A stretch of DNA of 64,000 bases from Chthoniobacterales bacterium (lineage in GTDB: Bacteria; Verrucomicrobiota; Verrucomicrobiia; Chthoniobacterales; UBA10450): positions 1 through 64,000 of the forward strand of contig JAICUQ010000002.1 in assembly GCA_025935755.1 (NCBI GenBank), written 5' to 3'. A model generated the notes under the pieces. That model saw nothing but the letters and a program-made list of their open reading frames with translations, searched no databases and was not told the origin of the DNA. The position numbers and the translations under genes were made by a program. Shown here piece after piece: positions 1-64,000 of this stretch; within the stretch, counting starts at the first letter, position 1, and each line of letters begins with the position of its first letter.

Positions 1-720
1 CGCGGGATCGCATATACCGGCGATAACGCGAGTGCGAGCGAGATTGCCTGGGATAAAATTCGCACCAAGGAAAAATTCCAGGAACACGGAGTAGCGACGC
101 CGGCTTGGGAAGTGATTCACGCCGGGCAAAAACCGACCATTCCAGTGCCGCTCGTAGTCAAACCCGCCAGAGAAGGTTCGACAGTCGGCATCGTGATCGT
201 CAAGACCCGGGAACAACTGGAGCCCGCTATTGCCGAAGCATCAAAATACGATCGCGAATTGTTGATAGAAAAATTTGTATCCGGTCGGGAATTAACGATA
301 GGTATCCTCGGTGACCAGGCTTTGCCCATTATTGAAATAATTCCCAAGGGCGGCTTTTACGATTTCAATAACAAGTACCCGTTTCTCAATCCGCAGGCGG
401 GCGGCGGTGCAAAGCATGTCTGCCCGGCGAACATCGACGCGGAAAAAACAAACGAAGTCCAGCAACTCGCCCTTCGCGCGTTTCGGGCAGCCGGTCTGCA
501 GGTTTATGGGCGCGTAGACGTCATTCTGCCTGACAACGAACCGGCGACCGTTTTGGAGGTTAACACCATCCCCGGCATGACCGAAGCCAGCCTCTTACCC
601 GAGGCGGCATCAGCAGCGGGTATCAGTTACACCGATCTGTGTGCGCGGATTATTGCGCTTTCACAAGCTCGCCAAAACTCCGACGGCCAGGGGCGCTCCC
701 GAACGAAAGGTAACGGATGA
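1..720 (+). CDS. ddl: D-alanine--D-alanine ligase, C-terminal part (cut by window start)
   Basis: Reading frame 1 is open from the first base, so the gene begins upstream; about 239 residues are visible. Ddl joins two D-alanines with ATP to make the dipeptide used for the peptidoglycan stem in the cytoplasm. The visible part is the ATP-grasp and C-terminal domain: VPLVVKPAREGST (ATP-binding lysine strand), the EKFVSGRELTIGIL segment, YGRVDVIL, and the Mg-binding EVNTIPGMT with its Glu and Asn. The short Ser/Arg-rich tail after the core is typical of a variable end. The stop overlaps the ftsQ start as ATGA (717-720), implying translational coupling. The ddl-ftsQ-ftsA-ftsZ order is the classical division and cell wall cluster order. 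Confidence 0.93.
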   Translation, partial: RGIAYTGDNASASEIAWDKIRTKEKFQEHGVATPAWEVIHAGQKPTIPVPLVVKPAREGSTVGIVIVKTREQLEPAIAEASKYDRELLIEKFVSGRELTIGILGDQALPIIEIIPKGGFYDFNNKYPFLNPQAGGGAKHVCPANIDAEKTNEVQQLALRAFRAAGLQVYGRVDVILPDNEPATVLEVNTIPGMTEASLLPEAASAAGISYTDLCARIIALSQARQNSDGQGRSRTKGNG

Positions 721-1811
721 GTTTTCGCCAAAGAACTCCCGGGACGCGCAATCGGCGACTGTCCAATGTGCGGCAGCGCCGGCAGCAACACCTCCTCGAC
801 GTAAAAGTGCGTTCACGCAGGGCGACGCAACACCGCATTCGGAACGCGATGGGAGTGTTTTGGAAAATGGCGCTGTTCGTAATCTTATGCGCCGGCGGCG
901 TCATCGGCATGCGAGAAACCGCAAAACGCCTTTTCTTCCAAAACCCGGAGTACCAAATCAAGGCGATTGAATTGCAGACCGACGGTACTCTCCAGCGTGA
1001 ACAGGTGTTAAAAGCAGCCGATCTGCACGAGGGCTCAAACATCTTCAGCATTAATCTGGCGAAGGTTCGCGACCGCATACAGCAACTCCCCCAGGCCGAC
1101 GAAGTTGAGATCGTGCGAAAATTACCCAGCGAAATCGACATTCGCGTAGTGGAACGCAAACCAGTCGCCTGGATCACCAGCGAAACCGAAATCACTGATC
1201 CATTTGCTTCGGATGGCGCGTTTTTAGTCGGCGCACGCGGGGTTTTGATGAAGCAAAAAAAATTGCTCCCCGAATATCTCGGACTGCCCCTGATTCTGGG
1301 ATGCTCGGGCGAATCTCTCGAAGCGGGAAAGACTCTCGAATCAGTCGAAGCAAAGATGGCGCTCGAGTTACTGCGTCTTACCGAGAGCAACTTTTTGCAA
1401 ACCCGATTTCAGATTCGGGAAATTGATATTTCGAAGAGTTATTGCCTGCTGGTCACCGACAAAAATCGCAGTCGCGTCATGTTTGGTTTGAATGATCTCG
1501 AAGAGCAACTGCGGCGGCTGCAGGTGTTCCTTGATTACTGCGATAATACGAAACAGGAGCTGGCAACTTTGAACCTCGTCGCACAACGCAACATACCCGT
1601 GACCTTCACCAGTCCGGCGACCGATGTGATCAACGATACGCTGTCGCCCGCTGTCGAGCCGCGGATCATGAAAGCCATCCCGGTGCACGCGCCGGAAAAC
1701 CGCAATCACCAGGATTCCAGTATAAAACCAAATGGAGCTTCAGTGCCGAAATCGCGTGCTGCCGCCCTGTCCAACAAAGCAATTCGTAACCAACAAAAGA
1801 AGGCCGAGTAA
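717..1811 (+). CDS. ftsQ: Cell division protein FtsQ/DivIB (POTRA domain)
   Basis: 364 residues. FtsQ is a bitopic inner-membrane protein that links early and late divisome proteins (FtsB/FtsL). The N-terminus is a very basic cytoplasmic tail of about 43 residues (many Arg). One membrane segment follows at about residues 47-65 (ALFVILCAGGVIGM). A POTRA domain comes next at about 75-150 (YQIKAIELQTDGTL ... LPSEIDIRVVERKPVAWI), then the beta domain. The C-terminal 70 residues are low-complexity and basic. The ATG overlaps the ddl stop by 4 nt, and ftsA begins 3 nt after the ftsQ stop, so the three are co-transcribed. Sequence similarity to model FtsQ is low, but position and architecture are decisive. 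Confidence 0.88.
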   Translation: MSFRQRTPGTRNRRLSNVRQRRQQHLLDVKVRSRRATQHRIRNAMGVFWKMALFVILCAGGVIGMRETAKRLFFQNPEYQIKAIELQTDGTLQREQVLKAADLHEGSNIFSINLAKVRDRIQQLPQADEVEIVRKLPSEIDIRVVERKPVAWITSETEITDPFASDGAFLVGARGVLMKQKKLLPEYLGLPLILGCSGESLEAGKTLESVEAKMALELLRLTESNFLQTRFQIREIDISKSYCLLVTDKNRSRVMFGLNDLEEQLRRLQVFLDYCDNTKQELATLNLVAQRNIPVTFTSPATDVINDTLSPAVEPRIMKAIPVHAPENRNHQDSSIKPNGASVPKSRAAALSNKAIRNQQKKAE

Positions 1812-1814
1812 AAA

Positions 1815-3023
1815 ATGGCGAACAACAATTTGATGGTCGGTCTCGAAATTGGGACCTCAAAGATCTGTGTGGTAGTGGGCGAGAGCCGGCCCGATGGCAC
1901 GCTCAAAATTTTGGGCGTAGGTCAGGCGCCATCGCGCGGCGTGCGCAAGGGCGAGATTGTGGATTTCGAAACAGCGATGAAATGCGTGCACGAGGCAGTC
2001 GTCGATGCCGAACAAAAAAGCGACGTGATGATTAAGAGCGTTTACGTCGCCATCGCCGGCTCACATTTGCAAAGCTTTAATAACCGCGGCTGCGTCATGC
2101 TCCCGGAGGACCGCGATGAGATTGATGAGCAGGATGTGGAAGACGTAAAAATCAATGCCCGCGAGGTGAGCATCCCTGCGCAGAACGCGTTCCTGCATTC
2201 TGTGATTCAACATTATCAGGTCGATGGACAACAGGGCGTGTTGAATCCCGTCGGAATGCTCGGCGAAAAATTGGAAGCCGATTTTCACATCATCCACGGA
2301 GTGCGCACACGGATTCAAAACACGATTCGTTGCGTGAAAGAACTGCCACTGGATGTGGAGGACGTGGTTTTTAGCGGCCTCGCTTCCGCCCAAGTCGTGC
2401 TCACCCAGCACGAGAAGGATCTCGGTGCGCTGGTAATCGACATGGGCGGAGGCACCACTGATTACGTGTTGTACTCTGAAGGCGCCGTGCGACAGAGCGG
2501 TTGTCTGGCCGTGGGCGGCGACCACATCACGAACGATATCTCCATGGGTCTGCGCATCCCAATGGCGCGCGCTGAGAAATTAAAAACCGAAGAGGGCAGC
2601 TGCGTTCTCGGGAATTGTCTGCCGGGCGAAATGATTCTACTCAAGGACGATTCCGGTTTCGCGGGGAAAGAGATTGAGCGCGAAACGCTGAATACCATCA
2701 TTCATTTGCGGCTGCGCGAAGCATTCGAATTACTCAAACGGAGACTCGATGAAGAACCGTATCTCGGCTATCTGGGCGCGGGTATTTTCATCACTGGCGG
2801 CTGCAGTCTGTTAAACGGAATCGATCATCTCGCTGCAGATATTTTCGAAATACCAGCCAATCTGACGCATGCGCAGGCCGCATGGGGTGTGACGGCCGCC
2901 GTGGAAAATCCCCAGTTCTCCACCGCGATTGGCCTGGTGAAATTCGCGCAAGTGATGCATACGGACCGGCCGTCGCGAGGCTTTAGCCGGATCTTTCGGG
3001 GTTTTTTCAGCGGAAAAAGATGA
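1815..3023 (+). CDS. ftsA: Cell division protein FtsA (actin-like membrane tether)
   Basis: 402 residues, a normal FtsA length. It is an actin-fold ATPase that anchors FtsZ filaments to the inner membrane and recruits later divisome proteins. Visible ATPase motifs are phosphate-1 (GLEIGTSKICVVVG, about residues 9-22), phosphate-2 (VIDMGGGTTDYVLYSEG, about 207-223) and the adenosine motif (GAGIFITGGCSLLNGI, about 320-335). The SHS2/1C subdomain lies between residues 85 and 165. The C-terminus RGFSRIFRGFFSGKR is a basic amphipathic helix, as expected for the membrane-targeting sequence. It starts 3 nt after ftsQ and is followed by a hairpin repeat before ftsZ. Confidence 0.95.
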   Translation: MANNNLMVGLEIGTSKICVVVGESRPDGTLKILGVGQAPSRGVRKGEIVDFETAMKCVHEAVVDAEQKSDVMIKSVYVAIAGSHLQSFNNRGCVMLPEDRDEIDEQDVEDVKINAREVSIPAQNAFLHSVIQHYQVDGQQGVLNPVGMLGEKLEADFHIIHGVRTRIQNTIRCVKELPLDVEDVVFSGLASAQVVLTQHEKDLGALVIDMGGGTTDYVLYSEGAVRQSGCLAVGGDHITNDISMGLRIPMARAEKLKTEEGSCVLGNCLPGEMILLKDDSGFAGKEIERETLNTIIHLRLREAFELLKRRLDEEPYLGYLGAGIFITGGCSLLNGIDHLAADIFEIPANLTHAQAAWGVTAAVENPQFSTAIGLVKFAQVMHTDRPSRGFSRIFRGFFSGKR

Positions 3024-3051
3024 ACAGGAAGGAGCAAGCTAAACCATTTAA

Positions 3052-3093
3052 ACACGCCTGCTGTCATCTTGAGCGAAGCGAAGGCAGGCGTGT
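3052..3093 (+). repeat. Hairpin-forming copy of the GTCAT repeat between ftsA and ftsZ
   Basis: A perfect 10-bp inverted repeat (ACACGCCTGC at 3052-3061 and its complement at 3084-3093) encloses a 22-nt loop. The loop carries the repeat core GTCATCTTGAGCGAAGCG (from 3063). It lies 28 bp after the ftsA stop and 63 bp before the ftsZ ATG. It is the left half of the dispersed element seen at about ten other places here. As RNA it would make a strong stem in the ftsA-ftsZ spacer; there is no T-run, so a classical terminator is unlikely. Confidence 0.7.
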
Positions 3094-3156
3094 GCAAAGT
3101 GGTGTGAAGGTCACGGCTTGTATTGATGCAGGAAATTGAAAGTTGGTGCTTAAATC

Positions 3157-4584
3157 ATGATTCAGTTAAACAAAAACTACAGTCTGCCGGAACGTCTGGC
3201 GGAATTTATTCCAATTAAAATCGTCAGCGTGGGAGGAGCAGGATTAAACGCGCTCGACCGCATTGTGCTTGATGGATTGGAGAGAGCCGATGTGGTCGCC
3301 ATCAACACCGATGTGCATTCACTGACGAGTTCAGTTGCAACGCGCAAGGTGCAGCTCGGCCGCAGCGTGTCGCGCGGCCTGGGTGCAGGAGGCGATCCCG
3401 ATGTCGGCTATCAAGCAGCCCTCGAATCAGCCGATGAAATTCGCGAAGCGTTAACCGATGCGCGCATGATTTTTGTTTGTGCAGGACTCGGTGGAGGCAC
3501 CGGCTCAGGCGCCGCTCCGTACATCGCAGAGGCTGCCCGTGAGGCCGGTGCGTTGGTCATCGCCTTTGTGACGCTGCCTTTCGCGTTTGAAGGCAAACGA
3601 CGCAATCTGCAGGCGCGCGAGGCGCTGGCGCGGCTCAGTGAATTTGCCCACGCGGTGGTTTGTTTTGAGAACGATCGAATGGGCGATCTGACTGCGCCGC
3701 AGGCAGGAATTCATCAAGCCTTCGCAATGGCTGACATGACCATCAGCCAGAGCGTGCGATCGATCGTTAACCTGATCCAGCGGCCGGGACTGATTCGCAT
3801 CGGTTTTGATGATTTGCTATCGGCTTTGCGCACGCGCAATAGCCGTTGCCTCTTTGCTTACGGCGAATCCGATTCGGACAATCGCGCGCATGACGCCCTG
3901 ACGCACGCGCTCAAAAACCCTTTGATGGATCGCGGACGAATGTTAGCCGATGCAAGAAACGTGCTCGTGCAGGTAGCTGGCGGGCCAGCCATGACACTCT
4001 CTGAGGTGGAGATCCTGATGCAGGAACTGGGGCGTCACGTTAGCGAACAGACACACATTCTGTTCGGCGCGGCTGTGGACGCCCGACTCGGCGATCGCTT
4101 GAGTGTGACCATCATCAGTTCGCTCGCGGCAGAAGACGAACTTCTGCCGGAAACGCCTACCGCGCCGGCCAGCGCGTCCGCGGTGGCCCCTGTTCAAGAG
4201 CGATACCAAGCCGCAGCACAGGAGCCTCAGGTTCAAACTGAAGAACCAACGGTGGAAGTTCAACATTTCGAAGAAACGATTCCGTTCGAAGAACCCGTCG
4301 CAGCTGAGGCGGAACCAGTCGCAGCGCCCATCACCGCTGAACCGCCAACAATACCCAGCCGCAATGGCGAGCCTGAGCCTGCGATCGACATGCCGCACGA
4401 GAAACAAAGCCCGTGGAAGGAAGAGAAGGCGCACGCCGAAAAATCAGCGACGCCGGCCAAGCAGGAAGTCCTGCAATTTGAGCCTGTCACACGCGGTCGT
4501 TTCGAAAAAAGCGAACCGACAATTGTCGAAGGCGAAGATCTCGACGTGCCGACGTACCTTCGGAAAAACATCAAAGTCAAGTGA
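3157..4584 (+). CDS. ftsZ: Cell division protein FtsZ with divergent T7 loop
   Basis: 475 residues. It is the tubulin-like GTPase that forms the Z ring. The GTP-binding signature GGGTGSGAAP is intact (about residues 111-120), and IKIVSVGGAGLNALDRI is the T1 region. The T7 loop, which completes the active site of the next subunit, reads RPGLIRIGFDDLLSAL (from residue 209) instead of the usual GLxNVDFADV. Asn becomes Arg214 and the first Asp becomes Gly216; only the last catalytic Asp (219) is kept. After the core (about residue 325) comes a long linker of roughly 130 residues rich in Pro, Glu and Ala. The conserved tail DVPTYLRKN follows, matching the FtsA-binding peptide. An unusual but intact FtsZ; no second copy is in the window. 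Confidence 0.94.
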   Translation: MIQLNKNYSLPERLAEFIPIKIVSVGGAGLNALDRIVLDGLERADVVAINTDVHSLTSSVATRKVQLGRSVSRGLGAGGDPDVGYQAALESADEIREALTDARMIFVCAGLGGGTGSGAAPYIAEAAREAGALVIAFVTLPFAFEGKRRNLQAREALARLSEFAHAVVCFENDRMGDLTAPQAGIHQAFAMADMTISQSVRSIVNLIQRPGLIRIGFDDLLSALRTRNSRCLFAYGESDSDNRAHDALTHALKNPLMDRGRMLADARNVLVQVAGGPAMTLSEVEILMQELGRHVSEQTHILFGAAVDARLGDRLSVTIISSLAAEDELLPETPTAPASASAVAPVQERYQAAAQEPQVQTEEPTVEVQHFEETIPFEEPVAAEAEPVAAPITAEPPTIPSRNGEPEPAIDMPHEKQSPWKEEKAHAEKSATPAKQEVLQFEPVTRGRFEKSEPTIVEGEDLDVPTYLRKNIKVK

Positions 4585-4600
4585 CATCGCTTCGCGGGAC

Positions 4601-4692
4601 ATCATCCTGAGCGTAGCGAAGCGGAGTCGAGGGATCCCGTGGACTTACGGAAAGTTTCCGCTAGGGGATTCCTCGACTTCGCTCGAAATGAC
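4601..4692. repeat. Dispersed GTCAT...ATGAC inverted-repeat element
   Basis: Left end CATCCTGAGCGTAGCGAAG with GAGTCGAGGGATCC, right end GGATTCCTCGACTTCGCTCG ending in AATGAC. The two ends are imperfect inverted copies around a variable centre that itself contains a short hairpin (CGGAAAGTTTCCG). It fills almost all of the space between convergent ftsZ and the first amidohydrolase. Same family as 7517, 19866, 45606, 49527, 53777, 54540 and 59253. Confidence 0.75.
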
Positions 4693-4697
4693 TGAAT

Positions 4698-6053
4698 TCA
4701 TGACTTCTTCATCAGATCCAGCACGGCCGTCGTCATTCCGATAATCGCTGTTCGAATCGTCGGCTCAGGGACGGGTGCGAATTTGCTCGAATGCAACGTC
4801 GGCAATTCCTTCCCCGTCTGTTTAGACTCTGCAATCTTCGCTGGATCAACTGCTCCAAAATGAGCATAAACCGCGGGAATCGAATGATCCGGCAGACTGT
4901 ATTCAGAGAAATCGTCGCCGCCCATCGTCGGGTCTACCATCTCGACATTGTTGTCGCCCAGTGCCTTTTTCCAAACAGCGACGAGCCGCTTCGTGAGGTC
5001 GGGATTATTGTAAGCCGCGACCGCAACCACATCCCTGGGCACGTTGACAATCGGAGCTAGCTCGGCCGGTATTCCAGCAGCAGCTGCACAGCCTTTGGCA
5101 ATCCGGGCGATATCTGCAAGCACGCGCTCGCGTACCTGAGGCTTATATGTGCGCACCGTGAGCTGCATCTTTACCTCATCCGGAATGATGTTGTGCTTGG
5201 TACCTCCGTGAATTGATCCCACCGTCACAACCACCGGATCGAGCGGATTATTTTCACGGCTTACGATGGTCTGCCATGCGTTAATGATTTGTGCTGCAAG
5301 GACGATCGGATCCTTGAGCTTGTGCGGGTAAGCACCGTGTCCGCCGACGCCCCGGACAGTGACATCAACGGAATCGACGTTCGCGGAAGTATATCCTTCC
5401 GTTACGCCGATGTGGCCGGCCGCAATGTCGGCTTTGTCGTGAAAACAAAGCGCAAAATTTGGTTTCCCGAATCGGTCGTAAAGTCCGTCTTTTAGTAACG
5501 CACGCGCGCCAGTACCAATCTCCTCTGCGGGTTGCGCCACGAACAGAATGGTCCCGTGCCACTGATCCTTTAACTTCCCAAGAACGCGCGCAGTGCCGAT
5601 AAAGGCCGCCATATGCGTGTCATGGCCGCAGGCGTGCATGACAGCGACTTCCTTACCGTCGTCATTTTTTGCGACAACATTGCTGGCATACGGCAGGCCG
5701 GTCTCTTCTTTAACAGGCAACGCATCCATGTCCGTGCGCACAAGCACAGTTGGCCCGTCGCCATTCTTCATCACTCCAACCACCCCGTAGGCGGTGTGCT
5801 TCGAGTTTTCATATTTCCCAAGGTGCTCGGTCACCTGGCAGCCAGTGGCGCGTAATTCTTTGGCCACCAGCGCTGCCGTTCTTTCCTCGTATCCCGATAA
5901 TTCCGGGTGAGTGTGGAGGTCTTTGTAGATCCCAAGCAACGATTGTAGTTCTGCGTCAGCGAGCGATTGCGACGTTTGCTGCGCGATTCCAAGCGCCGGC
6001 GCGAGAATGAAAATCAATACGATCGAAAACCACAATGCTTTCATTTTCTTCAT
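4698..6053 (-). CDS. Secreted M20D-family amidohydrolase (IAA-amino-acid hydrolase-like), copy 1
   Basis: 451 residues with a clear signal peptide (MKKMKALWFSIVLIFILAPALG), so exported. M20D enzymes are dinuclear metal hydrolases that cleave N-acyl amino acids or related amides. Visible: HACGHDTHMAAFIGTA with metal-binding Cys and His, PAEEIGTGA with the catalytic and metal Glu, the GGHGAYPH dimerisation-domain motif, MGGDDFSEYS, and the late metal His in LHSSKFAP. It is a close paralogue of the gene just upstream on the same strand (6132-7475), separated by 78 bp. Both probably arose by tandem duplication and may be co-transcribed. The substrate cannot be told from sequence; peptide-like amides outside the cytoplasm are likely. 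Confidence 0.85.
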   Translation of the reverse strand: MKKMKALWFSIVLIFILAPALGIAQQTSQSLADAELQSLLGIYKDLHTHPELSGYEERTAALVAKELRATGCQVTEHLGKYENSKHTAYGVVGVMKNGDGPTVLVRTDMDALPVKEETGLPYASNVVAKNDDGKEVAVMHACGHDTHMAAFIGTARVLGKLKDQWHGTILFVAQPAEEIGTGARALLKDGLYDRFGKPNFALCFHDKADIAAGHIGVTEGYTSANVDSVDVTVRGVGGHGAYPHKLKDPIVLAAQIINAWQTIVSRENNPLDPVVVTVGSIHGGTKHNIIPDEVKMQLTVRTYKPQVRERVLADIARIAKGCAAAAGIPAELAPIVNVPRDVVAVAAYNNPDLTKRLVAVWKKALGDNNVEMVDPTMGGDDFSEYSLPDHSIPAVYAHFGAVDPAKIAESKQTGKELPTLHSSKFAPVPEPTIRTAIIGMTTAVLDLMKKS

Positions 6054-6131
6054 TAAACGAGGCGAAGCATCCCTGAATTTATGCTCCGCGCAATACGGTT
6101 GAGCTTATCGATTTCCTCGCAATGATTGCGA

Positions 6132-7475
6132 TTACTTCTTCATCAGGTCGATGACGCTACTCGTCATACCGATTACAGCCGTACGAAGCGTCGGCTCGGG
6201 CAGCGGCAAAAATTTGCTGGAGTGCAATGACGGAAGGGACGCGCCTGTCTTCTTTGATTCCGCCGCCTTTTCAGGATCAACAGCGCCAACATGAAACATG
6301 CATGCTGGAACTGAATGGTCGGACAAACTGAAATCGGAAAAATCGTCGGCGCCCATTATTGGATCCTTATGAACAACATTGCTGTCGCCGATCGCGCTCT
6401 TCAGTGCTGCAGTCACGCGTCTGGTTAGATCGGGATTGTTGTAAGTCGCGTTCACCGCTTCCTCTTTCAAGACGTTCACTTCCGGCATTTTGTCGGACGG
6501 TAAACCGGCGGCTGTTGCGCAACCTTTCGCGATTCGAGCAATGGCGGCAAGGACGCGCTCGCGTACTTCGGGTTTGTACGTGCGTACTGTGAGCTGCATC
6601 TTCACTTCATCGGGAATGATATTGTGTTTGGTGCCTCCCTGGATTGATCCAACCGTGACAACAATCGGGTCCAGCGGATTGTTTTCGCGCGATGCAATGG
6701 TCTGCCACGCATTGATGATCTCCGCGGAAAGGACGATCGGGTCCTTAACCTTGTGCGGATATGCGCCGTGCCCTCCCACTCCTTTCACGAGCACATCAAC
6801 CGAATCCACATTGGCCTGCGTGTAACCTTCGGAAATCCCGATTTTTCCAGCCTCAATCTCAGCTTCGTCGTGTAAGGCCAGCGCATAATCGGGCTTGCCA
6901 AAATGCTTATAAAGTCCCGCGTTTAGCATCGCGTGCGCGCCGCCCACCATTTCCTCTGCCGGTTGACCAACGAAAATGATGGTGCCGTGCCACTCGTTCT
7001 TTAGCTTTGCCAGTACGCGAGCGGTTCCAATTAGAGCCGCCATATGGATGTCGTGCCCACAGGCGTGCATCACCGGAACTTCGGTGTCATCAGCCTTTTT
7101 CATTGTGACTTTGCTCGCGTATGGTGCGCCGGTCTGTTCCTGTACTGGCAACGCATCCATGTCGGCACGTACCAGCACTGTCGGGCCAGCGCCATTTTTC
7201 AAAACGCCTACTACGCCATAGCAGTGCGAGCTCGGGTTATCGTATTTGCCAAAGTTTTCTGTCACATCGCATCCAGCGGCGCGCAATTCCCTGGCGACAA
7301 TCCCGGCGCTTCGTTTTTCCTGGGTGGAAAGCTCCGGATGAACGTGGAGGTCTTTGTAGATCGTGAGTAGCGACGGCAGTTCCGCGTCGGCAAGCGATTG
7401 TAGAGTTTCCTGTGCCAAAAGCAGAGGAGCGAGCCAGAGGGACAGCAACAGAACCAACAATGAACGAATCGTCAT
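6132..7475 (-). CDS. Secreted M20D-family amidohydrolase, copy 2
   Basis: 447 residues, signal peptide MTIRSLLVLLLSLWLAPLLLA. It has the same domain plan and nearly the same motifs as the downstream copy: HACGHDIHMAALIGTA, PAEEMVGGA, GGHGAYPH, MGADDFSDFS and LHSSKFLP. Long identical stretches (for example HNIIPDEVKMQLTVRTYKP) show a recent tandem duplication. It differs in many surface positions and in the loop around residue 330, so the pair could have split substrates. It is the promoter-proximal gene of the pair; upstream lies a repeat element shared with the divergent DNA polymerase gene. Confidence 0.85.
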   Translation of the reverse strand: MTIRSLLVLLLSLWLAPLLLAQETLQSLADAELPSLLTIYKDLHVHPELSTQEKRSAGIVARELRAAGCDVTENFGKYDNPSSHCYGVVGVLKNGAGPTVLVRADMDALPVQEQTGAPYASKVTMKKADDTEVPVMHACGHDIHMAALIGTARVLAKLKNEWHGTIIFVGQPAEEMVGGAHAMLNAGLYKHFGKPDYALALHDEAEIEAGKIGISEGYTQANVDSVDVLVKGVGGHGAYPHKVKDPIVLSAEIINAWQTIASRENNPLDPIVVTVGSIQGGTKHNIIPDEVKMQLTVRTYKPEVRERVLAAIARIAKGCATAAGLPSDKMPEVNVLKEEAVNATYNNPDLTRRVTAALKSAIGDSNVVHKDPIMGADDFSDFSLSDHSVPACMFHVGAVDPEKAAESKKTGASLPSLHSSKFLPLPEPTLRTAVIGMTSSVIDLMKK

Positions 7476-7516
7476 TCCAGATTTATATCCGCAGTTTTCG
7501 CAGTTTGCATTTCTTT

Positions 7517-7617
7517 GTCATGTCGGGCGAAGTCGCCTGCCAAGCCGTAGCTTTATGCGGAGGCTGGAGACATCTCTCGAAGTGTCTCAGAGATTCCTCG
7601 ACTTCGCTCGGAATGAC
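7517..7617. repeat. GTCAT...ATGAC repeat, long subtype
   Basis: Starts GTCATGTCGGGCGAAGTCGC and ends CGACTTCGCTCGGAATGAC. The first about 60 bp (with GCCTGCCAAGCCGTAGC and GGAGGCTGGAGACATC) are nearly identical, in reverse orientation, to 48813-48873. It lies between divergent genes, 17 bp before the polymerase ATG. Confidence 0.75.
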
Positions 7618-7633
7618 AGAAAGTTGTTTCAAA

Positions 7634-9913
7634 ATGGAATTTGAGAAAAACAGCCTTCTCTTCGGAGCCGGCCCGACGCCACGGATTGTTGCCGTTGACC
7701 TGGGTGAAACGGGCACAGTACGCGTGCATCGGCGGGAACCAGATGGTTCGACCGTTACGGACGTCGAACCTTTTCACCCGTTCGTGTGGGCCGACTCCGA
7801 TGTTGTGGATCTCGGCATCGAAACGGAAAAACTTCGCGGCGATCTAAAGTACGGCTGGCTCATTACGGTAGATAGCTGGAAAGAATTGATCGCGCTTCGC
7901 AATGGACTGAAGAGCGCCGGGCGTGATTTCTTCGCCTTTACCGATCCGGTTCAGCATTATCTCACTGCGACTGGTCGCACCTTATTCAAAGATCTCGCAT
8001 TCGAAGAACTCAAACGACTGCAGATTGAGGTGCTGCAACACGTGCCATCGGCTTCCAGCCGATCTGCTGAGGAAAATCGGCAGGATGCCGATTCCACGGA
8101 CGATCACCTCATGAGCATCGCTCTCTCGGACAATGCCGGATGGGAAGAATTGATTATCGTCGACGCGAACAACGTAGAAGAATCCGAAAGAAACGCGCTC
8201 AGGAGGCTTACCGCGCTCATCAAAGAACGGGATCCCGACGTGATCGAAGGCCACGATCTGTTTCGTGTGCATCTTCCCTATCTCGTCGCTCGCGCGAAAA
8301 AGCTGAAAACCAAACTTGATTGGGGGCGCAGCGGCGGCTTTCTCCGCTCGCGCCCGTCACGGCTGCAAATTGCGGAGAAAACCATCGATTACCCGAAGTT
8401 CACGATCGATGGCCGCCATTTCGTCGACACGTTTTTGCTGGCGCAATTTTACGACGTGGGCATGCGCTCTCTCGCAGGGTTCGAACGCCTGGATGTTGCC
8501 CGGCATTTCGATGTTTGCGATAACGAACAGACTTCTGGCCTCACCGGGAAAGAATTGGAACGCGCGTACCTCGGCGATTCGGAACTGTTCCAGCGACGGG
8601 CGCTCTGTGGCGTTCGTGAAACGCGCGCTTTGTCTGATTTGTTGAGCGCGAGCTACTTCATCCAGGCGCAAATTTTTCCTTACAATTACCAGGACGTGAT
8701 CGTCCGCGGAAACGCAACGCGCATCAACGCTCTGTTCTTGCGCGAATATTTTCGACAACGTCATTCCATTCCCGAACTACCGATGCCGCGAGCATTTGAA
8801 GGCGGTTACACCGACATCTTCTTCACCGGCGTGGCCCACAACGTGTGGCATTGCGACGTCGCGTCGCTTTATCCCTCCATCATGTTGCGATTCGATTGTT
8901 TTCCCATGACGGATGAGCTGCAGATCTTTCGTCATTTACTCACAGATCTCCGCAATTTCCGTCTGGAAGCCAAAGCAAGAATGCGAGCGGAACGCGATCC
9001 CGCCAAACAACATCATCTGGAGGCGTTGCAGAATACGTTCAAAATCCTGCTCAACAGTTTCTACGGTTATCTTGGATTCGCGCAGGGACATTTTGCCGAT
9101 TTCGATGCCGCTGCGCGTGTCACCCAAATCGGTCGCGATTTGCTGAAGAAAATGATCGACTGGCTCAGCGCGCGTGGCGCCCGGGTGATTGAGGTCGATA
9201 CGGATGGAATTTATTTCGTGCCGCCTGCGGACGCGACTCCTCCTCGCGTCGGAGATAGCGAAGACACGCAGCCAGCCGCCGCGTCTACAGTCGACATCTT
9301 GCAGCAAGATCTGGCTGCGCAATTGCCGCCCGGGATCGATGTCGAGATCGACGAGCAATTCGAGGCGATGCTAAGCTACAAAGCGAAAAATTACGCGCTC
9401 CTCACAAAAGAAGGCGATGTGATCATCAAAGGCGGAGCGCTGAAATCACGCGGACTCGAGAAATTTCAGCGCGTGTTCCTGGAGGAAATGATCAAGATGA
9501 TCATGCAAGGCAAACCTGAAGCGATTGCGGATCTTCGGAACGACTTCGAAAGAAACATTCGTAATCGAGCATGGAAAATCGACATGCTGATGAAGACCGA
9601 CACGCTTCAGGATTCGCTTGAGAAATATCGGGCCAAGATCGCCAGCTCAGCGCGTAATCGGGCCGCGGCGTATGAGTTGGCAGTCGCCAGCGGCCGCAAT
9701 TACCGACCAGGCGACCAGATTAGCTATTATATCAAAACGACACCGAAAAAGGTTCCTGCGTACGAAGCCGCAAAACTGGCAACCGATTTCGATCCACAGA
9801 ATCGCGACGAGAACGTCGATTATTACGTGGCTAAGCTCGATGATCTCGTAAAGAAATTCAGCAGCGTGAGCGCCGTCGCATCAACTCCGAAGCAGGCAAC
9901 GCTGGCGCTCTAA
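7634..9913 (+). CDS. Family B DNA polymerase with apparently inactive proofreading domain
   Basis: 759 residues from the ATG at 7634; the frame stays open upstream, but only through a repeat element. Polymerase motifs are intact: motif A DVASLYPSIM (Asp408), motif B LLNSFYGYLGF, motif C VDTDGIYF (Asp522, Asp524). The 3'-5' exonuclease motifs are not. The position of the usual DIE reads LQIEVLQ (Glu132, Leu134), exo II reads GHDLFRVHLPYL (Asp208, His213 for Asn and Asp), and exo III reads ALCGVRETR with Gly326 where Asp is expected. It is longer than a minimal polymerase and lacks a PCNA-type tail I can name. Role is probably accessory or translesion DNA synthesis rather than replication. It stands alone, convergent with the next gene. 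Confidence 0.88.
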   Translation: MEFEKNSLLFGAGPTPRIVAVDLGETGTVRVHRREPDGSTVTDVEPFHPFVWADSDVVDLGIETEKLRGDLKYGWLITVDSWKELIALRNGLKSAGRDFFAFTDPVQHYLTATGRTLFKDLAFEELKRLQIEVLQHVPSASSRSAEENRQDADSTDDHLMSIALSDNAGWEELIIVDANNVEESERNALRRLTALIKERDPDVIEGHDLFRVHLPYLVARAKKLKTKLDWGRSGGFLRSRPSRLQIAEKTIDYPKFTIDGRHFVDTFLLAQFYDVGMRSLAGFERLDVARHFDVCDNEQTSGLTGKELERAYLGDSELFQRRALCGVRETRALSDLLSASYFIQAQIFPYNYQDVIVRGNATRINALFLREYFRQRHSIPELPMPRAFEGGYTDIFFTGVAHNVWHCDVASLYPSIMLRFDCFPMTDELQIFRHLLTDLRNFRLEAKARMRAERDPAKQHHLEALQNTFKILLNSFYGYLGFAQGHFADFDAAARVTQIGRDLLKKMIDWLSARGARVIEVDTDGIYFVPPADATPPRVGDSEDTQPAAASTVDILQQDLAAQLPPGIDVEIDEQFEAMLSYKAKNYALLTKEGDVIIKGGALKSRGLEKFQRVFLEEMIKMIMQGKPEAIADLRNDFERNIRNRAWKIDMLMKTDTLQDSLEKYRAKIASSARNRAAAYELAVASGRNYRPGDQISYYIKTTPKKVPAYEAAKLATDFDPQNRDENVDYYVAKLDDLVKKFSSVSAVASTPKQATLAL

Positions 9914-9945
9914 CTCCAAACAACAACCAGCAAAAGACCAGACGG

Positions 9946-11250
9946 TTATCGCGCGATTCTCACCAGCACCGCCTCGAAACCTCCGCTGAATGTCGTGTTC
10001 CCGTCCGGGGTTGTCGTGCCGGCAGCAGGATTCGCCACTACGCCGGCGACATCGTCGAGCACGCCATCGACGACGGCAAGCGCGCCTCTTGGCGCCGATA
10101 ACTTCGCTGAAGCGGGGAGCAGCGAATACGGTGGCGCAGTGTTTGTGGTCGCAGCGAGCATGAGTGTCCCTCCGTTCACAGCAACACCGGCCCCGGTCTC
10201 GAAACCTGGTCCTCCCCATGTCAACGCATCGAGGATCTTCTTGCCTGTCGGCTGCAGGTGGAGCACGAACGCATCCTCAAAGCCGGCCCCGAAGGTGGTA
10301 GTCGTCCCGCCAACGTAGATCGTGTTGTCTGAAGCGACTGCAACCCCCTGGCCCGTTTCTGAGACTCTACCGTCAAACTGCTTGTCGAACACCAATGCGC
10401 CATCCGAAGTGAGCTTGATAATCAGCGCAGCAATATCCGACGCATGCTGAGTCGTAGTCTGGATGGCGCCGGCCATAACAATCGACCCGTCGGGCCCAGC
10501 CGCCATCCGGCCGCGCGGATCCACAACGTCACCGGCAGAATAAGTCCGTTGCCACACCAGACTGCCGGCAGCCGTGATTTTCAGTACCACTACGTCGAAA
10601 TTGCCGATTTCATTGCGGGGAGTGGTGCCCGCGGTATAAATGCTGCCATCTGGTCCAACGGTTACTGCGTTGCCATTCGCTCGATCAGAGATTCTCTGCC
10701 AGACGAGGTTCCCAGCTGGATCAAACTTAACAACGAACAGGCCAAAGCCAGATCCGAAGCTCGTCTCGGATCCCGTGATATATGCAGAACCATCAGGGGC
10801 CGCCGCCACGGCCAAGCCCGCATCGGACTGCACACCTCCCCAGCCTCTCTCCCATAGCAACGTCCCGTTCGAGTCGAATTTCAGAAGCACGGCGTCATTC
10901 CCGTTATCGGCGCTGACACCGGTCACATAGACCGAGCCGTCGGCGCTCACCGCGACATCAGGCCTCCCGAGCCCTCGGATCGTTGTGCCATTCCAGACCC
11001 GCTGCCAGCTCAATGATCCATCCGGTGCAAACTTCACGACAAAGATTTTCGGGCTGGGAATGCCAAACGGATCAGTGGTGAAACTATCACTGATACCTGC
11101 GACGTACGCGCTTCCGTCCGCCGCGCCGGCAACGCCGTCGGCCACGTCACTCCCGGCACCGCCCCACGTTGTTTCTGTGAGCAGGGTTTGACTTTGACCG
11201 CCGCCAATGGCCAGGGCGATAGACAAAATTATCAAAAAAAAAGCTTTCAT
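9946..11250 (-). CDS. Secreted beta-propeller protein (SBBP-type repeats)
   Basis: 434 residues with a signal peptide (MKAFFLIILSIALAIGGGQSQ). The mature part is built of about seven repeats of 45-60 residues, each with a signature such as DGSAYVAG, DGSVYVTG, DGSAYITG, DGSIYTAG and NTIYVGGT. The repeats also carry phrases like VVKFDPAGNLVWQR. This is the pattern of SBBP/YVTN-like beta-propellers found in exported proteins of Acidobacteria, Verrucomicrobia and related phyla. No catalytic residues or anchor are visible; function unknown, probably extracellular binding. It converges on the polymerase gene (33 bp between stops). Confidence 0.75.
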   Translation of the reverse strand: MKAFFLIILSIALAIGGGQSQTLLTETTWGGAGSDVADGVAGAADGSAYVAGISDSFTTDPFGIPSPKIFVVKFAPDGSLSWQRVWNGTTIRGLGRPDVAVSADGSVYVTGVSADNGNDAVLLKFDSNGTLLWERGWGGVQSDAGLAVAAAPDGSAYITGSETSFGSGFGLFVVKFDPAGNLVWQRISDRANGNAVTVGPDGSIYTAGTTPRNEIGNFDVVVLKITAAGSLVWQRTYSAGDVVDPRGRMAAGPDGSIVMAGAIQTTTQHASDIAALIIKLTSDGALVFDKQFDGRVSETGQGVAVASDNTIYVGGTTTTFGAGFEDAFVLHLQPTGKKILDALTWGGPGFETGAGVAVNGGTLMLAATTNTAPPYSLLPASAKLSAPRGALAVVDGVLDDVAGVVANPAAGTTTPDGNTTFSGGFEAVLVRIAR

Positions 11251-11504
11251 GATGGTAAAATCTTGTTTTGCTGTTTTGTGCTTCTCTCGCTGACGTCCAG
11301 CGGGGAAACAACCCCGGCAAAGGTGCCCAACTTGTTACTTTTGCGGATCGTTCGGTTACGGCCCGCGATTATCGTAGACATTTCGCCTTTCAGATCGCTC
11401 TGTTGCTCCTGATTTAGAATCGGTTAGGCCTGCTCCTGAAGGTAACGAATCGTTAACCTTTGGGGCCTTGCTGGCACCGGCTTTGTTTTTCATGCTCGTC
11501 AGAT
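11251..11504. other. Divergent intergenic region
   Basis: 254 bp between two divergent secreted-protein genes. It holds no convincing gene or RNA. The only structured feature is the near-palindrome at 11441-11458. Promoters for both genes must lie here, but I see no clear -35/-10 pair. Confidence 0.5.
11441..11458. promoter_or_regulatory. Near-palindromic operator-like site
   Basis: GGTAACGA-A-TCGTTAACC: two half-sites that match as an inverted repeat except for one extra base. It lies about 46 bp upstream of the ATG at 11505. It could be an operator for the FG-GAP protein gene, but a chance palindrome is possible. Confidence 0.25.
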
Positions 11505-13331
11505 ATGATGGGCGAAACACTGCAAAGGTGGAGAGGTGCGCATGCCGCTATAGCTTTGTTTGTTTTTGGCGTTGCATGCGCACTCACGTTTAGTGAAGCT
11601 TCGGCACAGGTTGCCACGTTCACGACTCAGAAGTACCCGCTGCTCGGCAACACTCATATCGCAGCCGACCTTAACGGAGACGACAGAGTTGACCTGACGG
11701 GCGCCGGCGCGAATAGCGTGTCAGTCATGTTAGGGAACGGCGATGGAACGTTCCGCCCGAAAACCGATTTTCCGCTCGGAATGCAAACGCAGGCGGTGGC
11801 CGCGGGGGATTTCAACAGCGACGGGAAAATGGATTTGGTGGTGACACTAAACACTCCTCAGTTCAGTCTGGCACTCCTCACTGGCACGGGGACCGGGACC
11901 TTCAACGCACCGATCTTTTTCCCGAATACTTCCGGATTCGATTCGCCGGCGATCGCTGCCACCGACCTCAATGGTGACGGCAGGCTCGATCTGGCGGTGA
12001 TGCACAACATTGCGTGTTTCACTGCACCATGTCGCGCCGCGCGCAGTATCACCATCCTGCTCGGCAGCGGGAACGGCACATTTCAAACGCCGAGGGAGGT
12101 GGATGTCGCAACCGGCCCGAGCGCCATGGCGGTGGTGGATTTGAACCGCGATGGAGTCAAAGATGTGGCGATCGGCGGTGGAAACACCGAATTCTCCGTT
12201 TTGTTAGGCGTCGGCAATGGAACTTTTGTTAGGCAACCAGTTGTGACACTGGTGGCAGGCGGCGATCTATTTTCCGCCTGCAATGACATCGGCGTCGGCG
12301 ATTTGAATCGCGATGGCATTCAGGATCTGGTCGTGCCGCTTGGTAACGGCCGGGGCAACGCCATCCTTATCGGCAACGGAAACGGCACGTTTCAGGTCGC
12401 TTCCCGCATTCAGATCGACGAGACGTTCGCTCCGCTGCACGTAGCGGTGGCCGATTACAATCGCGACGGCTTGCTGGATATTGCGCGCACCATGGGTGAC
12501 GGCACCAATGGGTTGTTACAGATCCTGAGAGGCAATGGAAACGGCACATTTCAGGCACCGAATCGTTATCTGGTTCCACCGCCTGTTTCCAGTAGAGGCG
12601 GCATCATGATTCTGGCTGGGGATTGGAACGGCGACGCTAAACCGGACATCGCTTTTGTCGAGGGTGGTGCTGGTGCGCCGACGATTGACGTCTTGACCAA
12701 CACGACCGGCGGAGTGCCACCGCCATCACCAACACCACCCCCATCACCCTCACCAACACCGCCCGCATCACCAACGCCGGCACCATCTCCAGGGATTGCG
12801 ACCTTGTCGTTGAATCCCACAACGGTTACGGGTGGCAATTCTTCAACGGGGACGGTGACGTTAACCGCAATCGCCCCGGCAGCGACAACGATTACAATCA
12901 CCAGCAACAACCCCGCGGCCACCGTGCCTGCCAGCGTCACAGTTCCGGCTGGTTCGCAATCGAGAAGCTTCAGTATCAGCACCAGACAAGTGCAGGCAGT
13001 AACAAGCGCAATAATCACCGCTTCGCTCAACGGCGCATCACGTGGAGCTACTTTGACCATCAATCCCGCAGCGGGCGGCGCTGATACTGTTTCCATCACG
13101 CGCGCCGAATACTCGGTGGGCAATCGGAGACTGCGCGTTGAGGCGACGAGCACGCGGACTAACGCGACGTTGCAGACGTTTGTCACGTCGAATAATCAAC
13201 TGATCGGAACGCTGTCGAACGATGGCGGTGGACGATACAGGGGTGAGTTCAATTGGCCCGTCAATCCACAGAACATCACCGTCCGGAGCAATTTCGGTGG
13301 TCAAGCCACCCGTTCGGTAACAGCAAGGTAA
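11505..13331 (+). CDS. Secreted FG-GAP/VCBS-repeat protein with proline linker and Ig-like domain
   Basis: 608 residues from the ATG at 11505 (another ATG follows at once at 11508). The signal peptide covers about residues 12-35 (AAIALFVFGVACALTFSEAS). Seven FG-GAP/VCBS calcium-binding repeats follow to about residue 400. Their loops are DLNGDDRVDL, DFNSDGKMDL, DLNGDGRLDL, DLNRDGVKDV, DLNRDGIQDL, DYNRDGLLDI and DWNGDAKPDI, often preceded by GNGNGTF. This predicts an integrin-alpha-like seven-bladed propeller. A Pro/Ser/Thr linker (12715-12792) leads to an Ig-like domain (SLNPTTVTGGNSSTGTVTL) and a small C-terminal beta domain. Likely a cell-surface or extracellular adhesion/binding protein. 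Confidence 0.78.
   Translation: MMGETLQRWRGAHAAIALFVFGVACALTFSEASAQVATFTTQKYPLLGNTHIAADLNGDDRVDLTGAGANSVSVMLGNGDGTFRPKTDFPLGMQTQAVAAGDFNSDGKMDLVVTLNTPQFSLALLTGTGTGTFNAPIFFPNTSGFDSPAIAATDLNGDGRLDLAVMHNIACFTAPCRAARSITILLGSGNGTFQTPREVDVATGPSAMAVVDLNRDGVKDVAIGGGNTEFSVLLGVGNGTFVRQPVVTLVAGGDLFSACNDIGVGDLNRDGIQDLVVPLGNGRGNAILIGNGNGTFQVASRIQIDETFAPLHVAVADYNRDGLLDIARTMGDGTNGLLQILRGNGNGTFQAPNRYLVPPPVSSRGGIMILAGDWNGDAKPDIAFVEGGAGAPTIDVLTNTTGGVPPPSPTPPPSPSPTPPASPTPAPSPGIATLSLNPTTVTGGNSSTGTVTLTAIAPAATTITITSNNPAATVPASVTVPAGSQSRSFSISTRQVQAVTSAIITASLNGASRGATLTINPAAGGADTVSITRAEYSVGNRRLRVEATSTRTNATLQTFVTSNNQLIGTLSNDGGGRYRGEFNWPVNPQNITVRSNFGGQATRSVTAR
12715..12792 (+). repeat. Proline-rich coding microrepeat (interdomain linker)
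   Basis: Degenerate tandem ACCAACACC/CCATCACC units encode a PPSPTPPPSPSPTPP-type linker between the FG-GAP propeller and the Ig-like domain. Such tracts are prone to length variation by slippage. Confidence 0.7.
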
Positions 13332-13436
13332 TCGCTTAATAGCCTGCAGCTTCGGCCATCGTTTGCTTATGCACCTCATTTCGCCAAGCCACCGTTCGGA
13401 GCATTTGCCCATGATGACACGTCGAGATCTGACGTT

Positions 13437-14102
13437 ATGGAAATTTTAGTAGTCGAAGATGAAGTTCGGCTGGCCCGGCATATCTCTCGTTCCCTGACTG
13501 AAGCTGGCCACGAGCCTGTCATGGTCCACGATGGCGAGACCGCCTTGTGGAAAACGGAACTGAAACGATACGATCTTATCGTGCTCGACGTGATGCTGCC
13601 AGGCATGAATGGCTTCGAAGTCCTGCGACATTTGCGCGCACAGAAAATCGACGCACGGGTGCTGATCCTGACCGCACGCGGCGAGGTAAGTGACCGTGTG
13701 ACTGGGTTGGGGCTCGGAGCGGATGATTACCTGGCGAAGCCTTTCGCAATGCAGGAGCTAGTCGCCCGAGTGAGCGCGCTGGGACGACGTTTTCCCGGGG
13801 AAGCACCGATGAAGCTCCAAATCAGCGATCTAGTTTTGAATCTAATCGAACGAAAACTGTATCGCGGCACGCGCCGGATCGATTTATCGGCGCGAGAACT
13901 AATGTTATTACGCGTGCTGATGCGCGAACCTGGCCGGATCTTCACCCGCACCGAATTGTGCGAGCGCGTCTGGGAACGCCAGCATGAGTACGGCCTGAAA
14001 CTCGTCGAAGCGTTCATCAGCCGTCTTCGCAAAAAGATCAACTCTCCACCGCTTATCCACACCGTAAGACATCTGGGCTACACGATCCGGGAGTCCGAAT
14101 GA
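13437..14102 (+). CDS. OmpR/PhoB-family response regulator
   Basis: 221 residues. The receiver domain has the acidic pair in LVVEDEV (residues 4-10), phosphoacceptor Asp51 in LIVLDVMLPGMNG, and the switch Thr and Lys in LILTARG and DDYLAKPF. A winged-helix DNA-binding domain fills residues 125-221 (RRIDLSARELMLLRVL ... VEAFISRLRKKI ... IHTVRHLGYTIRE). It overlaps the following histidine kinase by 4 nt (ATGA at 14099), so the two form one two-component operon. Similar pairs act on envelope, metal or antimicrobial-peptide stress. The cupredoxin fusion gene just downstream could be a target, but this is only a guess from proximity. Confidence 0.92.
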   Translation: MEILVVEDEVRLARHISRSLTEAGHEPVMVHDGETALWKTELKRYDLIVLDVMLPGMNGFEVLRHLRAQKIDARVLILTARGEVSDRVTGLGLGADDYLAKPFAMQELVARVSALGRRFPGEAPMKLQISDLVLNLIERKLYRGTRRIDLSARELMLLRVLMREPGRIFTRTELCERVWERQHEYGLKLVEAFISRLRKKINSPPLIHTVRHLGYTIRESE

Positions 14103-15448
14103 AAAACTGGCCATTACGGTGGAAGGTCGCCATTTACTCAGCATCGCTCGCCGTGGCTGCAACGCTTGCGGGCGCGACGACTACCTGGTTTATCATGCGC
14201 CATTCCGAGATCGCGGCCTTCGATCAGCGCCTAACGACTGACGCCGAGGAATTCTTCCGCGACGTCGAACATTTCGAAGGTGGTCGGACGAACAACGAAC
14301 GCGTGTTTAAGGAAATCCTGGTGCCGCTGTCATTGCGTAAACACCTTGTTGAAGTAAGAGACGGTGGGGGCTCTGTTGTTTATCTTTCGCCGGGATTGCG
14401 CCATCCGTTTCCCCGCGATGGCATCAAAAAATTTCACAATCAAAAGGTTGACGGCCAAAAAATTCGGCTGGCAGAGTTTAGCGAAGATGGCCTTACCTTG
14501 CGGGCCGGTTACGACCTGAAGCAAATCAAACAAATTAGCTGGGACATTTTTCTGGCGATGCTGGGGGCGATTCCGACAGTGCTGTTAGTCACCCTGGTTG
14601 GTTCGGCCTGGGTCGCAAGCAAAGCGATCGCACCGGTGGAGGAGATCCGGCAGGCCGCCAGCAGGATCACTCCGCAGCGACTCGATCAGCGTCTGCCTGT
14701 CCCGACGACCAACGACGAAATCGCAGGATTGATCGAAATACTCAACACAACATTTGAACGGTTGCAGCGAAGTTTCGAGCAATCCGCTCGCTTTTCTGCA
14801 GACGCTTCGCATCACTTAAAGACACCGATTGCCATCCTGCGTGCCGACGTCGAAGAAATTCAGGCAGACGTCAACTGCAGCGAAAGCACACAAGTCCGCG
14901 TAGAAGGACTGCTACATCGCATCCAACACCTCAATTCGGTAGTAGATAATCTGCTCCTTCTCTCGCGCGCCGATGCTGGCCGGCTCGAGCTGGCAAAAGC
15001 CAGGTTCGACTTGGGAGAAGTGCTCGAAGGCGTTCTTGACGATGCGCACACTTTAGCCGAGCCGCTCGAAGTGACGGTCGAAACGAATATTCCGAAGCAT
15101 CTGCGGTTGAAGGCGGATCCAACGTTCGTCGCTATGATCGCCCAGAACCTGGTGGAAAACGCAGTGAAATATAACACTGCTGGCGGCCGCATTCGGGTGG
15201 AAGCCCGGGCTGTAAACGGAGAGGTTGAAATGACCGTCGGCAATACAGGCGACGGTATTCCAAAACAACGCGCCAACTTGTTATTCGAGCGTTTTTATCG
15301 CGTTTGCGGAGGCGAACGCGTGCCAGGGCATGGACTGGGCCTCAGCATAGCGCGAGAACTGGCTAGAGCTCACGGTGGAGATGTTGAGCTGGTCCGTTCC
15401 GACGAGAGTTGGACAGAAATGCGTGTGCGCCTGCCGCATGTTGCCTAA
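14099..15448 (+). CDS. Membrane sensor histidine kinase (HAMP, HisKA, HATPase)
   Basis: 449 residues. TM1 is at about 11-31, a periplasmic sensor of about 110 residues follows, and TM2 is at about 148-172 (AMLGAIPTVLLVTLVGSAWVA). HAMP runs to about 225. The HisKA H-box is ADASHHLKTPIAIL (phosphoacceptor His before Leu-Lys-Thr-Pro). The ATPase domain has N box QNLVENAVKYNT, G1 NTGDGIP and G2 GHGLGLSIARELARAHGGD. All catalytic boxes are intact, so it should autophosphorylate and pass phosphate to the preceding regulator. The periplasmic domain shows no family I can name, so the signal is unknown. Confidence 0.92.
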   Translation: MKNWPLRWKVAIYSASLAVAATLAGATTTWFIMRHSEIAAFDQRLTTDAEEFFRDVEHFEGGRTNNERVFKEILVPLSLRKHLVEVRDGGGSVVYLSPGLRHPFPRDGIKKFHNQKVDGQKIRLAEFSEDGLTLRAGYDLKQIKQISWDIFLAMLGAIPTVLLVTLVGSAWVASKAIAPVEEIRQAASRITPQRLDQRLPVPTTNDEIAGLIEILNTTFERLQRSFEQSARFSADASHHLKTPIAILRADVEEIQADVNCSESTQVRVEGLLHRIQHLNSVVDNLLLLSRADAGRLELAKARFDLGEVLEGVLDDAHTLAEPLEVTVETNIPKHLRLKADPTFVAMIAQNLVENAVKYNTAGGRIRVEARAVNGEVEMTVGNTGDGIPKQRANLLFERFYRVCGGERVPGHGLGLSIARELARAHGGDVELVRSDESWTEMRVRLPHVA

Positions 15449-15611
15449 CCATCAAAACCGCGGGTGATCAGCGGCCAAACTGATATCTGAGTCGCCCGGA
15501 CTATGATGGGCGGCGCAGAGCGTGCCTTCGAAAGGTTACAACTGCCGAACCTTTTGATTCTAGACGCGCTCGCCCCGACGGCCATTTTGATCAACAACAA
15601 CCTGGATCATC

Positions 15612-17477
15612 ATGAATAAGCGCAACTCACTGTTATTAATCTCAACTATGTTTGGCCTGCTGGCGTTAACTGCAGTAACTCCAGGTAGCGCGCGTGCCGA
15701 CGGTGGCGCAGTCGACACCATGAGTCTCACCGATGAGCCCGGGAAGTGGTTCAGAAGTCAGATCACGGGGACACCCGTCACTATTATCCGAGCCGGTCAA
15801 AGAGTTGATTTCAAAATCAATAACTGCTGCACGAGTACACGCCATACGGTCACCCTTCTGATGAAACCGGCCGGGTCTCGTGTCGTCCTGGATCAAGATT
15901 CCTCACAGAATGGAACGCTTTCGGCTACCTTCGACGTGCCCGGAGTTTACCTGTTCCATTGTAAGATTCATCCGTACATGACGGCCGTCGTGGGAGTGAA
16001 GAACGCCGCCGGCAATATTCCTAACGTGACGGCAAGCATGCTTCCGTTCATTGGTCACCTTGGAGTCAACTCACTCCCTGCGTCAACTGTGCTCTCGGTT
16101 ATCACAACGATCGCTCCCACAGACACCGACAAGCGCGCCAAGTGGGACATTCTCACGTCGGCGGCCGAACGGAGACCAAACACACCTGGTGTCGGTGAGG
16201 TTTGGGTAGATACTCAGTTCGAACGGGTAGCCAATCAAAGAGATCAGAGCGGTGTCGTTAAGCCCGGAACCATCACCGTGCTCGATGCAGCGACTTTCAC
16301 GGTCGAGCGCGAGATAAATGGCATCCAATCGGGCGGGATGTGGAATAACCCGCACAATATGTGGGCCAACTTCCCTCTCAATGTCGTCTACAACGGCAAT
16401 TGGTTCGGCAAGTGGATCAACAAAATTGACCGGCCGAGTGGGGCCATTCTTAACAGCATCACAGTTGGCGAGGCGCCCACGCATATTATTACGATTCCGA
16501 CTCCGGGGCAGCAAAACGGAGTACTAACTGTTCCTCTAAGCGCGGACAAAAACATGGTTAAAGTTCGCGACAGCGCTTCTGGTATGCAAATCATCGACAG
16601 CGACCCTACAGGCGAGGGAAGAAATCATCCACACGGACACTGGCTTACCTGCGGACTGGGAGATCGCACGATCGTGCCGAACGTTTTCAAGGGGATCGGC
16701 CCAGCAGGGTCGATCAGCATCATCGACACAGCGAGTGGCAACGTTCTAAAAGAGTTTCGTCAAAATCCTAACGATCCGCTGACTGCGCCTCTTTTGATGC
16801 CGATAGCTGTCGGAGAGTGTCACGTCCACGGAGTTCACAAGGCTTATGTGGCTAATCTAGTCAGCGGCATGGTCACTGTCATTGATGTGGACGCGAAAAG
16901 GATTTTGCGAAACATCCCTGTGACGCTCGCTCCGGACGGGCAAACCGGTCTGAATATCTTCCACACGCTTCAAGGACCGATCCAGACCCCGGTGAGCCCT
17001 GACGAAAAATGGTCTGCCAGTGCGGTCTTCTCGCTCACCAATGTCTCACGCCCACCGACAAACTCGGCGGATCACGTGGCGATTATTGACACGAGTACGG
17101 ATAGAGTTGTGGCGTTCGTTCCTACTCCTGCCGGAACGCACGGAGTGAATTGGGGAGCCAAGAAAGGCGGTGGATATTACGCATATGTCACAAATCAGCA
17201 TGCCAATGTACTCACGATCATTGATCCCGATCCAAACGGGGATGGTAACGGCGCCGACGCTGCCGCCGTCGGTACGATCCTGCTCGCGAACGGTAGCAAT
17301 GGCGCAGGCGCAACCGACGGCACAGGTGGACAAGGAGTGAAGCCACTTCCCATGACTCACGACGGATGGATCCAGCCAACTGTTGCGCTGTCTGGAACTG
17401 GAAGACTCTCGCCTGAGGTCGAGGGATGGATCAGCTTGCTCACACCCGCGCAGAAAGATCCCGGCGATCACCATTAA
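15612..17477 (+). CDS. Exported amicyanin-like cupredoxin fused to a His-rich beta-propeller
   Basis: 621 residues with a signal peptide (cleavage near residue 29). Residues 35-130 form a blue-copper cupredoxin with a complete type-1 site: His78 (STRHTVTLL), Cys117, His120 and Met123 (FHCKIHPYM). The C-x2-H-x2-M spacing is that of amicyanin. Residues 150-600 are YVTN/YncE-type propeller repeats (GTITVLDAATFTV, GSISIIDTASGNV, GMVTVIDVDAKRI, HVAIIDTSTDRV, NVLTIIDPDPNG). The propeller carries His-rich loops: PHN248-area, HPHGH at 339-343, HVHGVH at 404-409, FH451, TH510, QH530 and TH583. A periplasmic electron-transfer or copper-binding role is likely; the substrate is unknown. The gene stands alone, 163 bp after the two-component pair. 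Confidence 0.8.
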   Translation: MNKRNSLLLISTMFGLLALTAVTPGSARADGGAVDTMSLTDEPGKWFRSQITGTPVTIIRAGQRVDFKINNCCTSTRHTVTLLMKPAGSRVVLDQDSSQNGTLSATFDVPGVYLFHCKIHPYMTAVVGVKNAAGNIPNVTASMLPFIGHLGVNSLPASTVLSVITTIAPTDTDKRAKWDILTSAAERRPNTPGVGEVWVDTQFERVANQRDQSGVVKPGTITVLDAATFTVEREINGIQSGGMWNNPHNMWANFPLNVVYNGNWFGKWINKIDRPSGAILNSITVGEAPTHIITIPTPGQQNGVLTVPLSADKNMVKVRDSASGMQIIDSDPTGEGRNHPHGHWLTCGLGDRTIVPNVFKGIGPAGSISIIDTASGNVLKEFRQNPNDPLTAPLLMPIAVGECHVHGVHKAYVANLVSGMVTVIDVDAKRILRNIPVTLAPDGQTGLNIFHTLQGPIQTPVSPDEKWSASAVFSLTNVSRPPTNSADHVAIIDTSTDRVVAFVPTPAGTHGVNWGAKKGGGYYAYVTNQHANVLTIIDPDPNGDGNGADAAAVGTILLANGSNGAGATDGTGGQGVKPLPMTHDGWIQPTVALSGTGRLSPEVEGWISLLTPAQKDPGDHH

Positions 17478-17688
17478 AGTAATCCGCTGCGGCGAATAAG
17501 AGCATCATCATTCGCGGACTCGCCAATGACCTAACGATTGATTTGAAGATCGCTGAGGTAATGGACATTGGCTGCGGTATACTGGAGAACGGCGGCTGCT
17601 TAGATCACTTGGCACAATAGCGTAATCCCACACGCTCCCAGCCAGATTTTCGCTTGAAACCAACGCAGTCGTGTTGGATTCAAGACAG

Positions 17689-19188
17689 ATGAAACGAATG
17701 CGAGTTTTGCCTCTCGTTGGTGTGGCTGTGGCACTTCTTTGGACAGCGACCCCTCTCTGTTACTCAGTGGATACCGAACACTCCGATATCAAGTCCGAAA
17801 TCACGAAACGCCACGATGAAGCGGTGAAGCGGTTGCAGGATTGGATTGCGCAGGTGTCCATCGCGGCGGAGAACCGCGGTTATCCCGAAGGCGCAGAGTA
17901 CATGGCGAAGCTCGCGCGCGATGCAGGATTTCAACAGGCGACGGTAATTAATACCGATGGAAAACCAGGGGTTTTTGCGACGCTCGACGCCGGTGCGCCG
18001 AAAACAGTGGGACTCTATTTCATGTACGATGTGAAACAGTTCGATCCCTCGGAGTGGTCGTCGCCCCCAACTGAAGCTCGACTCGTGGACAAACCACCGC
18101 TCGGGAAAGTGATAGTCGGTCGAGGTGCCGTGAATCAAAAAGGTCCCGAAGCGGCCTTTCTCGCTGCGCTGCATGCAATTCGCGGAGCGGGCAAGAAGAT
18201 GCCGGTCAATCTGGTGCTCGTGGCCGAAGGCGAAGAGGAGATCGGTTCGCCGCATATTGCGCAACTCGTTAGGCGACCGGAGGTGCTCGAAGCGCTGAAG
18301 AAGTGTATCGGTGTGTTTATGCCGTTTGCCGCTCAGGACCTCGACGGGATCGTCACAGTGAATCTCGGATCGAAAGGCGTAATCGAGCTTGAGCTGGTTT
18401 CCAGCGGCGAGAAGTGGGGGCGCGGTCCGGCAAAAGACATTCATTCTTCGCTCAAAGCCATGGTGGACAGCCCGGCATGGCATTTGGTTAAGGCGCTTAC
18501 CACACTGGTCTCCGAGGATGGTAACGTAATCACAATCGACAATTATCCGAAGCCGCTCCCCCTCAGCGCTGAGGAAAAAGCGATGATTGAAAAAGTATCG
18601 AAGGTGCGCAGTGAAGCGCAGACGAAAAAGCTATACAGCGTTCAGCATTGGATTAATGATCTGCCGTGGGAGCAGGCGAACGAGCGCCTCGAGTCGCAGC
18701 CGACCGTAAACATCGAAGGATTGGTCGGCGGTTACACCGGCCCGGGCGGCAAAACCGTTCTTCCGCATCGCGCCGTCGCTAAAATCGACATGCGACTCGT
18801 GCCTGACATGAAAGCAGCGGACGCGCTCGCCGCATTGAAGACACATCTGGCCAAGCGCGGATTCGGCGACATCGAAGTAAACATGACCGGTGGATACGAT
18901 CCGACTGCTACATCAAAAGATTCGGCACTGATCCAGGCGCAGTTGGCGACCTACAAACAATTCGGAATCGACGCATTGCTTTGGCCGCGCAACGCCGGTT
19001 CTTATCCCGGTTACGTGTTCACAGGCGAACCGCTCAAGCTCGCCGCCGGGCACTTCGGACTTGGCCACGGCAGCGGCGCGCACGCGCCGGACGAATATTA
19101 TGTTGTCGAATCCACCAATCCGAAAATCCAGGGCTTCGACGGCGCGGTAATGTCTTTCGTCGAATATCTCTACCGGTTGGCGAAGTAG
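17689..19188 (+). CDS. Exported M20-family peptidase homologue lacking key metal ligands
   Basis: 499 residues from the ATG at 17689 (a GTG at 17671 is also in frame). The signal peptide is MKRMRVLPLVGVAVALLWTA. Overall fold and order match M20 dipeptidases (PepV/CNDP-like): catalytic Glu pair in EGEEEIGSPH (180-188) and late metal His465 in GSGAHAPDEYY. However, the usual GHYDV reads FMYDV, putting Met112 in place of the metal His. The bridging Asp of GRGASDDKG reads GRGAVNQKG (Asn149). Two metal ligands are therefore missing, and hydrolytic activity is doubtful. It could bind peptides without cleaving them or use one metal. No frameshift; the gene is otherwise intact. Confidence 0.8.
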   Translation: MKRMRVLPLVGVAVALLWTATPLCYSVDTEHSDIKSEITKRHDEAVKRLQDWIAQVSIAAENRGYPEGAEYMAKLARDAGFQQATVINTDGKPGVFATLDAGAPKTVGLYFMYDVKQFDPSEWSSPPTEARLVDKPPLGKVIVGRGAVNQKGPEAAFLAALHAIRGAGKKMPVNLVLVAEGEEEIGSPHIAQLVRRPEVLEALKKCIGVFMPFAAQDLDGIVTVNLGSKGVIELELVSSGEKWGRGPAKDIHSSLKAMVDSPAWHLVKALTTLVSEDGNVITIDNYPKPLPLSAEEKAMIEKVSKVRSEAQTKKLYSVQHWINDLPWEQANERLESQPTVNIEGLVGGYTGPGGKTVLPHRAVAKIDMRLVPDMKAADALAALKTHLAKRGFGDIEVNMTGGYDPTATSKDSALIQAQLATYKQFGIDALLWPRNAGSYPGYVFTGEPLKLAAGHFGLGHGSGAHAPDEYYVVESTNPKIQGFDGAVMSFVEYLYRLAK

Positions 19189-19193
19189 CTAAA

Positions 19194-19211
19194 GCGCCAG
19201 AGCACTGGCGC
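19194..19211 (+). terminator. GC hairpin just after the M20 homologue
   Basis: GCGCCAG-AGCA-CTGGCGC: a perfect 7-bp GC-rich stem with a 4-nt loop starting 6 nt after the stop codon. No T-run follows, so it may be a weak terminator, an mRNA 3' stabiliser, or simply a small repeat. Confidence 0.35.
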
Positions 19212-19294
19212 AGTCCAAAACGTGACCGTTTCTCCGAACGCGATTACGCGCCTCGCGTTTTGGCGTGCGGCGGTGCTCCGCCGTTTCATCACAA

Positions 19295-19720
19295 TCACAG
19301 CAACTTCGCTTCGAGATTAATTTGCGCGCCGGCAAGCACCACTGAGACCGGACAGGTTTTCTTGGTGTGCTCAGCTTGTTCGCGAAATTTCGTTTCGTCG
19401 ATCCCGGGAACCTCCGCTTCGGTTTTCACATCGATCGTGGTGATCTTTGGTCCGCCGCCTACCATTTCCAGCTTCACAGTTGCAGTAGTGTTGATGCGTT
19501 TAGCCGGATGCCCGGCTTTCTCGAGATTGGCCGAGAGCGCCATCGAATAGCAACCGGCTTCCGCTGCGGCGATCAGCTCTTCGGGATTAGTGCCTTTTCC
19601 TTCCTCGAAGCGCGAGGAAAACGAGTAAGGCCCGTCGAACGCGCCGCTGCCGAGTTTCATCGTGCCGCTGCCTTGCTTCAGTGTGCCTTCCCATACCGCG
19701 GATCCAGTTCGTGTCGCCAT
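19295..19720 (-). CDS. osmC: OsmC-family peroxiredoxin (organic hydroperoxide resistance)
   Basis: 141 residues from the ATG at 19720; upstream extension of the frame runs into repeat sequence and was rejected. OsmC is a cytoplasmic thiol peroxidase that reduces organic hydroperoxides with two cysteines. Here these are Cys57 (AAEAGCYSMALS) and Cys123 (HTKKTCPVS). The N-terminal MATRTGSAVWEGTLKQG and the GTNPEELIAAAEAGC motif are characteristic of OsmC rather than Ohr. It is a single gene converging on the M20 homologue; upstream (19866-19992) is a repeat element. Confidence 0.9.
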   Translation of the reverse strand: MATRTGSAVWEGTLKQGSGTMKLGSGAFDGPYSFSSRFEEGKGTNPEELIAAAEAGCYSMALSANLEKAGHPAKRINTTATVKLEMVGGGPKITTIDVKTEAEVPGIDETKFREQAEHTKKTCPVSVVLAGAQINLEAKLL

Positions 19721-19865
19721 AGTCAAACACAGTGCCGTGTGTTCTTTGATTCGGCAACAGCGGAAGCTTGGATTGCGAGATGCTGCCGGTTGCCACCGGA
19801 TGTTGATTTTGCTTGTTGCTGCAAAGCGGGTAGGCGCGCCGTGGTTTCCGCGTTCAAAGCCGGCC

Positions 19866-19992
19866 GTCATGTTGAGCGGAGCGGTGCAACGAAATGCAAA
19901 GCATGAGGCGAGGCTTTCAAAACTGTGGCTCATGCGGGGTCCAACGTTCCACTGCAAAACAATCAGAGATTCTTCGCTTGGCTCAGAATGAC
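19866..19992. repeat. GTCAT...ATGAC inverted-repeat element
   Basis: Left end GTCATGTTGAGCGGAGCG, right end AGATTCTTCGCTTGGCTCAG ending in AATGAC. The longer variable centre contains the inverted pair GCATGAGGC / GCTCATGC. It separates osmC from the transporter gene. Confidence 0.65.
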
Positions 19993-20004
19993 ATTAAGCG
20001 ACGA

Positions 20005-21324
20005 TTAGGCCGTTTCCGGCGCAGCCGTGCCGGTTAATGCTGCATGCTCATCAGGCTTGGCTTCAGCCAGAGCGCGTTGTTTCCGACCCAGCCAAATGCC
20101 GAGTGCGCACCAACAAGCAACCAGCGGCACCGCTATAAAACTGATCGTGCTTACCCCCAGGCCGAGCGCTTGCATGCCGCCGTAAGACCATGCCCCGAAC
20201 TGATCACCACACCGGTAGCCAAAAGTGTCGATGAAGCTTTTCGCTTTGTATTTGTCTTCGCGCCTCAAAACGGTGAACAGGACCTCACGGGCTGGCCGCA
20301 TGAAAGCAAAAGTACTCGCGCGACGAGCAACCTGGAAAACGGCCAACACAGTCAGCACCGGCGCCACACCCATGGCCGCAAAGCCAAACAAGCTAAGCAC
20401 TGGCATGAACAAGAGAGTTACGGTCACGCCGAAGAACTTCATTAAGCGGCCGGTTGCAAAAATTTGCAGGAGAAGCGTAAGAGTGTTGACCGAAAGATCG
20501 AGTTTGGCGAAAAACGCCGTTCGCGCGGCTTTGTCGAGGAAACCGGCCTTGGTTAGCTCAGCTTGTTGAAAGTACGCCCATGTTGACGTCAGGGTGTAGA
20601 GCAGAATAAAGACAAAAAGGCCGAAGAGGTACGGCGACTTGCAAATATGGGTAACACCATCCCAGAATTTGCCTCCGATTGGTTTTTCGGCCCCTGCCTG
20701 TTCACCGGATTGCGAATCATGCCGTCGAAATTCCGAGGGAAAAAAACGAACGATTTGGGCCGCGATTTCGAGCATGGCGGCGCAGATCAACAGTAACACG
20801 CCCGTGCTGACACGCCGGACCAGCACGGTCGTAATGATTGGGCCGAGAATTCCGCCTAACGAGCCGCCGACGGCAATGAAACCGAAAAGCCGTTTACCCT
20901 GCTCCGACGTAAACAAGTCGGTCATGAATCCCCAGAACACGGCAGTCGCAAAGAGATTGAACACACTCACCCAAACGAAAAAACATCCATCGATCCATGG
21001 TTGCTTGCCGCGCGGCACGAACTGCATGAGAACGAAAAAAATAACGAGGTTCGCGGCAAAGAAACGATAAGCAATGGGAATAAATCTTCGCCGCGACATT
21101 CGCGCCACGATGGCTGAGAACAGCGCGTTCGCCACGATCATTGTCACGAGCACCACAGTGAACATCCACCACAAGTTCTCGGAGAAATTGGCTCCGATGT
21201 TGTCGCGAACCGGGCGGATAACGTAGTAACCGGCCAGGACGACAAAGAAAAAGATGAACCCCAGCCAGAGCGCCCGGATTTCGTTAGGCTTTACGTCGAC
21301 GATCTTTGCGAACAGGCGATTCAT
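20005..21324 (-). CDS. MFS-type membrane transporter resembling NTP/NDP (ATP:ADP) translocases
   Basis: 439 residues from the ATG at 21324 (a GTG five codons upstream is possible). About 12 membrane helices. The first reads ALWLGFIFFFVVLAGYYVIR followed by PVRDNIG. This YYVIRPxRD pattern and the FWGFMTDLFTSEQGKRLFGF segment are typical of the bacterial nucleotide-transporter-like (Npt/Tlc-related) group of the major facilitator superfamily. True ATP/ADP exchangers are known in Chlamydiae and Rickettsiae; free-living homologues have mostly unknown substrates. No neighbour points to a substrate. A basic loop between TM6 and TM7 ends in a Lys/Gln/Glu-rich stretch. Confidence 0.7.
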   Translation of the reverse strand: MNRLFAKIVDVKPNEIRALWLGFIFFFVVLAGYYVIRPVRDNIGANFSENLWWMFTVVLVTMIVANALFSAIVARMSRRRFIPIAYRFFAANLVIFFVLMQFVPRGKQPWIDGCFFVWVSVFNLFATAVFWGFMTDLFTSEQGKRLFGFIAVGGSLGGILGPIITTVLVRRVSTGVLLLICAAMLEIAAQIVRFFPSEFRRHDSQSGEQAGAEKPIGGKFWDGVTHICKSPYLFGLFVFILLYTLTSTWAYFQQAELTKAGFLDKAARTAFFAKLDLSVNTLTLLLQIFATGRLMKFFGVTVTLLFMPVLSLFGFAAMGVAPVLTVLAVFQVARRASTFAFMRPAREVLFTVLRREDKYKAKSFIDTFGYRCGDQFGAWSYGGMQALGLGVSTISFIAVPLVACWCALGIWLGRKQRALAEAKPDEHAALTGTAAPETA

Positions 21325-21467
21325 CGCAAGGGAGCACACGCGCCCTTGCGTGCACGCTTCGGCGCCTCGCCAAAACCGACTTCGCCGAAAAGAAAAAAGG
21401 AATTCATCTCAGCCAGCTTCGCTGGGAAGCGAAGCTGTGCACGCGAAGGCCCACGCGCTCCCCTGAG

Positions 21468-22580
21468 TCATGATTTCTTCTTCCAAGCGGTCAGCACTTC
21501 TGCTTCGCGTTCAGCTGAGAGACCAGCTTTTGGATGGGCCTGTCGTTCAGGCGGCAGAGATTTGAACCAGGCGAGTGTATCGCGTGCGGTGACATCGAGT
21601 GGCCGAAACGTGAGGCCTTTGCTCAACGCGCGACTGATGTTCGTTCGCGCCACTGCATCGTCTTTCCCTGTCCACACCGGCATGTCAGACCAGGGTTGCA
21701 CTTTCTGCTCAGTCAAAAATTGTTCGTTTACCCATGTGAACTTCGCGTCCGACTTCAACGCATCTCTAATCCCATCCAACATTGCGCCGACGGCGAAGGG
21801 TTTGGCCGGTCCGGTTGCATTGTAAACTCCGGTCTCACGGTTCTCGGCCATGCGGATGGTCCACTCAGCGAGGTCTCGCGCATCGATGAACTGGACAGGA
21901 TCGCTCGGATTTCCAGGTGCCAACACCTCTCCCGCGCGATCGATACGGACAGGCCAGTACGTAAACCTGTCGCTCTCGTCACGTGGGCCGACGATTAGTC
22001 CGGGCCGAATAATCAAAGTTTTTCCTGGAAACCATTTTTCAGCTTCGCGTTCCGAGAGCGCTTTCAGTGGCCCGTACGTTTTGAACCCGGACGCGCGCAC
22101 AGCTTCGATCGTCTCCTTGTACGGATCTGCACCTTCGTATTTTTCCGTCGGCGCATTTTCATCGGGACCCTGCTTCGAGTCTCCGTAAACGGAAATCGTC
22201 GAAATGAATACATACCGATCAACGTTTTCTTTGAGGACTTGCGCCGCGTCACGGACCCACGCCGGCAGCGTCGTCGGATTATCGATCACCACATCCCATT
22301 TTCGATTTTTCAGCGCCTCAAGATTGCCGTTGCGATCACCGACAAGCTGCTCGACTTGAGCAGGCAATTCGCCCGGATGCGTCTTATTGCGATTGAACGT
22401 GGTCACCTTATGTCCGCGACTTAACGCATATTTCACCTGGTACGGACCAGTGAATCCGGTACCGCCGAGAATAAGTATGCGCATCGGGGTCGGTTTCTGC
22501 TCTGCAAACAAAGAAGTTGCTGTTGCTCGCGACGCAAGCGCAGTGGCCGCAGATATTTTTATGAAACGACGGCGATCCAT
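21468..22580 (-). CDS. Tat-exported NAD-dependent epimerase/dehydratase (extended SDR)
   Basis: 370 residues. It begins MDRRRFIKISAATALA, a twin-arginine signal (RRRFIK), so it is predicted to be exported folded with its cofactor. The Rossmann motif is ILILGGTGFTGPY (about residue 35). The SDR core continues with DVVIDNPTT, the YVFISTISVYGD strand and YGPLK (Tyr-x3-Lys catalytic pair), then LIIRPGLIVGPRDES. Substrate unknown; related proteins act on sugar nucleotides or sugars. It is divergent from an aldo/keto reductase that also carries a Tat signal, suggesting a periplasmic pair. Confidence 0.82.
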   Translation of the reverse strand: MDRRRFIKISAATALASRATATSLFAEQKPTPMRILILGGTGFTGPYQVKYALSRGHKVTTFNRNKTHPGELPAQVEQLVGDRNGNLEALKNRKWDVVIDNPTTLPAWVRDAAQVLKENVDRYVFISTISVYGDSKQGPDENAPTEKYEGADPYKETIEAVRASGFKTYGPLKALSEREAEKWFPGKTLIIRPGLIVGPRDESDRFTYWPVRIDRAGEVLAPGNPSDPVQFIDARDLAEWTIRMAENRETGVYNATGPAKPFAVGAMLDGIRDALKSDAKFTWVNEQFLTEQKVQPWSDMPVWTGKDDAVARTNISRALSKGLTFRPLDVTARDTLAWFKSLPPERQAHPKAGLSAEREAEVLTAWKKKS

Positions 22581-22613
22581 GGAGCCATATAACGCCTGTA
22601 AGGCATCTGTGCC

Positions 22614-22642
22614 ATTGGCGTTTCACAGAAACGCCCTACAGT
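22614..22642. repeat. Small palindromic repeat (GGCGTTTcacagAAACGCC type)
   Basis: GGCGTTT-CACAG-AAACGCC followed by CTACAGT. The same unit, with GGCGTCTG-AC-ACAGACGCC, occurs at 60998-61025. It lies between the two divergent Tat-signal genes, 8 bp before the proposed GTG start of the reductase. Confidence 0.65.
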
Positions 22643-22650
22643 GGGAAATC

Positions 22651-23568
22651 GTGACGCGACGTGAAGCTGCGAAAGTAATCGGCGGCACAGCGGCAGCTCT
22701 GGTTTTGCCAATCAGCGCCGAAGCGAAAAGCGAATCAATAACAATGTTGACGCGCGCCATCCCCTCCTCTGGCGAGAAGCTACCGGTGATCGGCCTTGGA
22801 ACATGGCAGGCGTTCGATGTTGATCTCGGTGGGAACATCCAGAAACAACTGGAAGAGGTGCTGTCGCAATTCGTGAAGCTCGGCGGCCGTGTGATTGATT
22901 CTTCGCCAATGTACGGCCGCGCCGAAAAGGTCATCGGCCAGCTCACTTCTGCGCTCAGGCTGCGAGACAAGCTGTTCATCGCAACCAAGGTTTGGACTGA
23001 GGGAAAGCAGAGCGGAATCCAGTCAATGGACCGTTCCACGGCACTTTTACGCACAGAACGAATCGACCTGATGCAAGTGCACAATCTCGTCGACGTAAAC
23101 ACACAACTCGCGACTTTGCAGGAATGGAAACAACAGGGCCGCATTCGCTACACCGGAATCACGCATTACGAGTCTGGGGCTTTGAACGAGATCGAAAAGC
23201 TAATGCGCAACCAGAAGTTCGATTTCCTGCAGATCAATTATTCCCTTATGGAACCTGAAGCGGAGCAACGTGTTTTACCGGTGGCACAGGAGCGCGGAAT
23301 CGCCGTGATCGCAAATCGGCCTTTTGGTTCCGGCGATCTCTTTTCCAAAGTGCGTGCGCAACCGCTGCCGGATTGGGCAAGCGAAGTCGACTGCCACACC
23401 TGGGCCCAATTCTTTTTGAAGTGGATTGTGGCAAATGCCGCAATCACGTGCGCGATTCCGGCGACGAATAAGCCACATCACCTTGAAGATAATATGCAGG
23501 GTGGCATTGGACGGTTACCCGACGCAAAACTGCGCCATCGGATGGCGGAATTCGTCTCATCATTGTAG
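22651..23568 (+). CDS. Tat-signal aldo/keto reductase
   Basis: 305 residues from the GTG at 22651. This start gives a twin-arginine signal (TRREAAKVIGGTAAALVLP); the frame is open further upstream, but only across the divergent gene and a repeat. The AKR barrel starts at LPVIGLGTWQAF. The catalytic tetrad is visible: Asp and Tyr in VIDSSPMYG, Lys in LFIATKVW, His in LMQVHNL. Late NADPH-binding elements include IANRPFGSGDLF. AKRs reduce aldehydes and ketones with NADPH, normally in the cytoplasm, so a Tat signal is notable. Similar Tat-AKRs occur in several soil bacteria; the substrate is unknown. Confidence 0.8.
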   Translation: MTRREAAKVIGGTAAALVLPISAEAKSESITMLTRAIPSSGEKLPVIGLGTWQAFDVDLGGNIQKQLEEVLSQFVKLGGRVIDSSPMYGRAEKVIGQLTSALRLRDKLFIATKVWTEGKQSGIQSMDRSTALLRTERIDLMQVHNLVDVNTQLATLQEWKQQGRIRYTGITHYESGALNEIEKLMRNQKFDFLQINYSLMEPEAEQRVLPVAQERGIAVIANRPFGSGDLFSKVRAQPLPDWASEVDCHTWAQFFLKWIVANAAITCAIPATNKPHHLEDNMQGGIGRLPDAKLRHRMAEFVSSL

Positions 23569-23677
23569 CTCCGCCACGGCCGTTGTACATCCAGCTTAAG
23601 TCAAATAAAAAATCTTTACTTTTGTTGAAAAAACTGGTTGCGGCCCTGGCCTATCTAGGGAATAGAACGCGCGCTTT

Positions 23678-24235
23678 ATGCGAAAACTTCTCACCCCCAT
23701 CGTCGTCATCCTTTTAGGAGCCGCTGTATTTTGCCCCCGCGCTGCCCTGGCATTGCGATTCTCGGCGCCCACTCCCAAATTCAATTACACCGATGCTTCC
23801 GGCAAAAAGCAGTCGGTCGACGTCGTAGACAAGTATTATCCGAAGAAGATCACGCAGCCGATTGCCAAAGCAGATGGCAGCATCGATCCCAAATTGCGCC
23901 GTGCCGCAACGATCGCCGAAGAACGCGCGCGTGCGCACTCGCTTAAGAAGTGCTGGGCCTTTGTCAAAGAAGCACTTGTCGCTGCTGGCGTAGTGAAGTC
24001 CCGTCCGCAAACACCGTTAGCTAAACAAGCTGGCCAGGAACTCGTGAACCATTACGGATTCAAAAAGCTGCCAGTGACCGATCCTTATCAGGCGCCGGTC
24101 GGCTCTGTTCTGGTGTATGGCGCCAAGCGCGCTGCGGGCCATGTCGAAATTCGCACGGAGACAGGCTTCGTCAGCGACTTTCGATCAAAGATTCCTTCGC
24201 GCCGGCCGTTGCTCGGCGTTTTCGCCAAGAGCTAG
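23678..24235 (+). CDS. Small secreted CHAP-like cysteine hydrolase candidate
   Basis: 185 residues, signal peptide MRKLLTPIVVILLGAAVFCP. The C-terminal half has a Cys in LKKCWAFVKEAL (Cys92) at the start of a helix. After PVGSVLVYGA, typical of CHAP/NlpC-P60 domains, it has His155 in GHVEIRTETGF. This Cys-helix/His-strand layout suggests a papain-like amidase on peptidoglycan. The N-terminal 65 residues (about 27-90) are basic and unassigned. No lipobox. It is a single gene after a 109-bp gap. I am fairly sure of export, less sure of enzyme activity. Confidence 0.6.
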   Translation: MRKLLTPIVVILLGAAVFCPRAALALRFSAPTPKFNYTDASGKKQSVDVVDKYYPKKITQPIAKADGSIDPKLRRAATIAEERARAHSLKKCWAFVKEALVAAGVVKSRPQTPLAKQAGQELVNHYGFKKLPVTDPYQAPVGSVLVYGAKRAAGHVEIRTETGFVSDFRSKIPSRRPLLGVFAKS

Positions 24236-24354
24236 GTAAAACCTGCGGCTTCGGCGGCCAGCTATCGTATTAGGGGAGCCTATCCACCCAGTCAACGGAG
24301 ATCGCGTTCTCCTCACCATTGCATACGCGGCCCTGCCGCCTAACTATTCACATC

Positions 24355-25080
24355 GTGAGCGTGCGCATCGCCATGTGGTCTGGTCCGCGAAATATCTCGA
24401 CGGGTATGATGCGCTCATGGGGTAATCGGGACGATACTATCGTTATCGATGAGCCATTTTATGCTTATTACCTCAAAGCCACGGGCATAGAACATCCCGG
24501 CGGTGAGGAGGTCATTGCGACCGGCGAAACCGATTGGCGGAAAGTCGTTGCCCAGCTGACCGGACCGATGGCGAATGGTAAGCAGATTTTTTTTCAGAAA
24601 CAGATGACACATCATCTGTTGCCCGGGATAGATCGCGAATGGCTTGGAGCAGTGACCAATTGCTTTCTTATTCGCGACCCACGGGAAGTCATTCATTCGT
24701 ACATAAAAAAGCGAGAAGATCCCGCGCTCGAAGACCTCGGTTTCGTCCAGCAGGAAGAGATCTTTGATTTTGTGCGAACACATACGAGGAACGTGCCGCC
24801 GGTTGTCGATGCCGGAGACGTACTTCGAAATCCGGAGCGGACCCTGCGGCTGCTCTGCGAGGCAATCGGAGTCGAATTTAGCAAGTCGATGCTTTCCTGG
24901 CCGCCGGGATTTCGCGACACCGACGGTATTTGGGCCAAGCATTGGTACGGCGAAGTGGCGAAAACGACTTCGTTTCAGCCGTATCATCCGAGCGACCACA
25001 AAGTGCCTGGAACTTTACACGAGATTTACGATCGCTGCCGCGAGTGTTACCAAAAGTTGTCCGAATATCGACTACGCTAA
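24355..25080 (+). CDS. Sulfotransferase-like P-loop protein paired with an aminotransferase-like gene
   Basis: 241 residues from the GTG at 24355 (a TTG at 24319 is also open). The N-terminal loop MWSGPRNISTGMMRSW matches the phosphosulfate-binding loop of the sulfotransferase superfamily. TNCFLIRDPREVIHSYIK matches the 3'-phosphate-binding segment. No other sulfotransferase signature can be assigned. The next gene (25229) encodes a class IV aminotransferase-like protein. From memory, plant genomes encode one long protein joining these same two domains (branched-chain aminotransferase-like proteins), so the pairing is probably functional. Substrate unknown. Confidence 0.72.
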   Translation: MSVRIAMWSGPRNISTGMMRSWGNRDDTIVIDEPFYAYYLKATGIEHPGGEEVIATGETDWRKVVAQLTGPMANGKQIFFQKQMTHHLLPGIDREWLGAVTNCFLIRDPREVIHSYIKKREDPALEDLGFVQQEEIFDFVRTHTRNVPPVVDAGDVLRNPERTLRLLCEAIGVEFSKSMLSWPPGFRDTDGIWAKHWYGEVAKTTSFQPYHPSDHKVPGTLHEIYDRCRECYQKLSEYRLR

Positions 25081-25099
25081 TTTCTCCGACAGCGCCGCA

Positions 25100-25131
25100 A
25101 AAAAGCGGCGCCAGGTCGCCGCACTACAAAG
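25100..25131. repeat. Short repeat (AAAGCGGCG...CGCCGCACTACAAAG)
   Basis: Imperfect palindrome AAAGCGGCGCCA-GGTCGCCGCACT with a CAAAG end. An inverted copy lies at 48733-48763. It sits in the 148-bp spacer between the sulfotransferase-like and aminotransferase-like genes. Confidence 0.6.
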
Positions 25132-25183
25132 CGGGGGTTCGCGCTCCAAATCCCGATCAGCCACTTGGAATTCTTAACCTGAA

Positions 25184-25208
25184 ATTCGTGTTCATTCGTG
25201 TGGATTAG
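25184..25208. repeat. ATTCGTGT direct-repeat unit
   Basis: Two direct copies of ATTCGTGT (25184 and 25194) followed by GGATTAGTG. I recognise this type of intergenic repeat from other genomes (from memory). It ends at the GTG that could serve as an upstream start for the next gene. Confidence 0.45.
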
Positions 25209-25228
25209 TGATTAGCTTTTCTGGCCTC

Positions 25229-26155
25229 ATGCTTCAGAAATTCGATGAGCGAAACCGGGACCTGATCGCAAACATCAACGGGGACCTGGTGCATCGCGAT
25301 AAGGCTGCGATCAGTCCGTTTGATTCGGCCGTGCAGGGAGGCGACGCGGTCTGGGAAGGATTGCGACTGTACAACGGCCGGATTTTCAAGCTGCACGAGC
25401 ATCTCGACCGCCTCGAGCGTTCAGCGCGCGCAGTTTCGTTGGCCGAAATCCCTCCGCGCGAAAAAATTATTGACGAAATTAAACGCACGCTGGCGGCGAA
25501 CAAAATGCGCGACGGCGCTCATATTCGGCTAACGCTCACGCGCGGAGTGAAAATTACTTCGGGCATGGACCCCCGACTCAACCAGAGCGGGCCGACACTG
25601 ATCGTGCTCGCCGAGCATAAGCCGCCGGTGTACGCGAAATCCGGGCTGAACTTAATCACGAGCAAGACCCGCCGCCCGCCGCCGGAGGTTCTGGATGCGC
25701 GGATCCATCATGCAAACTTGCTGAACTCGATTCTGGCAAAGATCGAAGCGAACAATGCCGGCGCGGATGACGCGCTCATGCTCGACACGCGCGGGTTCGT
25801 TGCTGAAACAAACGCGACGCACGTGTTCATTGTGCGTGGTTCCAATGGATCTAGCGGCACAAGCGAGCTGGCAACCAGCCGCGTGTTAGCCTGCCCGGAG
25901 GGAATCACTCGTGCAACCGTGGTCGAAATTTGTGTTGCCGAAAAGATCCGGTGCATCGAGACCGACCTGTCTCCTGCCGATATCTACGGCGCTGACGAGA
26001 TGTTCTGCACTGGAACAATGGGCGAATTAGCAGGCGTAATTAGAGTCGACAATCGTCAGATCGGCGATGGAAACATTGGGCCGATGACGAAATATCTGAG
26101 CGATCTGTACCTAAAGCGAACCGCGACCGAAGGGGTGCAGGTCGTGGATATTTAA
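25229..26155 (+). CDS. Class IV aminotransferase-like protein lacking the PLP lysine
   Basis: 308 residues from the ATG at 25229 (GTG at 25208 possible). The fold is that of branched-chain/D-amino-acid aminotransferases: VWEGLRLYNGRIFKLHEHL, NSILAKIEANNAGADDALML, GFVAETNATHVFIV, GITRATVVE, DEMFCTGTMGELAGV. The segment that normally carries the Schiff-base lysine (IKxxNxL) reads RIHHANLLNS, placing His160 at the Lys position. Classical PLP aldimine chemistry is therefore unlikely. From memory the same IHH replacement occurs in the plant fusion homologues, which suggests a conserved subfamily rather than damage. It probably works with the preceding sulfotransferase-like protein. Function unknown. 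Confidence 0.75.
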   Translation: MLQKFDERNRDLIANINGDLVHRDKAAISPFDSAVQGGDAVWEGLRLYNGRIFKLHEHLDRLERSARAVSLAEIPPREKIIDEIKRTLAANKMRDGAHIRLTLTRGVKITSGMDPRLNQSGPTLIVLAEHKPPVYAKSGLNLITSKTRRPPPEVLDARIHHANLLNSILAKIEANNAGADDALMLDTRGFVAETNATHVFIVRGSNGSSGTSELATSRVLACPEGITRATVVEICVAEKIRCIETDLSPADIYGADEMFCTGTMGELAGVIRVDNRQIGDGNIGPMTKYLSDLYLKRTATEGVQVVDI

Positions 26156-26171
26156 AAACTCAATCGTTTTT

Positions 26172-26900
26172 TCACAACTGTTGGGCTGGCCGGATAAATC
26201 CCAGCAGGATCGCAACCGGAATGGCCGTGTAACCAATAAAAAGAAGCCACGCGAAGATCCGGCCGCCTACCGCGAGACGCGGCGTCAGTTTCTTGTCATT
26301 GAATCCGAGCGATTGGAAGAAACTCGAGGATCCGTGGCTCAGATGAAGCGTGAGCAAGAAAAGACCGACAATGTAGAAAGCAGACACATAGTAATTCTGG
26401 AATCCGTACACCATCATCGAATAGACGTCGTAATGCCCGAGCGGATCAGCCTTGAGCAGGGCAAAACGAGGGTCGGTCACGCGTACCGTGAAATGCGCAA
26501 GATGATAAATGATAAACGCGAGCACGATCAACCCGCTGATCACCATGTGACGGGAAGCGAATGTGGCTTTGACATACTCCCGATCAACGTACGGCTCTGG
26601 TCGGGCACGCCGGTTCTCGATAGCCAGCTGAATTGTCACGTAAATATGAATGACCACAGCGGCGAGCAGGAACAATCGAATTAACCACAGCAAAGGGCCG
26701 AGATCGCGCAGATGTTGCGCGTACCCGTTGATCCAATCCGGGCCCAAAAAAATCTGCAGATTCCCCAGCAGATGTCCGACAACGAAAACGATCAAAATGA
26801 CGCCGGTCACGGCGACGATCATTTTCTTTCCGACCGATGAGCGATAAAAAGCAGCGAAAATATTCACCGAGATTTGGCGCACGGCGAGGGGTTGCCGCAC
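26172..26900 (-). CDS. sdhC: Succinate dehydrogenase cytochrome b558 subunit
   Basis: 242 residues, start uncertain (GTG 26900; other in-frame GTGs at 26882 and 26867). It anchors SdhAB to the inner membrane and carries haem b, passing electrons from succinate to (mena)quinone. Five membrane helices are visible. Histidines suited to haem or quinone binding occur in VVGHLLGNLQ, AAVVIHIYVT, SRHMVISG, IIYHLAHFTV and LHLSHGSSSFFQSLG. This single five-helix subunit is the Bacillus/epsilon-type (b558 family), not the SdhC+SdhD type. Its partners sdhA and sdhB lie 23 kb away at 49.7-52.8 kb. It is convergent with the aminotransferase-like gene and divergent from the sugar transferase. Confidence 0.88.
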   Translation of the reverse strand: MRQPLAVRQISVNIFAAFYRSSVGKKMIVAVTGVILIVFVVGHLLGNLQIFLGPDWINGYAQHLRDLGPLLWLIRLFLLAAVVIHIYVTIQLAIENRRARPEPYVDREYVKATFASRHMVISGLIVLAFIIYHLAHFTVRVTDPRFALLKADPLGHYDVYSMMVYGFQNYYVSAFYIVGLFLLTLHLSHGSSSFFQSLGFNDKKLTPRLAVGGRIFAWLLFIGYTAIPVAILLGFIRPAQQL

Positions 26901-26990
26901 TCATCAGATTATAAACACCGCTCCGAGCGTCAAGACCGCACCCGTTCGCGCAGCCCGGATCCCACTCGTGACTGGGGCGATAAGCAATCT

Positions 26991-27019
26991 TTTACTTCAC
27001 TTTACCCCGAGGATATAAT
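26991..27019 (+). promoter_or_regulatory. Sigma70-type promoter before the sugar transferase
   Basis: TTTACT (26991-26996), a 17-bp spacer, then a perfect TATAAT (27014-27019). Transcription would start near 27026, only a few bases before the ATG at 27030. This implies a very short or leaderless mRNA, or that a later ATG (27126) is used. Confidence 0.45.
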
Positions 27020-27029
27020 TGCCGGCCTG

Positions 27030-28541
27030 ATGCCCAACACCCGAGAGCCTCAGACGGTTGTGCAGGAGATCCCTGGCTTCAAGGAGGATCGTTCAGCATT
27101 TCCGAGCGGACGCGCTGACATCATCATGCCGCGGGTCGGCTTCTGGTCGCACTTTCTAAGCCACGAATGGTCGTCAGCTGCGCTCTATCTGTTTTTGGAT
27201 GTGGTGAGCTGGCTAACTATTTACCGAATCGCAGGGTGGTTCCGATACGACGCATTTTATGCGACGCCATTTCAATTCTTCATTGTCAATTTCATTCAGC
27301 TCAGCGTGATTGTAGCGGCGCTGTACTTTGTTGGCGGTTACGATCGGACAGTCGAGAAGTTGACCCTTGGTTATGCCGCCGAGCACATTCTTGCGGTGGC
27401 CGCAGCCGGGCTGGTCAGCGCAATGCTGATCTATTCCGCGGCGACGTTTGATCAGACGATGAAGCCGAGCCGCGGTGTGCTGCTTTTGAGCTTCGCACTT
27501 TTTCTCCCGCTGTCCCTCGCTTACCGCCGGTGGATTCGGCAATATGTCGTTGCGAGCAGCGCAGGCCGCTCTTTTCTCGTGATTGGAGGCGGCGCTACGG
27601 CAAGGCATTTTTACGAGGCCTACAAGAAGTCTTCCAATGGCCAGCAACTGGAATTCGTAGCTGTGGGTGAGGAGCATGTCGGTCAGCGAATCGCCGGTGA
27701 GGGATCTCCGATTGTGCAGGGAGATCTTGCGTCAAAGTTGGACAACCCCGGTAATCGCTACAACGGAATTATCCTTGCCGAGCGAGCAGGCTCTCTGAAT
27801 GACCAATTGCTCGAACGGCTCGTGCATGCGCAGTTCCAGGAAACACGCGTTTACACTTTGGAATCCTTCTATGAAACACAATGGCGTTATCTGCCACTCG
27901 GTATTGTCGATCCCTTTTGGCCGTTGCAGACGGGATTTCAATTGGCGCGTACTTCGCCTTACCACTACCTGAAACGGCTTTTTGATATCACCGCTTCAGC
28001 AACCGCGCTGGCCATTTGTTCTCCGCTGTTCGTTCTCATTCCTCTTTTGATTTGGATCGAAGACGGCGCTCCGGTTCTGTTCAGACAGGAAAGAGTCGGG
28101 CGCGACGGAAAGCGTTTTATACTTTTCAAATTCCGGACGATGCGTTGTCGCGGCGACGAGCCGGATGGGGATCTGTATACGCGTGAAGGTGACCCCCGGG
28201 TGACGCGTGTCGGGCGATGGCTGCGGAAACTTCGGCTCGATGAGTTGCCACAGCTTTGCAACGCCATAAAAGGAGACATTAGCCTGATTGGTCCGCGGCC
28301 AGAATGGAGCAAGTGCGCCGAACGATACGAGCGAAGCATCCCCTTTTATCATTTTCGCCACCTGGTGAAGCCAGGAATTACCGGATGGGCGCAGGTCAAT
28401 TATCCTTACGGCGAGAGTGACAGGGACGCGGTTGAAAAACTAAAATACGACCTTTACTACATCCGACATTACTCGCTAAAGCTGGATGCCATGATCGTGT
28501 TGAAAACCTTATACACGATGCTCTTTGGTAAGGGCCGCTGA
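27030..28541 (+). CDS. Undecaprenyl-phosphate sugar-1-phosphate transferase (exopolysaccharide initiation)
   Basis: 503 residues from the ATG at 27030. Four N-terminal membrane helices and a Rossmann-like CoA-binding-type domain (SFLVIGGGATARHFYEAYK) are followed by a fifth helix. The PglC/WcaJ-type catalytic domain then fills the C-terminus: FRQERVGRDGKRFILFKFRT, the Arg/Asp cluster LRKLRLDELPQL, GDISLIGPRPEW and KPGITGWAQVNYPYG. These enzymes load the first sugar phosphate onto undecaprenyl phosphate at the inner membrane. It opens the polysaccharide locus and is followed 18 bp later by a ligase/polymerase gene. The sugar (glucose or galactose) cannot be told. Confidence 0.9.
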   Translation: MPNTREPQTVVQEIPGFKEDRSAFPSGRADIIMPRVGFWSHFLSHEWSSAALYLFLDVVSWLTIYRIAGWFRYDAFYATPFQFFIVNFIQLSVIVAALYFVGGYDRTVEKLTLGYAAEHILAVAAAGLVSAMLIYSAATFDQTMKPSRGVLLLSFALFLPLSLAYRRWIRQYVVASSAGRSFLVIGGGATARHFYEAYKKSSNGQQLEFVAVGEEHVGQRIAGEGSPIVQGDLASKLDNPGNRYNGIILAERAGSLNDQLLERLVHAQFQETRVYTLESFYETQWRYLPLGIVDPFWPLQTGFQLARTSPYHYLKRLFDITASATALAICSPLFVLIPLLIWIEDGAPVLFRQERVGRDGKRFILFKFRTMRCRGDEPDGDLYTREGDPRVTRVGRWLRKLRLDELPQLCNAIKGDISLIGPRPEWSKCAERYERSIPFYHFRHLVKPGITGWAQVNYPYGESDRDAVEKLKYDLYYIRHYSLKLDAMIVLKTLYTMLFGKGR

Positions 28542-28559
28542 GTACGGCACGAGCGGTAT

Positions 28560-30020
28560 TTGGTCGTATCGATTGATAAACTTTTCTTTTTCACAGCATT
28601 CCCGGTGATCTCAATCCTCTTCCGCAGGGCTTCTCGCTGGATTTTCTTTGCTGCCCTTGCCTACGCTCCCTGGGCATACGGCGCCACAACGTCGGCGACT
28701 ATCAACACAACGAATTGGATATTGCTCACCGCAATCGGGCTTTGGGGAGCCGAGCTACTCACCAGCAGGCGGCGTCCAGGTTTACCTCCCTTTCTTCTCA
28801 TCCTGGCTGGCGCGTTGATTTGCATCGGAGGCTGGATGGTCCTGAATGCCAAATCTATTTATGACCCGGAATTTTCCCTTTTTGTGCAACTGCGGAATGT
28901 TGCCCCGTTTTTCACCGGTTCACTCGATTATGCGAACAGTGCAGCATGGATGTTGCGGGGCACGTTACTGCTCGGAACGATATTGTTCGTCTGCGATCTG
29001 TCGCAAAGCAGTCGGTGGTTGCTGCGACTGTGGTACGTCATCGGCCTGGTCGGCGGTTCGATAGCATTTTTAGGTTTACTACAGAAAGCGACCGGAGCGC
29101 AGATGATTTTCTGGCAGCCGCCACCGCCGCCGGAATATGGAGTAACGACATTTTTCGCGACGTACTTTTACCACGGCAATGCCGGTGCTTTCCTGAATTT
29201 GGTATGGCCCTTGAGCTCCGGCCTGGTTATCCGGGCGTTTACAAGCCAATCTCGGCCAGGTATGCGCGCGCTGTGGACGATCGTTTTTGTTATAACGATC
29301 GCAGGAGTGCTGGCCAACACGTCGCGGATGGCCCAGGTCGTCGCGCTTGTATTGCTGGTGGCGATCGGCCTTCATTTTGGCCCCGGTTTATTGCGAAGAC
29401 TACCCGGCGCCCGGATCAGTGTCGCTATCGCCGGCATGCTTGCTCTCGCTTTCGCACTGATTGCCCTGGCTCAGGCGATTCATCTGGAACAGCCGCTTAA
29501 TCGCTGGCAAGCCATGAGCGAGCAAATTCCAGGCGATGCACGCTGGCAAGCTTCTCGCGTCGCATTGCACGCACTGCCTGGTGCCGGATTTTTTGGATTT
29601 GGTCCAGGCACATTTCGCGTTGTGTTCCCAAGCTACAACGTCGGATCTGAGCACCCGGTTCCGGGGAGCTGGCGATTTTTACACCAGGATTATCTCCAAA
29701 CTGTTATCGAATGGGGTTGGCTCGGAAGCAGCCTGTGGGCGCTGCTCTTTTTCGGTGGAATCCTAGTGGGAATTTTGAGTTACCACAGGTACGCCAGGCG
29801 ACACTGGATGCCGAGGAGACGGGTGATGCAGCCGCTAATTATCGTCGCTCTCGCGGGAGTGGCGACGCATGCGTTGGTCGATTTTCCATTTCAAATCGAA
29901 TCGATCCAGCTTTATGTGGCAACATATCTCGGAGTTTGCTGGGGAAGTCGCTTATGGTACGACCACTCAGCGACCGCAGATGACAGGTCGAAGTCCCTGG
30001 TCAGGACGGGATACCGATGA
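28560..30020 (+). CDS. O-antigen ligase/polymerase-family membrane protein
   Basis: 486 residues if the TTG at 28560 is used; a GTG at 28605 would also work, and there is no ATG before the first helices. About 11-12 membrane helices. The Wzy_C-type periplasmic loop is visible near residues 340-385: FGFGPGTFRVVFPSYN and the signature HQDYLQTVIEWGWLGSS. Members either polymerise repeat units (Wzy) or ligate glycans to lipid A or protein. In this locus with Wza- and Wzc-like proteins, a Wzy polymerase role is the simpler reading. It ends 1 bp before the convergent stop of the tyrosine kinase gene. Confidence 0.8.
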   Translation: MVVSIDKLFFFTAFPVISILFRRASRWIFFAALAYAPWAYGATTSATINTTNWILLTAIGLWGAELLTSRRRPGLPPFLLILAGALICIGGWMVLNAKSIYDPEFSLFVQLRNVAPFFTGSLDYANSAAWMLRGTLLLGTILFVCDLSQSSRWLLRLWYVIGLVGGSIAFLGLLQKATGAQMIFWQPPPPPEYGVTTFFATYFYHGNAGAFLNLVWPLSSGLVIRAFTSQSRPGMRALWTIVFVITIAGVLANTSRMAQVVALVLLVAIGLHFGPGLLRRLPGARISVAIAGMLALAFALIALAQAIHLEQPLNRWQAMSEQIPGDARWQASRVALHALPGAGFFGFGPGTFRVVFPSYNVGSEHPVPGSWRFLHQDYLQTVIEWGWLGSSLWALLFFGGILVGILSYHRYARRHWMPRRRVMQPLIIVALAGVATHALVDFPFQIESIQLYVATYLGVCWGSRLWYDHSATADDRSKSLVRTGYR

Positions 30021-30021
30021 T

Positions 30022-32580
30022 CTAAGCCCCGTTCCCACCGTTCCCGCTGTGATCTGAACCGTAACTAACTCGGTAACTTCGGGAGTAAGCGCCTTCTTCC
30101 TTACCGTAGCCGTGCGATGCGTAGTAGTAGTAGTAACCAACTCCGCGACTACGACGCAGACGATTCAGAATAAGACCAGCCGGACGAATCCCTGATTTGG
30201 CAAGCAACGAAATCGCCCGGCGAACGGCCTGCCGCGGAGTTTTCGCTGCTCGAACCACGATGCACAAAGTCTGAACATGCGGCGTCATGAGCAGCGTGTC
30301 GCTGACCGCGAGAATCGGAGCGCTATCGATCACAACTCGATCGTAGTGCGTGCAAGCCTCCGCGATCATTCGCCCGAAAAACGGGCCAGCGAGAATCTCT
30401 GCCGGATTCGGTGAGCGCCGCCCGCCGGCAAGGACAGAAAGTTGGCCTCCCCTCTCCGTGTGGATATTTCCCGTCACAGCAATGTTCTCGTCCACAATTT
30501 GGATTTCGCCGGCGGGAATTTGCCGCGCTGCTGCCGTTATCTCGGCCTCACCCAGCAGACAATCTATGACCCCGGGGTCGACCTCCTCCTCGGAGTTATA
30601 TCGAACGCTCGGAAAACGGAAAATCTTGTGCATCGTTGGCCGGCGCAGATCGCCGTCGATAAGCAGGACCCGATAGCCCTGTTGAGCCAGAGCAAGCGAA
30701 TAATTTGCGCTGGTAAAACTCTTTCCCTCGTTAGGCACTGCGCTCGTGAACAGCGAAACCTTGCGCTCCGCCTCCGGGCCCAGAAGCGCGAGCGCAGCTC
30801 GTAAATTGCGGAACGCTTCGGCAGCCGGACTTTCGGGAGTCTCCACAACGACGCGGTAATTTGAACTGGCAAACGCCTTCCTGCTTTTTCGTTTCAAACG
30901 GCTGACTGGTCCCTCATCGGTCGTGTCCGGCACAGCCGAGAAGACTGGCAACCCAATGGTGTTTTCCGCCTGGTCCACCGTTTTGATTGAACGATCCAAT
31001 GCATCTGCACCAAAAATGAATGCCAGCCCAACAACCAAACCACCCAGCAATCCCATGAGAATTGTCCTGGTGGGGCGCGGACTAACGGGCGATTGCGGAA
31101 GTGGCGAATGCTCGATGACGCTGACGGCGTTCGCTTTGACGTCTTTACTCAGACTTGTCTCTTTAATCTGGCGAAGAACACTCTCGTAAAGCGCCCGATC
31201 AGTTTCGGCTTGCCGCGCCAATTCCTGGTAGCCGATGGCGGTGCGATTCAGTGCGACCGCGACGCCTTGCTGATCCTGCAAGGCTCTACCGAGATTGTTC
31301 TCCGTAGCTTTGCCTTGCTCGATGGCGTTGCGCAGTAATGCGGGTTGCGCCACCACCGCTTCCCGGAGCTTATCTTTTGCATCGGCCAGGGACGCCTTAG
31401 CGGCAATCATCTTGGGATGTTTATCCTTGTAGCGCAGCGCGTAAGTAGTGATCGAAGCTTCGATCTGCCTGACCGTGCGCCGCGCCTCGGCAACCATTGG
31501 AGCGCTGGCGATACTCGGGATTTGAAGCAAAGCATCGATGTTATTTCCGCTTTTTTGGATTACTTGGATCTGCTCCAGTTCCCCTTCAAGCCGAATCCGG
31601 TCGGCTTTCGATGCGGTAAGCTTAGTGTTCAGGTCTTGCAGCTTATCTTCTACCAAGCCGCCGCGCGGCCCTCCGCTGCCTGAGCCCGATCCCTGTTGTG
31701 AACCGGTCGCAGCGGTACCGCCGCCCAGTTGCAAAGCATCGGGGTTTTTCGCTTTGTAATCAGCCACCGCCGCTTCACTCTTTTGAAGATTCGTCTTCAG
31801 TCGCTCTTCTTCTTCAAGCAAATAACGGAGCGCCTCTTCGCTCATCGACGCGCGCCGCTCGATGGAATTGCGGATGTATTCCCGCCCCACGGCTTCGGCG
31901 AGACGCTGAGCCATCACCGGATCGGGATGAGTGACATACAGATCGATCAAGCGTGTTCCTCTCCGGATCATTGGCCTTACCATGCCCGCCATCGCGCGCC
32001 CCAACCCTTCTTCGAGCGGCGTAAATGTTGTGCCGCCACTCGCGCCTTGACCCTTCGCTTCCGTCTGCGGTGTTTCTGTCTGTGGCGGCGGTGTAGACTT
32101 TTTATCCGGCACAACAGTTTCGCCCAAAAGCGCACGTCCACCGTCGGCGGCAAGACCTTCAGAGCGCACCACTCTCGAAAGCAGGGTTTGGTTTGTCAGA
32201 TTCTGTTCAATCGTCCTCAGCGCCTCCTGGCTGGCCAAAAACACCGACCGCATCCGCGTCGCGGAATCGTCGCTCGGCAGATAAGTCGGCTCCTGAAATT
32301 CCACCTCCAGCACCGTATGCCCCTGATAAAGCTTCGGCGTCCGCGCAAGGTAACCGAGCGCAAGGAAAAAACCGGCCAGGACACAAATGGCCACGATCCA
32401 AATGCGCTCGACGAAAGAATGCCAGAACCGGCGAATATCGAACTTCTGCAATCCCTCGGTATATTGTGCCGTCAGGTCGGCAAGAACGGGTTTCTCCGAG
32501 TTTGTCGGAACGGAGGTAGCTACGGAAGGTTGCGAATGATCGATCACGGCGGAATATCGGCTGCAATCATACACCAACAC
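30022..32580 (-). CDS. Wzc-like polysaccharide co-polymerase / bacterial tyrosine kinase
   Basis: 852 residues from a GTG at 32580 (GTG at 32547 also plausible). N-terminal Wzz domain with TM1 (IWIVAICVLAGFFLALGYL). A long coiled-coil periplasmic region follows, with a Gly/Ser-rich insert near residue 290, then TM2 (ILMGLLGGLVVGLAFIFGA). The cytoplasmic BY-kinase has Walker A VPNEGKSFTSAN, Walker A' VLLIDGDLRRP and Walker B RVVIDSAPIL. The tail has the tyrosine cluster GVGYYYYYASHGYGKEEG and further Tyr residues for autophosphorylation. It controls chain length and export of exopolysaccharide together with the Wza-like protein encoded just upstream. Confidence 0.9.
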   Translation of the reverse strand: MLVYDCSRYSAVIDHSQPSVATSVPTNSEKPVLADLTAQYTEGLQKFDIRRFWHSFVERIWIVAICVLAGFFLALGYLARTPKLYQGHTVLEVEFQEPTYLPSDDSATRMRSVFLASQEALRTIEQNLTNQTLLSRVVRSEGLAADGGRALLGETVVPDKKSTPPPQTETPQTEAKGQGASGGTTFTPLEEGLGRAMAGMVRPMIRRGTRLIDLYVTHPDPVMAQRLAEAVGREYIRNSIERRASMSEEALRYLLEEEERLKTNLQKSEAAVADYKAKNPDALQLGGGTAATGSQQGSGSGSGGPRGGLVEDKLQDLNTKLTASKADRIRLEGELEQIQVIQKSGNNIDALLQIPSIASAPMVAEARRTVRQIEASITTYALRYKDKHPKMIAAKASLADAKDKLREAVVAQPALLRNAIEQGKATENNLGRALQDQQGVAVALNRTAIGYQELARQAETDRALYESVLRQIKETSLSKDVKANAVSVIEHSPLPQSPVSPRPTRTILMGLLGGLVVGLAFIFGADALDRSIKTVDQAENTIGLPVFSAVPDTTDEGPVSRLKRKSRKAFASSNYRVVVETPESPAAEAFRNLRAALALLGPEAERKVSLFTSAVPNEGKSFTSANYSLALAQQGYRVLLIDGDLRRPTMHKIFRFPSVRYNSEEEVDPGVIDCLLGEAEITAAARQIPAGEIQIVDENIAVTGNIHTERGGQLSVLAGGRRSPNPAEILAGPFFGRMIAEACTHYDRVVIDSAPILAVSDTLLMTPHVQTLCIVVRAAKTPRQAVRRAISLLAKSGIRPAGLILNRLRRSRGVGYYYYYASHGYGKEEGAYSRSYRVSYGSDHSGNGGNGA

Positions 32581-32619
32581 GCGGCCCAGAAAAGGCGCAC
32601 CAGCCGAAAAGTTTAATGA

Positions 32620-33285
32620 CTAAAAAATGCTTTCCCCGACGGTAATCGTATCGCCCGGTTCGACGCGAAAACTCCCACCGCCAGTCTTGTTGAACTTCTT
32701 GGCGTTCACTTTGAAAATTTGATCCCCGTTCGCAGCCTGTCGTCGCACTGTTATTCGCTCGGGCGCTGCGATACGTGTATAACCGCCGGCTAAGGCGATT
32801 GCTTCCAAGAGATCGATGCCGCCTGGACTGGACTCAGGCATCTCGTAGTTTCCTGGCCGCCCAACTTGGCCCAGGATCGAGAACCGCCGCTTCGCATACC
32901 CAAGCAGCATGACATTGACCTTCGGGTTTACGAGATAATCCCGGCCATACAATTCAGTCAGCCTTGAGGCCGCTTGCGTCAGTGTTAAACCCGCCAGGTG
33001 TACTGAGCCGAGCAGTGGCACGCTCACATTTCCTTCGGGATTTAATCGGCCGCTGGTACGCAGATCGTCTTCGCCGAACACCTCCACGCCTACATAATCG
33101 TTTGCACTCAGAACATACCCAGCTGGTGCACTCGCTGCGCTTCCCATCGAAAAACCCGGTCTGGCAGCGGATGTGTTTGGCGCTCCGGTCGTCTGTGTTC
33201 CCGCGCCGCCTGAGGTGATTTGCCCCAACGCAAAACCTGGCACAAACGCCAATGCGAACGCAATTGGCAACCCCGATCCCTTCAT
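32620..33285 (-). CDS. Wza-like polysaccharide export protein (SLBB)
   Basis: 221 residues from the ATG at 33285 (the frame extends to a TTG at 33306). Signal peptide GLPIAFALAFVPGFALGQ; no lipobox Cys, unlike Wza. The Poly_export domain begins SANDYVGVEVFGEDDLRTSG and runs through NVSVPLLGSVHLAGLTL to YLVNPKVNVMLL. An SLBB domain follows (FSILGQVGRPGNYEMPES). It is shorter than Wza and lacks the C-terminal outer-membrane helix, so it may need the neighbouring beta-barrel protein as the outer-membrane pore. Same strand as the kinase; 39 bp separate them. Confidence 0.88.
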   Translation of the reverse strand: MKGSGLPIAFALAFVPGFALGQITSGGAGTQTTGAPNTSAARPGFSMGSAASAPAGYVLSANDYVGVEVFGEDDLRTSGRLNPEGNVSVPLLGSVHLAGLTLTQAASRLTELYGRDYLVNPKVNVMLLGYAKRRFSILGQVGRPGNYEMPESSPGGIDLLEAIALAGGYTRIAAPERITVRRQAANGDQIFKVNAKKFNKTGGGSFRVEPGDTITVGESIF

Positions 33286-33312
33286 CCCGATTCGTAAATG
33301 ACTCAAGTCTGT

Positions 33313-34794
33313 CTAGAACCTTACCGACATGCGCCAGCCAACCTGATTGTCATCAAAGCTAAAGAAATTCACATTGCTACTGTCCTCGCGGTGCAGGTAA
33401 TAAACCCCGGCGGTGAGCCATCTGGTAATCAACACGTCAAGTGAGGGTTCGATAAACCAATAATCGTCATTTCGGAATGCATCCACGTTGTTGTCAGCGG
33501 CAAAGTAATCCGCGTTTTCGTACCCGACTCCCACGCCCAGATAGACGCGATGGAATAAACGCTGCTGAAATCGGCCCACCACGAATGTGTTCGCGAAATC
33601 CTGGCCAGCTTCAAATCCGGAATTGTAAATCTTTCGGCCAGCGGCCAGCGTAAAAGTCGAACCGTCAAAAGGATAGTACGTCATCCCCGCTTCAAAGACG
33701 GGCGTCGTGTATGTGTTTCGGTCACCGTCAAATTGACGAAACTCCGCGCCCGCGGACGCATACAAGCCCAATTTCGCTGTCACCTCCCAATTGAGGCGTG
33801 CATTCACCTGCTCGAAGGTCTGGTTTGGAGTGGGATCGTCTACCCAGTTGTAGCCAAACGTGCCCCCGACTCCAACGGATACTTTCGGCAGCCATCGGTA
33901 GTAAAGGTAAAGGCCTCCCGAAACGGTGTAATCGCTAATGTTGTTCGGGTAAAAGTAGGTGTAAGAATCAAGTTCTCCGTCGAGATAGAGTTTGCCGGTC
34001 AGATCATACTCTGCACGCGCCCGGGTATAAAAGATGTTCATCCGGGTTGGCGCATTCGCATCGGTGTTTGCCCACAATCCGGTCGTGTCGATGAAGCTGT
34101 TGATATTTGCTGATTGGAGCAGCGCCACGTCCTGCGCCAAACTTAGCCTCAACCGGCCAGTGTTGTACCCGCCTTCGAGGTGGATCAGTTGATTGAAAGC
34201 GTCTTCCTCCGAGTGATCGACGAACAGAATGCCACTAGGCATATAATCCAGGCGCAGATAGCTTCTGCTGCGCCCCTGGATATCGCCGAAACCAAGTGTC
34301 AGTTGCGGTTCAAGCGCGAAATAATAGTCAGATGTCTTGTGGTCGTGGCTGAGATAGATGTTGTCATCCCAAACACCTCGCACCGTGAACATGAATCCAT
34401 AGTAAAATCGCCGCGCCTCGGATGACACGGCTCCATCGCCTACAGCGATGTTCTTCGTGCTAAACCCGCCGTAAGGCCCGCCCGAGTTCGGTGACCCGAT
34501 CACAGTTGTTTGTGCTGTGGTGTAGTTCCCCGACGAAGACCAGGGATCCGGTGTGGTGGGAAATACTTCATCGCCAGACGGCAACGGTGCGGACGACGAG
34601 GGTAACGGCTCCGCTGGAGTCGCAGGCAGCGATTCCGGTCCTGAAGGAAGCGGCGCTGCGTCGGTCGACGGCGCGGGTTCAGTCGAGGGAAGTGTTGGCT
34701 CCGTCCAGGCCGGAAGGGCCGTCTCCTCAACGGACTCCTGTGCTTGCGCAGCAAGAGAAAGTGCCAGGAAGATTACGACAACGAGTGCCGACAT
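33313..34794 (-). CDS. Outer-membrane beta-barrel protein of the exopolysaccharide locus
   Basis: 493 residues from the ATG at 34794, which gives the signal peptide MSALVVVIFLALSLAAQAQ. An ATG at 34896 is also open and would add Arg residues before it. A Pro/Ser-rich region (about 20-100) precedes a barrel of amphipathic strands with many aromatic residues. The C-terminus WRMSVRF has the final Phe typical of BAM substrates. Motifs such as GVGVGYENADYFA and TAGVYYLHREDSSN resemble beta-barrel porin-2 proteins that accompany Wza/Wzc-type loci. It is first in the minus-strand operon (barrel, Wza-like, Wzc-like) and may serve as the outer-membrane exit for polymer. Confidence 0.78.
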   Translation of the reverse strand: MSALVVVIFLALSLAAQAQESVEETALPAWTEPTLPSTEPAPSTDAAPLPSGPESLPATPAEPLPSSSAPLPSGDEVFPTTPDPWSSSGNYTTAQTTVIGSPNSGGPYGGFSTKNIAVGDGAVSSEARRFYYGFMFTVRGVWDDNIYLSHDHKTSDYYFALEPQLTLGFGDIQGRSRSYLRLDYMPSGILFVDHSEEDAFNQLIHLEGGYNTGRLRLSLAQDVALLQSANINSFIDTTGLWANTDANAPTRMNIFYTRARAEYDLTGKLYLDGELDSYTYFYPNNISDYTVSGGLYLYYRWLPKVSVGVGGTFGYNWVDDPTPNQTFEQVNARLNWEVTAKLGLYASAGAEFRQFDGDRNTYTTPVFEAGMTYYPFDGSTFTLAAGRKIYNSGFEAGQDFANTFVVGRFQQRLFHRVYLGVGVGYENADYFAADNNVDAFRNDDYWFIEPSLDVLITRWLTAGVYYLHREDSSNVNFFSFDDNQVGWRMSVRF

Positions 34795-35092
34795 TCTGCC
34801 AGCAATGAAGCGGGCATTTTCGGCAACGATTGTCGCCGTTGGGCGGGCTAACAAAGGTGCGGAACGGTGATTGTACAGGGCGTAACCGGGGCGCATGGCG
34901 GCGAGACTAGAGGGCGGCCATAAGCCCGTCAATTAAAAAATCTTAGTAAAAATGACGAAATTTTGGCCGCGTTTTGGGTCGCCGAAAGAGGGCGTAGAGC
35001 ACAGCTGGAAAGACCGCGATTACCATGAGCGATTTGCTTTCTATTTGTCAGCATAAGGGTTTCGCACGTTCTTAGCAGAACACTCCCAAGAC

Positions 35093-35752
35093 ATGTCAGA
35101 GTGCGAAAAGACGCTTACCATTAACGAAATCTATCACTCGGTTCAGGGCGAGAGCACCTGGGTCGGATGTCCCTGCGTTTTTGTGCGCCTTAGCTTCTGC
35201 AACCTGCGGTGCAACTACTGCGATACCGAGTACGCGTTTTACGAAGGGAATAAAAGGAGCTTGCGCGACATTTTGAATACGGTCGCGACGTATCAATGTC
35301 CATTGGTCGAGATTACTGGCGGCGAACCGTTGTTGCAGAAGAACGTTCTAGCGTTGATGGCAATGCTGTGTGACTCAGGTCACACCGTGCTCCTCGAGAC
35401 CAGCGGGGCGCTTGACATATCCAAAGTCGACCCGCGCGTCCATCGCATCATGGATCTGAAAACACCTGACAGCGGCGAAGTCGCCAGAAATCTTTGGTCG
35501 AACATTGACCATCTTACTGATCGTGATGAAGTGAAATTTGTTATGGGCTCACGCGAGGATTACGAGTGGTCACGCGAGATTGCGCGGCGCTACGATCTTA
35601 CCTCCCGCTGTCGTGCTGTCCTCTTCTCACCAATTTTCGGCAGGATCGATCCGCGCGAAATCGTGGAATGGATCGTCGCAGACAAACTGAATGTTCGTTT
35701 TCAACTTCAGATGCACAAATTTATCTGGAAGCCGACCCAGCGCGGTGTCTGA
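35093..35752 (+). CDS. queE: 7-carboxy-7-deazaguanine synthase (radical SAM)
   Basis: 219 residues. QueE converts carboxytetrahydropterin to 7-carboxy-7-deazaguanine, the ring-contraction step of queuosine synthesis. The radical SAM cluster is C36-x3-C40-x2-C43 (FCNLRCNYCDTEYAF). The preceding NEIYHSVQGESTWVG is the substrate/Mg region, and EITGGEPLLQ is the SAM-binding GGEP motif. Length and motif spacing fit short QueE proteins. queD starts 3 nt after the stop, so they form an operon. I examined the 160-bp upstream region for a preQ1 riboswitch and saw none. Confidence 0.93.
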   Translation: MSECEKTLTINEIYHSVQGESTWVGCPCVFVRLSFCNLRCNYCDTEYAFYEGNKRSLRDILNTVATYQCPLVEITGGEPLLQKNVLALMAMLCDSGHTVLLETSGALDISKVDPRVHRIMDLKTPDSGEVARNLWSNIDHLTDRDEVKFVMGSREDYEWSREIARRYDLTSRCRAVLFSPIFGRIDPREIVEWIVADKLNVRFQLQMHKFIWKPTQRGV

Positions 35753-35754
35753 TT

Positions 35755-36117
35755 ATGCGTGCGCGGCTAACTAAAGACTTTACCTTTGAGGCAGCGCAGA
35801 CTTTGCCGAAAGCTCCGGAAGGCCACAAATGCCGCCGGATTCATGGGCACAGCTTCAAGGTCGAAGTTTCCATCGAAGGCGAGGTGGATCCGGCGGTCGG
35901 CTGGGTCTACGACCACGCGAACATCAGCGCTGCGATGAAACCGCTTCTAAAAACTTTGGACCACGCGTACATCAACGACGTCGAAGGGTTGGAAAATCCG
36001 ACCATCGAAAACATGGCAGAATGGTTCTGGAAAAAATTAGAACCTCTGTGTCCCGGCCTCAGCGAGATCGTGGTGCACGAGACACCTACTGCGCGCTGCA
36101 GCTATCGCGGTGAGTGA
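35755..36117 (+). CDS. queD: 6-carboxytetrahydropterin synthase with a changed zinc ligand
   Basis: 120 residues from the ATG at 35755, 3 nt after queE. QueD makes 6-carboxytetrahydropterin from dihydroneopterin triphosphate, the substrate of QueE. The sequence follows E. coli QueD closely: PEGHKCRRIHGHSF with catalytic Cys26 and zinc ligands His30 and His32, LDHAYIND with the catalytic Asp-His, and the late Glu in VVHETPTA. The first zinc ligand, His in FEAAH of E. coli, is Gln15 here (FEAAQTLP). Whether Gln binds zinc or the enzyme is altered is unknown; the operon with queE supports a real role. Confidence 0.9.
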   Translation: MRARLTKDFTFEAAQTLPKAPEGHKCRRIHGHSFKVEVSIEGEVDPAVGWVYDHANISAAMKPLLKTLDHAYINDVEGLENPTIENMAEWFWKKLEPLCPGLSEIVVHETPTARCSYRGE

Positions 36118-36175
36118 CATGAGCGATCGGTTGGGCCGCTTGTCGGCGTGACGACTGGGAACCCGTGGTTCCCTG

Positions 36176-37573
36176 TTACAACTCAATGGCGTACCGCTTC
36201 AGCTTGTTGTAGAGGGTTGGTCGCTGGATCCCGAGCAGTTCGGCAGCTTTTTTCTTGTTCCCGCGACATTCCGCGAGGGCTTGAAGAATGGCGTTCCGCT
36301 CCAAATCATCAAGGGTTTGCACCCCCTTGCGCGGTAACCCGCCCAGTTCGGTTTGTTGCAATGCCGGAGGCAACTGTATTTCGGCCGGCAACTCCTTCAC
36401 TCCGATCACACCTTCCCGCGCCAGCACCACCGCGTATTCGATGGCGTTTTGCAGTTCACGAACGTTTCCCGGCCAGGAGTAATCGAGCAATTTCTGGAAT
36501 GCATCCGGAGAAACGTCCGGCTCCGGCTTGCCCAGTTGCTGTGAGAATTGCCTAACGAATTGACCGATCAACGGCGGGATGTCTTCCTTTCGCTTCCGCA
36601 GCGGGGGCACTTCAATCTGGAAGGTGTTTAGCCGGTAGTATAAATCGGAGCGCAGCCGGTTCTCGGCGAGCGCCTCCGGAATGGACCTGTTAGTCGCAGC
36701 AATCGCGCGGAAATTGGCCTTGATGGTCTGGGTACTGCCAAGCGGCCGAAACTCGCGTTCTTGCAACACACGCAGGAAGCGCGTCTGCAAATCCGCCGGC
36801 ATATCGGATATTTCGTCAAGGAACAGCGTGCCACCGTACGCCGCGGCGATCATTCCCGGGAAATCGTGCGTCGCTCCGGTAAACGCGCCTTTGACATAAC
36901 CGAAAAGCTCTCCCTCGATCATCGTTTGTGGAAACGCGGCGCAATTGAGCTTCACCATTGATTGTCCGGCACGCCGGCTTCGCGCATGAACAGTGTTGGC
37001 GATCACTTCCTTGCCAACACCGCTTTCGCCTACGATGAGAACGTTCGCATCGGAGGGGGCCATTGCCTCGATGAGTTCCCCAATTTCCTGCATCGGTTTG
37101 CTCTTGAAAATCGGGGCAGGTCGCGCTTCCGCGATCTCCAGTCGCTTCTCCAATTGCTCAGTTTTTTCGCGTAGCTTTTCTGCTTCTCGAACCAGGAACT
37201 GTTTCTCCAATGCCTTCTCAACCAGGCTAAGAAGTTCTTCCGCCGCATACGGCTTACTGATGAAATGGTACGCGCCACGTTTGATTGACTCGATGGCGTT
37301 ATGCAACGAGTCGTGCGCCGTCAAAATGATCACCTGCGCGTCGGGCAACTCGGTTTTGATGCGATCGAGCATTTCCAATCCATGGACATCCGGCAGTTGC
37401 AGATCGAGCAACACCAGCGAGGGCGTATTCGACTTCAGCAGCTTCAGACCCTGCGCCGCTGTGGTCGCGGCATCCACGTGGTAACCATGACGTTTGAGTA
37501 ACGCCTCCAGCGTCATTAACACCGGTCGCTCGTCGTCGATAATCAGGACGCGATGATTCTCTGTTTTCATCAC
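36176..37573 (-). CDS. NtrC-family sigma54-dependent response regulator
   Basis: 465 residues. Receiver domain with IIDDE and phosphoacceptor Asp57 (VLLDLQLPDVHG). A linker coiled coil spans about 128-150. The AAA+ domain has Walker A GESGVGKEV and the GAFTGATHDF loop that contacts sigma54. It continues with Walker B TLFLDEISDMP and the sensor segment ATNRS. A Fis-type helix-turn-helix closes the protein (NKKKAAELLGIQRPTLYNKL). It activates sigma54 promoters when phosphorylated. The histidine kinase gene lies directly upstream on the same strand (65 bp), so the two are a cognate pair. No sigma54 promoter was recognised in the window. Confidence 0.93.
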   Translation of the reverse strand: MMKTENHRVLIIDDERPVLMTLEALLKRHGYHVDAATTAAQGLKLLKSNTPSLVLLDLQLPDVHGLEMLDRIKTELPDAQVIILTAHDSLHNAIESIKRGAYHFISKPYAAEELLSLVEKALEKQFLVREAEKLREKTEQLEKRLEIAEARPAPIFKSKPMQEIGELIEAMAPSDANVLIVGESGVGKEVIANTVHARSRRAGQSMVKLNCAAFPQTMIEGELFGYVKGAFTGATHDFPGMIAAAYGGTLFLDEISDMPADLQTRFLRVLQEREFRPLGSTQTIKANFRAIAATNRSIPEALAENRLRSDLYYRLNTFQIEVPPLRKRKEDIPPLIGQFVRQFSQQLGKPEPDVSPDAFQKLLDYSWPGNVRELQNAIEYAVVLAREGVIGVKELPAEIQLPPALQQTELGGLPRKGVQTLDDLERNAILQALAECRGNKKKAAELLGIQRPTLYNKLKRYAIEL

Positions 37574-37638
37574 TGTTCGCTGCAGGTATTACGCATGCGC
37601 GGTGGGTTACAGTTGCTTAAACTCGTCGTGCCGTGCAG

Positions 37639-38358
37639 TTACCCATGTTTGGAATCCAAGCTCGACGCCGGTAACGCCAGAGTCGAAACCAGTGTCGCGC
37701 CGTCCGCATCATATTGAGCCCGCAACTCTCCGCCGTGCGCTTCTACGATGGTGCGCACCCGGTTCAGGCCAAGCCCATAGTGTCTCTGCCTGATGTTTCG
37801 CAGTGGTTCCCGCCCCCAATGTTTCGTGTCTGAAGCGAAAGCCGCCTTCGGTTCATGAACACTAAACAGGAATTGCCCATCTTTGATTGTTGCTTTTGCA
37901 AGAACAGTGCCTTTGCCGCGGTCGTGCTGAAAAGCATTCGCGAACAGCTCGACAAATACTTCCTGCAACAGCTGTGGATCAACATTCAGCGTCCCGTCTT
38001 GAAGCTGCACATCCCATGTGATCTCGCGGTTTTCTTTTGGAAAATTGCATTCGATGTGGTTGCGCATGTCGGTCAGGAATTCCGCGACGGGGTAAGTGAT
38101 CATGTTCGGTTCAATATCTCCCACAGCTCTCGAGAGCCGTTGCAGCGTTGAATTCAGGCCGCTGACGATTTCACGCAGACGGTTAAACTCGCTTGTGAGT
38201 TCCTGATCCTGCGTCAGTTCACTAATGTAGGCCGACTGCAGTTCGATCGCGTTCAAATCATTGCGCAAATCGTGGGTGAGTTGTCGGATAAAACGAATCG
38301 TGTCGGTCCACCGCACCGTAGAGGAATCAGCCGGATCTTGCGAAGATTTGCCTCCCAT
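37639..38358 (-). CDS. Soluble histidine kinase partner of the NtrC-type regulator
   Basis: 239 residues, no membrane segment and no obvious sensor domain. The H-box is RQLTHDLRNDLNAIEL (His29). The ATPase domain has the N box FVELFANAFQHDRG and G2 HYGLGLNRVRTIVEAHGGEL. The G1 box, normally DxGxG, reads SVHEPKAAF and is degenerate, so ATP binding may be weak or the protein may act mainly as a phosphatase or adaptor. It is upstream of, and probably co-transcribed with, the sigma54 activator gene. Start ATG 38358 is 11 bp downstream of the pgi stop on the same strand. Confidence 0.8.
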   Translation of the reverse strand: MGGKSSQDPADSSTVRWTDTIRFIRQLTHDLRNDLNAIELQSAYISELTQDQELTSEFNRLREIVSGLNSTLQRLSRAVGDIEPNMITYPVAEFLTDMRNHIECNFPKENREITWDVQLQDGTLNVDPQLLQEVFVELFANAFQHDRGKGTVLAKATIKDGQFLFSVHEPKAAFASDTKHWGREPLRNIRQRHYGLGLNRVRTIVEAHGGELRAQYDADGATLVSTLALPASSLDSKHG

Positions 38359-38369
38359 AAGCGTGCAAG

Positions 38370-39950
38370 TTACTTATCTGGTTCGAACGAAAATCGTTCA
38401 TCAGTAGCTTCATCAGCAGGCACGACCTTAATTCGTGGATCATTGCTCGCCAGGTGCCGTAACAAATGAAAAACGTCCTCCGGATCGGCATCGACCGAGC
38501 GCGCAATCTCTTCGGCAGTTCTACTGTCGGCGGAAAGCTCGGCGCGCATTTTTTGCTGTAGCTCGAGCAGTTTTGTAGCGGCTTTCTTTCCCGCTTCAAC
38601 GCCAGGCTGATCGTACGCATTGATGTCGACCAGCGAAGCGTAAAAGCCGACCGCTCGTTCATAAAGAGCGATGAGGGCTCCGATGTAAAACGCGTTCACC
38701 TCGGGAATGCTCATGGTGATGGATTCCCTGCCCTTCTCGTACAAGGCGCTGCGGGTGCCCCGCAGAAATCCTTGAAGATAATCGCCGCTCGTAATCCCAT
38801 CTTCGACTTCAAACCGCGCGCCGGGCCGGTCGTTGCGCACTTCCACAAATGTCACAAAAAAATTCAGCACGCCGTCGCGCAGTTGTTGCACGTATGAATG
38901 CTGATCGGTCGAGCCTTTATTCCCGTACACAGCGATGCCCTGGTGCACGATCTCGCCAGCCAGATTTTTTTCCTTGCCTAACGACTCCATCACGAGTTGC
39001 TGGAGATATTTAGTGAACAGAGCCAATCGATCCTTATACGGGAGAACGACCATATCCTTCTCGCCTTTTCCGTTGCCAGCGTGATACCACATGAGTGCGA
39101 GAAGCATGGCCGCGTTTTGTGCGACCTCGGGCACGCGCGTGCGTTCGTCCATCGCGGCAGCGCCCGCGAGAAAAGCGTCGATGTCAAAGCCCTGCAACGC
39201 CATCGGTAGCAGTCCGACCGCGCTCATCACCGATGTGCGTCCTCCAATCCAATCAGGCATTGGAAAACGCGCCAGCCAGCCATTGGCTTCGGCATGTTTA
39301 TCCAACTCGCTTCCGACACCTGTCACGGCGACAGCGTGCTTCGCGAACTGAAGTCCACTCGCGGCAAATCTCGCTTCGGCCTCCAGCATCCCGTTCCGTG
39401 TTTCTTTTGTCCCGCCGGATTTTGAGACAACCACTACGAGCGTTTGTGGAAGGCCCTCTCCGATCCTTTCAAACACGCGATCGAACCCTTCCGGGTCGGT
39501 ATTGTCGAAGAAAAAGATGTCCATGGGATCATCCGGCGAGCCGAGCGCAGCTGAAATGAATTGCGGCCCCAGCGCCGAACCGCCGATCCCGATGTGCAGC
39601 AAATGCTCGAAGCGCTTTCCGTTTTCCGCCTTGATCTTTCCGGTGTGAATATCTTGTGCAAACGCTTTGATGCGCCGGATCGTGTCTTCGATTTCCGACC
39701 GAATCTGCGGGGTCGGCGCCAACGCAGGATTCCTCAGCCAGTAATGACCGACCATGCGTTTCTCTGTGGGATTGGCGATTGCGCCCGCCTCCAACTCTCC
39801 CATCGCCGCGAAGGCCTGCTCGATTTGTTGCCTCATTTTCTCGAACAGATCGTCCCGGAATTTCATCCGGCTGATGTCGAGAGAAAAACCGAGTTCGCGA
39901 TATTCCAGGAAATATCGTTGAAACCGCTGCCAGAGTGACGATGAGGCCAT
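38370..39950 (-). CDS. pgi: Glucose-6-phosphate isomerase
   Basis: 526 residues from the ATG at 39950. It interconverts glucose-6-phosphate and fructose-6-phosphate in the cytoplasm. Visible signatures: [15 protein letters not shown] (sugar-phosphate site), [15 protein letters not shown], the [14 protein letters not shown] signature, and [13 protein letters not shown] with the catalytic His. The C-terminal part ([20 protein letters not shown]) has the Gln/Lys region of the active site. It ends with about 80 extra residues including a helical segment ([20 protein letters not shown]). It is divergent from the dlt operon (62 bp) and upstream of the histidine kinase and regulator on the same strand. 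Confidence 0.93.
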
Positions 39951-40012
39951 GAGAATAGCGAAATGAAATTCGATTGCGGCGTCAAGTCGCGACAATAACT
40001 TCGTGTTCCAAC

Positions 40013-41203
40013 ATGACCGTCAGGAAACCACTGCCGCATGCAATTGCGGCGCTCCTCGCGCTCGGGTTGGCGGCGATCATCCTATTCGCTGCGCAAAGAG
40101 TCCTGATTCATCTCGAACACGCGACAATCGCGTCGACGGCTCCGGAGATTTTTGCGCTCAAAAATCAGGGACTTGTATTTCAGCGCGCCGCGGCGCATGC
40201 ACCCGACGTCCTGCCCATTTACGGCAGTTCGGAATTGTTAAGACCACCGGTACCGGAACGGGGCAACATTTTTTTCCGGACCGCGCCAACGGGTTTCCAA
40301 CTTTCACCAGTAGGCGGCGGGGGTGCGAACGTGTTGATCATGTTGCAAAAAGTCGGCGCACTCGGCTCAACGTTGCATGGTAAGAGGCTGGCATTCTCGC
40401 TTTCGCCCGGTTGGTTTTGCACCGCAAAGCCGGGTACCCACGGGTACAAAGGGAATTTCTCTGCCATGGCGGCGACCGAGATGATGTTCGGCGGTACGCT
40501 GGAGCTTGGATTGAAGCGGGAGATCGCTAGGCGCATGCTCCAGTTTCCGGAAACACTTGAACAGCGACCCTTCCTTGAATTCGCCTTGAGACGGCTTGCC
40601 TCTGGAAAATTGCTGGATCGCCTCGTGTTTTGCGCGCTTTGGCCGGCAGGAAAAATTCAGACTGGACTGTATGAATTGGAAGATCATTGGGCAGCGCTTC
40701 ATCACATCCGACGTCAAACGAAACCGCCTCCGCAATTGCAGGAGAAACCGGTCGATTGGACACAAATCATTGCGAAAGCAAGCAAAGCAGGCCCCGCGGA
40801 CGCCGCGATTTCCCGACAACTTTCGGCAATTGATCGAAAAATTACTGCGGGATCTCGTGACACGGGCTTCCTGAACGGCGTCAAGTCATCGCCGGCCTGG
40901 ACCGACTTGGATTTGCTTCTGCGCTGTCTGGCAACTGTTCATGCCCGACCACTGATCCTTAGCATGCCTTTAGGTGGCCACTTCTATGATCACGCAGGTA
41001 TCTCGCGCTCGGCTCGCGACGAGTTCTACAAGAAGCTTCCGGCGCTCGTGGGGCAATACCACTTTCCTGTAGTTGAATTTCAGGAGCACGATGAAGACCC
41101 TGCTTTTCTTATCCGGCAACAGCCCCATCTTACAGCGAAAGGCTGGGCATATTACGACCGCACTCTTGACGATTTTTTTCACGGGCGTTTGCCACCGCGC
41201 TGA
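40013..41203 (+). CDS. dltD: DltD-like D-alanyl transfer protein
   Basis: 396 residues from the ATG at 40013. One N-terminal membrane anchor ([17 protein letters not shown]), then an extracytoplasmic SGNH-like domain. The DltD hallmark is [12 protein letters not shown] with the nucleophile Ser (72 or 73). [10 protein letters not shown] and, near the end, [12 protein letters not shown] with the catalytic His follow the DltD order. DltD performs the final step of D-alanyl transfer onto the acceptor polymer outside the membrane. It is first in an operon with dltC, dltX, dltA and dltB, rather than last as in Bacillus. Sequence similarity is modest, but context makes the call firm. Confidence 0.86.
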
Positions 41204-41253
41204 GAATTGATCACCTTCCATCTCTCGAAACATCACGATGCGCTGCCTCCTCC

Positions 41254-41505
41254 ATGATCGCTGAGGAATTCGCGGATAAAGTTTTACGGCTCCTGGCCTC
41301 AGTCGGTGAGACGGATGAGGTACTCACCAATCTCGATCTGCCTCTCTACGATTATCAGGTGCTCGATTCGATGAGAACCGTGCAGCTCATCCTGATGATC
41401 GAAGAGCAATTTGGAATCAAAATTTCGGCAGCGGAATTTGAGCGCGAACGCTGGCGCACGCCGCGAGCTGTGATCGCCGATCTCGAGCAACGGGTGCGCC
41501 TGTGA
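41254..41505 (+). CDS. dltC: D-alanyl carrier protein
   Basis: 83 residues. A small acyl-carrier-type protein; the phosphopantetheine attachment Ser39 lies in YQVLDSMRTVQLIL, the motif typical of DltC (LDSM) rather than fatty-acid ACP (DSL). It receives D-alanine from DltA and delivers it to DltB at the membrane. It sits 50 bp after dltD, and its TGA stop overlaps the GTG start of dltX (GTGA at 41502-41505). Confidence 0.88.
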   Translation: MIAEEFADKVLRLLASVGETDEVLTNLDLPLYDYQVLDSMRTVQLILMIEEQFGIKISAAEFERERWRTPRAVIADLEQRVRL

Positions 41506-41639
41506 ACTGGCTGGAGCGACATCCCACGCTGCATCGCGTGCTGCTGGTTCTTTATTACCTGGTCGTCATTTTCGCTTTGATTGCGATGTATGGCCGCGGC
41601 GATTTCCACACGCCGCCCTTTGTGTACCAGGGTTTCTAG
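41502..41639 (+). CDS. dltX: DltX microprotein
   Basis: 45 residues, GTG start overlapping the dltC stop; its stop TAG overlaps the GTG of dltA. A basic N-terminus (NWLERHPTLHR) is followed by one membrane helix (VLLVLYYLVVIFALIAMYG) and a short outward tail ending PPFVYQGF. Known DltX proteins have the same plan and end in a FIYNEF-like motif whose Tyr is reported to carry D-alanine between DltB and DltD; the equivalent here is Tyr42. Easily missed because of its size. Overlaps on both sides show it is a genuine operon member. Confidence 0.82.
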   Translation: MNWLERHPTLHRVLLVLYYLVVIFALIAMYGRGDFHTPPFVYQGF

Positions 41640-43096
41640 TGAATCTGATTCAACGAATCGATCACCGGGCGGCAGCAACACCGGAAGCGATCGCACACGT
41701 TAGCGGTGATAGCATTCTGACCTACGGCCAATTGCGTCAAAACTCCGACGCTGTCGCATCGTACCTGACACAGCACTTGGGCGAGGATGGCAGGCCAATC
41801 GCAGTGCTCGGCCATCGCGAGCCGGAAATGTTAATCGCCTTCCTTGGCGCAGTGAAATCCGGCCGGCCGTACGTGCCGATAGACACTGCATTACCGCAAA
41901 CGCGAATAGATCAAATCGTGGAAAGTTCCCACGCGGCGCTGGTCCTGACTCCTGATCAGATCCGGCGCTTTTCCGCAAATCCATCGCGCGTCCTTACTTC
42001 AGTCGTCGGGAAGAACGACCCGTTTTACATTCTGTTCACCAGCGGCAGCACCGGCGAACCGAAAGGGGTCGTCGTCACCCTTGCCTGTCTTGAGCATTTC
42101 ATTGGCTGGATGTTGACCGAGCAGCAGTTCAGCAAATGCGGAGAAGTGTTTTTGAATCAGGCGCCGTTCTCGTTCGATCTGTCGGTGATGGATTTGTATT
42201 GCAGCCTAACGACCGGCAGCACGCTTTTCAGTGTTACCCGCGATTTGATCGAAAATCCGAAAAACCTGTACCGCAGCCTGGCAACGTCCGGAGTCACCAC
42301 CTGGATTTCGACTCCTTCCTTTGCCCAAATGTGTCTGGTCGAGGACAAGTTCGCCGATGCCATGCTGCCCTGCGTACGCCGATTTTTGTTCTGCGGTGAA
42401 ACACTCGCGCCGCAAACCGCAACTCAACTTCTCGCGCGCTTTCCGCAAGCGCAGGTTTGGAACATGTACGGTCCTACCGAGGCCACTGTCGCCACGACCT
42501 CCATTCACATTGATGCCGAGATCCTGGAAAAATATTCCCCGTTGCCGGTGGGTCGCGTGATGCCCGACGCAAAAATTCTGATCATGGATGAGAACGGCAC
42601 TCAGCGATCCGAAAACGAGCGCGGCGAGATTATTATCGTGGGACCGAACGTAAGTCCCGGTTACCTTGGGCGCCCCGATCTCACAGCTCGTGCTTTTTTC
42701 GAATGTGGTGGCTGGCGCGCATACAAAACCGGCGACCTCGGCAGGATCCGTGACCAACTGCTGTTTTTCGAAGGGCGCCTGGACGAACAAATCAAGCTCA
42801 GTGGATACCGCATCGAGCCCGGAGACGTGGAAGCGAATCTTCGTGCGCTGCCGTTCGTTCGCGATGCAGCCGTAGTTCCTGTGATTAAAAATGGCGCTCC
42901 TCAATCGCTAACCGCATTCGTTAGTCTGGTGGCGCGAAATGAGAGCGCGGATTTCAAATTGGCGCATAACCTGCGGAACCAGCTCGGTGAACGGCTGCCC
43001 GCCTACATGTTGCCACGCAAATTTGTCTTTCTCGATGCATTACCGATGACAGCCAACGGCAAGGTGGACCGAACCGCGCTTGCCAAGTCGCTGTGA
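41639..43096 (+). CDS. dltA: D-alanine--carrier protein ligase
   Basis: 485 residues from the GTG at 41639 (TAGTG overlap with dltX). An adenylating enzyme of the ANL superfamily that activates D-alanine with ATP and loads it on DltC. Signatures: P-loop YILFTSGSTGEPKGVV, NMYGPTEATVA (A5), YKTGDLGRI (A7), GRLDEQIKLSGYRIEPGDVE (A8) and the catalytic Lys in PMTANGKVDR (A10). Length and lack of extra domains fit DltA rather than a peptide synthetase module. The cytosolic partner of the operon; dltB overlaps its stop by 4 nt. Confidence 0.9.
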   Translation: MNLIQRIDHRAAATPEAIAHVSGDSILTYGQLRQNSDAVASYLTQHLGEDGRPIAVLGHREPEMLIAFLGAVKSGRPYVPIDTALPQTRIDQIVESSHAALVLTPDQIRRFSANPSRVLTSVVGKNDPFYILFTSGSTGEPKGVVVTLACLEHFIGWMLTEQQFSKCGEVFLNQAPFSFDLSVMDLYCSLTTGSTLFSVTRDLIENPKNLYRSLATSGVTTWISTPSFAQMCLVEDKFADAMLPCVRRFLFCGETLAPQTATQLLARFPQAQVWNMYGPTEATVATTSIHIDAEILEKYSPLPVGRVMPDAKILIMDENGTQRSENERGEIIIVGPNVSPGYLGRPDLTARAFFECGGWRAYKTGDLGRIRDQLLFFEGRLDEQIKLSGYRIEPGDVEANLRALPFVRDAAVVPVIKNGAPQSLTAFVSLVARNESADFKLAHNLRNQLGERLPAYMLPRKFVFLDALPMTANGKVDRTALAKSL

Positions 43097-44307
43097 TCCC
43101 CTACGCCGATTTCACGTACTTCGTCCTGCTGCTTTACGTGGCGGTGCCGACAGTGATCCTCGGCTTATTTGGCCGCGCCGGCTGGCGCTGGGCTCTCCTG
43201 GTCACCACGCTTATGCTCATCGTGCAGTACCACGATGTGCTGCATCTGCGGAAACATTTTCCAGTCAGCGAAATCTGGCTCGTACTTGCATTCGCGTTGT
43301 GGCAATGGCTGATCGTCCGGGGATTCTCAGCTGCGGGCGCGCGCGCAGGCTGGTTGTTCTACTGCGCAATCGCGCTCAGCCTGCTTCCACTGGCACTGAC
43401 CAAGTTGATTCCGCTCGTCTCACCAAAAACTCAGTTTGGATTTCTTGGAATTTCTTACGTCACATTTCGCGCGCTCGACATCGTATTTTGTCTGCGCGAC
43501 GGCGTGATCGTCAGACCGGGAGCACTCGATCTCTTCATGTTTCTGTTTTTCTTTCCGACGATTTCCGCCGGCCCAATTGATCGTTATCGGCGGTTCGTTT
43601 CCGACTGGAGAAAAACACGGAGCCGCGCTGAGTTTCTGACGGATGCCGACTTTGCAGTGCATCATTTCTTCCGGGGATTGTTCTACAAGTTCATCGTCGC
43701 TGCGCTAATTGAACAACACTGGCTCAACCCAGCAGCACGCAGCGGGAGCTTAACTGCGCTGGTCAGTTACATGTACGCCTATACTTTTTATTTGTTCTTC
43801 GACTTCGCAGGATACAGCGCGTTCGCTATCAGCATCAGTTATCTATTTGGCATTCACACCCCGGAAAACTTCGATCGGCCCTTCCTCGCACGAAACATTC
43901 GTGATTTCTGGAACCGCTGGCATATCACCCTTTCGTTCTGGTTTCGCGATCACGTTTACATGCGCTTCCTGCTCGCCGCCGGCCGCGGCAAATGGTTCAA
44001 GAGCATGCATACCGCCGCGATTCTCGGATATTTTCTGGCCTTTGGGTTGATGGGCCTGTGGCATGGCATTGAGCCGCATTACATCGTGTACGGTCTTTAC
44101 CAGGCCACGCTGCTTTCAGGATTTCACATTTTCTCCAGCTGGAAAAAGCACTGGCGCGGAGGTCCGCTTTGGAATGCATTCGCCCTCTTCATCACCTTCA
44201 ATGCCGTTTGCTTCGGAATGCTAATTTTCTCCGGGCGCATCGGCACTCCGCCAATGGCACAACCGCCGCTCCCAAAATCGGCGGCGTCTAGCTCTTCGGA
44301 TTTATAG
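43093..44307 (+). CDS. dltB: MBOAT-family D-alanyl transporter/acyltransferase
   Basis: 404 residues, GTG start overlapping the dltA stop (GTGA). About 11 membrane helices. MBOAT signatures: RDFWNRWHITLSFWFRDHVY with the conserved His in the NRWH segment, and the catalytic His in LMGLWHGIEPHYIVYG. DltB moves D-alanine from DltC across the inner membrane. It closes the dltDCXAB operon, and its last 20 bp overlap the convergent rarA gene. An alginate-O-acetyltransferase (AlgI) reading is ruled out by the adjoining dltA and dltC. Confidence 0.9.
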   Translation: MIPYADFTYFVLLLYVAVPTVILGLFGRAGWRWALLVTTLMLIVQYHDVLHLRKHFPVSEIWLVLAFALWQWLIVRGFSAAGARAGWLFYCAIALSLLPLALTKLIPLVSPKTQFGFLGISYVTFRALDIVFCLRDGVIVRPGALDLFMFLFFFPTISAGPIDRYRRFVSDWRKTRSRAEFLTDADFAVHHFFRGLFYKFIVAALIEQHWLNPAARSGSLTALVSYMYAYTFYLFFDFAGYSAFAISISYLFGIHTPENFDRPFLARNIRDFWNRWHITLSFWFRDHVYMRFLLAAGRGKWFKSMHTAAILGYFLAFGLMGLWHGIEPHYIVYGLYQATLLSGFHIFSSWKKHWRGGPLWNAFALFITFNAVCFGMLIFSGRIGTPPMAQPPLPKSAASSSSDL

Positions 44308-45496
44308 GGAAGTGCTTGTTCTTAAGTTGCTCGGGCACGGCTTTGGTTTGTTCTGCTTCGATTTGTTCGGCCGCGGCATTTAGCCAGTCGTATGCCTCGC
44401 GGCTTTTGGCGGCGCGACACATGTACGCGGTCGCGTGCGCGAGAGGGATTCGTGCCTCCGGCATGCCGACAAATTCTACTGCCTGTTGTGTTGCGATGGC
44501 CAGCGGCAATGCTTCGGGATCGGCAAGACCAACATCTTCGCTGGCAAAAATTACAATCCGCCGCGCGATGAATCGAAAATCTTCGCCCGCATGCAGCATC
44601 TTCGCCAGCCAGTACATCGCGCCTTTTTCGTCGGAACCGCGCATGCTCTTAATGAAGGCGCTGATGGTGTCGTAATGTGCGTCGCCAACGCGATCGTACA
44701 CGATCGCCTTCTGCTGGATGCTTTCTTCGGCAACTGCGAGGGTGAAATGAATAGTAGCATCGGCATCTTGCTGATTCTTTTTGTCTACGGACAAAGACGC
44801 CCGCGCCTCAGGTGGCGTGGTCAGGACTCCAATCTCGAGTGCATTTAAACATTTCCGCGCGTCGCCGTCGCTGAGCTTGGCCAGATGTTGGCGGGCGTCC
44901 CTGTCCATCTTCACGTTGTAATTTCCCAGCCCGCGTTCTTTGTCGGCTAACGCGCGTTCGATCAATTCCTCAAGTTGTTCGACGCTGAGCGATTCGAGTC
45001 GAAAAACCTGCGAACGCGATACGAGCGCGCTGTTCACGTAAAAGAATGGGTTGTACGTGGTTGCACCAATGAGCCGTAGATTTCCTGCTTCCACATCTGG
45101 AAGAAGGATGTCCTGTTGGGCCTTATTGAAATGATGGATCTCATCGACGAACAGGATCGTCCGTTGTCCGGATGTGCGAAGCCGATTGGTGGCCGCTGCA
45201 AGCACGCGACGCATTTCGGCGACATTGCTTTCGACACCGCTTATTCGAACGAATTTCGCGTGCGTCATCTCGGCGATGATGCGCGCCAGCGTCGTCTTTC
45301 CGGTGCCTGGCGGCCCATAAAAGATCACGGAGGGCAACCGGTCGGCTTCGATAGCACGACGCAACAGTTTGCCGGGCGCAAGAATGTGTTCCTGGCCGAC
45401 GAATTCTTTGAGTGAACGCGGCCGCATCCGCGTTGCGAGCGGCGCAGCGGTGTCTGCAAGTTCAGTCTCGTGCGCCTCTTCGAATAGATCCTGCAC
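44288..45496 (-). CDS. rarA: Replication-associated recombination protein A (AAA+ ATPase)
   Basis: 402 residues from the GTG at 45496 (MQDLFEE). The frame extends to 45634, but only through a repeat element. RarA/MgsA acts at stalled replication forks together with SSB. Walker A is FYGPPGTGKTTLARI, Walker B TILFVDEIHHFNK, sensor 1 GATTYNPFF. The C-terminal tetramerisation region includes YDTISAFIKSMRGSDEKGA and FIARRIVIFASEDVGLADP, both typical of RarA/WRNIP1. The family N-terminus RPRSLKEFVGQEHIL is present. Convergent with dltB (20-nt overlap). Confidence 0.93.
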   Translation of the reverse strand: MQDLFEEAHETELADTAAPLATRMRPRSLKEFVGQEHILAPGKLLRRAIEADRLPSVIFYGPPGTGKTTLARIIAEMTHAKFVRISGVESNVAEMRRVLAAATNRLRTSGQRTILFVDEIHHFNKAQQDILLPDVEAGNLRLIGATTYNPFFYVNSALVSRSQVFRLESLSVEQLEELIERALADKERGLGNYNVKMDRDARQHLAKLSDGDARKCLNALEIGVLTTPPEARASLSVDKKNQQDADATIHFTLAVAEESIQQKAIVYDRVGDAHYDTISAFIKSMRGSDEKGAMYWLAKMLHAGEDFRFIARRIVIFASEDVGLADPEALPLAIATQQAVEFVGMPEARIPLAHATAYMCRAAKSREAYDWLNAAAEQIEAEQTKAVPEQLKNKHFPINPKS

Positions 45497-45605
45497 GAAG
45501 GAAGAATAAGCTCCCCGGCAGAATCGTGCATCTTCTTGTAGCCTGACGGCCAATCTTTGATCTGACCTGGCGCTTTCAAATCCCGCTCCCAGCTCTGTAA
45601 GCGCC

Positions 45606-45711
45606 GTCATCCCGAACGAAGTGAGGGACCTCACGTTCGACTCTAACGGCGGACAAGCTCACTCCGTAGCCATGATTCCATTCAGAGATCCTTCGCTCCG
45701 CTCAGGATGAC
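45606..45711. repeat. GTCAT...ATGAC inverted-repeat element
   Basis: Left end GTCATCCCGAACGAAGTGAGG, right end GATCCTTCGCTCCGCTCAGG with ATGAC. It lies in the 305-bp region between divergent rarA and comEC; the rest of that region shows no gene. Confidence 0.7.
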
Positions 45712-45801
45712 AAGCTTGTTTAAACGTTAGGTTCTGGTGATGACCGGGGCTACGATTGCAGCTTGCACTGTGAACAGGCGATAAGCGAAAACTGCGAGTA
45801 G

Positions 45802-48111
45802 ATGAAGCTGCTGAGTGCGCCGCGTCAGCCATTCGTTGGTTTGGCGCTGATGGCCGCGACCGGAATTGCGGCGGCGGAAATCGTGCCCCTGCGATCTATT
45901 CCGCTAATTTCGGCAGCGACAGTTCTCGCACTCTGCATTCTCGTTGCACTCTGCTGGCCGAAATTGGCGCTGACGTATGTCATCGTCGCGGCTGGTTTTT
46001 TTCTGCTGCACAAATTCGCGACAACGAACGCCCCGGGTCAGCTACTCGCGGACGAACTCGGCGAGCGGCCACGCGTCGTCACAGTAGTCGGATGCGTGCT
46101 CACTGAGCCGAAGATTGCGCCGAGCGGATTCGCAACGTTCCTGCTCAAACTGAAATCAATTGAATTCGAAGGCAGAAACGAATCCACGCCCGCAGTCTGG
46201 CAGGTCCGGTGGAAAGGCGCGCCGGAATTCGGCGACGAACTGAAACTTTTTGGAACGGCCGAGCCGATCGCCCCGCCACGAAACCCGGGCGAGTTCGATA
46301 TGCGCGCCTATCTTGCGCGGCATGATGTCCGCCGGATGCTCTTCGTTCGCTACCCCGAAGATGGGACGCTGATCCGTCACGGCGCCGGCAATCCGATTTT
46401 GCGCGCTGCACAAGCGTCGCGCACATGGATGCAGAACGCGTTGTCCCGCGGGCTCGACGATGCGCCGGAGGTGAAGAGTTTCATCAACGGAATCGTGCTC
46501 GGCATTCGGCACGACACCCCACAAGACATCGAGGAACCGTTTCAGCAAACGGGCACCATTCACCTTTTTGCGGTGGCCGGCTTGCACGTGGGAATTGTGG
46601 CCGCGCTCTTGTGGGTAGTCGCTACAATCGCGCGCCTACCCCGGAAACGCGCAGCGGCATTCATCATTCCGTCGCTTTTTTTCTATGCCACGGTGACCGG
46701 GCTGCACATCCCCGCATTACGCGCAGCGGTAATGGCTTCAATTCTCGTCGGTAGTTACTTCTTCGAGCGAAAAGCTTTTCTGCCAAACAGCCTGGGTGCA
46801 GCGGCGTTCTTCATTCTCTGCTGGAATACGAACGAACTGTTTTCAACCGGGTTCCAGCTCTCTTTCGCAGTGGTTGGCGCAATTGTGCTTTTTGCTAACC
46901 CGTTCTTCAGATTTTTCCAGCGCCGTGCGACTCCGGATCCTTTTCTGCCGCAAAGCCTGGTGCGCGGTCCACGCCGATGGATGCACTCCAGCTATGAATG
47001 GCTTTGCCGTGGCGCATCTGTGTCAGTTGCGGCCTGGATTGGTTCATTGCCATTCATTCTCTGGTACTTTCATCTGGTCACGCCAATTTCTTTGCTGGCG
47101 AACCTGGTCGTTGTTCCGATCGCATTCTTTGTCCTGGCCGTTGCGCTGCTGTCTTTGATAACTACGCCGTTGCTGCCGTGGGTCGCCCTCCTTTTCAATA
47201 ACGCCAATTGGACGTTGGCCACGCTGGTCATGGGCATCGTTCATCTATTTGCGCAGATTCCCGGCGGACACTTTTATGTTGGAGAACCTGACTGGGGCCG
47301 CAGGACCTCCGCAAAGATGACCGTGTTAGACCTCGGCGCGGGCGCGGCCATTCACGTTAGAGTGGATGGCAACGATTGGTTGATCGATTGCGGGAGCGAA
47401 CGCAGTTATGAGCGCGTCGTCCGCCAGTATCTGCACTGGGCAGGAGTAGATCGCTTGACAGGCCTGGTGCTCACCCATGGCGATTCGCAACACATCGGTG
47501 GTGTCACACAATTGCTGACCGATTTTCCAGGAGTTCGTTTGATCGATAATCCTGCGCCCGATCGTTCGGTCATTCATCGACGGCTCTCCCGGATAGTGAC
47601 TGGGCTGGAAAGAGGACGACGTAGAGCTGACGAGCTGGCTGCCGGCGACAATTTTCAATTGGCGCGCAACGCTGTCGCGCATCTCTTGTTTCCGCCGCCC
47701 GGCTTCGCCGGAGCCACAGCAGACGATCAAGCGCTCGTTAGCCGGTTAGTCGTCGCACAGAGCACAGCCGTTTTGTTCATGTCGGATAGCGGCGAGGAAA
47801 CCGAACGGGCGTTGTTGAGCAATGGTTCGGATCTGCAGAGTGATATCCTGATAAAAGGCCAACATCACTCTGGAATTTCCGGTTCTGCTCAATTTCTCGA
47901 GGTCGTTCGGCCGCGCCTGATTATTGCCAGCTCAACCGAGTTTCCGGAGCACGAGCGGATCAATGAACAATGGGCTGAGCAAATTCGCGCTCGCAGCATC
48001 AAATTGTTTCGCCAGGATGAAACGGGTGCAGTGCAATTATACTTTTCAGGCGACGAATGGAGCGCGCGCGGCTATGTGACTGGCGAAGTTTTCCGAAGTG
48101 TCAGCCGATAA
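45802..48111 (+). CDS. comEC: ComEC/Rec2-family DNA uptake protein
   Basis: 769 residues. It forms the inner-membrane channel for single-stranded DNA in natural transformation. N-terminal helices (about 10-70) are followed by an OB-fold domain (DUF4131; VTVVGCVLTEPKIAPSG). The Competence domain then has about 7-8 helices (IHLFAVAGLHVGIVAALLW, LHIPALRAAVMASILVG). The C-terminal metallo-beta-lactamase-like domain starts at MTVLDLGAGAAIHV. It has LVLTHGDSQHIGGV with the HxDxxH-type metal motif and LIKGQHHSG, so it may retain nuclease activity. All three domains are full length. Its 3' end overlaps convergent trmB by 40 nt. Confidence 0.92.
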   Translation: MKLLSAPRQPFVGLALMAATGIAAAEIVPLRSIPLISAATVLALCILVALCWPKLALTYVIVAAGFFLLHKFATTNAPGQLLADELGERPRVVTVVGCVLTEPKIAPSGFATFLLKLKSIEFEGRNESTPAVWQVRWKGAPEFGDELKLFGTAEPIAPPRNPGEFDMRAYLARHDVRRMLFVRYPEDGTLIRHGAGNPILRAAQASRTWMQNALSRGLDDAPEVKSFINGIVLGIRHDTPQDIEEPFQQTGTIHLFAVAGLHVGIVAALLWVVATIARLPRKRAAAFIIPSLFFYATVTGLHIPALRAAVMASILVGSYFFERKAFLPNSLGAAAFFILCWNTNELFSTGFQLSFAVVGAIVLFANPFFRFFQRRATPDPFLPQSLVRGPRRWMHSSYEWLCRGASVSVAAWIGSLPFILWYFHLVTPISLLANLVVVPIAFFVLAVALLSLITTPLLPWVALLFNNANWTLATLVMGIVHLFAQIPGGHFYVGEPDWGRRTSAKMTVLDLGAGAAIHVRVDGNDWLIDCGSERSYERVVRQYLHWAGVDRLTGLVLTHGDSQHIGGVTQLLTDFPGVRLIDNPAPDRSVIHRRLSRIVTGLERGRRRADELAAGDNFQLARNAVAHLLFPPPGFAGATADDQALVSRLVVAQSTAVLFMSDSGEETERALLSNGSDLQSDILIKGQHHSGISGSAQFLEVVRPRLIIASSTEFPEHERINEQWAEQIRARSIKLFRQDETGAVQLYFSGDEWSARGYVTGEVFRSVSR

Positions 48112-48659
48112 ATCGGCGCGCTTTGATCGCGAAATTTTCTTTCGAACTTGGTCACCGGAAAGATGAAGTCGTTTGGCAACTGCGGCTCAACTTCAAATTG
48201 CCGGTCAGCACAGCTCAATCTTTCTATTTGTTGAAAATAATCGAGGTGATCGGTCGCGACGCGTAGCATCCCGTTTTGCTCCAGCGCAACAGCAATCGCA
48301 TCCAAAAAATCGCGTGTGAATATCCTTCGACAGTGATGCCGCCGCTTCGGCCAAGGATCGGGAAACAAAAGATAAAACGTTCCCACCGAACATTCAGGCA
48401 GCAGATCGCGAACAGCGAGTAAGGTGTCCGCGCGGAGCACTCGTACGTTTTCGATCTTCTCTGCTTTGCGCCGAACTTTCTCCACCCGTTTCGTTAACCG
48501 CTCGATCCCGAGAAAGTTTTTTTTCGGAAATTGTTGCGCCATTTCGCAGAGAAAAGTGCCATCGCCGCAACCAAGATCGACGTGCAGCGGCGCTTTGCGT
48601 CCGAAAAATTGTACGACATCGAGTCGCGCTACGCGCGGCTTGGAGATCGAATAGTCCAT
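48072..48659 (-). CDS. trmB: tRNA (guanine-N7-)-methyltransferase
   Basis: 195 residues from the ATG at 48659 (MDYSISKPRV). The frame is open to 49052, but the extension is made of two repeat copies. TrmB methylates G46 of tRNA using SAM. Motif I is HVDLGCGDGTFL, followed by NFLGIERLTKRVEKV. The TrmB signature is YLLFPDPWPKRRHHCRRI, and the late TDHLDYFQQIE contains the substrate-binding region. It overlaps the end of comEC by 40 nt on the opposite strand. Confidence 0.9.
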   Translation of the reverse strand: MDYSISKPRVARLDVVQFFGRKAPLHVDLGCGDGTFLCEMAQQFPKKNFLGIERLTKRVEKVRRKAEKIENVRVLRADTLLAVRDLLPECSVGTFYLLFPDPWPKRRHHCRRIFTRDFLDAIAVALEQNGMLRVATDHLDYFQQIERLSCADRQFEVEPQLPNDFIFPVTKFERKFRDQSAPIYRLTLRKTSPVT

Positions 48660-48732
48660 AGAGAAAATTGTCGGCGAAAGATGGGGATTCAACCCACGCA
48701 GGATTTCGGCTGTATCGCGCACGAAAAGCGTG

Positions 48733-48763
48733 CTTTGAAGTGCGGCGGCTTGACGCCGCTTTT
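48733..48763. repeat. Short repeat, inverted copy of 25100-25131
   Basis: CTTTGAAGTGCGGCGG-CTTGACGCCGCTTTT; the reverse complement matches the 25100 copy at most positions. Confidence 0.6.
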
Positions 48764-48812
48764 GCAGTGGCATGCGATGCCAATTCCGTGGTGTAACTTT
48801 GTGATAACTCCC

Positions 48813-48873
48813 GGGATGTCTCCAGCCTCCGGATGAAGCTATGGCTGGCAGGCGACTTCGCTCGACATGACGG
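48813..48873. repeat. GTCAT-family repeat, long subtype (inverted copy of 7517)
   Basis: GGATGTCTCCAGCCTCCGGATG ... GCAGGCGACTTCGCTCGACATGAC. Its reverse complement is nearly identical over about 60 bp to 7517-7577, including the internal GGAGGCTGGAGACATC block. Confidence 0.72.
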
Positions 48874-48897
48874 CGTTCGTGTAAGATGAGTAATACA

Positions 48898-49500
48898 ATG
48901 AAATCGATGTTGTTAGCTGTGCTTTCGTTATCGATTGCAGGTATCGCGGCGGCGCAAAATCCGTCCCCGGCGGAAACCAGGACTGCCGTTTTCGCCGGCG
49001 GATGTTTCTGGTGCATCCAACCCGCATTCGATAAAGCACCGGGGGTGATCAAAACCGTGGTGGGCTATTGCGGCGGGACTGAGCCAAACCCGACTTACAA
49101 GGTCGTGACGTCGGAAAAAACGAAGTATCGCGAATCGATCGAAATCACCTACGACCCGTCGAAGATTTCCTACCAGCAGCTTCTTGATATCTACTGGCGA
49201 CAAATCGATCCCACCCAGGCCGACGGCCAATTCACCGATATCGGACCGAGTTATCGCGCCGCGATTTTTTATGGCAACGCCGAAGAAAAGAAAATCGCGG
49301 AAGCTTCAAAAGAGAAACTTGCGAGCTCAGGAAAATTCAAAAAACCGGTTGTGACCGAGATTTTGCCGGCGATGAAATTTTGGCCCGCGGAAGATTATCA
49401 CCAGAAATATTATCGCCAAAATCCGGAACATTTCGAAGCTTTCGAAGAAGGCTCTGGCCGGACGTCATTCAAGAAAGACAAGTGGGGCGGGCAGGAATAG
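48898..49500 (+). CDS. msrA: Exported peptide methionine sulfoxide reductase A
   Basis: 200 residues from the ATG at 48898 (another ATG at 48886). Signal peptide MKSMLLAVLSLSIAGIAAAQ, so periplasmic. MsrA reduces methionine-S-sulfoxide in damaged proteins. Active site GGCFWCIQPAFDK with the catalytic Cys; VVGYCGGTEPNPTY, GQFTDIGPSYRAAIF and AEDYHQKYY are family signatures. No MsrB domain is fused. A periplasmic location suggests repair of oxidised envelope proteins; recycling of the second cysteine would need an exported thiol donor. Confidence 0.92.
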   Translation: MKSMLLAVLSLSIAGIAAAQNPSPAETRTAVFAGGCFWCIQPAFDKAPGVIKTVVGYCGGTEPNPTYKVVTSEKTKYRESIEITYDPSKISYQQLLDIYWRQIDPTQADGQFTDIGPSYRAAIFYGNAEEKKIAEASKEKLASSGKFKKPVVTEILPAMKFWPAEDYHQKYYRQNPEHFEAFEEGSGRTSFKKDKWGGQE

Positions 49501-49526
49501 GGAGAGTCCCCGTCACTCCTAACGCT

Positions 49527-49667
49527 GTCATGTTGAGCGAAGCGAAACATCTCGGATATTTATTTATGGATCGCACCAGATTGGATGTGAGATTGAAAGC
49601 CTGGTCGCGCTCGAAAAGATTCGGGGCTGCGTTGCAGCTTCTCCCGCGACTGCGGGATGAGAATGAC
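49527..49667. repeat. GTCAT...ATGAC repeat element with long centre
   Basis: Left end GTCATGTTGAGCGAAGCGAAAC, right part TCCCGCGACTGCGGGATGAG with AATGAC. It fills the 196-bp gap between msrA and sdhA. Confidence 0.6.
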
Positions 49668-49696
49668 ACCACGACATGTTTTGAGTGCTTCATAGC

Positions 49697-51619
49697 ATGA
49701 TTGGAACACTGGATTCGAAAACTCCGCCGGGACCGCTGGATCAAAAATGGCGAAATCATCAAGATCATTCACGATTGGTTAGTCCAAATAACCGGCGAAA
49801 ACTTGAAATCATCGTCGTAGGCAGCGGCCTCGCAGGTGGCTCGGCGGCGGCGACTCTCGGCGAGCTCGGATACCGGGTGAAATGTTTTTGTTTTCAGGAT
49901 TCGCCAAGACGCGCGCATTCGATTGCAGCACAAGGGGGAATCAACGCGGCGAAGAATTATCAGAACGATGGCGACAGCGTTTATCGCTTGTTTTACGACA
50001 CGATTAAAGGCGGCGATTTTCGTTCCCGGGAAGCGAACGTTTATCGGCTGGCAGAAATCGCTAACAACATCATCGACCAATGCGTGGCGCAAGGCGTGCC
50101 GTTCGCGCGCGAATACAGCGGCTATCTTGCAAATCGTTCGTTCGGCGGCGCGCAGGTCTCCCGGACCTTTTATGCGCGGGGCCAGACCGGCCAGCAGCTC
50201 TTGTTAGGCTGTTATCAGGCGCTCTGCCGCCAGGTCGCCTCCGGCACGGTGAAGATGTTTCCATACACGGAGATGCTCGACCTCGTGATCGTCAACGGCC
50301 AGGCCAAGGGAATCGTTACTCGCAGCTTGCGGTCCGGGAAAATGGAAAGGCACGCAGCAGATGCAGTCGTCCTCGCGAGCGGCGGCTACGGAAACGTGTT
50401 TTATTTGTCCACCAATGCGCGTGGCAGCAACGTCACGGCGACGTATCGCGCTTACAAAAGAGGCGCACTCTTCGCTAATCCCTCCTTCACACAGATTCAT
50501 CCCACCTGCATTCCTGTCAGCGGCGACTATCAATCGAAGCTCACGCTGATGTCGGAGTCGCTCCGCAATGATGGCCGCGTCTGGGTTCCCAAACGCAAGG
50601 AAGATCGGTTGACGCCACCGAATGAAATCCCGGAACCCGACCGCGATTATTATCTGGAGCGCAAATATCCCAGCTTCGGCAATCTTTCTCCGCGCGATAT
50701 TTCATCGCGCGCCGCCAAGGAAGTTTGCGACGAAGGCCGCGGTGTCGGTCCCGGCGGCCGCGGCGTTTATCTCGATTTCGCGGATGCGATCAAACGGCTT
50801 GGTGTAGAAACGATTCGCGAGCGTTACGGAAACTTATTCCAAGTATATCAAAAGATAACCGGCGAAGACGCCTACAAAGTGCCAATGCGGATTTATCCCG
50901 CGGTGCATTACACAATGGGCGGTCTGTGGGTGGATTACAATTTGATGAGCAATGTGCCCGGCTTGTTCGTCATTGGTGAAGCGAATTTTTCCGATCATGG
51001 CGCAAACCGGCTCGGAGCCAGTGCGCTAATGCAAGGACTGGCCGATGGCTATTTCGTTTTGCCTAACACGTTGCCGAACTATCTCGCCGGCCAAATGGGA
51101 AAACGACCCCCGCCCGACTCGCCCGAGTTCGAACAAGCAGAGCAAAGTGTTCGCGCTCGCATCGAAAAACTACTGAAGGTGAACGGCACGCGCTCGGCCG
51201 ATTCGTTTCATCGTGAGCTCGGTCTTCTTCTCTGGGATAAATGCGGCATGTCACGTAACGAACAAGGCTTGCGCGAAGCGCTCCGAAAAATCCCGGAATT
51301 GCGCCGCGAGTTCTGGCGCGATGTGCGGGTACCGGGAGACGAGAAAGATTACAACCAGTCGCTCGAGCGTGCCGGGCGCGTTGCGGATTTCCTCGAATTT
51401 GCCGAGCTAATGTGCACCGATGCGCTGGAGCGCGATGAATCTGCCGGAGCACATTTTCGCGAGGAACATCAAACACCAGATGGCGAAGCGTTGCGAAATG
51501 ATGAGACCCATGCCGCTGTGTTCGCGTGGGAATTTGAAGGCGAAAATCAATCTCCGAAATTGCACCGTGAGCAATTGCATTTCGAGACCGTGCATTTGAC
51601 ACAGCGGAGCTATAAATAG
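49697..51619 (+). CDS. sdhA: Succinate dehydrogenase flavoprotein subunit
   Basis: 640 residues from the ATG at 49697. It oxidises succinate to fumarate with covalently bound FAD on the inner face of the membrane. The FAD-binding motif is [19 protein letters not shown]. The covalent-FAD His lies in [16 protein letters not shown]. The substrate site includes [12 protein letters not shown], and [17 protein letters not shown] contains conserved catalytic residues. [20 protein letters not shown] is the late FAD signature. It is the Bacteroidetes/Bacillus-like type that works with a single cytochrome b subunit, matching sdhC at 26.2 kb. sdhB follows after a pseudogene-containing gap. Confidence 0.94.
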
Positions 51620-51661
51620 TTTTAGTTGAGAGTTGATAGTCGACAGTTCTCCAATGCGGCC

Positions 51662-51996
51662 ATGTTTACCTTTGAACGATTAGACGTTTGGCAAAAGGCG
51701 ATTGGATTCGCGGACTTGGTTTACAATCAAACGCGCCATTTTCCACCTGAGGAACGATTTGGCCTGACGAATCAAATGCGACGCGCTGCGGTTTCGATAT
51801 CCTAGAACATCGCGGAGGGAACGTCACGCATGTCGCAAACTGATTTCGCACGATTTATCGAAATTGCGACGGTTCGGTTTTTGAGGTCGTCTCCCAATCG
51901 CTCATCGGTCGACGGCAAGGATTCCTCACAGACGAAGCTTTTGCCGCACTGTATTCAGCGGCCGATGAAATCGGCCGGATGCTAAGCGGTCTATGA
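51662..51996 (+). pseudogene. Broken four-helix-bundle (S23-type) protein gene
   Basis: Translation from the ATG at 51662 gives [19 protein letters not shown] and [16 protein letters not shown], then a TAG stop (51803-51805). Reading continues as NIAEGTSRMSQTDFARFIEIA and then needs a frame change near 51870. It resumes as GSVFEVVSQSLIGRRQGFL and DEIGRMLSGL to a TGA at 51994-51996. This is the family plan of S23/four-helix-bundle proteins (LxVWQKAxxF, SNIAEGxxR, GSxxEVxxQ), first known from rRNA intervening sequences. One nonsense and one frameshift mutation show decay. It lies between sdhA and sdhB. Confidence 0.82.
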
Positions 51997-52055
51997 AAAT
52001 CATTAAGCGCCTAAAGTCGCGCGACGCTCATCTGTAAAACTATCAACTATCAACT

Positions 52056-52811
52056 ATGAACTTTCAGTTGCGAGTCTGGAGACAACGGGATCGCAAAGCT
52101 CCCGGCAAACTCGTCGATTACGACGTGCACGACATTTCACCGAACACTTCGTTTCTCGAGATGCTCGACATTCTGAATGAAAATCTGATCCGAACCGGGG
52201 GGGAGCCCGTCGCATTCGATTCTGATTGCCGTGAAGGGATTTGCGGCACCTGCTCGCTCACGGTCAACGGTGAAGCACACGGTCCCGATCATCCGGGAGC
52301 GGTGTGCGAGCTTTACATGCGAAAATTTCAGGACGGCGACACCATCACGGTCGAACCCTTCCGAGTCGGCTCGTTTCCGATCGTTAAGGATTTAGCGGTC
52401 GACCGGAGTGCGCTCGATCGGATCGTCCAGGCCGGTGGATTCATCTCTGCACGCGCAGGCTCCGCGCCGGAGGCGAATTCGATTCTCGTTCCCAAGCATG
52501 ATGCCGATCTGGCGATGGAAGCGGCAGCGTGCATCGGCTGCGGCGCGTGCGCAGCAGCCTGCCCGAACGGATCTGCAATGCTGTTTGCGGCTGCGAAAGT
52601 TTCGCACTTATCCTTCTTGCCGCAGGGTGCTCCCGAACGCGAGCGACGCGTGTTAAGGATGATACAGGTGATGGATGACCAGGGATTCGGTAACTGCACC
52701 AACATTTACGAATGCGAAGCAGTGTGTCCCGCGAAGATTAGCGCCAGTCTCATCGCCAAACTCAACCGCGAATATGCGCGCGCACAATTTCGGCGGCGGC
52801 TCGGCGAATAA
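52056..52811 (+). CDS. sdhB: Succinate dehydrogenase iron-sulfur subunit
   Basis: 251 residues. It carries electrons from FAD to the membrane subunit. The 2Fe-2S ligands are in SDCREGICGTCSLTVNG with a further Cys in GAVCELYM. The 4Fe-4S motif is AACIGCGACAAACPNGSAM, and the 3Fe-4S region FGNCTNIYECEAVCPAKIS. Long-type SdhB matching the sdhA type. It starts 436 bp after the sdhA stop, with the S23 pseudogene in between, so co-transcription may be retained by read-through. Confidence 0.94.
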   Translation: MNFQLRVWRQRDRKAPGKLVDYDVHDISPNTSFLEMLDILNENLIRTGGEPVAFDSDCREGICGTCSLTVNGEAHGPDHPGAVCELYMRKFQDGDTITVEPFRVGSFPIVKDLAVDRSALDRIVQAGGFISARAGSAPEANSILVPKHDADLAMEAAACIGCGACAAACPNGSAMLFAAAKVSHLSFLPQGAPERERRVLRMIQVMDDQGFGNCTNIYECEAVCPAKISASLIAKLNREYARAQFRRRLGE

Positions 52812-52925
52812 GGGAACGCACGCATTTTGCGTGCTGGCGAATGCATTCTGCATTCGCGAACTTTTCAAGATTGTTTCGGCAGAATGCCAAACCAGCAGGC
52901 TGTAAGCGTGCGCTCCCCAGATTGG

Positions 52926-53759
52926 CTATCGCGTGTTGCACACGCACGTCCACAGTTCCAGATCCAACTCTGCTTTCGCGCGGATGACCAATCGATCGCT
53001 ATCTGCATCCTCGCGAAGCACGGCGAAAACGGTGGAACCCGAGCCGGACATTAACGCAGCGCCGACTTCTGGTTGCTTGAGCAACCACATTTTGATTCCT
53101 GCCAGAAAGACGAATTTTTCGAAAACGGGGCGCTCCAGATCGTTCGCGAAGGTTTGACCGCCGAACGCTTGAGCCGCGTATGGAATGCCGGGAATTTCGC
53201 GCGACCCTAGCCAGCGAGAATAGGCCCACGGCGTAGGGACGTTGAACTCAGGCTTCAACAACAACAATGATAACTTTTCCCGTAACCTGCTCGGGCTCAC
53301 CAATTCGCCCCGGCCTTTGCAAAGCGCGGCGGATTGAAAAATGAAAAATGGAACATCCGAACCGATTGTCTCGGCCATTTTCGCCAACGCTTCACGCGGC
53401 AAGGTCGTGTCGAACAGTTCGTTGAGGGCCAGCAAGGTTGAAGCAGCATCGCTGCTTCCACCACCCAAGCCGGCGCCGTGCGGGATTGACTTTTTAAGCT
53501 CGATCGAAACACAGCTTGTGATTCTCATTTCTTTGAAAAACATATTCGCTGCCCGCACCACGAGGTTTGCTTCGCCTTTCGGAACCGACGAATCGTTGCA
53601 CCGAAATGCAATTTTCCGTTTGCTGGTGCACCGCTCGATTTTGATCTCGTCATAAAGCGAAATCGGCGCGATCAAGGTCTCGATTTCATGGAAGCCATCA
53701 CTGCGGCGCTGAAGGACTCTCAGGGAAAGATTGATCTTCGCGGGTGCGAGGACTTGCAT
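52926..53759 (-). CDS. ispE: 4-diphosphocytidyl-2-C-methyl-D-erythritol kinase
   Basis: 277 residues from the ATG at 53759 (a TTG three codons upstream is less likely). A GHMP kinase of the MEP isoprenoid pathway. The substrate-binding start is VLAPAKINLSLRVLQRR. The ATP-binding glycine loop is PHGAGLGGGSSDAAS, and the late motif MSGSGSTVFAVL is the GHMP C-terminal signature. It supplies isoprenoid precursors, fitting the polyprenyl synthase gene 1.7 kb away. Divergent from pyrF across a repeat element. Confidence 0.93.
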   Translation of the reverse strand: MQVLAPAKINLSLRVLQRRSDGFHEIETLIAPISLYDEIKIERCTSKRKIAFRCNDSSVPKGEANLVVRAANMFFKEMRITSCVSIELKKSIPHGAGLGGGSSDAASTLLALNELFDTTLPREALAKMAETIGSDVPFFIFQSAALCKGRGELVSPSRLREKLSLLLLKPEFNVPTPWAYSRWLGSREIPGIPYAAQAFGGQTFANDLERPVFEKFVFLAGIKMWLLKQPEVGAALMSGSGSTVFAVLREDADSDRLVIRAKAELDLELWTCVCNTR

Positions 53760-53776
53760 AATCCGCAATTTGCTCT

Positions 53777-53852
53777 GTCATTCCGAGCGAAGTCGAGGAA
53801 TCTCTTGCTCCTGCTCGAAATAGAGAGATTTCGCGATTTCGCTGATTATGAC
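53777..53852. repeat. GTCAT...ATGAC repeat whose right end contains the pyrF start codon
   Basis: Left end GTCATTCCGAGCGAAGTCGAGG, right end ATTTCGCGATTTCGCTGATT with ATGAC. The final ATG (53848-53850) is the start codon of pyrF. Confidence 0.75.
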
Positions 53853-54540
53853 AAACGTCGCTGACAAAATCATCGTTGCGCTGGATGTCGCCACAAAAGA
53901 GAAGGCGCTTGCGCTCGTTAAGCAGCTCCAGCACGACATCTCTTTTTTTAAGATTGGGCTTCAACTTTACACTGCCGAGGGCCCCGAAATTGTGCGCGCC
54001 GTTTTAGCGACTGGCGCAAAGATTTGGCTCGACCTGAAGCTGTACGACATTCCCAATACCGTCGCCCGGGCCGTTGAGTCCGCGAGCACTCTCGGAGTGC
54101 AGATGATCACAATTCATTTGAGCGGCGGCAGCGAAATGATCCGCGCCGCGACGACCGCGCGCGCCAGCAATATGCTTGTACTGGGAGTGACTGTTTTGAC
54201 CAGCTCCACTGAACAAACGCTTCGCGAAATTGGCATCAATGACACCGTCGAGAATCAAGTAATCCGTCTAGCCAGGTTTGGCGCAGCGGCCGGCGTCGAT
54301 GGGTTCGTGGCCAGCCCGCATGAGATCAAAATCTTGAGAGCCGAGTTTGGCGACAGAATTAAAATTGCGGTACAGGGCATTCGTCCGAACTGGGCAGATC
54401 CGGGAGATCAAAAACGTTTCATGACACCGCGGGACGCACTGGAAGCCGGCGCAGACTACATCGGGATCGGGCGGCCGATCACGAAGCATGCGCAACCCCG
54501 CGAAGCCGTGGCGAAAATTCTCGACGAATTGTCCAACTAG
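53848..54540 (+). CDS. pyrF: Orotidine 5'-phosphate decarboxylase
   Basis: 230 residues. It catalyses the last step of UMP synthesis. The N-terminal strand KIIVALDVATKEKAL is followed by FFKIGLQLY, the catalytic KxxD-type cluster WLDLKLYDIPNTV, and the phosphate-binding VQGIRPNWAD and GADYIGIGRPIT. Short (E. coli-like) type. The only sensible start is the ATG at 53848, which belongs to the ATGAC end of the preceding repeat. No clear Shine-Dalgarno precedes it. Confidence 0.94.
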   Translation: MTNVADKIIVALDVATKEKALALVKQLQHDISFFKIGLQLYTAEGPEIVRAVLATGAKIWLDLKLYDIPNTVARAVESASTLGVQMITIHLSGGSEMIRAATTARASNMLVLGVTVLTSSTEQTLREIGINDTVENQVIRLARFGAAAGVDGFVASPHEIKILRAEFGDRIKIAVQGIRPNWADPGDQKRFMTPRDALEAGADYIGIGRPITKHAQPREAVAKILDELSN

Positions 54541-54630
54541 TCATGTCGAGCGAAGTCGAGATATCGCCCGGCGTTTCGGCGGGTGATGCCCCGGGAGTTC
54601 TCCACGTCGCTGCGCGCCGCTCGGAATGAC
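54540..54630. repeat. GTCAT...ATGAC repeat whose right end contains the lipM-like start codon
   Basis: Left end GTCATGTCGAGCGAAGTCGAG begins at the last base of the pyrF stop codon. The centre has a hairpin (CGCCCGGCGTTTCGGCGGG). The right end CGCCGCTCGGAATGAC supplies the ATG at 54626. Confidence 0.75.
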
Positions 54631-55333
54631 AAAACAGTTATTTGCCAAACTGAAGGTTTTCCACGATTCGACGGCCCATCCGGCCGCGATGAACATGGCT
54701 GTCGACGAGGCGCTGCTGGAATCGGCAACCATTCCGATCATTCGTTTTTATCGCTGGCGTTCCCCTTCCCTGTCGTTTGGATATTTCGGCAAGTTTTCTG
54801 ATGTGGCGGTTTACGCAGCGGAGCGCGAGTCAGTTCGGCGTTGGACTGGCGGCGGAATCGTTTTGCACGGAGACGATCTCACCTACTCGATCGTCATTCC
54901 AGCGGCAGACGCGGCCTTTAACGAATCGTCGATCGTTATCTACGAGAAAATTCATCGCGCTTTAGCCGACGCGCTGAACGAAATCGGCGAACATGCAGTT
55001 GTGGCCTGGGGCATCGAAGCCGGCAGCATCGCGGTATCGAAGCACGCCACCGTTAGCGCCAGCGGTTACAATTGCTTCGAAAAGCCGGTTCACGCCGACG
55101 TAATGATGGCTGGTCGCAAAATCGCGGGAGCAGCGCAACGCCGCACACGTCGCGGTCTGTTGCAGCAAGGAAGCATCCAAGGCTTAAGTGTGGATACTCA
55201 TCTTGCCGGAAAATTCGCACACGCTCTGGCAACCGATTGCACTGGGTCCGAGATCGATGAACAAATTTTCGGACGCGCTCGCGAGTTAACTCAGCAAAAA
55301 TACGGAACGGATTCGTGGTTGCGAATGAGATAG
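54626..55333 (+). CDS. Lipoate-protein ligase-fold octanoyltransferase (LipM-like)
   Basis: 235 residues. BPL/LplA/LipB fold: AAMNMAVDEALLE, PSLSFGYFGKFSDV, VRRWTGGGIVLHGDDLTYS, AGRKIAGAAQRRTRRGLLQQ. Cys150 in SASGYNCFEKPVHADV matches the position of the catalytic Cys of Bacillus LipM, so octanoyl transfer from ACP to lipoyl proteins is favoured over ATP-dependent lipoate ligation. The family N-terminus requires a start close to 54626, and the only ATG there is in the end of the repeat. Next in line is a prenyl synthase. Confidence 0.82.
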   Translation: MTKQLFAKLKVFHDSTAHPAAMNMAVDEALLESATIPIIRFYRWRSPSLSFGYFGKFSDVAVYAAERESVRRWTGGGIVLHGDDLTYSIVIPAADAAFNESSIVIYEKIHRALADALNEIGEHAVVAWGIEAGSIAVSKHATVSASGYNCFEKPVHADVMMAGRKIAGAAQRRTRRGLLQQGSIQGLSVDTHLAGKFAHALATDCTGSEIDEQIFGRARELTQQKYGTDSWLRMR

Positions 55334-55413
55334 TGGATGCGTTCAAAGTGTCGATTCGTTCTTTAGCAAGCTAGAAGCTTGCTCTACCCTATCCGCGCCA
55401 CTATTCTCGCCTC

Positions 55414-56466
55414 GTGGAACTCTTCGCCCGCACGGACGGCAGGACGAGTCGCCGCGCAGTAGCGAAGGCGAGCGGCTCCCGTGTGCTTCGTTTGGCTGAG
55501 GTGGCGGGGTTAGTCCAGCCGCATCTCGAGAAGGTCGAGGCGCGTATTGCGCAGCAAGCCGCGGCATTCGATCCCGCAATTGAAGGTTACGTCCTGTATG
55601 CGGTCGGAAGCCGGGGTAAACGCCTTCGGCCCATGCTGGCCCTGCTTGCAGGCGGTGCCACCGGAAAAATCGATTCCGGGCATGTCGATCTTGCGGTGAT
55701 CGTTGAGCTTATTCACATCGCCACGCTGGTGCATGACGACGTAATGGACGAAGCACAACAGCGCCGAGCGCAACCGACCGCGAATGCGCGGTGGGGAAAT
55801 TCGCTAAGCGTTTTACTAGGCGACTGTCTTTTCGCACACGCACTTACCCTATCTACGAATTTCGAGAACTCCGATATCGGCCGTGCAATCGCGCGTACGG
55901 CCGCGACGGTTTGCTCCGGCGAGATGATTCAAACGCAACGCAGGTTCGATCTGAACCTGACGGTTGAGGATTATTTGCGGATCGTGCAGATGAAAACCGG
56001 ATCGCTTTTCTCCGCGGCAGCAGAACTGGCCGCGATTATCAGCGAGGCCGATCCGAATGTGATCGAAAGATTGAAGAATTTCGGATTCCAAATCGGAACT
56101 GCCTATCAAATTTACGATGACTGTGTCGATCTCGCCGGCACAGAGAGTGTAACCGGCAAAACGCTCGGGACGGACCTGCGCAAAGGCAAATTCACATTGC
56201 CGGTTTTGAATTTCCTGCGTTCCGCTTCGGAGTTTGAACGCGAACGTTGTTGCCAGCTTGTGCTGGACGAAAAAATCGAAGAGATGATTGAGCTTCTCAA
56301 GAACGGCGCAAACAACGGCGCATTAAACGAGTCGATCGGAGCGGGCAGCGATCTGATTCGAAAAGCGCAGCGCGAATTCGATGGTTTCGCCTCAAATCGT
56401 TATTCAGCCGCTTTGTTCTCACTCGGTGACGCGTTGTGCGACATGTTCGATCAACTGAGGGCGTAA
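55414..56466 (+). CDS. Polyprenyl diphosphate synthase
   Basis: 350 residues from a GTG at 55414. It condenses IPP onto allylic diphosphates in the cytoplasm to make a long chain, probably the side chain of a quinone. First Asp-rich motif LVHDDVMDEAQQRR, second YQIYDDCVDLAGT; GKRLRPMLALLAGG and LRKGKFTLPVLNFL are further signatures. The residues before the first motif (IVELIHIATLVHDD) are small, fitting a long-chain product, but the length is not certain. The N-terminal 30 residues are basic and non-homologous, so a later start is possible. Confidence 0.88.
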   Translation: MELFARTDGRTSRRAVAKASGSRVLRLAEVAGLVQPHLEKVEARIAQQAAAFDPAIEGYVLYAVGSRGKRLRPMLALLAGGATGKIDSGHVDLAVIVELIHIATLVHDDVMDEAQQRRAQPTANARWGNSLSVLLGDCLFAHALTLSTNFENSDIGRAIARTAATVCSGEMIQTQRRFDLNLTVEDYLRIVQMKTGSLFSAAAELAAIISEADPNVIERLKNFGFQIGTAYQIYDDCVDLAGTESVTGKTLGTDLRKGKFTLPVLNFLRSASEFERERCCQLVLDEKIEEMIELLKNGANNGALNESIGAGSDLIRKAQREFDGFASNRYSAALFSLGDALCDMFDQLRA

Positions 56467-56545
56467 GATTCCCGTGATGGAGGGTCGAGCTCCCGCGAGA
56501 CCATGATTTGGCGTTCGCAGGAACTCCGCATTCCGGACCCCAGAT

Positions 56546-57241
56546 ATGCCGCAGCTTAAAATTCGCGAGATGCCGCAGGACGAGCGGCCCCGCGAAAAGT
56601 TGCTTGCCCGAGGGGCAGACGCTCTCAGCAACGCCGAGTTGATCGCGATATTGCTGCGCACCGGCCGGCGGGGCATGAACGTGGTGGATGTCGCTCGTGA
56701 GTTGATCGGCAAATACAGATCATTCGGCGAATTAAGCCGTTGTTCAGTCAGGGAGCTTAGCGAAATCAAGGGAATCGGTCCGGCCAAAGCCATAGAGCTG
56801 GTGGCAGCCTTCAACCTGGGAAAGCGCTTCACCCAGGAATCGCTGTCGCAGCAAAAACTCGATTCACCGGAATTGATTTACAAACTCCTCGGAGACGAAA
56901 TGCGGATGCTGCGTACCGAAGCTTTGCGCGTTGTTCTGCTCGACACACGGTATCGTTTAATGCGAGTCGAATCGGTGTCAGTAGGAAGCATGAATGAGAG
57001 CATCGCGCATCCACGTGAAATTTTTCGACCGGCAATTACGTACTCAGCGTACGCAGTCATCGTCGTGCACAATCATCCATCCGGCGATCCGTCGCCGAGC
57101 CAAACGGATCACAGCCTGACGCGGCGCCTGGCGGAAGCGGCCGAGCTTCTGCAAATCAAATTGCTGGATCACATCGTTGTCGGCGCTCCATCAGAAACCA
57201 CTCCCGGCTATTTCAGTTTCAAAGAGGCGGGCGTTTTATGA
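56546..57241 (+). CDS. radC: RadC/JAB-domain protein
   Basis: 231 residues. An N-terminal helix-hairpin-helix part (ELSEIKGIGPAKAIELVAAF) is followed by a JAB1/MPN-type metalloprotease-like domain. The metal motif is VIVVHNHPSGDPSPSQTDH, and LLDHIVVG follows. Historically called a DNA repair protein, its true function is unclear. Full length. No operon partner is evident: 79 bp after the prenyl synthase and 187 bp before lpxA. Confidence 0.92.
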   Translation: MPQLKIREMPQDERPREKLLARGADALSNAELIAILLRTGRRGMNVVDVARELIGKYRSFGELSRCSVRELSEIKGIGPAKAIELVAAFNLGKRFTQESLSQQKLDSPELIYKLLGDEMRMLRTEALRVVLLDTRYRLMRVESVSVGSMNESIAHPREIFRPAITYSAYAVIVVHNHPSGDPSPSQTDHSLTRRLAEAAELLQIKLLDHIVVGAPSETTPGYFSFKEAGVL

Positions 57242-57284
57242 TGGCGAGACTTCCATGGACGCGATTTTTGCAAGGATGTTTTCG

Positions 57285-57384
57285 CCTCTCCTCTTGCTCG
57301 AGCGGAGAGGATGAAGGTGAGGGGTTTGAACGATCTCGCTTTCAATCAGTCCTCACTCTCCCCCTCTTATTTGGACAAGGGGAG
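57285..57384. repeat. Pyrimidine/purine-rich inverted repeat (CCTCTCC...GGAGAGG)
   Basis: CCTCTCC-N12-GGAGAGG hairpin, then GATGAAGGTGAGGGG, and after 25 bp the partly complementary CCTCACTCTCCCCCTCTT with ACAAGGGGAGG. It fills most of the radC-lpxA gap. I know this type of element from other genomes as a dispersed intergenic repeat (from memory). It could fold as RNA. Confidence 0.55.
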
Positions 57385-57428
57385 GCGATCCGTTCGCTCC
57401 GTGTCGCACAAATCTTCTCAGGGCAAAC

Positions 57429-58241
57429 ATGAGCAGCACGAAGGTTCATTCGACCGCGATGGTCGATTCGAATGCAAGACTCGGCCCTGACGTCGAGGTC
57501 GGTCCGTTCTCGATCATTGGACCGCTCGTGAGAATCGCCGAGAAAACGACCATCCAATCGCACGTCGTAATTGAGGGTGAAGTCACGATTGGCGGCGGAA
57601 ATTTCATCGGACATGGCGCGATCATCGGTGCCCCACCGCAGGATGTTTCCTTTTCGCCGGACCGAAAGACGAGAGTCGAAATCGGGAACAACAACATTAT
57701 CCGCGAGTACTGCACGATCCATCGCGGCAACCCCGACGGAAGTGCGACCAGGATCGGTGATAAGAACTTCCTGATGGCTGGGGCGCACGTTGGTCACAAT
57801 TGCGCGATTGGCAACAACGTGGTTATCGCGAACAATTGTTTGCTCGCCGGCCACGTTCAGGTAGACGACGGCGCGTTCCTTGGCGGCGGATCAACTTTTC
57901 ACCAGTTCATGCACATTGGCCGCCTGGTGATGGTCCAAGGCAGCTCGGCATTCGGGAAAGATCTGCCGCCGTTCGTCCTCGCCGCAGAGCGCAATTTTGT
58001 TTTTGGGCTGAATGTCATCGGACTGCGCCGCGCCGGCGTAAGCGAAAAAGACCGCGACGAAATCAAAGCGGCATTCAAACTTGTATATCTCAGCGGACTG
58101 AACATCTCGCAGGCACTGAAGAAAGCGGACACGATCAGTCTTGGCGCGGCAGCGCGCGAATTCCTGGGCTTTGTCGCCGGTTCAAAGAAGCGCGGTATTT
58201 GCCCATTTAGACGCGGCGCCAACGACGAAGTATCGGGTTAA
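57429..58241 (+). CDS. lpxA: UDP-N-acetylglucosamine acyltransferase (lipid A synthesis)
   Basis: 270 residues. A left-handed beta-helix enzyme that adds the first acyl chain to UDP-GlcNAc for lipid A. Hexapeptide repeats run from residue 5 (KVHSTAMVDSNARLGPDVEV) to about 190. The catalytic His lies in MAGAHVGHNCAIGNN. The C-terminal helical domain includes FGLNVIGLRRAGVSEKDRDE, typical of LpxA rather than LpxD. It shows that the cell makes lipid A, hence a diderm envelope. No fabZ or lpxD is adjacent in the window. Confidence 0.93.
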   Translation: MSSTKVHSTAMVDSNARLGPDVEVGPFSIIGPLVRIAEKTTIQSHVVIEGEVTIGGGNFIGHGAIIGAPPQDVSFSPDRKTRVEIGNNNIIREYCTIHRGNPDGSATRIGDKNFLMAGAHVGHNCAIGNNVVIANNCLLAGHVQVDDGAFLGGGSTFHQFMHIGRLVMVQGSSAFGKDLPPFVLAAERNFVFGLNVIGLRRAGVSEKDRDEIKAAFKLVYLSGLNISQALKKADTISLGAAAREFLGFVAGSKKRGICPFRRGANDEVSG

Positions 58242-58273
58242 CGACACACGCAGAACATCCCGCAGCGCTAAAC

Positions 58274-58519
58274 TTAACCGCCTTGCACCGGCGGCATGAT
58301 CGCGATTTCCTCTCCGGGCTTTAGGTTGTAATCGCGATCCACAAACTCCAGCCCTGCACCTATCAAAATGCTTTTGTCGTGTGCGCGGAGCCCGGGTTTT
58401 TGCGCATAAATCTCTTCCAGCAATTCGCGCACAGTCGCGCCTTGCGGAAGCTCAGCCTCTAGCTCTCGAATTCCAACAAGGTCGCGTAACTGCGCATAGA
58501 ATTGTACTCGCACTTTCAT
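58274..58519 (-). CDS. moaD: MoaD/ThiS-type sulfur carrier protein
   Basis: 81 residues from the ATG at 58519. A ubiquitin-like small protein, MKVRVQFYAQLRDLVGI at the start and GEEIAIMPPVQGG at the end. The terminal Gly-Gly is needed for adenylation and thiocarboxylate formation. VQFYAQLRDLVG and MPPVQGG favour molybdopterin synthase small subunit over ThiS. The large subunit MoaE is not in the window, so another sulfur-carrier role cannot be excluded. Confidence 0.8.
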   Translation of the reverse strand: MKVRVQFYAQLRDLVGIRELEAELPQGATVRELLEEIYAQKPGLRAHDKSILIGAGLEFVDRDYNLKPGEEIAIMPPVQGG

Positions 58520-58609
58520 TGTTCTGACTCCGGACACGACATCATTTAATGTGTTTTCGGGCGCGGCCAGGATTTCAACCCCGGAGCGCAAACTTACAGT
58601 TAATGCTGC

Positions 58610-58637
58610 GGGATGTCTCGATTTCGCTCGACATGAC
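58610..58637. repeat. GTCAT-family half element
   Basis: GGGATGTCTCGATTTCGCTCG ending CATGAC: only the right half of the dispersed repeat, 3 bp before the stop of the hpt reading frame. Confidence 0.6.
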
Positions 58638-58639
58638 GG

Positions 58640-59181
58640 TCAGGCGCGCTCTAACAATTCTTTTCTTAACACGCCAATGTACGGGAGGTTGCGATAGCAT
58701 TCCATAAAATCGAGCCCGTAACCGACCACAAATTCGTCATCGATCTCGAATCCGACGTAATCCGCATGAGCGTCTCGCGCGCGCCGTTTTGTTTTGCTCA
58801 GCAGCACACATACTCGAATGCTGCGTGGCTTCGCGGTTTCCAGTTTCTCTCGAACTGCTGCCAGCGTGTGACCGGTATCGAGGATATCATCCAAAACAAC
58901 ACATCTCGCCCGGCAACATCAGGAACGGTCGACTGCTTGAAGATGACGTCACCGCTCATTGTTGTTTTTCCGTGGTAAGTAGCCACACCCAGGTAATCCA
59001 ATCTCAAGAACAGCGGAATGCGGCGCAGCAGATCTGACATAAACATCAGGCTGCCCGTTAAGATCGCGATCACCGTCTGGTCGCGCCCGGAGTAATCGGC
59101 CGCGATTTGCGCAGCCATTTCATCGATCCGTTTGTGAATGGCCGGTCCGTCAAACAGCACGCGCTCGATATGGCCTTGCAT
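58640..59181 (-). pseudogene. hpt: Hypoxanthine phosphoribosyltransferase with a frameshift
   Basis: Two minus-strand frames join into one HPRT. The N-terminal part, from the ATG at 59181 (MQGHIERVLFDGPAIHKRID), has VIAILTGSLMFMSDLLRR and LGVATYHGKTTMSGDV, and runs to VAGRDVL. There the frame is lost (F-W-M-I...). The other frame carries the PRPP-binding [10 protein letters not shown], then [25 protein letters not shown] and [10 protein letters not shown], ending at 58640. A single missing base near 58891, in the GTTGTTTTGG run, explains it. Either a real inactivating mutation or an assembly error in a core purine-salvage gene; all motifs are otherwise intact, favouring a very recent event or an error. 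Confidence 0.85.
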
Positions 59182-59252
59182 CAACCTGAATAGGCCATCA
59201 GCCAGCGGAGAGATCAACGTGCTGCGCATCCGAGACTCACTTGGGCATGTTT

Positions 59253-59342
59253 GTCATCCGGACCGAAGTGATGGAATCTCTCGTTGGTTTCGCGCTACGC
59301 GTCCGATTTCAACAAAGATGTCTCAAATCCGCTCGACATGAC
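59253..59342. repeat. GTCAT...ATGAC inverted-repeat element
   Basis: Left end GTCATCCGGACCGAAGTGATGG, right end AGATGTCTCAAATCCGCTCG with ACATGAC. It lies between divergent hpt and yjbQ, 21 bp before the yjbQ ATG. Confidence 0.65.
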
Positions 59343-59363
59343 AGAAACGAGGTTGGTTCAGAA

Positions 59364-59783
59364 ATGCACGTTTACCACGATCAGCTAGAAGTGCACACGC
59401 ATGGCAAACGTCTCTACGAAATCACGGATGAAGTGCAATCGAAGATCGACAAGGACAAAGTTCAAAACGGAACCGTCACGGTTTTTGTGCAGCACACCAG
59501 TTGCAGCATCGTCATCATGGAAAATGCCGATTCCACTGCCCGTGGCGATTTGGAACAATTTTTCGAGCGGCTCGTCCCGGAAAATGCCGATTACTTTATG
59601 CACGACTCGGAAGGCAGCGATGACATGCCATCACATATCCGGATGGTATTGACCCATACCAGCGAGACGGTGCCCATTGCGAAAGGCAAAATGCAGTTGG
59701 GCACGTGGCAAGGCATTTTCCTTTTTGAACATCGCCGCGCACCGCATCGGCGAAGGATCTTGATCACCACGATCGGCGAATAA
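59364..59783 (+). CDS. yjbQ: YjbQ/UPF0047 family protein
   Basis: 139 residues from the ATG at 59364. A small conserved cytoplasmic protein; family members show weak thiamin-phosphate synthase activity, but the physiological role is unsettled. Signatures: FVQHTSCSIVIMENAD, HDSEGSDDMPSHIRMVLTHT, LGTWQGIFLFEHRRAPHRR. The conserved His and Asp/Glu of the metal-like site are present. Confidence 0.9.
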   Translation: MHVYHDQLEVHTHGKRLYEITDEVQSKIDKDKVQNGTVTVFVQHTSCSIVIMENADSTARGDLEQFFERLVPENADYFMHDSEGSDDMPSHIRMVLTHTSETVPIAKGKMQLGTWQGIFLFEHRRAPHRRRILITTIGE

Positions 59784-59847
59784 TTGTAGCGACGGTTCGT
59801 GACCGCCGTTCTCTCGACGCGGAGCTCATAGAGCGCCGCTACAAAAG
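59784..59847. repeat. GTAGCG...CGCTAC inverted repeat
   Basis: TTGTAGCGACGGTTCGTGACCGCCG ... GAGCGCCGCTACAA: inverted ends GTAGCG/CGCTAC and an inner hairpin. Related copy at 62878-62927. It overlaps the last codons of the minus-strand hydrolase gene. Confidence 0.6.
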
Positions 59848-60987
59848 GTCGTAGATCGCGTTGATTAATCGAAGTGATTTGTCGTTAGGCAGAACGGATT
59901 GTTCCATCTGGTTCATCACATACGCGAACGCAATCTTGTTTTCCGGATCGGCAAAAGCATGGCTTCCGCCAGCACCGGGATGCCCGAAGGATTTTGCGAA
60001 TGGTCCGAATAATCTGCGCGCTCCACCTCGTGAGTCTTTCATGAAACCGGCTGAGAATGCGGTTGGTATTTGGAAGACCCGATCCGTGCCGTCCGACAAC
60101 ATCGTGGTCATTCGTTCGATTGTTTCTCGGGGGAAAAAAGTTTGGCCATTCAGTTCACCGCCATTGGCAAGCATGGAATAGAATTTTGCCAGCGCCGAAG
60201 CCGTCCCAATACCACCAAAGGAAACGTTCGGATACGACCGGATTTCTGGATCATTCATTTTGCTGATGGCATTCAAGCCATAAGGGGACGTAAACGTTTT
60301 CCTGGCCAACGTCCCAGGCGTGACGAGATCGCGATAGAATTGGGCTGGCTCGGGCGGCTTGCCGCTTTTTGCAGCGTAAATCGTGGCGACTCGCGAATTC
60401 TCGCGTTCGGGCAAACCGATCCAGAAATCGAGTTCGAGTGGTCGCGCAAAATTTTCCTGCCAATAATCCGACAGGGTTTTTGCCGTTATTCGTCGAATGA
60501 GTTCGTCGAGAAGGAATCCAAAGGTGCGCGCGTGATACCCATGCGCAGTTCCCGGCGGCCACAAAGGTGCTTGCGCTTCCAGCGCCCGAATGACTCCGCC
60601 GTAATCGAGCACATCAACGCGCTGATCCAAAGCGCAAAGCCCGGCCTGATGGGAAAGTAATTGCCCGAGCGTGATCTTATCTTTGTTTGCCTGGGCAAAT
60701 TCCGGCCAGAACTCGGCGACGGTCTGATGGAGTTCAATTTTCCTTTGTTGTAACGCGTGCAATACACACGCACTGCCAATTCCTTTCGTCGCAGACCAGA
60801 CCAGCACGAGTGTGTCGGCTGTCCACGCTTTATCGTGGCTCGCGTCGCAAAATCCGCCGCAAAGATCGACAACAGGTTTTCCGTTTTGCCAAACGGAAAT
60901 GGCCGCGCCGAGTTCTCCAAGCTTCTCAAAGTTCTCCTGGAACAGAGGTTGAAGTCGTTGATGAAGTTTCTCTGAATCGAGCTGCAT
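59839..60987 (-). CDS. Serine hydrolase, class C beta-lactamase/esterase type
   Basis: 382 residues from the ATG at 60987 (the frame extends eight codons into a repeat). SxxK motif VWSATKGIG (Ser65, Lys68) and the Tyr of the YxN-type motif in AHGYHARTFG. The C-terminal GHPGAGGSHAFADP takes the place of the KTG box (HxG type). No signal peptide, so probably cytoplasmic. This pattern fits EstB/LACTB-like esterases rather than true beta-lactamases. The C-terminus follows directly into a repeat; pepF lies upstream on the same strand. Confidence 0.82.
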   Translation of the reverse strand: MQLDSEKLHQRLQPLFQENFEKLGELGAAISVWQNGKPVVDLCGGFCDASHDKAWTADTLVLVWSATKGIGSACVLHALQQRKIELHQTVAEFWPEFAQANKDKITLGQLLSHQAGLCALDQRVDVLDYGGVIRALEAQAPLWPPGTAHGYHARTFGFLLDELIRRITAKTLSDYWQENFARPLELDFWIGLPERENSRVATIYAAKSGKPPEPAQFYRDLVTPGTLARKTFTSPYGLNAISKMNDPEIRSYPNVSFGGIGTASALAKFYSMLANGGELNGQTFFPRETIERMTTMLSDGTDRVFQIPTAFSAGFMKDSRGGARRLFGPFAKSFGHPGAGGSHAFADPENKIAFAYVMNQMEQSVLPNDKSLRLINAIYDLL

Positions 60988-60997
60988 TGCTAAGACA

Positions 60998-61025
60998 ATG
61001 GCGTCTGACACAGACGCCCTACAGT
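60998..61025. repeat. Small palindromic repeat (GGCGTCTGacACAGACGCC)
   Basis: Near-perfect hairpin followed by CTACAGT, same family as 22614-22642. It contains the pepF stop codon region and lies 10 bp upstream of the hydrolase ATG. Confidence 0.65.
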
Positions 61026-62821
61026 AAGAGCTCTTCTAATTCTGCGAGCCGGCGTTCGAACAACGTCAGTGTGCTTTCGACCGGAGCAGGTGTCGCCATA
61101 TCCACGCCTGCAGCCCTGAGTGTTTCGAGCGGGAATTTGGAGCCGCCCGAACGCAGGAACTCCAGATAAGCCGCGACACTGCCCGGCTCACCGGAAAGTA
61201 CGCGCTGTGATAGCGCCACGGCAGCAGAGATTCCGGTCGCGTACTTGTAAACGTAAAATGCATGATAGAAATGCGGGATACGGAGGCATTCCAGATCAAG
61301 ATCAGGATCGAGCACAAAATTCTCGGCAAAATATGCTTCCAGCAGCTTGTGATATTCCGATTTCAACACATCGAGTGTCAGCGCATCCCCGCTTTCCTCG
61401 ATGGCGTGAATGGTTCTTTCGAATTCCGCAAACATGGTCTGCCGGAACAACGTGCCGCGCAGATCGTCGATCTCCCGATTGATAATGTAAGCGCGCATCT
61501 TCGGATCGTTGGTCGTGCCTAGCAGGTGATGCGTCAGTAATTCCTCGTTAAACGTCGACGCCACCTCCGCAAGAAAGATCGGGTACTCGTAATCCTGAAA
61601 CAGCTGCGAATTTTGCGAGAACCAACTGTGCATTGAATGACCAGCCTCGTGAGCAAGTGTATACACATCCGCAAACACATCCTGCTTGTAATTCATCAGG
61701 ATGTAGGGCGGCGCGCTGTAACTGCCGGAGGAAAATGCCCCGCTGCGTTTGCCCTTATTCTCGTAACGATCGCACCAGCGCCTTGAGCGCAAACCTTCCG
61801 CGAGTACCCGCACGTATTCCTTCCCTAGCGGTGCGAGCGCGTTCAACACCATTTCAATCGCTTCAGCGAAACTGAATTTCGTCTGGATCTCCGGAACGAG
61901 CGGAACGTACGTGTCGTAGTGATGCAGCTCGCGCAAACCAAGTACGCGACGGCGAAAATCGTAATACCGAAATAGCGGCGCCAGGTTCGCGCGAACAGAT
62001 TGGATCAGACTGTCGTACACGCGAACCGGGACATCATCTGGAAACAGCGCCGCTTCGAGCGCAGATGGATAATGTCGTGCTCTGGCACGAAATACATCCG
62101 CCTTCACCGAATAGCCGAGCGCAGCGGCAAGCGTGTACTGATGATCGCGAAACTCAGCGTAGAACTGGCGGAAAGCGTGTTTGCGCAATTCAGGGTCGCG
62201 CTTCACCAGAAACGAACTGAACGAGCTTTGGCTCAGCGGTCGCTCGCGCCCAGTCTCGTCGACGAGTACGCCGAACTTCATGTCGACATCGGTGAGTTGC
62301 GAAAACGTATCGTCGTAGCCGCTCAGCGCGACGCTGCTCAGCGCAAGCAGACGTTCTTCCGGCACGGAAAGAACATGTGGTCCCATTCGCCGGATTTTGT
62401 TCAGCTTGATCCGCCAATCCTGCAATGCCGGGTTTGCCAGGAATTCGCGAAACCGCTCCTCATCGATCGCCAGGATTCCCGGAACAATAAAGGCCGCTGC
62501 TTCGCCGATTTTGGTGATCAAATTCTGTACCTGCCCGATCCGGGCGAGGTATTCGTTATTTGTGCTGTCCTCGGCCGCTTGCAACGAGGCGTAGTGATAG
62601 ACGCGCTCCATTTTCTGCTCGAGCGCCTTCTCAAATTCGAGAAGGTCAGCCAGTGTCTTCGCTGATTCTCCGACTCTGTCTTTCCATTGATCCAGCTTTG
62701 GACATTCACGCTGCACCCAGGCAAAATCCTCCTGCCATTTGCTCACGTTGGCGAACAAGTGGGTCAGGTCCCATTTGTCGGTCTCGGGAATGTTAGCGCG
62801 AGTTGGAATTTCTGAAGACAT
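61019..62821 (-). CDS. pepF: Oligoendopeptidase F (M3B metallopeptidase)
   Basis: 600 residues from the ATG at 62821 (MSSEIPTRANIPETDKWDLT). A cytoplasmic zinc peptidase that cleaves oligopeptides of roughly 7-17 residues. Zinc motif TLAHEAGHSMHSWFS (HExxH) and the third ligand Glu in PIFLAEVASTFNEELL. The N-terminal LTHLFANVSKWQEDF and the YKYATGISAAVALSQRVL region are typical PepF features. Its stop lies in a small palindromic repeat shared with the next gene. Confidence 0.93.
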   Translation of the reverse strand: MSSEIPTRANIPETDKWDLTHLFANVSKWQEDFAWVQRECPKLDQWKDRVGESAKTLADLLEFEKALEQKMERVYHYASLQAAEDSTNNEYLARIGQVQNLITKIGEAAAFIVPGILAIDEERFREFLANPALQDWRIKLNKIRRMGPHVLSVPEERLLALSSVALSGYDDTFSQLTDVDMKFGVLVDETGRERPLSQSSFSSFLVKRDPELRKHAFRQFYAEFRDHQYTLAAALGYSVKADVFRARARHYPSALEAALFPDDVPVRVYDSLIQSVRANLAPLFRYYDFRRRVLGLRELHHYDTYVPLVPEIQTKFSFAEAIEMVLNALAPLGKEYVRVLAEGLRSRRWCDRYENKGKRSGAFSSGSYSAPPYILMNYKQDVFADVYTLAHEAGHSMHSWFSQNSQLFQDYEYPIFLAEVASTFNEELLTHHLLGTTNDPKMRAYIINREIDDLRGTLFRQTMFAEFERTIHAIEESGDALTLDVLKSEYHKLLEAYFAENFVLDPDLDLECLRIPHFYHAFYVYKYATGISAAVALSQRVLSGEPGSVAAYLEFLRSGGSKFPLETLRAAGVDMATPAPVESTLTLFERRLAELEELLL

Positions 62822-62877
62822 TTGGAAACGTTCAACGTGCAAGGTGCAACGTCCAACGGGAATCGAAAACGCGACAG

Positions 62878-62927
62878 TGTAGCGGCGGTCTATGACTGCC
62901 GCCGGCGCTCACAAAGCGCAACTACAG
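62878..62927. repeat. GTAGCG-type inverted repeat
   Basis: GTGTAGCGGCGGTCTATGAC-TGCCGCCGGCGCTC with CAACTACAG; related to 59784-59847. It encroaches on the 3' end of the glycosylase gene. Confidence 0.55.
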
Positions 62928-63525
62928 CAGCGTGCTGCGCGATCAATCTGAGCGCGCGTTGAGTAAGTGCTTTGCCCGGAGGAATTTTATGCCATGGCGA
63001 TGCACCGGAAGGATGCGGCAACGGAATCAGATCGAAACGGTTCCCTGCATGGGTAACAAGGAATTTGCGGCCGATTACGCCTTCCAATTTCGGACACTCG
63101 ACAAATCGCGCGATCGCCAGCCGACCGACCGGAATGATCAGACGCGGCTGCAAAATTCCAATCTCGTTGTCCATCCAGGATGCACAGTTACTAATTTCAT
63201 TCGGCGCCGGGACGCGGTCGCTGCCGCCGGAACTTTTTCCAGGGAAACAACGGCAAACCGCGGCGAAATAAATTTTCGATCGGACAGCCGCTTCGTCCAT
63301 TCCGCAAAATTCTTCGAACCAACGGAAGAGTGTTTTACCGGCAGTATGAGCAAACGGTCGTTTCAATGTCGGTTCCCGCGGGCCGGGCGCCTGCCCAATG
63401 ATCATGACGTCGCTAACCACCGCGCCGCCGGAAACCGGTGTCGATTGCATGCGCGGGCAGCGCCGGCAGCGCAGCAGCCGCTTGATGTGCACCTCAATTA
63501 ATTCCTGCCGACTTGCTGTAGTCAT
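62890..63525 (-). CDS. Uracil-DNA glycosylase family protein (Fe-S type)
   Basis: 211 residues. Removes uracil or related bases from DNA. Cys20 and Cys23 (LLRCRRCPRM) with later Cys residues in FAAVCRCFPGK and SNCASWMDN fit the four 4Fe-4S ligands of family 4/5 enzymes. Motif A is MIIGQAPGPREP (Gln where family 4 has Glu) and motif B LIPLPHPSGASPWH. The exact UDG family is uncertain because of the changed motif A. It is the second gene of a short minus-strand stretch after the DUF2905 gene. Confidence 0.82.
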   Translation of the reverse strand: MTTASRQELIEVHIKRLLRCRRCPRMQSTPVSGGAVVSDVMIIGQAPGPREPTLKRPFAHTAGKTLFRWFEEFCGMDEAAVRSKIYFAAVCRCFPGKSSGGSDRVPAPNEISNCASWMDNEIGILQPRLIIPVGRLAIARFVECPKLEGVIGRKFLVTHAGNRFDLIPLPHPSGASPWHKIPPGKALTQRALRLIAQHAAVVALCERRRQS

Positions 63526-63643
63526 TTAGGATTCACAAGGGGAGCGAAAACGCCCCGCTCTCCAAAGCACTTGGTGCGAAACAAAACAAGCCCGCGATAT
63601 GTTTTGCGAAGTTTGGGACTACGCACACCTCCTCGCGTCGCAT

Positions 63644-63865
63644 TCAGCGGCGGAAGATTGAGAACAGCGAGAAAATCAGGCTGAGCACAATGCTCACGAC
63701 GATGCACGTAACGATGGGAAAATAGAACGAAGAATGTTCGCGCTCGATCCGAATGTCGCCGGGCAGCCGGCCCAACCATTTCGGGGCGAACCCACTCCAT
63801 ATCACCAGACCTATAAGCGTCGCGATCACACCGATGATCACAATGAATTTGCCCAATTCGCGCAT
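63644..63865 (-). CDS. DUF2905 small membrane protein
   Basis: 73 residues from the ATG at 63865 (MRELGKFIVIIG). Two membrane helices (FIVIIGVIATLIGLVIW and FPIVTCIVVSIVLSLIFSLF) are joined by a loop with LGRLPGDIRIEREHSSFYFP. The LPGDIRI(E) and YFP motifs define DUF2905. Function unknown. The frame is open further upstream to the window end but without family similarity. No gene is recognised in 63866-64000. Confidence 0.85.
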   Translation of the reverse strand: MRELGKFIVIIGVIATLIGLVIWSGFAPKWLGRLPGDIRIEREHSSFYFPIVTCIVVSIVLSLIFSLFSIFRR

Positions 63866-64000
63866 ACTTACGCTCGCATAACGGACACAAACGGCACAAC
63901 GGATGTGACGAAATACATCTGCATCCGTGATGGACGCTTGTGCTCGTCCTGCGAGAAACCATTGCGCGAACTGCACAGACGCACAACGTTGAGCACATGC

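Follow-up and report, generated by a model that had tools for sequence, protein, structure and literature searches.

Several described systems resemble one or both members of the gene pair considered here, in which a sulfotransferase gene is followed by a gene for a class IV aminotransferase-like (AT-like) protein. Plant branched-chain aminotransferase-like proteins may fuse the same two domains and carry an IHH motif, as the first-pass annotation suggests. CurM and olefin synthase sulfotransferases use sulfate as a leaving group. The domains of this latter type (PDB 4gbm and 4gox) are parts of polyketide synthases and lack a class IV partner. Branched-chain and D-amino-acid aminotransferases (PRK08320 and TIGR01122; PDB 5mqz and 5e25) carry both the Schiff-base lysine and a tyrosine at O3'. 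Natural loss of the lysine is seen in a protein of the same fold from Variovorax paradoxus (PDB 7z79; the N174K mutant is 9j32), and sampled members of its subgroup either adjoin amino-acid transporter genes or have no sulfotransferase. A 2025 survey of plant sulfotransferases searched with PF19798, and an aminotransferase is unmentioned in its text (PMC12506393). Literature searches for the two-domain fusion, for 7z79, and for sulfotransferases together with fold type IV proteins returned nothing relevant among open-access papers, a coverage that makes this absence weak evidence. Likewise, no description of a coupling between sulfotransferases and lysine-less proteins of this fold was found in open-access papers.

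The window (the whole 64,000-nucleotide stretch analyzed) carries both genes at 24355-26155. The first-pass annotation had described them as a pair, which is borne out by matches of the products to PF19798 and PF01063, with both genes on the forward strand. Residue numbers below refer to the open reading frames (ORFs) that begin at 25208 (AT-like) and 24319 (sulfotransferase), except where His160 is counted from the ATG. The features are as follows:

24355-25080, + strand: Sulfotransfer_5 (PF19798) sulfotransferase-like gene, GTG start at 24355, 241 aa; its ORF opens with TTG at 24319
24373-24402, + strand: 5'-phosphosulfate-binding loop MWSGPRNIST, residues 19-28 in the ORF from 24319; the core WSGPRNxST is invariant
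24670-24702, + strand: 3'-phosphate-binding motif IRDPREVIHSY, residues 118-128 in the ORF from 24319; Arg119 and Ser127 are invariant
25081-25228, no strand: intergenic gap of 148 bp between the sulfotransferase and AT-like genes
25229-26155, + strand: class IV aminotransferase-like gene without the PLP lysine, ATG start at 25229, 308 aa; its ORF opens with GTG at 25208
25700-25729, + strand: lysine-site motif RIHHANLLNS, whose first His is at the Schiff-base Lys position

No sigma-70-like promoter was found in the gap at 25081-25228, and a terminator-like hairpin is present there on the opposite strand only. Upstream of the pair, at 23678-24235 (+), lies a gene for a conserved small protein that matches no Pfam family and may carry a signal sequence. 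This gene is near the pair in 18 of the 80 loci described below, all of them near kin of the window lineage as far as seen. Downstream, positions 26874-32580 hold exopolysaccharide-type genes (a Bac_transf sugar transferase, an O-antigen-ligase-like Wzy_C protein, and a Wzz/tyrosine-kinase-like chain-length protein). A phage or defense origin of the pair was rejected, with zero PHROGs, PADLOC, or phage matches.

The sulfotransferase is matched by PF19798 with an E-value of 2.4e-51 and a score of 174.7 bits against a cut-off of 23.2 (Pfam), which narrows the predicted partner specifically to Sulfotransfer_5. Retention of both phosphate-binding motifs, another element of the first-pass annotation, holds across 27 aligned homologs, in which W20-N25, S27, and T28 as well as R119 and S127 are invariant. 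Top PDB matches of the AlphaFold model (pLDDT 92.5) are the CurM sulfotransferase and tyrosylprotein sulfotransferases, and the CurM and olefin synthase domains lead the sequence-profile and structure matches at only ~15% identity. The use of PAPS as donor is indirectly backed by outlying Sulfotransfer_5 genes that adjoin cysC or cysC/cysD, the genes whose products make PAPS; the window protein is very probably a PAPS-dependent sulfotransferase. Relatives outside the pair are also found in peptide-synthetase clusters of Streptomyces. Two loci might specify sulfated natural products, one being a cluster of this kind that holds both cysC and cysD (L219, 1467-6720) and the other a cyanobacterial plasmid from Dolichospermum, where the gene adjoins cysC (L113, 4989-6917). 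APS kinase is found in 9/9 pair-type genomes of the window's class but is also common in genomes without the pair, and therefore does not discriminate; it was dropped as a co-occurrence marker.

The second protein matches PF01063 (Aminotran_4) with an E-value of 6.6e-42 (Pfam). Among NCBIfam models, those for branched-chain aminotransferases score best, yet all curated cut-offs are missed (PRK08320, 243 bits against 363; TIGR01122, 184 bits against 245.55). When RIHHANLLNS is aligned to IKSLNYLNN, the first His (His160 from the ATG at 25229; His167 in the ORF from 25208) coincides with the Schiff-base Lys, as initially proposed. The same column is His in 89/89 close relatives, so neither a sequencing error nor a chance oddity accounts for it, and the second His of the motif is found in 82/89 family members. 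A class IV paralog in the same genome has the lysine (VKSLNYLNN), as do all readable next-best matches in the window's class. A mostly proteobacterial sister clade has Asn at this position in 30/30 scored proteins. The idea that homologs might commonly keep Lys is thus not borne out in either clade. The view of His as the replacement stands for a whole clade, but His is only one of two solutions, and the Asn clade is also paired with a sulfotransferase.

The PLP phosphate cup (Arg53, Thr234, Gly269, and Thr270 in the site table) is retained in both the His and Asn clades. The O3' Tyr is lost, being replaced by Leu or Gln in the His clade and by Lys or Arg in the Asn clade, whereas the pyridine-contacting Glu200 is present in the His clade and is Thr or Ser in the Asn clade. 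We take the roles of these residues from the branched-chain and D-amino-acid aminotransferases, with which the window protein has the fold and the phosphate cup in common, but whose Lys and O3' Tyr it lacks. Four residues (His105, Lys115, Glu136, and Asn202) are near-invariant in both Lys-less clades and missing from Lys-bearing relatives, and about one position in three does not vary between phyla, which includes polar and charged residues that are new. The pocket is retained and remodeled, not decayed, and it appears nearly certain that the protein is not a Lys-dependent transaminase. Its AlphaFold model is moderate (pLDDT 80.6; residues 40-44 and 115-127 are poor), and the best matches are 7z79 and the mutant 9j32, with a Foldseek E-value of 2.8e-28 to 7z79. 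Asn174 of 7z79 aligns with His160/167 of the window protein, and the two proteins have in common the insert RGxKxT...DPR and the four new residues named above. They differ in that 7z79 has Asn for His, Ser at the position of the pyridine-contacting Glu, and Arg at the position of the Tyr.

Trees unite the His and Asn clades into a single Lys-less clade with SH-aLRT support of 100 (33 Lys-less rows) and 99 (59 rows), although these are quick-search trees in which some outgroup branches are long. Every Lys-bearing protein sampled falls outside this clade, and the close outsiders all keep Lys. Most likely, a single loss of Schiff-base chemistry preceded the split between the two clades. The exchange of the pyridine-contacting Glu for Thr or Ser suggests that the His and Asn clades may differ in their chemistry and thus may not have one reaction in common. 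Most Asn-type genes are also paired with Sulfotransfer_5, mostly with the AT-like gene first, whereas the sulfotransferase gene comes first in the His clade. One locus of a planctomycete (L142, genome G258; 5828-7499, - strand) has an Asn-type gene directly upstream of a Sulfotransfer_5 gene with overlapping ORFs, which is the order typical of the Asn clade but found outside Pseudomonadota. The proteins of Variovorax, Pantoea, Paracoccus, and Agrobacterium form a coherent subclade nested within the Asn type, and in the latter three genera the genes lie beside amino-acid ABC transporters with no adjoining sulfotransferase. Because this branch is nested among sulfotransferase-paired proteins, linkage to the sulfotransferase probably came first, and the structures solved so far would belong to a derived branch. 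The same subclade suggests that a Lys-less protein can probably work alone. Genes for MmgE/PrpD proteins are found near Asn-type genes in Paracoccus, Pantoea, and one further proteobacterium (L114, 663-2129; L116, 2270-3664; L204, 7925-9277), hinting at a catabolic pathway in the Asn clade.

A scan of bacterial genomes gave 80 loci, with taxon names that are coarse for many assemblies, from Verrucomicrobiota, Planctomycetota, Acidobacteriota, Gemmatimonadota, Armatimonadota, Abditibacteriota, and Pseudomonadota. A same-strand sulfotransferase gene is present in 62/80, mostly immediately upstream and with a median gap of ~45 bases. Adjacency is far from confined to one genome, as it recurs in six phyla (Verrucomicrobiota, Planctomycetota, Acidobacteriota, Armatimonadota, Abditibacteriota, and Pseudomonadota), and the families co-occur even when their genes are not adjacent. 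At one locus (L053), both proteins are encoded in a single fused ORF, which may stem from misassembly or from the recent loss of a stop codon, since close relatives are unfused. No third gene conserved with the pair across phyla was found among the neighbors at the 80 loci, and thus no pathway points to the reaction. Several candidate associations were rejected. An aldo/keto reductase and the small upstream protein are conserved among close Verrucomicrobia only, and an argG-like gene near some sulfotransferases, which might have indicated a link to arginine biosynthesis, looks like a common chromosomal position in related genomes. G176 and G180, both without the sulfotransferase, are the only genomes in which an M24 peptidase gene adjoins that of the AT-like protein. 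At two loci from related genomes with zero Sulfotransfer_5 genes (L008, 383-2406; L009, 355-2400), a His-type gene with an IHS variant begins <10 bases after an M24 Xaa-Pro-peptidase-like gene, making this peptidase a possible alternative partner there.

Co-occurrence of the two families was scored in 686 genomes from three taxon samples, namely the window's class (Verrucomicrobiae, 188), Planctomycetota (199), and Pseudomonadota. Pooled, the sulfotransferase is present in 58/63 genomes with a Lys-less protein and in 0/623 without one (nominal p 6e-79, a value that takes no account of relatedness or of the two genomes that were re-scored after the fact). In the window's class, the Lys-less protein is found in 9/188 genomes and a strong Sulfotransfer_5 match in 7/9 of these; the other 179 have 0 strong matches, with one partial 36-bit match left aside. 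Among Planctomycetota, 27/199 genomes pass the first threshold (1e-70) and the sulfotransferase is present in 27/27. Two apparent sulfotransferase-only exceptions were dismissed after checking, because one genome (G323) has a contig-cut His-type gene and the other (G258) an adjacent Asn-type gene, which brings the count to 29/29. For Pseudomonadota, the figures are 22/25 Lys-less genomes and 0/274 others. The 5/63 genomes that have a Lys-less protein without the sulfotransferase may be over-counted, as many assemblies are incomplete. Both genes are present yet unlinked in several genomes, and the pair is also seen in both orders and with the Asn type, and the unlinked cases disfavor mere hitch-hiking in an operon. 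Co-divergence is also evident in the sequence statistics. A single change (support 94) splits the partners of His types from those of Asn types in the sulfotransferase tree, and the distance matrices of both families correlate (Mantel r 0.78, n=73), although both patterns are also partly expected from a shared history of the species. These distributions make the sulfotransferase and the AT-like protein an almost certainly obligate pair.

The explanation that we favor, with a probability of roughly 0.6, is an obligate two-component module that joins a PAPS sulfotransferase to a repurposed PLP-pocket protein, both acting on one metabolite. Sequence statistics show the pairing, the loss of Lys, the retained phosphate cup, the new invariant residues, and the co-divergence, whereas PAPS use, cofactor binding, and a common substrate are inferences. 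The first protein would be a small-molecule sulfotransferase that adds a sulfo group from PAPS. The second, of fold type IV, would bind PLP, PMP, or an amino substrate joined to pyridoxal phosphate, in each case without a covalent link to the protein, and the chances that it has such a ligand seem about even. His160 (Asn in the sister clade) together with His105, Lys115, Glu136, and Asn202 would handle a small anionic substrate. The two proteins would most likely act on the same metabolite, with the Lys-less protein making the acceptor or converting the product without Schiff-base transamination. Any statement about the reaction itself is a guess; the chemistry might be proton transfer, or elimination with sulfate leaving. 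Sulfate-assisted elimination is conceivable because the nearest sulfotransferase structures include enzymes with sulfate as leaving group (CurM and olefin synthase), but a role for sulfate as a leaving group in the pair seems rather unlikely.

The main rival is a pseudoenzyme, in which the AT-like protein would have no catalytic role but would serve the sulfotransferase as a ligand sensor or scaffold, and the old PLP pocket would bind an allosteric phosphate-bearing ligand. Such a subunit would fit the absence of both Lys and the O3' Tyr, the close tie between the two families, and the single-ORF fusion at L053. The invariance of ~1/3 of positions across phyla, new polar and charged residues included, exceeds what a mere scaffold leads one to expect; furthermore, unlinked copies are common and one subclade survives without an adjoining sulfotransferase, leaving this alternative rather unlikely. 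At the other extreme, an ordinary aminotransferase in which the exchange of Lys is neutral and the neighbor gene unrelated would account for the strong overall likeness to branched-chain aminotransferases, but this is scarcely credible when a residue other than Lys is invariant in two clades, the Tyr is lost along with it, the proteins form a separate clade, and the partner is near-obligate.

Two other alternatives assign a specific chemistry to the pocket. The sugar dehydratases ColD and E1 are PMP-dependent enzymes of fold type I in which His replaces Lys. A PMP-dependent enzyme with His acting in place of Lys as the base, as in these dehydratases, would agree with His in 89/89 relatives and with the retained phosphate cup and pyridine-contacting Glu, but the fold is different, and the Asn of the sister clade is a poor base that nonetheless has an identical partner, so this proposal is unlikely. 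Less likely still is synthesis of a sulfonated amino acid, for instance cysteate, by the pair, with PLP-bound or free aminoacrylate held in the PLP pocket and the sulfo group given from PAPS by the sulfotransferase. PAPS:2-aminoacrylate C-sulfotransferase activity is known from older taurine literature, and fold-type II elimination and replacement enzymes have Thr or Ser at the pyridine nitrogen, which the Glu-to-Thr/Ser change of the Asn clade resembles. This idea would also explain the combination of a PAPS-type enzyme with a PLP-pocket protein, and new invariant basic residues fit an anionic substrate. However, the Glu is kept in the His clade, taurine or sulfonate genes do not recur beside the pair, and a search of open-access papers for an activity combining PAPS and aminoacrylate was empty. 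If true, this reading would supply a gene for PAPS:2-aminoacrylate C-sulfotransferase activity.

The favored two-component module agrees with what had first been surmised from the window. Homologs in the His and Asn clades do not retain Lys and the pair is not peculiar to one genome, and the proposal of an ancient two-component enzyme that is probably not an aminotransferase therefore stands, supported by the Lys-less clade, the recurrent adjacency, and the co-occurrence. Tentatively, this enzyme might be widespread in bacteria, possibly fused in plants, and catalyze a reaction that resembles none described so far, for example C-sulfonation assisted by PLP or PMP, or an elimination activated by sulfate.

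Previously, one solved protein (7z79) had shown that the Schiff-base lysine can be lost. This loss now defines a whole clade with two replacements, whose members are accompanied in nearly every case by a single sulfotransferase family. Automated pipelines that label these genes as branched-chain aminotransferases are probably mistaken. Overall, an orphan structure and two probably misannotated families, one labeled branched-chain aminotransferase and the other generic sulfotransferase, become one testable enzyme system, with a concrete partner protein to add to assays that would fail without it.
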